IMG/VR virus record: IMGVR_UViG_3300045115_000108
Location: 1 to 22,730 of that record
Reading direction: 5' to 3' (one strand)
From: a virus
DNA: 22,730 nt
Below are positions 1-22,730 of this stretch, piece after piece. How positions within the stretch are numbered: the first letter of the stretch is position 1; every line of letters begins with the position of its first letter. A program made the position numbers and the translations under genes. Below the pieces are notes generated by a model. It was not told where the DNA came from. It did no database searches and was given only the letters and a program-made list of their open reading frames with translations.

Positions 1-1
1 A

Positions 2-2371
2 TTTTTCGGCAGACTGGTTTCTTCCCCGACGCCCGCTCCATCTCCCATCCCCCGTCCGTCGGAGGAATCGAAAAAAACGCAGCCACTCTCTCTCAACATC
101 ATTACCGGTCTTGATTTCAAAAGCATCGGACAATCCCTCGTTGCCGGAGCAAAAGCTCTTCCAAGTATGACAAAGCAGGCAAGCGGGATCGTTTTGGGAT
201 CGCTTGTTCAGACGCAGAAGGCGATCCAGGCATTTTTTGCTCCGAGCTCATCGAAAGTATTGAGCGCAATCACGAAAACGGCGTTTCCCTTCGCTTCCGT
301 TCCGGAAGCGGCACTTACCGAGGGAGAAAAAACGGCGGTAGCGCTTCGGGAAGAGGGAGCAAAAGAGGCGAGAGTGAAGCGAGAAGAATATCAGAAGGTT
401 GCAAAACCTTCAACCGGACTTCAGGGCATTCTGGAACTTGCCGCCTATAATCTTCCCCAGATGGCAGCAAGTACGGGACTTTCCGTTGCAACGGCAATCG
501 TCACCAAAAATCCCGCTCTTGCGGCATCCGTCGGTCTCTCGACATCCTATGGCATGGGAGCAAGTGAAGTCTATCAGGAGGCAAGGGATAATAATCTATC
601 CGATTCCCAGGCGATGCCGATTTCCGTCGCCGGCGGCATTATCATCGGGGCGCTTGACTTTCTTCCGTTGCAACGACTCATCAAAAAAGTCGAAGTCGTC
701 GATACCGTTAAAAAGAGCATCATAAAAAAGATAGCGGAGGGTATCGTCAGCACGGGAATTCAATCGGGATTCGAGGGGATCACGGAAAGCGCTCAGGAAC
801 TCGTCGGAGGAGCTATTGCGCGGACGTATAATGAAAACCGGGACATCTTCCAGGGAGTGACGGAGGCGGGACTCGTCGGGATGCTCTTGGGAGGCATCGG
901 AGAAGTGACGGTTTCCGGTCTCGTCGGGGTACTTGGAGAAAAAGCAACGCCGGAATCGGTTATCAAAGACGTGGAGGAGAAAACGCGTAAAGTTCTGGAG
1001 TCACCGACAGAGAAACAGCCGTCAGGCGTTCAGGAAGTTATCCGCACGTTTTCCACAAAAGACTTCACGCCGGATGAAGCAGCAACGATGGTTCTTGAAA
1101 ACAGCATGGAGGATACGGGCGCTGGAAAATCAATCATGAAGGCGGTTGCCCAGTCGACTAAGGATCAATTTATCCACATTGAGCCGACGGAAACGGGAGA
1201 TGGGTTATCCATAACCGTTACCAATGACCGAATGAATATCCCTTCAAAAAAAACTATAAGCGAAACGGGTGAGCCTATAACAAAGAAAGAGAAAATAGAG
1301 CAACCTGGCGCTCTTCCGATTCCTGAGGGGAAATCATATAGAATTGTTGATAAATCTGTGCAGGAGCGGCACATCCTTTCCACCAAGGAAACCCGTTCTC
1401 TTCAGTCTCTCATTACCGAAAAACTGACGGCAATCCGCGAATCATCAAAGTCTCCTTCGGATTTGCAGACCGGCATCGATGCGCTCTACGCGGAAGTTAT
1501 CGAAAAAGCGAAAAACGACAAGGTCGTACTCTCGTCTTTTCGGACGGCCATCAATAAGGAAATGTACACGCTTGCGGGAGCCACCGGAAACTACAAGGAG
1601 GCGTATGCAGCGCTCAAAACCATGCAGAAAGATCCGGAAATCGGTCCTGCTCTCGTTCGTATGGAAGAACTTATCTCTACGATAGACGAGAAACTCCTGA
1701 CGGCTCAGGAACCGACGGTTATCAAAGAAAAATCGCCGAAAGAGCAGCGGGGAGGCAAGGGAACGGGACCGGTAAAGCCGGTCAATGAACTTCCGGCAGG
1801 GACGGCAAAAAAAAAGCCGTCCAGGCTTTACCAAAGGGTCAAGGATTCACTGACCGAAGAATATGCGGCTAAAGACGTATCATACAATACGCTGAATCTC
1901 GAAGAACAGGCGCAAAAGGTTGCCGACTTGATCGAATCAGATCCAAAAAAGGCGGCAAGGATCGCATATGGCCTTGAGGAAACGCCTCCGGGAATGACCA
2001 GAAACGCTCTGGCAGTCGGGCTTGCCGAACTGGCGCGAACTCAAAACGACATGGGAAAGGCCGCAACGCTCTGGACTAAACTTTCGCTCCGTGCGACCCG
2101 ATTAGGCCAGGAAATCGTTTCCCTGCGGGGAAACTTAAGTGATACCGAGCCGTTCCATTACGTCAAACAGGTCGTAAATGACCGTCTGGAGCGCGTAGCG
2201 AGACAATGGAAGGATCTTGCCAAACAGCTTGATCTTGCCGAAAACGCGACGCTCATGGATCAGGCAGTGGCGATCATCAAGAGAAAAACGCAGGATCTGA
2301 AAGCGGAATTGTTGGGAAGATCACGGGATTTTCAAACGGCGCAGTCGATCATTAACGCATTGAAATGCTAA
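2..2371 (+). CDS. Large virion-associated 'polyvalent' protein, probable DNA-ejection protein (5'-truncated)
   Basis: The frame is open to the left window edge, so the gene starts upstream; 789 residues are visible and the internal ATG at 167 is not the true start. The visible part begins with a Pro/Ser-rich stretch. Alternating Gly/Ala-rich hydrophobic segments follow (about residues 135-185, 200-225 and 285-312) around the motif GFEGITESAQEL (about 256-267), a pattern common in very large phage virion proteins that line or cross the host envelope during DNA delivery. The C-terminal half is charged, helical and Lys/Glu-rich. The next gene follows at once and is also of this class, so the pair probably forms one ejection module. 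No enzymatic motif was recognised. The virion role is inferred from size, composition and position before the lysis genes. Confidence 0.8.
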   Translation, partial: FFGRLVSSPTPAPSPIPRPSEESKKTQPLSLNIITGLDFKSIGQSLVAGAKALPSMTKQASGIVLGSLVQTQKAIQAFFAPSSSKVLSAITKTAFPFASVPEAALTEGEKTAVALREEGAKEARVKREEYQKVAKPSTGLQGILELAAYNLPQMAASTGLSVATAIVTKNPALAASVGLSTSYGMGASEVYQEARDNNLSDSQAMPISVAGGIIIGALDFLPLQRLIKKVEVVDTVKKSIIKKIAEGIVSTGIQSGFEGITESAQELVGGAIARTYNENRDIFQGVTEAGLVGMLLGGIGEVTVSGLVGVLGEKATPESVIKDVEEKTRKVLESPTEKQPSGVQEVIRTFSTKDFTPDEAATMVLENSMEDTGAGKSIMKAVAQSTKDQFIHIEPTETGDGLSITVTNDRMNIPSKKTISETGEPITKKEKIEQPGALPIPEGKSYRIVDKSVQERHILSTKETRSLQSLITEKLTAIRESSKSPSDLQTGIDALYAEVIEKAKNDKVVLSSFRTAINKEMYTLAGATGNYKEAYAALKTMQKDPEIGPALVRMEELISTIDEKLLTAQEPTVIKEKSPKEQRGGKGTGPVKPVNELPAGTAKKKPSRLYQRVKDSLTEEYAAKDVSYNTLNLEEQAQKVADLIESDPKKAARIAYGLEETPPGMTRNALAVGLAELARTQNDMGKAATLWTKLSLRATRLGQEIVSLRGNLSDTEPFHYVKQVVNDRLERVARQWKDLAKQLDLAENATLMDQAVAIIKRKTQDLKAELLGRSRDFQTAQSIINALKC

Positions 2372-2373
2372 TT

Positions 2374-4659
2374 ATGGCAAAAGCATTCTGCATACCGCAA
2401 CAGCTCGTCGATAAACTGGTTGCCGGCATCAAATCCGGAGACGTCATCGGGGATATCGCCAAGCTTGCCGAAATGACCAGCGAAGGACGGCGGGGCGCAT
2501 TTGAGAAGTACGTGAGTAAGGACGTAGCCCGGGAGATCAATCTCGGATTTGAAAAAGCCATCATATCGGAGCAGAAAAACGCCCTTACACTCTGGGCAAA
2601 AAATACATTCACGGCGGAGGCGAAAAAAAAAGGCCACTATAAGGATGTTATTGCTAAAATTGAATCTCTTGATAGTCATGGCGTCCTTACGCCGGAAACT
2701 GCTGATGTTTTCCTGGAAGATCTTGTTGCAGATCGACTCGGAGCAAGTATTACCGCGGATGAGGCAGCCGGAATCGTAGATCGGACCAACCGGCTCAAGG
2801 AACTGTCCGGGCGACCGGCCAACGAATTCGGTCTTCCGGATATGGACTATTGGAAAGCCAGGAGGGATCTTGACAGCTATCTTGAATCCCTCACGCCGTC
2901 TCCCGCGCTCAAAGTCGCAACGTCCGTCGTCGCCCGAGGGACGATGCTGTTTTCCCTCAAATCCCCGATCGTCAACATCGAATCAAACACAGTTAATGCG
3001 ATTACGGAGGCGACAGCTCGAAGGATCGAAGCGATGCGTACCAATAATCTCTTTCCCGGAGGATGGAACAATTCCCATGCACTTCCGTATATGCAATTCG
3101 TCAATGACGTTTATGCCAAAACCGGCTATGATCTGACCCGCATGACGACCCTTGAGATGGCAAAAAAACGCCTGGGGGAAGAGATCGTCCATGCCCAGGG
3201 GCCGGGGAAAGTTCGGGCGCTCGGACGGTTCTATACGGACGTGGTATTCAACAAACTCATGACGGCTCCAGATGTCGCGTTTGCATCCATGCACTTTGTC
3301 GATGCGGCAAACATAAAATCTGCGCTCATCGCCCGAGCCGAAGGACTCAGGGGAGAAGCGATGAACAAGCGGGTAGAGCAGATCTTCCTTGATGCCACAA
3401 AAATCAATCCGGAGACCAAAGAAGGACGAAGCGTTCGGGACATGGCAATTCTCGAAGCGCAGCGGGGAACATACACCAACAAAACCAACTACGCCGATAC
3501 GTCCCTTGCTATCCGCAGAGTCCTCAATAAGGCGTCCGGGGATCTTCGTGTTGGAGATCAGCTCATGCCGTTTGTCCAGGTGCCGGCAAACGTCGTCGGG
3601 ACGACAGTTGATTACTCCGGCGTTCTCCTGCCCCTGGAGACGATCAGCCGGGCAAAAGACGCGCTCAATGCCAAGGGAAGGGGAGACAAGGAGGCATTCA
3701 TCAACGCATTTGACCGAACGTTTCTGCGGAAGGTAACGCGGGCGGGTTTGGGAATCACGATTGCCTTCATCGCCTCCTTGTGGTTTGAACCGGACGATTT
3801 CATCGGTGAATACCCGATCAGTTCATCGGAGCGCGAGCTTCTGAAACTCAAGCGAGCAACGACTAATTCGGTCAAAATCGGCAATAAGTGGATATCCCTT
3901 GACTATCTCGGTCCCCTGGGTGCTCCGTTCGTCGGATTCATGTATGCCAAAAAGTACGGAAAGACGCCGATATCGTCCCTTCTGGCCTATGGAGGAGGCG
4001 TCGGTCTCCAGATAGCCCGAACGCCCGGCTTTAAGCAATTCTACGACGTCTATGGGGCATTTCAGAGTCTCCGACCAGACAGGGCGACGCCTGACGATAT
4101 CAAGGAGAGTGTCTTCAACTATATCGTCGACATGGCCCGATCCCGTACAATTCCCGCTTTCGTCGCCGATCTGGCAAAGGGACTGGATAAATACGAACGT
4201 CAGACGGACTCGGCAGCGGACCGTATTCTTCTTTCGATCCCCGTCGTCCGCCAGGCGATGCTTAAGGAAAAACTCAACGTCTTCGGAGAATACGTCGAGG
4301 GAGAAGGCTTCTGGTCATCGCTCTTTGCCGGCTCCCGGATGAAGACGCAGAAAGAGGACGTCGTCATCGATGAGCTCTCCCGCCTTGCCCAATCGGGGAA
4401 CCTTCCGGCCATTACCGACGTTTCCCGGACGTCTCCAAGGGCCAAGCGGCTTGAGCAGCAGATCGGAAAAGAGCAGTTCCGGGAGTTTTATATCGAATTC
4501 GGAAAGGAGTTTAAGGAGGGAATTGCCGAGATCGTCCAGAGCGACGATTATCTTTCCGTTGGAGACGATGAGAGAAGCGACGAAATCAACAAATTCAAAC
4601 GAAAACTCTTTGATGATAAACTGGAAGAGTGGGGCTATGAGCCCGAAGAGAAAGAATAG
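2374..4659 (+). CDS. Large virion-associated polyvalent protein, probable internal virion/ejection protein
   Basis: 761 residues from ATG 2374 (MAKAFCIPQQ); an in-frame ATG at 2365 overlaps the upstream stop and is the alternative start. No strong Shine-Dalgarno (SD) is visible, so translation may be coupled to the upstream gene. The segment MLFSLKSPIVNIESNTVNAI (about residues 191-210) resembles the conserved core of phage 'large polyvalent protein' families, in which a hydrophobic strand leads into an SN-rich helix. Farther on lie RGTYTNKTNY, a PFVQVPANVVGTT segment and a hydrophobic helix near 3740-3790 (GLGITIAFIASLWF). The C-terminus is acidic and helical. The likely role is as an internal head or tail-tube protein released at infection; no catalytic residues were recognised. 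Confidence 0.8.
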   Translation: MAKAFCIPQQLVDKLVAGIKSGDVIGDIAKLAEMTSEGRRGAFEKYVSKDVAREINLGFEKAIISEQKNALTLWAKNTFTAEAKKKGHYKDVIAKIESLDSHGVLTPETADVFLEDLVADRLGASITADEAAGIVDRTNRLKELSGRPANEFGLPDMDYWKARRDLDSYLESLTPSPALKVATSVVARGTMLFSLKSPIVNIESNTVNAITEATARRIEAMRTNNLFPGGWNNSHALPYMQFVNDVYAKTGYDLTRMTTLEMAKKRLGEEIVHAQGPGKVRALGRFYTDVVFNKLMTAPDVAFASMHFVDAANIKSALIARAEGLRGEAMNKRVEQIFLDATKINPETKEGRSVRDMAILEAQRGTYTNKTNYADTSLAIRRVLNKASGDLRVGDQLMPFVQVPANVVGTTVDYSGVLLPLETISRAKDALNAKGRGDKEAFINAFDRTFLRKVTRAGLGITIAFIASLWFEPDDFIGEYPISSSERELLKLKRATTNSVKIGNKWISLDYLGPLGAPFVGFMYAKKYGKTPISSLLAYGGGVGLQIARTPGFKQFYDVYGAFQSLRPDRATPDDIKESVFNYIVDMARSRTIPAFVADLAKGLDKYERQTDSAADRILLSIPVVRQAMLKEKLNVFGEYVEGEGFWSSLFAGSRMKTQKEDVVIDELSRLAQSGNLPAITDVSRTSPRAKRLEQQIGKEQFREFYIEFGKEFKEGIAEIVQSDDYLSVGDDERSDEINKFKRKLFDDKLEEWGYEPEEKE

Positions 4660-4667
4660 GGGGCAAC

Positions 4668-4970
4668 ATGACATTTTTTGATCCATCATGGATGAGTCAC
4701 ACGATGCAGACAGGGCTTATCGATCTAGGTCTTGTCATTTTGGGCTTCGTCGTTGGGAATGTGCGGTCATGGAAAACGCCGCTTCTTTTTACCATGTTCC
4801 TGATGCGTCTTGTGAAGTGGTGGCTGGAAACCCATCCACATGGCAAGGAAGCGGCAAAAAAAACGAATCTCGATGAGGAATTCAGGAGGAGGTTTTCAGG
4901 AGAACTTGCTGAGCTGGAGAAGAAGTTTGCCGTTGACAAGAAGGGAAATAACGACCATACTAGGCATTGA
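4668..4970 (+). CDS. Small membrane protein, candidate holin
   Basis: 100 residues; start supported by a G-rich SD (AGGGGG) a few bases before ATG 4668. Two hydrophobic stretches (about 16-33, LIDLGLVILGFVVGNV, and about 38-52, PLLFTMFLMRLVKWW) are followed by a charged C-terminal helix rich in Lys, Glu and Arg. The size, two membrane segments, charged tail and place directly before a cell-wall hydrolase gene fit a holin or other lysis-cassette membrane protein. No family was recognised. A tail-completion membrane protein is the alternative. Confidence 0.65.
   Translation: MTFFDPSWMSHTMQTGLIDLGLVILGFVVGNVRSWKTPLLFTMFLMRLVKWWLETHPHGKEAAKKTNLDEEFRRRFSGELAELEKKFAVDKKGNNDHTRH
4933..4961 (+). promoter_or_regulatory. 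Possible sigma70-type promoter for the hydrolase gene
   Basis: TTGACA (4933-4938), 17-nt spacer, CATACT (4956-4961), inside the 3' end of the candidate holin gene. Transcription would begin near 4968, about 7 nt before ATG 4975. A chance match inside coding sequence is quite possible. Confidence 0.3.
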
Positions 4971-4974
4971 GATT

Positions 4975-5847
4975 ATGGCAGAACCGGTTTTACTATCCCA
5001 GCGAGACCGACGATGGAAAGACACCCAGCTCGGTACGTCACAAACGACGATAGGAACCCACGGATGCACGATTACGGCGCTCTCCATGCTTTTTGGGCTG
5101 ACGCCGGATTTCGTCAATGAGCGCCTCAAGAGAGTCGATGGATATAAAGACGGAAACCTCATTATCTGGAAGAAAATCGAGGAGGCGCTTCCGGGAGTAA
5201 AGTTCGTCTGGCGCTATTATGCGTATGACAACGCGGTCGCAAAAGAAAATATCCCCTGCATGGTAGAGGTCTCTGGTGCCGCCATTGGCGGTGACAGACA
5301 TTGGGTACTTTTTGTCGGCAATCAAAAAATGTACGATCCCTGGGATGGGAAAGAAAAATCGACGCTTGCCTACGGGATGCCCCTTGGCTTCGTCGTTTTG
5401 GAAGGAGCATATATGCCGGAACCTGAACAATCCAGCGAATGTCTGGTGCCTAATACGCCCGAGTGGCGTCAAAAATACGAGGAATTGGTCGATAAAGCAA
5501 CGAAGTACGATGCCCTGGTGGCAAAAGGATACGGCAGCGTCGACCTTATTGAAGAAAAAATGGGAGAAAAAGCAAATGAGGCGCGCAACGATGGAATGAA
5601 AAAAGGAGTCATAACGGCAGATCAGCTGTCGGAAATCCTGGACGGCCTCTCCGGTATCGCCCGGGCATCCCAGCTTGTTATGGAGGCCGTAGAACACCTC
5701 CAGGCGGTTCTGATAGCAAAACCTGAGGAGCGCGGGGAAGCGAAGGCCGCAAAGGTCAAAAAAACGTCGACAGAGAACTCCGGAATGCAGTGGTTGATGA
5801 ATCTTGTCGGAGTGTTTTCTCAGAAAAAGGGGGTGAAGAACGCATGA
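4975..5847 (+). CDS. C39-like papain-fold cysteine peptidase/amidase, candidate endolysin
   Basis: 290 residues from ATG 4975, 4 nt after the upstream stop; a longer frame from 4840 would overlap that gene by 130 bases and adds no domain. The N-terminal domain fits the C39-like (Peptidase_C39_2) fold: catalytic Cys31 in THGCTITALSML, His109 in GDRHWVLFVG and Asp121 in MYDPWDG. The opening LLSQRDRRWKDTQLG is also typical. After about residue 150 the protein becomes Glu/Lys/Ala-rich, helical and possibly coiled-coil, ending near a short hydrophobic stretch (MQWLMNLVGVF). Position between small membrane proteins suggests a peptidoglycan cross-link or amide-cleaving lysis enzyme. A virion protease or a wall-remodelling role is the alternative. 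The stop overlaps the next ATG as ATGA. Confidence 0.72.
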   Translation: MAEPVLLSQRDRRWKDTQLGTSQTTIGTHGCTITALSMLFGLTPDFVNERLKRVDGYKDGNLIIWKKIEEALPGVKFVWRYYAYDNAVAKENIPCMVEVSGAAIGGDRHWVLFVGNQKMYDPWDGKEKSTLAYGMPLGFVVLEGAYMPEPEQSSECLVPNTPEWRQKYEELVDKATKYDALVAKGYGSVDLIEEKMGEKANEARNDGMKKGVITADQLSEILDGLSGIARASQLVMEAVEHLQAVLIAKPEERGEAKAAKVKKTSTENSGMQWLMNLVGVFSQKKGVKNA

Positions 5848-6092
5848 GTAAGATTTTTGGTGTCCCGTTGGTATTGTTTGCCCTGATTTTTGCGATCGTC
5901 GTGCCCGTTGTGATCGGTGAGGTTCTTATTTTCCGGGCGGTTGACGGCGTAGAACGAGAAGTGAAGAATGTGCAGCTTATGGTTGCGCCGGCTCCGGAAG
6001 CGGAAATTGAAGAAATTGTAGAACCGACCGCAACACCGACGAAAAAGGTGTTACCGGTTAAATCAGCAACACCGTCGGCAGAAGAGGAATAA
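5844..6092 (+). CDS. Single-pass membrane protein with Pro/Thr-rich tail
   Basis: 82 residues; ATG 5844 overlaps the upstream stop (ATGA) and follows a GGGGGTGAAG SD region, so it is preferred to an upstream in-frame start at 5790. One strong membrane helix (about 8-31, PLVLFALIFAIVVPVVIGEV) precedes an acidic, Pro/Ala/Thr-rich tail (PTATPTKK, residues 61-68). The shape, one anchor and an extended low-complexity tail in a lysis cassette, suits a spanin-like or anti-holin-like component, but there is no lipobox or coiled coil to make that firm. The same anchor plus Thr-Pro linker design recurs at 6942-7442 and 9600-10241. Confidence 0.7.
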   Translation: MSKIFGVPLVLFALIFAIVVPVVIGEVLIFRAVDGVEREVKNVQLMVAPAPEAEIEEIVEPTATPTKKVLPVKSATPSAEEE

Positions 6093-6097
6093 GACAT

Positions 6098-6433
6098 ATG
6101 GAACCCATGACGCTGGGCGCAAGCATCATTTCGGGAGCGCTTCAACTTATCGGTATTATCATCCCTCCGCTCGTGGAGGTTATCAATAAAGACGTCAAAA
6201 GCCAAAACGAGCGGTTCCTCGTGACGGTGGTTGTTTGTTTTCTTGCTGCCGTTTTTTTGAAATGGAACGATATCGTCTACGGTTCTTTTGCGGACGTCCT
6301 GACATCATTCGGCATCGTTTTCACCGAGAGTCAGGTTGTCTACAAACTGTACTTTCGGGATTCGGCGATCCGCTATAAAATTCAGGAAAAAATCGGGGTT
6401 GAAGAAGATCCTCCAACAGGAGAGGGACAGTAA
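6098..6433 (+). CDS. Membrane protein, candidate holin
   Basis: 111 residues from ATG 6098, with GAGGAATAAG upstream as a modest SD. Hydrophobic segments lie at about 6-27 (LGASIISGALQLIGIIIPPL) and 42-55 (VTVVVCFLAAVFL), with a weaker one near 64-75. The C-terminus is charged and hydrophilic (KIQEKIGVEEDPPTGEGQ). Size and topology fit phage holins, and it closes the lysis cassette directly before a terminator. With 4668-4970 there are two holin-like genes, so one may be a holin and the other an antiholin or a tail-related membrane protein; the sequence does not decide. Confidence 0.68.
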   Translation: MEPMTLGASIISGALQLIGIIIPPLVEVINKDVKSQNERFLVTVVVCFLAAVFLKWNDIVYGSFADVLTSFGIVFTESQVVYKLYFRDSAIRYKIQEKIGVEEDPPTGEGQ

Positions 6434-6436
6434 AGC

Positions 6437-6474
6437 ATCAAAAAAGACCATGCTCCAATGGTCCTTTTTGATTT
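6437..6474 (+). terminator. Rho-independent terminator after lysis cassette
   Basis: GACCAT (6446-6451) pairs with ATGGTC (6458-6463). A-run 6441-6445 and T-run 6465-6469 extend the helix and make it usable on both strands. It starts 3 nt after the stop at 6433. Confidence 0.8.
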
Positions 6475-6497
6475 CGTCGGATAAACCGGCATACTAG
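6468..6497 (+). promoter_or_regulatory. Weak promoter candidate before HNH gene
   Basis: TTGATT (6468-6473) with CATACT (6490-6495, 16-nt spacer) or TACTAG (6492-6497, 18-nt spacer). It is the only promoter-like element between the terminator and the HNH region. Neither option matches the window's main promoter class well. Confidence 0.3.
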
Positions 6498-6507
6498 AAT
6501 AGAGCGC

Positions 6508-6523
6508 TTGTGGTATATCACAA
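6508..6523. promoter_or_regulatory. 16-bp dyad, possible operator
   Basis: TTGTGGTATATCACAA is a palindrome at 14 of 16 positions (TTGTG/CACAA half-sites). It lies just downstream of the weak promoter and 44 nt before the micro-ORF start. It could bind a dimeric repressor, or form a hairpin in the leader. Confidence 0.4.
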
Positions 6524-6566
6524 CAAGCCAATCGTGTCAAATTGAACACGAGAAAGGAGTACCTCT

Positions 6567-6653
6567 ATGGTACGGAAATTATGGGCAGTCTTTCGCGCCT
6601 GGGTTTCGAAGATTACCAGTCGTATCTTTCATCGGACTGGTGGAAAAGCCTAA
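6567..6653 (+). CDS. Cationic amphipathic 28-residue micro-ORF
   Basis: The best ribosome-binding site of the region, AAAGGAG (6553-6559), is followed 7 nt later by ATG 6567. That ATG opens a 28-codon frame different from the HNH frame (MVRKLWAVFRAWVSKITSRI, then eight more residues, stop at 6651). The peptide has about eight Lys/Arg, no acidic residue, and regularly spaced Trp, Phe and Ile, as in membrane-active amphipathic helices. It may be a leader peptide coupling translation to the HNH gene, a functional small peptide, or chance. It overlaps the HNH start region. Confidence 0.4.
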   Translation: MVRKLWAVFRAWVSKITSRIFHRTGGKA

Positions 6654-6952
6654 CGAACAGACTTATTATTCAGAATCTTAAGTCGCGTTGTTTTATCTGC
6701 GGACGAAAATACCCCAAAAGTCTCTTAGTGCTGCACCACGTCAGCTACGACCGTCTTGGATATGAACGACTCATCCGGGACGTATTCGTTCTTTGTCATG
6801 ACCACCATGAAAACGCGCACTTTGCTGGATTTTTTCATTCGAGGCTAAATCTTGATGAAATGACGCTCAGACGCCGCGTCTATTTTCTTATGTATACATA
6901 TCGTATACGGAATTTTCTGTTTGGAAGTCTATTGAGGTTTATTATTTCTTGA
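6581..6952 (+). CDS. HNH endonuclease
   Basis: 123 residues from ATG 6581; an in-frame TTG at 6542 would add 13 residues but has no SD. The phage HNH pattern is clear: N-terminal YQSYLSSDWW (about 12-21), a CFIC zinc pair (Cys37, Cys40), the HH of LVLHHVSYDRLGYE (His52, His53) and the closing LCHDHHENAH (Cys72, His75, His76). Such free-standing HNH enzymes act in packaging or as homing-type nickases. Here the gene lies far from the terminase genes, next to the accessory block. Its 3' end overlaps the convergent minus-strand gene by 11 bases. The C-terminus is basic and hydrophobic. Confidence 0.85.
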   Translation: MGSLSRLGFEDYQSYLSSDWWKSLTNRLIIQNLKSRCFICGRKYPKSLLVLHHVSYDRLGYERLIRDVFVLCHDHHENAHFAGFFHSRLNLDEMTLRRRVYFLMYTYRIRNFLFGSLLRFIIS

Positions 6953-7442
6953 CTATTGTATTGAAATATTGATCGATGATGGCGTTTTGATTGCCACACG
7001 TTTTTAAGGACGATTTGAATTCCTCAAGTTTACCGGTTATCGTTTTGTCTTCCAGGGCAATCCTTGACTCAAGGAGAGATTGACATGCCTCTTTTTCCGA
7101 CTCGTTCGTGCAGCCCTCCACTTCCAATCTCGCCGCTTTTATTTTTATCAGACCGTCGTATGCTTCTTTTGCCGCGGGAAGCATGGCCTGTATCTCCAAT
7201 TCGCATGAAGAAATCATCGGTGTTGGAGTCGCAATGGGGGTGGGTGATGCATATCCTGCTTCAATGGCCTGTTGTCCGGAGAGAGACGCTTCCTGGACGT
7301 TCTCCATGGCTATAATCGGAACTTGTATTGTCGGAGAAATTGCTTCTTTTTCCGTCTGACCTAGAAGAGAACCGGCTGCAAGAATTCCTGCCGTTAAGAG
7401 TGCCACAATGCTCTTCGTGATTTTTTCAATAACATCAAACAT
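6942..7442 (-). CDS. Membrane-anchored protein with Thr-Pro linker and four-Cys domain (moron-like)
   Basis: The only minus-strand gene, 166 residues from ATG at 7442. A GTG at 7460 is in frame, but it lies upstream of a TATAAT box whose predicted transcript starts near 7445, so ATG 7442 is preferred. Features: one N-terminal membrane helix (about 8-28), a polar region, a Thr-Pro linker (ASPTPIATPTP, 65-75), then a helical domain with Cys80, Cys111, Cys120 and Cys149, a likely pair of disulfides outside the membrane. Opposite orientation, its own promoter and placement between phage modules are typical of a 'moron' expressed independently. A host-surface or superinfection role is possible but unproven. 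No family was recognised. Confidence 0.72.
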   Translation of the reverse strand: MFDVIEKITKSIVALLTAGILAAGSLLGQTEKEAISPTIQVPIIAMENVQEASLSGQQAIEAGYASPTPIATPTPMISSCELEIQAMLPAAKEAYDGLIKIKAARLEVEGCTNESEKEACQSLLESRIALEDKTITGKLEEFKSSLKTCGNQNAIIDQYFNTIVKK

Positions 7443-7451
7443 GGCATCCGT

Positions 7452-7479
7452 ATTATACACCGGAAAGGCAAAAAATCAA
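7452..7479 (-). promoter_or_regulatory. Promoter for the minus-strand gene
   Basis: Read on the minus strand: TTGATT (7479-7474), 16-nt spacer, perfect TATAAT (7457-7452). Transcription would start about 7445, only about 3 nt before ATG 7442, so the mRNA should be almost leaderless. The -10 differs from the TA(C/G)N(C/G)T class used elsewhere, suggesting recognition by the normal host sigma factor. Confidence 0.65.
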
Positions 7480-7624
7480 AAATTAGAGACAAAAGTGAGG
7501 AAATTTATGCCTAGTCTATTTCTCTCCCTTTTTGGCTAGACCCCCTTATGACGGCGCAAAAAATTATCTTGTACGACGTGTCGCGTCTCTTCCCCTTTTC
7601 CCACCTTCGCCCATTTTTTCCCAC
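7460..7624. other. Intergenic stretch with pyrimidine-rich tract
   Basis: No convincing gene. Plus-strand bases 7583-7624 are mostly C and T (runs such as CTCTTCCCCTTTTCCCACC) and end directly at the TTGACA of the small-RNA promoter. A short inverted repeat GTCTA/TAGAC lies around 7515-7540. The function is unknown. Confidence 0.4.
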
Positions 7625-7654
7625 TTGACAGAGTGTGCATATCAGTTCTACAGT
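7625..7654 (+). promoter_or_regulatory. Promoter (TTGACA-N18-TACAGT) for small RNA
   Basis: TTGACA 7625-7630, 18-nt spacer, TACAGT 7649-7654. This matches the window's shared promoter class. The transcript is expected to begin near 7661, directly at a set of hairpins with no good start codon. Confidence 0.65.
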
Positions 7655-7660
7655 GATAGT

Positions 7661-7795
7661 ACGTCCGGATCATTCCGGTTGCGCCTACGGGAGCGGCGCG
7701 CTATAATCAAAAGGCAACAAACCTATTTGGTATCGTGGAGCACAAAATAGCTCCCAAGCCTTTTGAGGCTCCGCGATATTGAATAGGTTTTTTTA
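7661..7795 (+). ncRNA. Candidate ~135-nt noncoding RNA with switch-like terminator
   Basis: Its own promoter ends at 7654 and a strong terminator ends at 7794, with no credible ORF between. Hairpin 1 is CCGGA/TCCGG with a 4-nt loop (7665-7678). Hairpin 2 is GCGCC/GGCGC (7681-7699). Hairpin 3 is the terminator (7719-7790). TCAAAAGGC (7707-7715) is perfectly complementary to GCCTTTTGA (7758-7766) in the loop of hairpin 3, giving a pseudoknot or, because the 22-bp stem is long and the linker only 3 nt, a competing fold. GGAG 7737-7740 can also pair with CTCC 7751-7754. A trans-acting phage small RNA or an attenuator for the downstream region are the two readings. No known RNA family was recognised. 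Confidence 0.6.
7719..7794 (+). terminator. Terminator with 22-bp helix
   Basis: 7719-7740 pairs along its whole length with 7769-7790: AAACCTATT/AATAGGTTT, three G-U wobbles, then TATCGTGGAG/CTCCGCGATA with one more wobble. T7 follows at 7788-7794. The 28-nt loop carries the 9-nt segment complementary to 7707-7715. Confidence 0.8.
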
Positions 7796-7989
7796 TGGAA
7801 ACTCATCAACCAGCACTTTGTACCCTCCCTGATTGTCTCGGGTATTATCCTCCACCCTGTTACGTCTCTAGGGCTGATGTGAGCCGTTCTAGGTCATTGT
7901 ACGGGCGCATAATATGTCACTGGGATATGAAGCTCATTGAGACTGGAAAACGAGAACATTCCGGGGAATACGCAAAAAAATTTCATTGA
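7795..7989 (+). CDS. Possible small Cys/His protein
   Basis: 64 codons from ATG 7795, directly after the terminator T-run, with only AGG (7785-7787, inside the terminator helix) as SD. The product has CTLPDC, a further Cys at 22 and an ICHWD motif near residue 42, then a charged tail (ETGKREHSGEYAKKFH). It could be a zinc-binding mini-protein like others in this block. Against it are the poor start context and the fact that the same DNA also folds into hairpins, for example GGCT-GATGTG-AGCC flanked by CTAG repeats near 7868-7893. If real, translation would depend on read-through of the terminator. Confidence 0.35.
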   Translation: METHQPALCTLPDCLGYYPPPCYVSRADVSRSRSLYGRIICHWDMKLIETGKREHSGEYAKKFH

Positions 7990-8410
7990 CTGCTGCATGA
8001 TGGGTTTGCTTGGCGCGGGCAGGCACCAACGATCCCATCATGGAACAGTCAATCACTGTTCCGGGGATAAAGAAGCCATCATAATGGCAAGCGCGGGATA
8101 GGAGACCGTGTAGGGGCTGAAAACGAACCGCATCCCGGCCCATACTACACAAAGATTGGAACGGCTTGGGAATGACCTAGAGGGGTTTAGGTTTGGGCCT
8201 TCACCCGTTTAGGCGAAGTCGCCGTTTATTTCAAACAGTCCGTCTCCGGCTGGGGAACGCAATACCACCGTTGAGGGGAAGAGGAGAAAGTAGAACAGAG
8301 AGCCTATACCTCCGTGGGTATTTAAGGCAGACAATGTAGTGGTAAAGACAAAAACGGCGAGCCGGACAAAATCCGGAAGAGAAAAAACTATTTACGCCGC
8401 TTCTCCCCTC
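7985..8410 (+). ncRNA. Candidate large structured RNA (~430 nt)
   Basis: There is no convincing ORF but an unusual density of perfect helices. ATTGACTG 7985-7992 pairs with CAGTCAAT 8046-8053, enclosing CATGATGGG 7996-8004 with CCCATCATG 8034-8042. GGAACAG 8042-8048 can instead pair with CTGTTCC 8056-8062. GCCAT-CATA-ATGGC forms at 8075-8088. CGGGAT 8094-8099/ATCCCG 8132-8137 crosses GTGTAG 8108-8113/CTACAC 8145-8150, a pseudoknot. AACGGC 8160-8165 pairs with GCCGTT 8221-8226 around ACCTA/TAGGT 8175-8192. A bulged hairpin occupies 8302-8328. CGGCG 8355-8359/CGCCG 8395-8399 encloses CCGGA-CAAAA-TCCGG. GAGGGGA 8273-8279 pairs with TCCCCTC 8404-8410. Size and phage context recall ornate phage RNAs such as GOLLD or ROOL, but no match was recognised. 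No promoter was found directly upstream. Confidence 0.5.
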
Positions 8411-8560
8411 CCTCCGGACTCCAATGAAAATAGATCCAAAGACAGAGGATGTAGAAATATACCATCCCCATTATTGCTCCTTTGTTCAATGTGCATATGC
8501 CGTCATTGTGAATGCTATCCGTGGAATTCGTCAATAGGGCGGTTTGACGCGCTTTCTCTC
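8411..8560. other. Intergenic, no clear gene
   Basis: It holds a small hairpin (GGATG/CATCC around 8448-8466). The plus- and minus-strand frames through it have unnatural, low-complexity products. Nothing else is supportable up to the promoter at 8564. Confidence 0.4.
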
Positions 8561-8563
8561 CCC

Positions 8564-8593
8564 TTGACATAACCGCTTGCCGTTTGATAGCGT
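8564..8593 (+). promoter_or_regulatory. Leaderless-type promoter (TTGACA-N18-TAGCGT)
   Basis: TTGACA 8564-8569, 18-nt spacer, TAGCGT 8588-8593, then 6 nt to ATG 8600, so transcription should begin at or next to the start codon. The spacer contains AACCGC-TT-GCCGTT, a near-dyad also found in the promoter at 9564. Confidence 0.72.
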
Positions 8594-8599
8594 GGAAGT

Positions 8600-8824
8600 A
8601 TGACCACTGAGACATTCACGGACCGGAACGGTCACACGATCGAAGTAGGAAAGCATATGCTCATGAGTCAGTACGGCGACCGGTTTTATGTTGTTGACGA
8701 CGTCGTCCTGGGAATTTCGATCCTTAATGTCCGGACCGGAACGCTAGAGAAGCTGACCGGGGACATTGCCTCAGAGCTTTTGATTGCCGCAATTATTGTT
8801 GAAACGATCGGAGGAGGAACGTGA
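8600..8824 (+). CDS. Hypothetical small protein, first gene of accessory operon
   Basis: 74 residues; the start is fixed by the promoter whose -10 ends 6 nt before ATG 8600, implying a leaderless mRNA. The N-terminal half alternates polar and hydrophobic residues like a small beta-barrel (KHMLMSQYGDRFYVVDDVV). The C-terminus is an aliphatic helix (ELLIAAIIVETI). No family was recognised. The 3' end carries GGAGGAGG, the SD of the next frame, whose GTG overlaps this stop. First of a run of small genes through 9547. Confidence 0.6.
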   Translation: MTTETFTDRNGHTIEVGKHMLMSQYGDRFYVVDDVVLGISILNVRTGTLEKLTGDIASELLIAAIIVETIGGGT

Positions 8825-8925
8825 CCGCAACACAGCTTGTCAGCCTTCTCAATTTTGTCCGGAGCATCGAATGCACCGAAACAAGACATATCTGGTGGCA
8901 ATTTTGGCATTGGTTTCGTCTATGA
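8821..8925 (+). CDS. Trp-rich 34-residue ORF
   Basis: GTG 8821 overlaps the upstream stop (GTGA) and sits 6 nt after a strong SD (GGAGG, 8811-8815). The product is 34 residues, with an N-terminal helix (TATQLVSLLNFVRSIECTE) and an aromatic end containing HIWWQFWHWFRL, four Trp within ten residues. The stop lies 3 nt before the next ATG, so three genes are translationally linked. The excellent SD and tight spacing argue for a real gene. A membrane-interface peptide is possible; the function is unknown. Confidence 0.55.
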   Translation: MTATQLVSLLNFVRSIECTETRHIWWQFWHWFRL

Positions 8926-8928
8926 ACT

Positions 8929-9144
8929 ATGAATTGCGAACTTTTATGGACCGTTCCGGGAATTTTCGGCTGTCCGGTATGTTTGGGAAAGGGATGGGTC
9001 GTCCATCATGAGGACGGACACACTCCGGGAATGCAGATCATCATTCCTTGTCACCGCTGTTGCCGGCACGATCAAGGATGGTACGTTGTTCATTCCGGAA
9101 TTAGACTGTATTATTGTATGATCTGCGGCACGAAGGCGGACTGA
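8929..9144 (+). CDS. Zinc-finger mini-protein (three CxxC motifs)
   Basis: 71 residues from ATG 8929, 3 nt after the preceding stop. CPVC (Cys15/18) in CPVCLGKGW, CHRC (Cys41/44) and CMIC (Cys63/66) form a compact zinc-binding layout reminiscent of the DnaJ-type CxxCxGxG ribbon. A role in protein or nucleic-acid binding is likely but no target can be named. It belongs to the operon started at 8600. No independent SD is visible, so coupling to the preceding ORF is probable. Confidence 0.6.
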   Translation: MNCELLWTVPGIFGCPVCLGKGWVVHHEDGHTPGMQIIIPCHRCCRHDQGWYVVHSGIRLYYCMICGTKAD

Positions 9145-9148
9145 TTCT

Positions 9149-9295
9149 ATGCGGGTACATATTAAGAATAATCGGTACGCACGAAGCGGAAGACGGACAA
9201 CGATGAGACCATTTTGCCCGCATCCTGAGGAAAGTAGGAGAAAATCATCATTTGGCGTTTTATACTGTATCCGATGCAACCGGAATATCGAATAA
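9149..9295 (+). CDS. Small basic zinc-ribbon protein
   Basis: 48 residues from ATG 9149, 4 nt after the preceding stop. The N-terminal half is Arg-rich (YARSGRRTTMRP). FCPHP and YCIRC near residues 23 and 41 could form one zinc site. Spacing to both neighbours is tight and the frame is compositionally like them. Its function is unknown; nucleic-acid binding is likely from charge. Confidence 0.5.
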   Translation: MRVHIKNNRYARSGRRTTMRPFCPHPEESRRKSSFGVLYCIRCNRNIE

Positions 9296-9307
9296 GGGAA
9301 ACAGCCT

Positions 9308-9547
9308 ATGGGAAAGAAAATAGACATTACTGAATTCGCCCGACAGGGCGGCAATGCGTTCAAACAAAAGTACGGGCCGACCCGATACTCTGCCATGGGA
9401 AAAAAAAGCGCGGCGAAAAAGTCCCCGGAGTTTTACCGGAAGTTCTCGTCTCTTGGTATCCTGGCCCGGAAGAAGAAACGCGAGGATAAGGAAAAAGACA
9501 AACGCAATCCGATGATGCAGGTAGCGGTTCTTCTCGAGGGAGATTAG
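9308..9547 (+). CDS. Small basic protein, possibly nucleic-acid binding
   Basis: 79 residues, very Lys-rich (KKSAAKK, KKKREDKEKDKR). The N-terminal half reads ITEFARQGGNAFKQKYGPTR, a GG-Ala-Lys-Tyr-Gly pattern seen in small basic proteins of bacteria and phages, then SAMGKK. A weak SD, AGGGAA, lies before ATG 9308. Last gene of the 8600-9547 operon. No enzymatic function is suggested. Confidence 0.6.
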   Translation: MGKKIDITEFARQGGNAFKQKYGPTRYSAMGKKSAAKKSPEFYRKFSSLGILARKKKREDKEKDKRNPMMQVAVLLEGD

Positions 9548-9563
9548 CCACGAAATTGACCCC

Positions 9564-9593
9564 TTGACAAAACCGCAAGCCGTTTAGTAGTGT
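9564..9593 (+). promoter_or_regulatory. Leaderless-type promoter (TTGACA-N18-TAGTGT)
   Basis: TTGACA 9564-9569, 18-nt spacer, TAGTGT 9588-9593, then 6 nt to ATG 9600. The block 9561-9602 matches 8561-8602 at 34 of 42 positions, including the spacer dyad AACCGC-AA-GCCGTT, so both operons are probably co-regulated. Confidence 0.72.
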
Positions 9594-9599
9594 GGATAT

Positions 9600-10241
9600 A
9601 TGGACTACAGAACACAGCGGATGTTGAGACGGAAACAGATTCAACGAAGACGCCTTGCAGCTATTAAGCGGATGGCGATCTGGGATTACCTCTATGTCGG
9701 ATTCAGCGCATTCGTTCTTCTGTCAGCCTCATCCGGAATCGTGAGTATAGGAAAGTCCGCAGTTTCACGCCTTGCCTCTTTTCATATTCCACCGGTCGTC
9801 ATCGTCAAGGCAGCTGCGATTCCTTCTCCTACGCCGACGCCAACTCCGAAAGAAGACGAACGGATAAGAAAACTCCGTACCTATCTTTCCTCGAAACATT
9901 CCCCGCTTGCCGAATATGCTTCGCTTATTGTTTCCGAAGCAGACAAAAATGACATCGGATGGACCAAGGTCGCGGCAATTTCCGGAAAGGAATCATCATA
10001 CGGCAAACGGATTCCGGGTGGATCATACAACGCCTGGGGAATCGGAGGAAGCTCATTTCATTATTTTTCCTCTTGGGAAGAAGGTATCCGATATGTGTCC
10101 CGGATGCTCGGGGAGAAGTACAAATGGAACGAGAATAAGGGAATCCAGGCGAAGTATTGTCCGGATTCCGACGGGTGTGCGAAGGACTGGACGAATACGG
10201 TGACACAGTTTAGCTTTGACATTTTGTATACGGAGGAATAG
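9600..10241 (+). CDS. Membrane-anchored lysozyme/transglycosylase-like wall hydrolase
   Basis: 213 residues; start fixed by the leaderless-type promoter. A basic cytoplasmic N-terminus (RRKQIQRRRL), a membrane helix (about 31-50) and a Thr-Pro linker (SPTPTPTPKE, 76-85) lead into a glucosaminidase/lytic-transglycosylase-like domain. Probable catalytic Glu131 lies in AAISGKESSYG, followed by NAWGIGG (144-150) and FSSWEEGIRY (156-165), the usual signature of that fold. A Cys pair (187, 193) may form a disulfide. The enzyme would sit outside the membrane, tethered by the linker. That suits peptidoglycan remodelling or superinfection control rather than bulk lysis, since it is far from the lysis cassette. 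Confidence 0.78.
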   Translation: MDYRTQRMLRRKQIQRRRLAAIKRMAIWDYLYVGFSAFVLLSASSGIVSIGKSAVSRLASFHIPPVVIVKAAAIPSPTPTPTPKEDERIRKLRTYLSSKHSPLAEYASLIVSEADKNDIGWTKVAAISGKESSYGKRIPGGSYNAWGIGGSSFHYFSSWEEGIRYVSRMLGEKYKWNENKGIQAKYCPDSDGCAKDWTNTVTQFSFDILYTEE

Positions 10242-10522
10242 CGACAGAAGAAAAATTATATCAACTGCTTGAGGATGGAGAAAATTTAGTACGGAAAGCA
10301 GCAAAAAAGATTTTTGATTCAAACGCCACAGATCGATATCAATCGTATTTATCGAATGTACATCAGGTGGTGATTGAAAGACATGCGAAATGCGGATGTA
10401 CCCACGCCGCGTTTATTCATGCAATCTCGACTCTTAAATATTTTATGGTATATCCGCGTGAGGTTATTCTTGATATGGAGTCTTTTTTGAAAAGCGGAAA
10501 CATTGAATTTGAATCGTGTTGA
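10238..10522 (+). CDS. Hypothetical protein with no standard start codon
   Basis: The frame 10220-10522 encodes a natural-looking globular protein (EEKLYQLLEDGENLVRKAAK, then a Cys/His patch AKCGCTHAAFIHAI) but has no ATG, GTG or TTG near its beginning. ATA 10238 overlaps the upstream TAG as ATAG, in the position where ATGA overlaps occur elsewhere in this genome, directly after GGAGGA. The 94-residue extent assumes that ATA. A rare ATA start, a mutated ATG or an inactive gene are all possible. No family was recognised. Confidence 0.5.
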   Translation: MATEEKLYQLLEDGENLVRKAAKKIFDSNATDRYQSYLSNVHQVVIERHAKCGCTHAAFIHAISTLKYFMVYPREVILDMESFLKSGNIEFESC

Positions 10523-10530
10523 TATATTTT

Positions 10531-10553
10531 CTCTCCCCCGGGGGCGCGCTGGA
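10531..10553 (+). repeat. GC-rich inverted repeat, left copy
   Basis: It shares the blocks CTCTCCC, GGGCGCG and GCTGGA, in the same order, with the reverse complement of 10811-10833. The two copies flank the 69-residue gene at 10575. It contains the palindrome CCCCCGGGGG. Confidence 0.45.
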
Positions 10554-10574
10554 CGTCCGGAAAGGAGGACAACT

Positions 10575-10784
10575 ATGAAAAAACTCATCAACGAGAAAAG
10601 ATTTTGGATCGCAGTAGGCGAACGCGCTCAGGCTAACCCAAAACTTTCATCTCGGAGCGATATACCGTCTGTGGTCAATGATGCAGTATCGGATATTGTC
10701 AAGCAGGTGAATAAGGAAGCTTTCGACCTTGCAGGATCGGAAGGAGTCAATAAACTTGCTGAATCTTTGTTGATGTATTTTTAA
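10575..10784 (+). CDS. Hypothetical helical protein
   Basis: 69 residues; ATG 10575 follows a perfect AAAGGAGG SD, so the longer frame from TTG 10503 is rejected. The sequence is all-helical and polar (KKLINEKRFWIAVGERAQAN; VVNDAVSDIVKQVNKEAFDL) with no recognised motif. The gene is enclosed by an imperfect GC-rich inverted repeat and followed by a weak terminator, so it forms an isolated unit. Confidence 0.65.
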   Translation: MKKLINEKRFWIAVGERAQANPKLSSRSDIPSVVNDAVSDIVKQVNKEAFDLAGSEGVNKLAESLLMYF

Positions 10785-10805
10785 GTAGGTAACCCTTAGT
10801 TTTTT
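10781..10805 (+). terminator. Weak terminator candidate
   Basis: TAAG-ta-GG-taa-CC-CTTA ends in GTTTTTT, overlapping the stop of the gene at 10575. The stem is short, so termination may be partial. Confidence 0.4.
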
Positions 10806-10810
10806 GGCGC

Positions 10811-10833
10811 GCTCCAGCCGCGCCCGGGAGAGA
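10811..10833 (-). repeat. GC-rich inverted repeat, right copy
   Basis: Imperfect reverse-complement partner of 10531-10553. It is part of a local hairpin as well: GGCGCG 10806-10811 pairs with CGCGCC 10819-10824. Confidence 0.45.
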
Positions 10834-10855
10834 GAATAAGCATATCGTAGTACGG

Positions 10856-11101
10856 ATGAAAAATAAACGCAATATGGACGATGAAATCTATCAGGGAAAG
10901 TTTTTTGAGTTTGGGGAGGGAGACGAGACTATTCTTGTTTGTCCGGCGTGTCCTCAAGATAGGAAATATCTTAGGCAAGGCTCTGTCGTCTTCGTAAAAA
11001 ACGGATTTGGCGATATTGATCGAATTGAATTTGAAAATTGGGTATGTAAGAAACATGGCTCAGTTCGACCGGAATGGTACTGGAAAGGAGATTTTGTATG
11101 A
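10856..11101 (+). CDS. Zinc-ribbon protein
   Basis: 81 residues from ATG 10856; ATG 10874 is an alternative start. CPAC (Cys29/32) and CKKH (Cys64/His67) make one zinc site in a small beta-rich protein. The C-terminus is aromatic (EWYWKGDFV). The stop overlaps the next ATG. The last codons contain the strong SD (AAAGGAG) of the following ORF. Its partner is unknown. Confidence 0.6.
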   Translation: MKNKRNMDDEIYQGKFFEFGEGDETILVCPACPQDRKYLRQGSVVFVKNGFGDIDRIEFENWVCKKHGSVRPEWYWKGDFV

Positions 11102-11223
11102 AGTATCACTCGGAGTCCGAATCAAAAAAAACGCTACAACTGGGGGAATCAGAACGGATACAAACGGTTTCCGGAAAAGGGAAGTTTTTGTGTATGACGT
11201 TGGTAGTAGGAAGGGAAGAATAG
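11098..11223 (+). CDS. 41-residue hypothetical peptide
   Basis: ATG 11098 overlaps the upstream stop as ATGA and lies 7 nt after a strong AAAGGAG, so this short frame is preferred to a longer frame at 11007-11267 that lacks an SD. The product is polar (KYHSESESKKTLQLGESERI) with a hydrophobic end (KFLCMTLVVG). Function unknown. Confidence 0.55.
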   Translation: MKYHSESESKKTLQLGESERIQTVSGKGKFLCMTLVVGREE

Positions 11224-11279
11224 TTTTTTCCCGCCAGGATATGGTGCATCGCATGGCTATATCCTGAGGGGAGAAAATT

Positions 11280-11435
11280 ATGATATTCATGACGAAACTT
11301 CAATTCGCAGAATTACTCCTTCGGGCAATCAGGGATTACGAGGGATGCACGGAAGACGATGAGCGAAGCGACGTTGTCCAGGCTCTGATTTATGATCTGG
11401 AAAACGGCATACAGGAGGAAGAATTAGAAAAATAA
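11280..11435 (+). CDS. 51-residue acidic helical protein
   Basis: ATG 11280 follows GAGGGGAG at good spacing; ATG 11289 is an alternative. The product has a helix LQFAELLLRAIRDYEG and an acidic C-terminus (EEELEK), as in small phage regulators or DNA mimics. The next gene starts 3 nt after the stop, indicating an operon. No family was recognised. Confidence 0.6.
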   Translation: MIFMTKLQFAELLLRAIRDYEGCTEDDERSDVVQALIYDLENGIQEEELEK

Positions 11436-11438
11436 CGT

Positions 11439-11822
11439 ATGGAACAAAAACGCATCCAACGAAAACGCAAAAAGGGGTGGAAGATGCCGTTAAATACGGT
11501 ATACGTTGGACGCGGATCGTTCTGGGGAAACCCTTTCCGCGTAGGAACTCCGGTAACTAACGGCGCTCTGGCTATCGTGACATTCAATCTGGACGCATTC
11601 AGCTATAGGAAATTTAGGGATTCCGGTGGGTATCCGGTCCCTGACATCAAAACCTGCCTGTCTTTCTACCAGAAATGGCTGACCTGGAGACTTGCTGCCG
11701 GTATGGGGAAGGACAAAGGATTGGAACGGATCAAAGAGCTTAATGGAAAAAATTTGTGTTGCTGGTGTCCGCTCGATAAGCCATGCCATGCCGATATATT
11801 ATTGAAAATTGCGAATCATTAG
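11439..11822 (+). CDS. DUF4326-family protein
   Basis: 127 residues. The N-terminus KKGWKMPLNTVYVGRGSFWG, the following NPF, and the C-terminus CCWCPLDKPCHADIL (about 107-121) are the defining pattern of DUF4326, widespread in phages. The Cys/His cluster at the end (Cys107, 108, 110, 115, His116) looks metal- or active-site-like. The biochemical role of the family is not established to my knowledge; a nucleotide- or nucleic-acid-related role has been suspected. Length matches the family. It follows the preceding small gene by 3 nt. Confidence 0.85.
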   Translation: MEQKRIQRKRKKGWKMPLNTVYVGRGSFWGNPFRVGTPVTNGALAIVTFNLDAFSYRKFRDSGGYPVPDIKTCLSFYQKWLTWRLAAGMGKDKGLERIKELNGKNLCCWCPLDKPCHADILLKIANH

Positions 11823-11824
11823 CT

Positions 11825-12121
11825 ATGAAAACTAAAGAAGAAAAGCTGGTTTCAACAGTACAAAAAATAATAAATGATGCGATTTTACTCGGAGAAACAA
11901 GACAAGATACTCCTAAAAATAAATTTGAATTAGATCAACGAATTTACATATTACTCAAACAACAAAGGGAAGAAATAAAGAACGTATTATATGGTCTTAA
12001 TTGGATAAAAATACTTAATGATGCAATCAAATCACGACCACTAAGCTGGAATGACAACCCGGTACGTGAATGGAGAAACGCTAGTGATGAAATTTGTTTT
12101 GAGGTCATTAGGAGTTTATAA
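11825..12121 (+). CDS. Hypothetical protein, A/T-rich
   Basis: 98 residues from ATG 11825, 2 nt after the previous stop; an in-frame ATG at 11783 inside the DUF4326 gene is less likely. The product is helical and Lys/Asn/Ile-rich (MKTKEEKLVSTVQKIINDAI; LLKQQREEIKNVLYGLNWIK). Codons are clearly more A/T-rich than in the genes on either side, suggesting recent acquisition. A strong SD for the next gene (TTAGGAG) lies at its end. The family was not recognised. Confidence 0.65.
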   Translation: MKTKEEKLVSTVQKIINDAILLGETRQDTPKNKFELDQRIYILLKQQREEIKNVLYGLNWIKILNDAIKSRPLSWNDNPVREWRNASDEICFEVIRSL

Positions 12122-12122
12122 A

Positions 12123-12293
12123 ATGAATAAGTATATCGGAGATGATAAGCACTTGCTTAATTACGAAGATGGTCACATCAGGATAGATTGTTGGTGTGAA
12201 CCGGAACTCGTACATGATGGAGACGATCATTATTTATTACACAAAGACAAAGACGGTCATACAATTTTGAATGATCCTAAATTTGAAAATTGA
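12123..12293 (+). CDS. 56-residue Asp/His-rich hypothetical protein
   Basis: ATG 12123 has TTAGGAG about 9 nt upstream. The product is rich in Asp and His (CWCEPELVHDGDDHYLLHKD) with a CWC pair, so metal binding is plausible. It reads like a small beta-hairpin protein. It shares the A/T-rich composition of the preceding gene and may have arrived with it. Confidence 0.55.
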   Translation: MNKYIGDDKHLLNYEDGHIRIDCWCEPELVHDGDDHYLLHKDKDGHTILNDPKFEN

Positions 12294-12294
12294 T

Positions 12295-12603
12295 ATGAGC
12301 AGAATGAATAGAGCCATGCGCGCATACGATGAACTTAAACGGGTATACCCTCACGGACTCCTTGCCTGTGAGCTCACGCGCCTTCTCCGGGTCGATTTTT
12401 CCGGACGACCAATAAACGAGCTCATCCACGGTCACCATGTTGCCGTCAGAAGCATCTATCAGACCCACAACGGTCATCACGAGAAGCGGTACTTTCTCCA
12501 GGACCCGCCACCCAGGCCAGCACAGTATATCCTTATCGATAATCTTCACAATAAAAAGCTATCGTATGTGCCAGCTGTTCAACAGCAATTAAACTATGAG
12601 TAA
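12295..12603 (+). CDS. Hypothetical protein, possible small DNA-binding domain
   Basis: 102 residues from ATG 12295, one base after the previous stop; ATG 12304 is an alternative. The central part (YPHGLLACELTRLLRVDFSG) followed by two His-rich turns (HGHHVAVRSI; THNGHHEKRYFL) has a helix-turn-helix plus beta-wing feel. This is typical of phage proteins that choose between cell-type or host-state signals, but no family was identified. It overlaps the next gene by 8 bases. Confidence 0.6.
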   Translation: MSRMNRAMRAYDELKRVYPHGLLACELTRLLRVDFSGRPINELIHGHHVAVRSIYQTHNGHHEKRYFLQDPPPRPAQYILIDNLHNKKLSYVPAVQQQLNYE

Positions 12604-12796
12604 TGTCGTTATTTATAAGCGTGAGGACGATCCGGTAGCAGTAAGGATCAGTATGGGCATGACAGACGAAATGGGGTATATTGTATATAGGGGCTCTCTT
12701 CGGGACGTACAAAAGGCATTTCAAACGCTCTATACCGCCATGATGAAACTGACGGAGGAAGCGCCGGTCGATCCGAGATACCGGCATATACACTAA
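12596..12796 (+). CDS. 66-residue hypothetical protein
   Basis: ATG 12596 overlaps the previous gene by 8 bases. The product has a beta-rich start (NVVIYKREDDPVAVRISMGM) and a helix (SLRDVQKAFQTLYTAMMKL). It ends 2 nt before the next ATG, in an obvious operon. No motif was recognised. Confidence 0.6.
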   Translation: MSNVVIYKREDDPVAVRISMGMTDEMGYIVYRGSLRDVQKAFQTLYTAMMKLTEEAPVDPRYRHIH

Positions 12797-12798
12797 AC

Positions 12799-13041
12799 AT
12801 GAAACAGACTATCACCATGCTCCAGCTTAATGAATTGCCTTCCAAGGCAGTGATATACCTGAAACAGTGGGCACTCAAGCGTCATTACTACGCTGATCTT
12901 TCCATTGGTCAGATGATGGATTTTTTGATAGACCACAAAAACTTTGCTTTTCTTGGAAATTTAGAGCTTATCGATGCTTCAGATTGGTGTGACGAACTCT
13001 GGGAAGAAGTAAAAAATACATTAAAAAAGGAGGCAGCATGA
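12799..13041 (+). CDS. 80-residue hypothetical helical protein
   Basis: ATG 12799 lies 2 nt after the previous stop. The product is helical with an aromatic middle (YLKQWALKRHYYADLSIGQM) and a Trp-rich acidic end (DASDWCDELWEEV). Its last codons hold AAAAAGGAGG, the SD of the Rad52-like gene, and the two overlap as ATGA. A recombination cofactor is possible from position only. Confidence 0.6.
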   Translation: MKQTITMLQLNELPSKAVIYLKQWALKRHYYADLSIGQMMDFLIDHKNFAFLGNLELIDASDWCDELWEEVKNTLKKEAA

Positions 13042-14036
13042 GTGACGAAGAAACGCGGTCTTTGACGAAAATTGAAACCAACATCCAGAGATTGTTTAAG
13101 ACTAAAACGCCCAAGACCGCCATTAAGATGCGGAAGGGTGCAAACGGCATGATGTTTCCTTATGTCCCGATCGATTATGTAGTCAAGGAGCTTGATAATG
13201 CGTTCGGTATCTTTTGGGAATTCCTCGTTGATAACGTGAGGACTACGGGGAAGCAAATCATCGTCCGCGGAAGGCTCGTCATCAAATCACCTAATGGTTT
13301 CTCCATCTCGCGCCCCGGCGTAGGGAGATCGACCATTAAGATGTACCAGGGAACAATCAATCCGGTGGACGAAGGGAATGACGAGAAGGCGGCAACCAGC
13401 GATGCCATCAAAAAGGCTGCATCGCTTTTCGGTATCGCAGCTGACGTATATTACAAGGAAATCGAGAAATATGAGGACGTTCCGGAAGAGATCGATGAGT
13501 CCGAAGAACGGAAACAGAAATCCATGAGCAGGTTTTTTTCGGTCGCCGCGGATCGTGGGTTTGCCGGAGAAGCAGCAAAAACACGGATCAAGGAAGTGTA
13601 TGACGTCAGACACATGGAGGAACTGTCGGCTGACAAAATAGATGCGGCCACCCGGTCTCTTGAGAAATACTACGAAGTGGTAACGCCTGGGGAAGAGCCA
13701 CGGAAAATCGGTCAGATAATGCCCGTTACCGTCAAGAAACCGGAGGAATATCCAGACACTGAATCTGCAGCGTCTTCTTCCGGGAGCGCACTCTCGGAGG
13801 AAGTCAAGCCGGAGGAAGAAGAGGATGGAAAAAGATATTGCTACAATACGGATAAGCATGGGGACGATAAGGTTGTCATCCCTGAGGGTTCCCCATTCAA
13901 AAGTTTTTGCAATCAGGACTGCGAAGATCAATACTGGAAGAAGGGGGCTTATGGAAACGGCAAAGAATCAAAGAAAAAACGATTCGAGGATTTTATCAAA
14001 AACGGCGGGAAGGCCGGTATTAGTGCGACAGGCTAA
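13038..14036 (+). CDS. Rad52/22-like single-strand annealing protein with C-terminal zinc-finger-like module
   Basis: 332 residues, strong SD, ATGA overlap with the gene before. The annealing-protein core is seen at 43-60 (VPIDYVVKELDNAFGIFW) and 115-141 (DEKAATSDAIKKAASLFGIA, DVYYKE), as in Rad52/Rad22-type phage recombinases. Such proteins anneal complementary single strands during replication and end repair. A long acidic linker (about 215-262) is followed by a compact Cys/His module (Cys268, His274, Cys291, Cys295). It ends in a Lys-rich tail. The zinc-finger-like end is unusual for the family and may recruit a partner or DNA. The 3' end overlaps a small ORF in another frame. Confidence 0.82.
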   Translation: MSDEETRSLTKIETNIQRLFKTKTPKTAIKMRKGANGMMFPYVPIDYVVKELDNAFGIFWEFLVDNVRTTGKQIIVRGRLVIKSPNGFSISRPGVGRSTIKMYQGTINPVDEGNDEKAATSDAIKKAASLFGIAADVYYKEIEKYEDVPEEIDESEERKQKSMSRFFSVAADRGFAGEAAKTRIKEVYDVRHMEELSADKIDAATRSLEKYYEVVTPGEEPRKIGQIMPVTVKKPEEYPDTESAASSSGSALSEEVKPEEEEDGKRYCYNTDKHGDDKVVIPEGSPFKSFCNQDCEDQYWKKGAYGNGKESKKKRFEDFIKNGGKAGISATG

Positions 14037-14109
14037 ACTTCCTTCCGGCGCGTATAAGACCGATCCATCGGCGGTTTTTTCCTACTTTGCACGGAAGGGG
14101 AAATCATGA
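13951..14109 (+). CDS. Overlapping 52-residue basic ORF
   Basis: ATG 13951 follows GAAGAAGGGGG. The frame runs past the end of the Rad52-like gene and its stop forms ATGA with the next gene's start, the coupling style used throughout this operon. The product is basic (KNQRKNDSRILSKTAGRPVL) and ends SYFARKGKS. Support is the positional coupling and the 73 bases lying outside the upstream gene. Function unknown; without it there would be a 69-base gap. Confidence 0.5.
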   Translation: METAKNQRKNDSRILSKTAGRPVLVRQAKLPSGAYKTDPSAVFSYFARKGKS

Positions 14110-14390
14110 TACGGTTTATTATAGACCACGAACGGCACATCATCATCGGCATGATGATTCTCAATTCCCTGCTCTATTTCGTTTTCGTCGTCCTATCCAA
14201 TGAGTTGACGCCGCTGGGGAAGAAGATTGCTGAACTCGATGAGGAAATAGGACGTCTGAAATCGGAAAACGAATTACTCGAGATAAAAATTGCCAATGAA
14301 GGATCATTGAGGACGATCGGTGAACGGGCCCGGTCGATGGGATTTATTGATGCGGGTCCGGAAAACGTGATATACCTTCCGGATTTATGA
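14106..14390 (+). CDS. FtsL/DivIC-like membrane protein (septum-formation-initiator type)
   Basis: 94 residues with the full bacterial divisome-protein plan: short basic cytoplasmic end, one membrane helix (about 11-31), a leucine-zipper coiled coil (about 38-65, KKIAELDEEIGRLKSENELL), then the conserved post-coil segment SLRTIGERARSMGF (67-80) and a short end with VIYLPD. FtsL and DivIC/FtsB bring this arrangement to the septum and bind FtsQ and FtsW/FtsI. Length matches. It starts by an ATGA overlap and sits between recombination genes. A generic coiled-coil membrane protein is the alternative. If the assignment holds, it may redirect host division. Confidence 0.65.
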   Translation: MIRFIIDHERHIIIGMMILNSLLYFVFVVLSNELTPLGKKIAELDEEIGRLKSENELLEIKIANEGSLRTIGERARSMGFIDAGPENVIYLPDL

Positions 14391-14395
14391 GGGCA

Positions 14396-14503
14396 TTGAC
14401 ACGTCGGCACTACCCGAGTCATTCTAGAAGAAAGGCTCGGTAGTAGGAGCAGCGACAACAAACGTTTCCGTCGCGCCGCCACCGGGTCTTTTTGCTGCCT
14501 GTT
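14396..14503 (+). other. Structured leader of the RusA-like gene
   Basis: TTGACA at 14396 has no good -10. A strong hairpin follows: ACTACC-c-GAG (14410-14419) with CTC-GGTAGT (14437-14445), loop about 17 nt. Then GCGAC/GTCGC pair at about 14452-14475 and GCAGC/GCTGC enclose a CGCGCCGCCACCGGG core. There is no ORF here. Confidence 0.45.
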
Positions 14504-14920
14504 ATGGATATATTTTATGTAGTACCTGTCGGAAAACCACGAATGACAAGATCGGACGCCTGGAATTTGCGTCCTGCTGTCGCTTCCTATTGGCATTATC
14601 GGGATTCCATACGCCTCGCCGCACAAAAAATCCGTTTTCAGCTTAAGAGCTCCATAGACATAGTTTTTCTTCTCCCCATGCCGACGTCCTGGAGCAGGAA
14701 GAAAAAAGACGCGATGCGCGCATTCCCTCACCAGCAGGTCCCGGACACCGATAATCTTCTCAAGGCTTTCTGCGATGCGCTTTCGGATAATGATAGCCAC
14801 ATCTGGAATCAGCGGGGCAGCAAATTCTGGTGGGATGTCGGCGCGATCATCGTCCGGGAGAATACGGATGAGCAGTATTCGATCAAGCCGGAACAGATGG
14901 GGGTGAAAGCGAATGTCTAA
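14504..14920 (+). CDS. rusA: RusA-like Holliday junction resolvase
   Basis: 138 residues from ATG 14504; an in-frame TTG at 14492 is less likely. The N-terminus FYVVPVGKPRMTRSDAW and the core VPDTDNLLKAFCDALSDND (79-97) match RusA, which resolves four-way junctions as a Mg-dependent dimer. Asp81, Asp83 and Lys87 align with the E. coli residues Asp70, Asp72 and Lys76. The third acid, the second Asp of the usual 'LDD' (Asp91 in E. coli), falls in IWNQRG and is not conserved. Asp97 or Asp111 might replace it, or the enzyme may be weakened. Presence beside a Rad52-like gene supports a recombination and packaging-substrate role. Confidence 0.82.
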   Translation: MDIFYVVPVGKPRMTRSDAWNLRPAVASYWHYRDSIRLAAQKIRFQLKSSIDIVFLLPMPTSWSRKKKDAMRAFPHQQVPDTDNLLKAFCDALSDNDSHIWNQRGSKFWWDVGAIIVRENTDEQYSIKPEQMGVKANV

Positions 14921-15188
14921 AAAAAGCGAGTACATCGACATCAGCGAGAGTTCAGCCAAAGTCAGCGCGCTTCAGGTTGATATCATGCTGTTCGTCGATG
15001 TCTGGGTGAAACGGAATAATACGCCGGTTCCGAGGCAGGAAATCGTCAATGTCATGAAGAAGAAGGGAAAAACGAAGGACCAGATAGAACATGCGTTGAA
15101 TCTTCTTCTTCGACTGGGATATGTCCGAAAAGCGGTGACTATTTCCAACAAAACGTCCTATGTTCAGCTTCGCCGGGTCAATATATAA
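14913..15188 (+). CDS. Winged-helix-like DNA-binding protein
   Basis: 91 residues, overlapping the RusA-like gene by 8 bases. The middle (VPRQEIVNVMKKKGKTKDQI, then EHALNLLLRLGYVRKA) and a beta end (NKTSYVQLRRV) fit a winged helix such as MarR/DUF-type phage regulators. It may regulate late genes or act with the resolvase. There is no cofactor or metal motif. Confidence 0.65.
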   Translation: MSKKSEYIDISESSAKVSALQVDIMLFVDVWVKRNNTPVPRQEIVNVMKKKGKTKDQIEHALNLLLRLGYVRKAVTISNKTSYVQLRRVNI

Positions 15189-15214
15189 AAACAGATAGAT
15201 AGAAAGGAGCATAT

Positions 15215-15517
15215 ATGGCAGATCAGAACGTTCCGATAGTGAAAAAGTATTCATTCGAAAAGATAGAGCTTGAGGATCTCACGGAGATCAACCTCGGTAT
15301 CGTTACTTTTAACCGGGCGATTGCCGGGATGCGTGTCAATGAAGAATACGTCCTGAGTATGGCGTATAAGCGCTGCGGTATCGAGGAGACGAGAGAGGGC
15401 TATGACCGGAGCATAATTTATAATTTGAAGGAAAACCGAATTACGGTTACCTGGACGCCGAAACCTCCCGAGAAAAAAGAGGAAAATCCGGTAAGTGGAA
15501 TTGACAAGAAGGAATGA
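15215..15517 (+). CDS. Hypothetical protein upstream of terminase genes
   Basis: 100 residues; ATG 15215 has an excellent AAAGGAG SD. The product is mixed alpha/beta and ends in a Lys/Glu/Pro-rich tail (KPPEKKEENP). Its 3' end contains the TTGACA of the terminase promoter (15501), so it is the last gene of the preceding transcription unit. No family was recognised. Confidence 0.65.
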   Translation: MADQNVPIVKKYSFEKIELEDLTEINLGIVTFNRAIAGMRVNEEYVLSMAYKRCGIEETREGYDRSIIYNLKENRITVTWTPKPPEKKEENPVSGIDKKE

Positions 15518-15530
15518 TAACGGGTACGCT
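15501..15530 (+). promoter_or_regulatory. Promoter (TTGACA-N18-TACGCT) for terminase genes
   Basis: TTGACA 15501-15506, 18-nt spacer, TACGCT 15525-15530. The TSS should lie near 15537 and ATG 15549 follows, so the leader is about 12 nt. A GAGGGGAG sequence lies at 15532-15539. Confidence 0.65.
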
Positions 15531-15548
15531 AGAGGGGAGCCAAACCTT

Positions 15549-16289
15549 ATGAACAATGAGACCGGCACTACTACTCCTCATGTCTTACGCTACGATCCGG
15601 CATTTATCCCTGGAATTCAAAAATACATAACCACGACAGTAAAATCCGGAGGAAAGCCGACGATTATAGGGTTTGCAGAGTCGATCGAAACCACGAAAGA
15701 AACCGTCATCGCCTGGGCGACAAAGAAACTCAAAGATAAAGACGGGAAGGAAACCAAGGAATATGCTCGCCCTGAGTTTCTGGCAGAAATCAGGAAACTC
15801 GATCACATTGAGAAAGGAAAAGAGAATCCGCCGGTTCACCCGGAAGAACCAAAGACGGAGAAGAAAAAAAAGGAAAAGCTTGAGCCGAAGCGGGAATTAT
15901 TCTGTCAATTATATGTAAGCCCGGGGGAATTTTTCGGCAATGGAGTGCAATCGTATATTGAAGCCTATGGGCCGGATCAGCATAAATCGAACTGGTATAA
16001 ATCCGCTTGCGCGTCTGCTTCTGAAATATTAAGCAATCCCAAGGTTTTCAATAGAATTAACGAATTGTTAGAGGATATGGGCATGAATGATGCAAACGCA
16101 GATAAGCAACTGTCGTTTCTTATGAATCAACACGCGGATTTTTCCAGCAAGCTCGGAGCGGTTAAGGAGTACAACAAGCTCAAAAAACGGATCACCGACA
16201 AGATGGATGTAACCAGCGGGGGGAAGCCGGTTTCCGTTTCAACGATTGATTACAATGAAATAGCAAAACGTGTTTCAAAGCATGGATGA
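15549..16289 (+). CDS. terS: Terminase small subunit
   Basis: 246 residues from ATG 15549; the frame also opens at 15495, but that start precedes the promoter's -10. There are two parts. An N-terminal helix-turn-helix-like segment, GGKPTIIGFAESIETTKETV (34-53), is followed by AWATKK. After a Lys/Glu linker (88-111) comes a second core typical of TerS proteins, PKRELFCQLYVSPGEFFGNG (113-132), then VQSYIEAYG (133-141). TerS recognises the packaging site and activates the large subunit. The overlap with the large subunit gene (8 bases) confirms the pairing. It is unusual in carrying both segments. Confidence 0.85.
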   Translation: MNNETGTTTPHVLRYDPAFIPGIQKYITTTVKSGGKPTIIGFAESIETTKETVIAWATKKLKDKDGKETKEYARPEFLAEIRKLDHIEKGKENPPVHPEEPKTEKKKKEKLEPKRELFCQLYVSPGEFFGNGVQSYIEAYGPDQHKSNWYKSACASASEILSNPKVFNRINELLEDMGMNDANADKQLSFLMNQHADFSSKLGAVKEYNKLKKRITDKMDVTSGGKPVSVSTIDYNEIAKRVSKHG

Positions 16290-17646
16290 GCACATTATTC
16301 CCCATAAATTTCTTGCCCGCGATTATCAGATACCGTTTCTTCATGCGGTAAGTCTCGCTATCCAAGGGAAGAGCAAAAAGCGGTTTTTCTATCAGATATG
16401 GCACCGGAGAAGCGGGAAAGATCGAAGCGATATTGCCGATACCGTCCCGCGTAGGCTCATTAAGGACCCCTGTCTGGTTAAATACGTCTATCCTACCCTC
16501 GTCATGGGCCGTGAGAACCTCTGGGACGGCATTGCTGGAGACGGGATGCGGTATCGGGACCATATTCCAGACTTTATCCGTTCCGGAGCACCCAATGAGA
16601 CGCTCATGAAGATTCCCATTGTGGGAAACTCTCTCTTTCAGGTCGGGGGGAGCGACCATCCGGATTCCCTCCGTGGAGGCAATCCGAAGCTCATCGTTTT
16701 TTCCGAGTGGGCAGAACAGGACCCCTATGCCTGGGACGTCGTTGAACCGATTCTTCGGGAGAATGACGGGATTGCCGTGTTCAACACGACGCCCAAGGGG
16801 GACAATCACGCCCGTTCGCTTCTGGAATATGCAAAAACTCAGGGGGACGAATGGTATATTGACCTTCTGACAGCTGAGGACACCGGCGTTTGGACTCCCG
16901 GGCAGCTGGAGGATCTCCGGGACAAGATCGTCAAACGTTTCGAAGCCCAGGGGAGAAGTAGGAGCGAAGCGGAAGCATACTTCGAACAGGAGTATATGTG
17001 TAGCTTCAAATCTCCGGTGATCGGTGCGTATTATGGAGAGGCGATCCGCAGGGCGGAAAAAGAGGGAAGGATTACATTGGTTCCCCATCACGAGGGATTG
17101 TCCGTAGACACCTGGTGGGACTTGGGAATTGATGATTCCATGACCATCTGGTTTAGCCAGACGGTCGGTCAGGAAATCCATTTCATGGATTACTACGAAA
17201 ACTCAGGAGAGGGTCTTGCTCATTATGCTCAGGTCATGCAGCAGAAAGGATACCTTTATGGAAGGAATTATGGTCCTCACGATATCTCCGTCCGGGAGCT
17301 GGGGACCGGAAAGTCCCGTTTGGAGATTGCCAGAAGCCTCGGAATACGATTTGAGGTTGCTCCCATGCTTGATATAGACGATGGGATCAATGCCTGCAGG
17401 ACGATTTTCTCCCAATGCTGGTTTGACAAGGACAAGTGTCATAGGGGAATCAATGCACTCAAGAATTACCGGAAGGAATGGGATGAAAAAAACAAAGTAT
17501 TTCGCAATAAACCGAAGCACGACTGGTCTTCCCATGGAGCGGACGGATTCAGGACATTCGGTGTATGCTATAAACGGAACACGGTGATTCCAAGACAGAC
17601 GGACTTTGGCGGCGTCAATCCTCTCATTCCGGGGACACTCGCGTAA
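16282..17646 (+). CDS. terL: Terminase large subunit
   Basis: 454 residues from ATG 16282; a GTG at 16270 is an alternative. The packaging motor ATPase is seen as a Walker A-like HRRSGKD (41-47, with the RRxGKD variant), Walker B LIVFSEWAEQ (137-146) and coupling motif FNTTPKG (167-173). FEQEYMCSF (234-242) links to an RNase H-like nuclease: Asp280 in WWDLGIDD and a late Asp421 in SHGADGF are the probable metal ligands. It pumps DNA into the prohead and cuts concatemers. Length is typical. It is coupled to the small subunit gene. Confidence 0.95.
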   Translation: MDEHIIPHKFLARDYQIPFLHAVSLAIQGKSKKRFFYQIWHRRSGKDRSDIADTVPRRLIKDPCLVKYVYPTLVMGRENLWDGIAGDGMRYRDHIPDFIRSGAPNETLMKIPIVGNSLFQVGGSDHPDSLRGGNPKLIVFSEWAEQDPYAWDVVEPILRENDGIAVFNTTPKGDNHARSLLEYAKTQGDEWYIDLLTAEDTGVWTPGQLEDLRDKIVKRFEAQGRSRSEAEAYFEQEYMCSFKSPVIGAYYGEAIRRAEKEGRITLVPHHEGLSVDTWWDLGIDDSMTIWFSQTVGQEIHFMDYYENSGEGLAHYAQVMQQKGYLYGRNYGPHDISVRELGTGKSRLEIARSLGIRFEVAPMLDIDDGINACRTIFSQCWFDKDKCHRGINALKNYRKEWDEKNKVFRNKPKHDWSSHGADGFRTFGVCYKRNTVIPRQTDFGGVNPLIPGTLA

Positions 17647-17649
17647 TAC

Positions 17650-17679
17650 TTGCGTTGGCGTACTTTTATCGTTTACTGT
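17650..17679 (+). promoter_or_regulatory. Leaderless-type promoter (TTGCGT-N18-TACTGT) for portal
   Basis: TTGCGT 17650-17655, 18-nt spacer, TACTGT 17674-17679, then exactly 6 nt to ATG 17686, the same geometry as at 8564 and 9564. The -35 is a weaker match. Confidence 0.55.
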
Positions 17680-17685
17680 TGAATC

Positions 17686-19434
17686 ATGGCGGAAGAACCA
17701 CAAGAGATCGAGAAGGATGAGGAACTGGACATGCTGGAGGCAAACCGGCAGGACGGTTTTAACTATCAGGAACGCCGGCACGACGACTGGAAGGAAAATT
17801 ATACGCTCTCCCGGGATAAAGTCATTACAAACCGGCTCATTCAGCGGCAGTCAGTGAACCTCCCTCTTATGAAAACCATGATCCGGACGCTTCTGAAGGA
17901 TGTCGACGACATGCCGATTATCCATTTCGAGAATCTGGACAATAACAAACAGGCGGAGATATTCAAAAACGAATACTGGAAACATATTGGAGAACTCAAT
18001 AAATTTGAGATTCAGGATATTGTCGATAAGCGACAAGTATTTCATTATGGACGAAGTTTCGATCAGTGGCAGGTAATAAACGGTTCGGTCAATATGGAAA
18101 TTACCGACCCGATCGACATCCTGGTTTCCCGATATACCGACCCGACGAATATCCATTCCTCAAGATTTCTGATACACCAGAACATTTTTGTTCCGCTTTC
18201 CAAACTGAAACAGAATCCCAATTATGACAAGGATGAGCTTGCAAAGATAGAGGCGTTTTTTGCAAGCGAACAGGGACTTATCAAACAGGCAAAAAACGTC
18301 GAGTCTCTTGAAGCCAAGAATGAAAAAATGCGAGACATGGGGCTCCTGGACGTCGATCACCCGATCCTCGGGGAGACCTACGTCGAATTGGAACTGCATT
18401 TCCTCTGGAGAGAAGGAGATGAAGGAAGTCAGATTTGGCTATACGTTCTGGCGGAGAACCGGGCGAAACTCATGAAAAAACCGCTTGAGGAAATCATTGG
18501 AAAAACGGTCGATCATTTCTGGCAGACTCATTACCCCTACAATACTTGGGCAGATGATGTAGAGAAACAGGACTTCTGGAGCGATGGCGTCGCGGACATG
18601 GTCCGGACTCCCAATAAGATCCTCAATGCCTGGTTCTCCCAGCTCGTTGAAAATAGGACGCTCAAAAATCTTAACATGAACGTATTTAACTCCAGTATCG
18701 AAGGATATAGTCCGCAGACGTGGGACCCGAAAGCCTGGGGGATGTACGGCATCCCCGTACCGGCAAATCAGACGATCAGGGACGTTTTTATGCCGCTTCC
18801 CGTTGCGGATTTAAGCGAAAGCCTGGATGAAATGAATTTCATCATCGCTATGGTCGAGAAAGCGACCGGTGCCGTCCCGACACAACAGGGAGCCGTCAAC
18901 CAGAGAAGCGTTACACTCGGGGAAGTAAAACTCGCCGTTGCCGAAGCAAAGGAGCGAATCAAAGGAATGAGCAAATTCTATACACAGGTATGGAAAGAAC
19001 GAGGGCTCATGTTCCTCAAGCTAGTTGAGGCTGCGGAAGGAAAACTTGATGCCGTCAAGATCTATAAAAAGGGACTCAATACCGATGATATCTACAGCCG
19101 GGAGATTTCCCCGAAAGACTGGAAAACGCCTCTTGGATACCGCTGTAAAGTCTGGGATCAGGCGGAAAAGAATGAAGAGGATACGCAAAAGCTCGAAAAG
19201 ATCACTGCCGTTTCATCCAATATCCCAGGAAACCTTGAACTTGAGAAAATCAAACAGCGCAAACTCCTGGAGTGGGCAGGACTGACTCCGGACGAGATCA
19301 ATGACATCCTCCAGGCGGAAGAAGAGAAACGACAGCAAATGTTGATGGCTGGTCAAGCGACCCCTGCCACTCTTATGACGCCCGGTCAGCCCATGGGAAC
19401 GCCTCCTGCTCCCGGACCTATGGTTACAACGTAA
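17686..19434 (+). CDS. Portal protein
   Basis: 582 residues, directly after the large terminase, the standard place for the dodecameric portal through which DNA enters and leaves. Typical traits are the N-terminal DWKENYTLSRDKVITNRLIQ (38-57), the beta-rich middle with LVSRYTDPTNIHSSRFLIHQ, a long C-terminal helical zone (SESLDEMNFIIAMVEKATGA) and the Met/Pro-rich end. Length fits a P22/podovirus-like portal. No residue-level signature proves it, so the call rests on size, order and fold-like pattern. The start is fixed by a leaderless-type promoter. Confidence 0.88.
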   Translation: MAEEPQEIEKDEELDMLEANRQDGFNYQERRHDDWKENYTLSRDKVITNRLIQRQSVNLPLMKTMIRTLLKDVDDMPIIHFENLDNNKQAEIFKNEYWKHIGELNKFEIQDIVDKRQVFHYGRSFDQWQVINGSVNMEITDPIDILVSRYTDPTNIHSSRFLIHQNIFVPLSKLKQNPNYDKDELAKIEAFFASEQGLIKQAKNVESLEAKNEKMRDMGLLDVDHPILGETYVELELHFLWREGDEGSQIWLYVLAENRAKLMKKPLEEIIGKTVDHFWQTHYPYNTWADDVEKQDFWSDGVADMVRTPNKILNAWFSQLVENRTLKNLNMNVFNSSIEGYSPQTWDPKAWGMYGIPVPANQTIRDVFMPLPVADLSESLDEMNFIIAMVEKATGAVPTQQGAVNQRSVTLGEVKLAVAEAKERIKGMSKFYTQVWKERGLMFLKLVEAAEGKLDAVKIYKKGLNTDDIYSREISPKDWKTPLGYRCKVWDQAEKNEEDTQKLEKITAVSSNIPGNLELEKIKQRKLLEWAGLTPDEINDILQAEEEKRQQMLMAGQATPATLMTPGQPMGTPPAPGPMVTT

Positions 19435-19435
19435 T

Positions 19436-19747
19436 ATGGCAAACGCAATCGACGAACTACTGGAAAAAATGGGTCTCAAGTATGAGGATTTATCCGTTGC
19501 CGAACGGGAGACATACAACTCCATGCTCGTTGCAGTTCAGAAGAGCGAACTTTCCATCCCGAAGATCAAGGATTTTATTTCCTCACTTAAAACAACGGTA
19601 GAAAACGAATTGACCAAGCCGGATGTCCCGGACCGGCAGGATCTCTTTCTTAAGGCTCGACTTCGAAATCTCATGTTGCTTGATGCGATGCTCTCAACTC
19701 CAGAAAAGGCAAAGCGGGCGCTAGAAGACTCTCTACGGTATCGATAG
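19436..19747 (+). CDS. Small head-region protein
   Basis: 103 residues, starting 1 nt after the portal stop. The product is all-helical and charged (MANAIDELLEKMGLKYEDLS; DFISSLKTTVENELTKPDVP). It could be a connector- or scaffold-associated protein from its position. No family was recognised. Confidence 0.65.
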   Translation: MANAIDELLEKMGLKYEDLSVAERETYNSMLVAVQKSELSIPKIKDFISSLKTTVENELTKPDVPDRQDLFLKARLRNLMLLDAMLSTPEKAKRALEDSLRYR

Positions 19748-19757
19748 GTGGTGATTG

Positions 19758-19904
19758 ATGTGGCACAAGAAACCAATGAAAAATGTCGGCGGTTCGAAAG
19801 GGAAACAGATGATGATGCGCGGCAAAGACATGATGATGAAAGGAAAACACATGATGAAGGAAGGCGAAATGATGATGAAAAAAGGTCAGAAGATGATGCA
19901 CTGA
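19758..19904 (+). CDS. Met-rich heptapeptide-repeat protein
   Basis: ATG 19758 follows a good SD (AGGTGGTGA). The 48-residue product has 17 Met and five near-perfect 7-residue units after the first 14 residues: GKQMMMR, GKDMMMK, GKHMMKE, GEMMMKK, GQKMMH. It is strongly basic. A frame at 19748 that runs on into the next gene is rejected because it lacks an SD and needs a non-ATG start. Met-rich basic repeats can bind DNA, metal or hydrophobic surfaces; here, in the head operon, a minor packaged protein is possible. Unlike its neighbours, the DNA is a run of ATGATG units. Confidence 0.55.
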   Translation: MWHKKPMKNVGGSKGKQMMMRGKDMMMKGKHMMKEGEMMMKKGQKMMH

Positions 19905-19906
19905 GT

Positions 19907-20071
19907 ATGCCATATACGATTCGAAAAGGTACGGGAAAACGCCCGTACAAAATCATCAACAAACAGACGCGCCGTATAGTCGGAACGTCAACGTCACTAG
20001 CGAAAGCGAAAGCAAGCATCGGTCACCGTATGGAGGCAGAAGGAAAGAAACGGAGCAGTCGAAAGCGATAA
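19907..20071 (+). CDS. 54-residue basic protein, possibly DNA-binding
   Basis: ATG 19907 lies 2 nt after the Met-rich gene's stop. The sequence (MPYTIRKGTGKRPYKIINKQ, then a Ser/Lys/Ala-rich stretch SLAKAKASIGHRM and a KKRSSRKR tail) resembles short basic phage head proteins with a Thr/Ser-Lys beta-hairpin motif. Its pI must be very high. It may be packaged with DNA or act as a head regulator. Confidence 0.6.
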   Translation: MPYTIRKGTGKRPYKIINKQTRRIVGTSTSLAKAKASIGHRMEAEGKKRSSRKR

Positions 20072-20083
20072 AAAGTTGGGTGC

Positions 20084-20113
20084 TTGACACGTCGTTCTTT
20101 TACTCTCTACACT
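20084..20113 (+). promoter_or_regulatory. Leaderless-type promoter (TTGACA-N18-TACACT)
   Basis: TTGACA 20084-20089, 18-nt spacer, TACACT 20108-20113, then 8 nt to ATG 20122. It is intergenic between the basic protein and the next head gene. Confidence 0.7.
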
Positions 20114-20121
20114 TTATTTAT

Positions 20122-20412
20122 ATGTCAGACGATCCGAAAATCAGACAAGAACTTAACAGAATCCTCGATAAGGCCAATACAGACGTTCGTTCCCTGACTG
20201 ATGCAGACAAGTCATTTCTCCGCGCCCGATCCGCATATCTCGGAAAGAGAACCAAAGATTTTCTTGCCGACGTTCTGAAACCCGCAGATCAACGAGTCGT
20301 GGAACGCAGAGCCTCCCATTCCAGACGGAGCAAGGATCAGGCAGAAAAGAAATCCCAACAGGATCAAAATGCTCATCTTGAGCAAACGGCAGGAGGAGAA
20401 GAAATAGGATAA
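20122..20412 (+). CDS. Hypothetical head-operon protein
   Basis: 96 residues from ATG 20122; an in-frame start at 20080 lies upstream of the promoter and is rejected. The product is helical and polar (MSDDPKIRQELNRILDKANT) with a basic middle (ERRASHSRRSKDQAEKKSQQ) and an acidic end. It lies just before the scaffold-like gene. Position suggests a head assembly accessory protein. Confidence 0.65.
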   Translation: MSDDPKIRQELNRILDKANTDVRSLTDADKSFLRARSAYLGKRTKDFLADVLKPADQRVVERRASHSRRSKDQAEKKSQQDQNAHLEQTAGGEEIG

Positions 20413-20457
20413 AACCATATCATTAACTCAATCAAACCCTAGCAATAGGATCGATAT

Positions 20458-21363
20458 ATGAGCGAACCACAAAAACGTACCAGAGAGGAATTGGAAAGAG
20501 AAAACGTAGAACTCCTCAAAAAGATAGAGAAAGATAACCCAACGCCCAGCAGCCCGGTTCCACCGACCGCCAGCGCCAGTGAAGAAGTCCCGACGCCATC
20601 CCCAAGCAAAGACGTTCCGAGTTCTTCCCCGTCTGCAAGTGAAGAAGTACCAACCGCATCCCCATCGGCCAGTGAAGAAGTCCCTCCCAGCCCCAGTCCG
20701 GACGTTCCTCCGGAAAAATCTCCGAAGAAGGAAGAACCCAAAAAAGAAGAGAAGCCGATGGAAGACTGGAAAAAGCGACACGATGAATCGACGAGGGAAG
20801 CGCAGCGCCTCTACCGGAACAACAGCCAGATGATGACGGCGATTGCTGAGGCGAGCAATCTTCCCGATCCAACGGAGGAAGAACTCAAAACTGAGTACAA
20901 AAATTGGGACGACTTATCAGAAACGGAGCGTACGTTTGCCAAAGATTCATTCATCAATAAGCGATTCCGTGCTTCTGTTGCCAAGGCCGCAGCAGAACAA
21001 AAAGGAGTCCAGGAATGGCGAGACCGAGTGGATTCATTTATTGAAGATCCCCGGACGCTCACTGATAATCCGGATCTTGAGGGCAAAGAAGATGAATTCC
21101 TGGAGTTTGTGCTTGCAGATAATAAACTTGTCGGCACGGATTTTTCTATATTAGTAGGAGCATTTCTCCATGCGGAATCAAAGAAACCGAAAAAAACGAA
21201 TAAAGGAGATATGTTTCCGACTGGAAAAAGTGGTCCTGCAGAAAAACCACATCGGAAGAGTGACAAAATAAGCCAGTCGGATGCGGAGGTTTTGAAAATC
21301 TCAAATTACAAAAAATATCTTGAATTCTTAAAGGCCGGAAAAATCGAACAATCAGAAGTTTGA
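20458..21363 (+). CDS. Scaffold-like protein with Pro/Ser repeat region
   Basis: 301 residues, between the small head genes and the capsid gene, the usual scaffold position. An N-terminal coiled coil (ELERENVELLKKIEKD) precedes a low-complexity region (28-85) with three copies of ASEEVP (40-45, 60-65, 71-76) and Pro/Ser spacers. A long helical middle (REAQRLYRNNSQMMTAIAEA) and a Lys-rich C-terminal helix (SDAEVLKISNYKKYLEFLKA) follow, the kind of end that binds capsid. Helical, highly charged and of this length, it fits a scaffolding protein; no protease site was seen. The SD is modest (ATAGGATCG). Confidence 0.78.
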   Translation: MSEPQKRTREELERENVELLKKIEKDNPTPSSPVPPTASASEEVPTPSPSKDVPSSSPSASEEVPTASPSASEEVPPSPSPDVPPEKSPKKEEPKKEEKPMEDWKKRHDESTREAQRLYRNNSQMMTAIAEASNLPDPTEEELKTEYKNWDDLSETERTFAKDSFINKRFRASVAKAAAEQKGVQEWRDRVDSFIEDPRTLTDNPDLEGKEDEFLEFVLADNKLVGTDFSILVGAFLHAESKKPKKTNKGDMFPTGKSGPAEKPHRKSDKISQSDAEVLKISNYKKYLEFLKAGKIEQSEV

Positions 21364-21378
21364 GGCTAAATTACCCTA

Positions 21379-21408
21379 TTGACGGGCAGGAATTTTAACC
21401 TTTACACT
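21379..21408 (+). promoter_or_regulatory. Promoter (TTGACG-N18-TACACT) for capsid gene
   Basis: TTGACG 21379-21384, 18-nt spacer, TACACT 21403-21408. Transcription from about 21415 gives a leader of about 57 nt, the only long leader in this promoter class. Confidence 0.68.
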
Positions 21409-21437
21409 TATTGCATACTCTTCCAAACCCTCTTTGA

Positions 21438-21471
21438 GGATCGGTAAGAAAAGATAAATTTTACCGAATCC
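21438..21471 (+). promoter_or_regulatory. Hairpin abutting the capsid start codon
   Basis: GGATCGGTAA (21438-21447) pairs with TTACCG-a-ATCC (21461-21471), 10 bp with one bulge. ATG 21472 follows at once. There is no SD between hairpin and start. Confidence 0.65.
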
Positions 21472-22581
21472 ATGGCATCTACACGAGCAACCACATTAGC
21501 ACAAGCATTCTCCAATAAGATATTGGCCGAAATGTATGATCGGTCCCTCACGGACGCCATTGTCAATCGAGACTACCAGGGTGAAATCAACGGCGTCGGA
21601 AGCAAGCTTAATATGCTTAACTTCGCCCGTCTCTCGGAGAAAACCTATGCAGGTTCAGCCCTTTCTGCAGATGATTTAACCGAGAACAATGCAATCCTCA
21701 CGATCTCACAGCAAAAATCCTTCTACTGGAAAGAGAAAACTCTCGACAACTGGAAATCCTACATCAAAGACCCGCATCCAACAATCGTCGCCCAAGTAGC
21801 TGGGGAACGCAACAAAAACATGGATGCGTATGTCCTCGGCCTTTACGGAGACGTTCAAGCAGGAAACAGAGTTGGAACCAACTACACAACCGGTACGGTT
21901 GCTGTTGCAGCGACGACCGGTGTCGTAACGGGATCAGGAACGACATTCACCGCTGCAATGGTTGGGTTGGGATTCAAAGCTACCGGTCATACCAAGTGGT
22001 ATCGGATCAAGACATATACGAATGCAACGTCCATCACTATCGAGGATGACCTTGATGATGTTGATAGCGCATACACTGGCGGAGCAATTACCGCAGGAGC
22101 CACATACACGATTGAAGCATCAACCGCAGTAGCAGTCACGACATCCAATCTTTTGCAAAAGATCGCAGACGTCAAACAGAAACTTGATGAATCAGAGGCA
22201 AACGGATTCTCAGCAGTCCCAATGGAAGGCAGATTCCTCATCGTTCCCCCTGCCTTCCTGAACATCTATTACCGGGCGACAGGCGTGGCACTCCATGTTC
22301 CGGCAGTCTGGGAAAACCTCGTCAACAAAGGTCTTGCGGGAGAATTACTCGGATTCAGAGTATTCGTATCGAATCACTTGACCGGAAACAACACTGACGG
22401 ATACCACATCCTTGCCGGACATCCGAATTGGATAACCTTTGCGGAAAAGATTTTACAGAATCGAATTGAGGAAGACTTAATCGGGGATTTTGGAACAGCG
22501 TATAAAGACCTGTTTGTATACGGAGGGAAGGTTCCAGACGCCCGACGCGCACAAGCAGCGGAACTGTTCTGCACATTCTAA
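21472..22581 (+). CDS. Major capsid protein with inserted beta domain
   Basis: 369 residues. The N-terminal half (TLAQAFSNKILAEMYDRSLT; SEKTYAGSALSADDLTENNA) and the C-terminal RFLIVPPAFLN, GFRVFVSN, DLFVYGGKVPDARRAQAAEL pattern fit an HK97-fold coat protein. Residues about 139-218 are a Thr/Gly/Ala-rich insert (TTGTVAVAATTGVVTGSGTT) resembling the beta-sandwich insertions that decorate phage coats and tail proteins. There is no obvious N-terminal delta domain, so the separate scaffold-like gene is probably needed. The start ATG has no SD. Confidence 0.9.
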   Translation: MASTRATTLAQAFSNKILAEMYDRSLTDAIVNRDYQGEINGVGSKLNMLNFARLSEKTYAGSALSADDLTENNAILTISQQKSFYWKEKTLDNWKSYIKDPHPTIVAQVAGERNKNMDAYVLGLYGDVQAGNRVGTNYTTGTVAVAATTGVVTGSGTTFTAAMVGLGFKATGHTKWYRIKTYTNATSITIEDDLDDVDSAYTGGAITAGATYTIEASTAVAVTTSNLLQKIADVKQKLDESEANGFSAVPMEGRFLIVPPAFLNIYYRATGVALHVPAVWENLVNKGLAGELLGFRVFVSNHLTGNNTDGYHILAGHPNWITFAEKILQNRIEEDLIGDFGTAYKDLFVYGGKVPDARRAQAAELFCTF

Positions 22582-22612
22582 ACCTAACATTGATATACAG
22601 TGTTGGTGCTAC

Positions 22613-22689
22613 TTAAAGCCTAAAGCTTTATTAAAGCCTAGCTTTTATGAAAAGTCTGTAGGCTTTAAGACAAGCAACAGGCTTTTTTT
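22613..22689 (+). terminator. Repeat-built terminator with competing stems
   Basis: TTAAAGCCTA occurs at 22613-22622 and 22631-22640. Its inverse TAGGCTTTAA is at 22659-22668, and AGGCTTTTTTT at 22679-22689. The second copy pairs with 22659-22668 around CTTTT-ATG-AAAAG; the first copy can pair with 22679-22685 to make a T7-ended terminator. TAAAGCTTTA (22621-22630) is a palindrome. Confidence 0.65.
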
Positions 22690-22700
22690 GATGGATATAT

Positions 22701-22730
22701 ATGTCAACATTTGAACTCAAATCACAGTTG
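22701..22730 (+). CDS. Start of next gene (truncated by window)
   Basis: ATG 22701 opens ten codons (MSTFELKSQL) to the window end, just after the terminator. A head-tail completion protein would be expected here, but too little is visible to judge; GATGG is the only SD-like sequence. Confidence 0.4.
   Translation, partial: MSTFELKSQL

Follow-up and report, generated by a model that had tools for sequence, protein, structure and literature searches.

A candidate structured noncoding RNA in a cassette at the late/early junction of an uncultivated phage

IMG/VR record IMGVR_UViG_3300045115_000108 is a 22.7-kb uncultivated phage sequence without end repeats, and the window analysed here is this whole stretch of 22,730 nt. 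Close to the point where its late genes give way to the early ones, the segment 7985–8410 shows many potential helices, and the original prediction took it for a candidate new large ornate phage RNA reminiscent of GOLLD and ROOL. Published members of these families are large, ornate and rich in pseudoknots, and GOLLD is often over 800 nt long (PMC12286853). The question raised by this locus is whether a structured noncoding RNA is encoded there and, if so, of which kind.

Setting and fold of the segment

The late genes, which encode long proteins, occupy positions 1–6433; the terminase, portal and capsid genes, placed after the early genes, are putative assignments made through the relatives described below, and the terminase is at most 42% identical to those of named phages. 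A small HNH-endonuclease-like protein (6542–6952) is encoded between the late genes and the region of interest, followed by the only long minus-strand ORF near the late/early junction (6942–7460), which has a promoter-like site of its own and encodes a product that is hydrophobic in an N-terminal stretch and matches no family. A gap without clear genes extends from 7460 to 8600 and contains the segment 7985–8410; on its 3' side are small early genes, including those of Rad52-like and RusA-like proteins. A DUF4326 protein is also encoded in the early region, at 11439–11822. The absence of a credible gene, part of the original prediction, was confirmed for 7990–8410, where the ORFs receive little codon-bias support; protein coding through this segment was rejected on these grounds.

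The predicted helices are present at the places claimed, either in the MFE fold or directly readable in the sequence. Helices of at least 5 bp in the MFE fold include 7985–8053, 8108–8150, 8114–8141, 8159–8227 and 8273–8410. The first of these is a long plus-strand hairpin with arms of 8 bp and 9 bp (z −5.8 for 7985–8062), and it is excluded when the GGAACAG/CTGTTCC hairpin at 8042–8062 is formed, in agreement with the two mutually exclusive folds that had been proposed. The proposed crossing pair was likewise read from the sequence, between CGGGAT (8094–8099) and ATCCCG (8132–8137), around GTGTAG/CTACAC of 8108–8150; the plus strand of 8085–8150 holds TGGCAAGC and a predicted H-type pseudoknot, composed of 8094–8099/8132–8137 and 8108–8117/8138–8150.

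The fold energy of 7985–8410 is below that of shuffled sequences, with z values of about −3 to −3.75 (in the run that gave z −3.15, none of 100 shuffles was as low). The minus strand folds just as stably (z −3.28), and for this reason the fold energy does not tell the strand; the plus strand is assigned to the candidate RNA from the upstream promoter-like site and from the relatives. The energy excess is concentrated in the hairpin 7985–8053, given that z is −1.9 for 8063–8410 (5/100 shuffles) and +0.1, like shuffles, for 8181–8410. The helices are real, but their density is less exceptional than had been supposed: those with 5 bp or more number 14, versus 10.6 in shuffles, and 6 of 100 shuffles reach 14. 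When 302 windows of 150 nt were scanned over the whole record, the lowest energy was that of 7651–7800 (z −5.75), which falls outside the predicted segment, and the next was that of 7951–8100 (z −4.08).

A cassette shared with distant relatives

Using the late protein encoded at 2365–4659 as the query, three scans of IMG/VR yielded relatives that are about 41–54% identical in a late protein. Four of these distant relatives share the cassette, located in each at the corresponding late/early junction, which makes five phages with the one studied here. Its order is a TTGAC box, a T-tailed hairpin, approximately 300–500 nt of largely noncoding sequence, and then the early genes; the strong hairpin lies within about 160 nt of the TTGAC box, and its tail is T6–T8. 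The cassettes are found in G003 (a sequence of 40,447 bp with end repeats, also represented by L032 and L044; L032 7199–7600), L043 (13934–14632), L042 (14537–15130) and L081 (17535–18010), and in the present phage the TTGAC promoter, T-tailed hairpin, noncoding stretch and early genes are all present at this junction. Only distant relatives were recovered in the searches that were run: none was detected when the stretch was compared with INPHARED phages by BLASTN, when the neighbouring proteins 8600–8824 and 6942–7460 served as queries, or in GTDB genomes.

The structural gene of L049 has 77% DNA identity with that of L042, yet L049 is devoid of the cassette, which for this reason can be regarded as an accessory element. 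The place that the segment occupies is the late/early junction and not a random accessory site. At its own junction (14827–15050), L049 shows a different terminator-like hairpin, and L052, another relative without the cassette, has at the equivalent junction a sequence that by eye resembles two tRNA genes (14580–14790, minus strand). Genes composed of short tandem repeats (PQG, CTFNTG, KAGxGI and SGxSG types) are common in this group of phages, for instance at L032 7956–8210, L087 15540–15860, L081 19870–20460 and L053 14700–17100. Two Manatee Spring phages have related terminases and a different gene order.

In the present phage, the cassette begins with a promoter-like site on the plus strand, P1 (7625–7654), formed by TTGACA, an 18-base spacer and TACAGT, with 10 of 12 matches to the consensus; a TTGAC box occupies the corresponding position in L032, L042, L043 and L081. 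Downstream of P1, and upstream of the segment originally singled out, the plus-strand hairpin 7719–7794, with a 23-bp stem and a T7 tail, is the most stable structure of the record (z −8.85 for 7716–7793, a value attained by none of 100 shuffles). Its G+C-containing stem followed by a T run corresponds to a putative intrinsic terminator.

Immediately upstream of this hairpin, the nine bases of strand A, TCAAAAGGC (7707–7715, plus strand), are complementary to strand B, GCCTTTTGA (7758–7766, plus strand), which is located in the hairpin loop, so that an alternative or pseudoknot pairing may be formed. Complementarity between an upstream strand and the loop was observed in four of the five phages, with 9 bp here, 10 in L081, 7 in G003 (L044/L032) and 6 in L043; L042 has a plain terminator without it. 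In a 1.15-Mb scan for this geometry, the lowest duplex energies were those of this phage (−35.0), L043 (−34.1) and L081 (−31.0); the G003 duplex (−25.5) ranked lower, yet it is among the cleanest. When a stem has around 20 bp and few bases separate it from strand A, the A–B pairing would probably be incompatible with the full stem. A P4-like model, in which the P1 leader pairs with the downstream stretch, was rejected because the complementarity is not above chance: the longest one found is of 9 nt (7752/8163), a length reached in 21% of shuffles, and no enrichment was detected in the relatives.

Directly after the T run of the hairpin comes ATGG in this phage, L042 and L043, and GTGG in G003; among the loci scanned, the pattern T≥6[AG]TGG has only six plus-strand occurrences, four of them in the cassettes. 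Here a possible small ORF of 64 aa (7795–7989, plus strand) starts directly after T7. Codon bias gave p 0.116 for this ORF and p <0.002 for its equivalents in L043 and L042, and 7795–7989 is not unusually folded (z +0.9). The stretch between the terminator and the RNA may encode a short peptide, with codon-bias support in L043 and L042 and, weakly, in this phage.

A second plus-strand promoter-like site, P2 (8564–8593; TTGACA...TTTGATAGCGT), directly precedes the early genes, and P2-like sites occur at positions 7596 and 10544 of L032 and near position 14603 of L043. This early promoter-like element occurs twice in the early region of the present phage, at 8560–8602 and 9560–9602 (81% over 43 bp), and its spacer contains short inverted repeats, as also observed at L032 7596 and 10544; it may represent an operator.

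Comparison with the EGFOA locus of a relative

In L042, the genomic place equivalent to 7985–8410 is occupied by a match to the Rfam family RF02955 ("EGFOA RNA") at 14794–14920, with 50.8 bits against a gathering cut-off of 37.7. This family is typed in Rfam as an sRNA gene; no paper describing it was found in the literature collection searched, and BLASTN of its consensus against INPHARED phages gave just one chance-level match of 33 bases. By its folding and its synteny with the EGFOA RNA of L042, the plus strand of 7985–8410 is a candidate structured noncoding RNA. Nevertheless, the EGFOA model does not match the present phage at E up to 5 on 7600–8620, or at E up to 1 on the whole record, and consequently this RNA was not classed as EGFOA; G003, L043 and L081 do not reach the score of the model either.

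In a part that the Rfam model does not span, a 3' motif is shared with the relatives (here CGTTTAT...GGGGAA-N3-AATACC, plus strand, 8223–8266; in L042, 15024–15070). The gapped word GGGGAA-N(2–4)-AATACC is common to this phage, L042 and L043, and none of 1000 shuffled triples has a gapped 6+6 word in common. The one hexamer that all five stretches contain is AATACC, and in approximately 11% of shuffle trials some hexamer is likewise shared by all five. On the plus strand, CGTTTA[TG]...AATACC appears only in the cassettes of this phage, L042, G003 and L081, and its weight is limited, since the pattern was chosen after looking. A layout similar to that of EGFOA, with an upstream strand, a stem and an inner hairpin whose loop pairs back, can be drawn at 8085–8150 and, in G003, at L044 7354–7410; in a descriptor test of this core, the score is reached by 21% of shuffles for this phage and by 10% for L044.

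As a whole, the five stretches resemble one another only faintly in sequence, with shared-word counts only mildly above those of shuffles. In local pairwise alignments of the five RNAs, p was 0.017 for this phage and G003, and 0.040 for L044 and L081; the other pairs were uninformative. The fold energies of the whole stretches gave z −3.0 for this phage, −3.5 for L043, −2.2 to −2.7 for L042 and −2.3 for L081, and the G003 stretch is no more stable than shuffles (z about −0.1; −0.13).

Competing explanations and significance

The recurrence of the cassette in four distant relatives, one of them with EGFOA, indicates that the locus is probably a genuine gene for a phage noncoding RNA rather than for a cage-forming RNA of the GOLLD or ROOL type. 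As to its nature, we propose, with about an even chance of being correct, that 7985–8410 is the structured part of a noncoding-RNA cassette, a divergent counterpart of the EGFOA locus that is made as a read-through product and acts in trans. RNA polymerase would start at P1, and strand A would pair with loop strand B during transcription, ahead of the synthesis of the terminator's 3' arm, so that termination could be delayed. P1 would in this way yield a short RNA of about 130 nt plus some read-through, giving here an RNA of about 800 nt that holds the possible small ORF and the EGFOA-like RNA; the latter would be a stable noncoding RNA acting in trans during infection. The position, the order of the elements, the hairpin, the loop complementarity in four of five phages, the Rfam match in L042 and the shared 3' motif can all be read from the sequences, and the most economical reading of them would be a single cassette at a single place, with a fast-diverging RNA part that is EGFOA in one phage and, in the others, a relative too distant for the model to recognise. 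In favour of an EGFOA-like cassette are its recurrence in five phages, the EGFOA RNA of L042, the loop complementarity, the 3' motif and the fold energy in four of five; on the opposite side are the failure of the EGFOA model here, the faint similarity, a descriptor test that is not significant, a G003 fold like those of shuffles, the lack of loop complementarity in L042 and the lack of the cassette in L049.

The leading alternative is that the stretch serves the early operon as a cis-acting leader, in which the hairpin attenuates transcription from P1, the downstream fold controls read-through, processing or translation, and no free RNA is produced. The terminator close to the promoter, the alternative pairings and the fact that in each of the five phages the stretch separates P1 from the early genes suit such a leader, and the CI RNA leader of phage P4 and the Q-controlled terminator of lambda also combine a promoter, a close terminator, an untranslated leader and alternative pairings. 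However, pairing here is from the loop to an upstream strand and not by the seqA/B/C scheme of P4, no integrase was matched among the tested proteins of this phage (or among 20 tested proteins of G003), and leader–downstream complementarity is not above chance. In addition, the early genes are preceded by a separate promoter-like site, P2, which speaks against the leader without being decisive, and the folded part of L042 belongs to a family typed as an sRNA gene and not as a leader; we regard this explanation as possible but not favoured. Ordinary intergenic DNA, with a terminator-like hairpin, promoters, one more strong hairpin and no functional RNA in 8063–8410, would agree with an excess stability limited to two hairpins, with the shuffle-like energy of 8181–8410 and with the faint similarity among relatives; it is rather unlikely in view of EGFOA at the same place in L042, the shared gapped motif and the long gene-free stretches at one place in compact genomes. 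That palindromes of a DNA element, such as a replication origin or a packaging or partition site, were misread as RNA helices is improbable: both strands fold equally well, the site is a junction between operons and the short shared motifs could be bound by proteins, but a plus-strand promoter and a T-tailed hairpin lie upstream, and EGFOA is an RNA family.

An RNA of the GOLLD or ROOL type that assembles into multimeric cages is hardly to be expected here. The likeness is a general one, that of a phage-encoded, folded noncoding stretch; there is no match in sequence or structure, and most of the excess fold energy belongs to one hairpin. GOLLD and ROOL are usually, not obligatorily, found near tRNA genes, and the 22,730-nt stretch contains none. 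The comparison with the GOLLD, ROOL and other Rfam covariance models that had been suggested was carried out: no family matched the record, and none reached even E up to 5 on 7600–8620, for which reason this kinship is unsupported and GOLLD, ROOL and all other Rfam families were rejected for this phage. What survives of the new large ornate RNA is a structured noncoding RNA, supported by the synteny of the cassette and by EGFOA in L042.

Returning to the noncoding-RNA cassette, we tentatively consider a wider possibility, namely a fast-diverging family of phage RNA cassettes with a promoter, a pseudoknot-gated terminator, a small ORF and a folded RNA with CGTTTA...AATACC, of which EGFOA would be the one corner recognisable by sequence, and in which the pairing of A with the loop would be an undescribed gating of an intrinsic terminator. 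If the proposed counterpart of EGFOA is real, this orphan RNA family could be assigned a place in the genome, at the late/early junction in a group of uncultivated phages, together with an upstream element that recurs. It would also suggest that such RNAs change beyond sequence recognition while the cassette and its position stay, and that covariance models would therefore undercount them.
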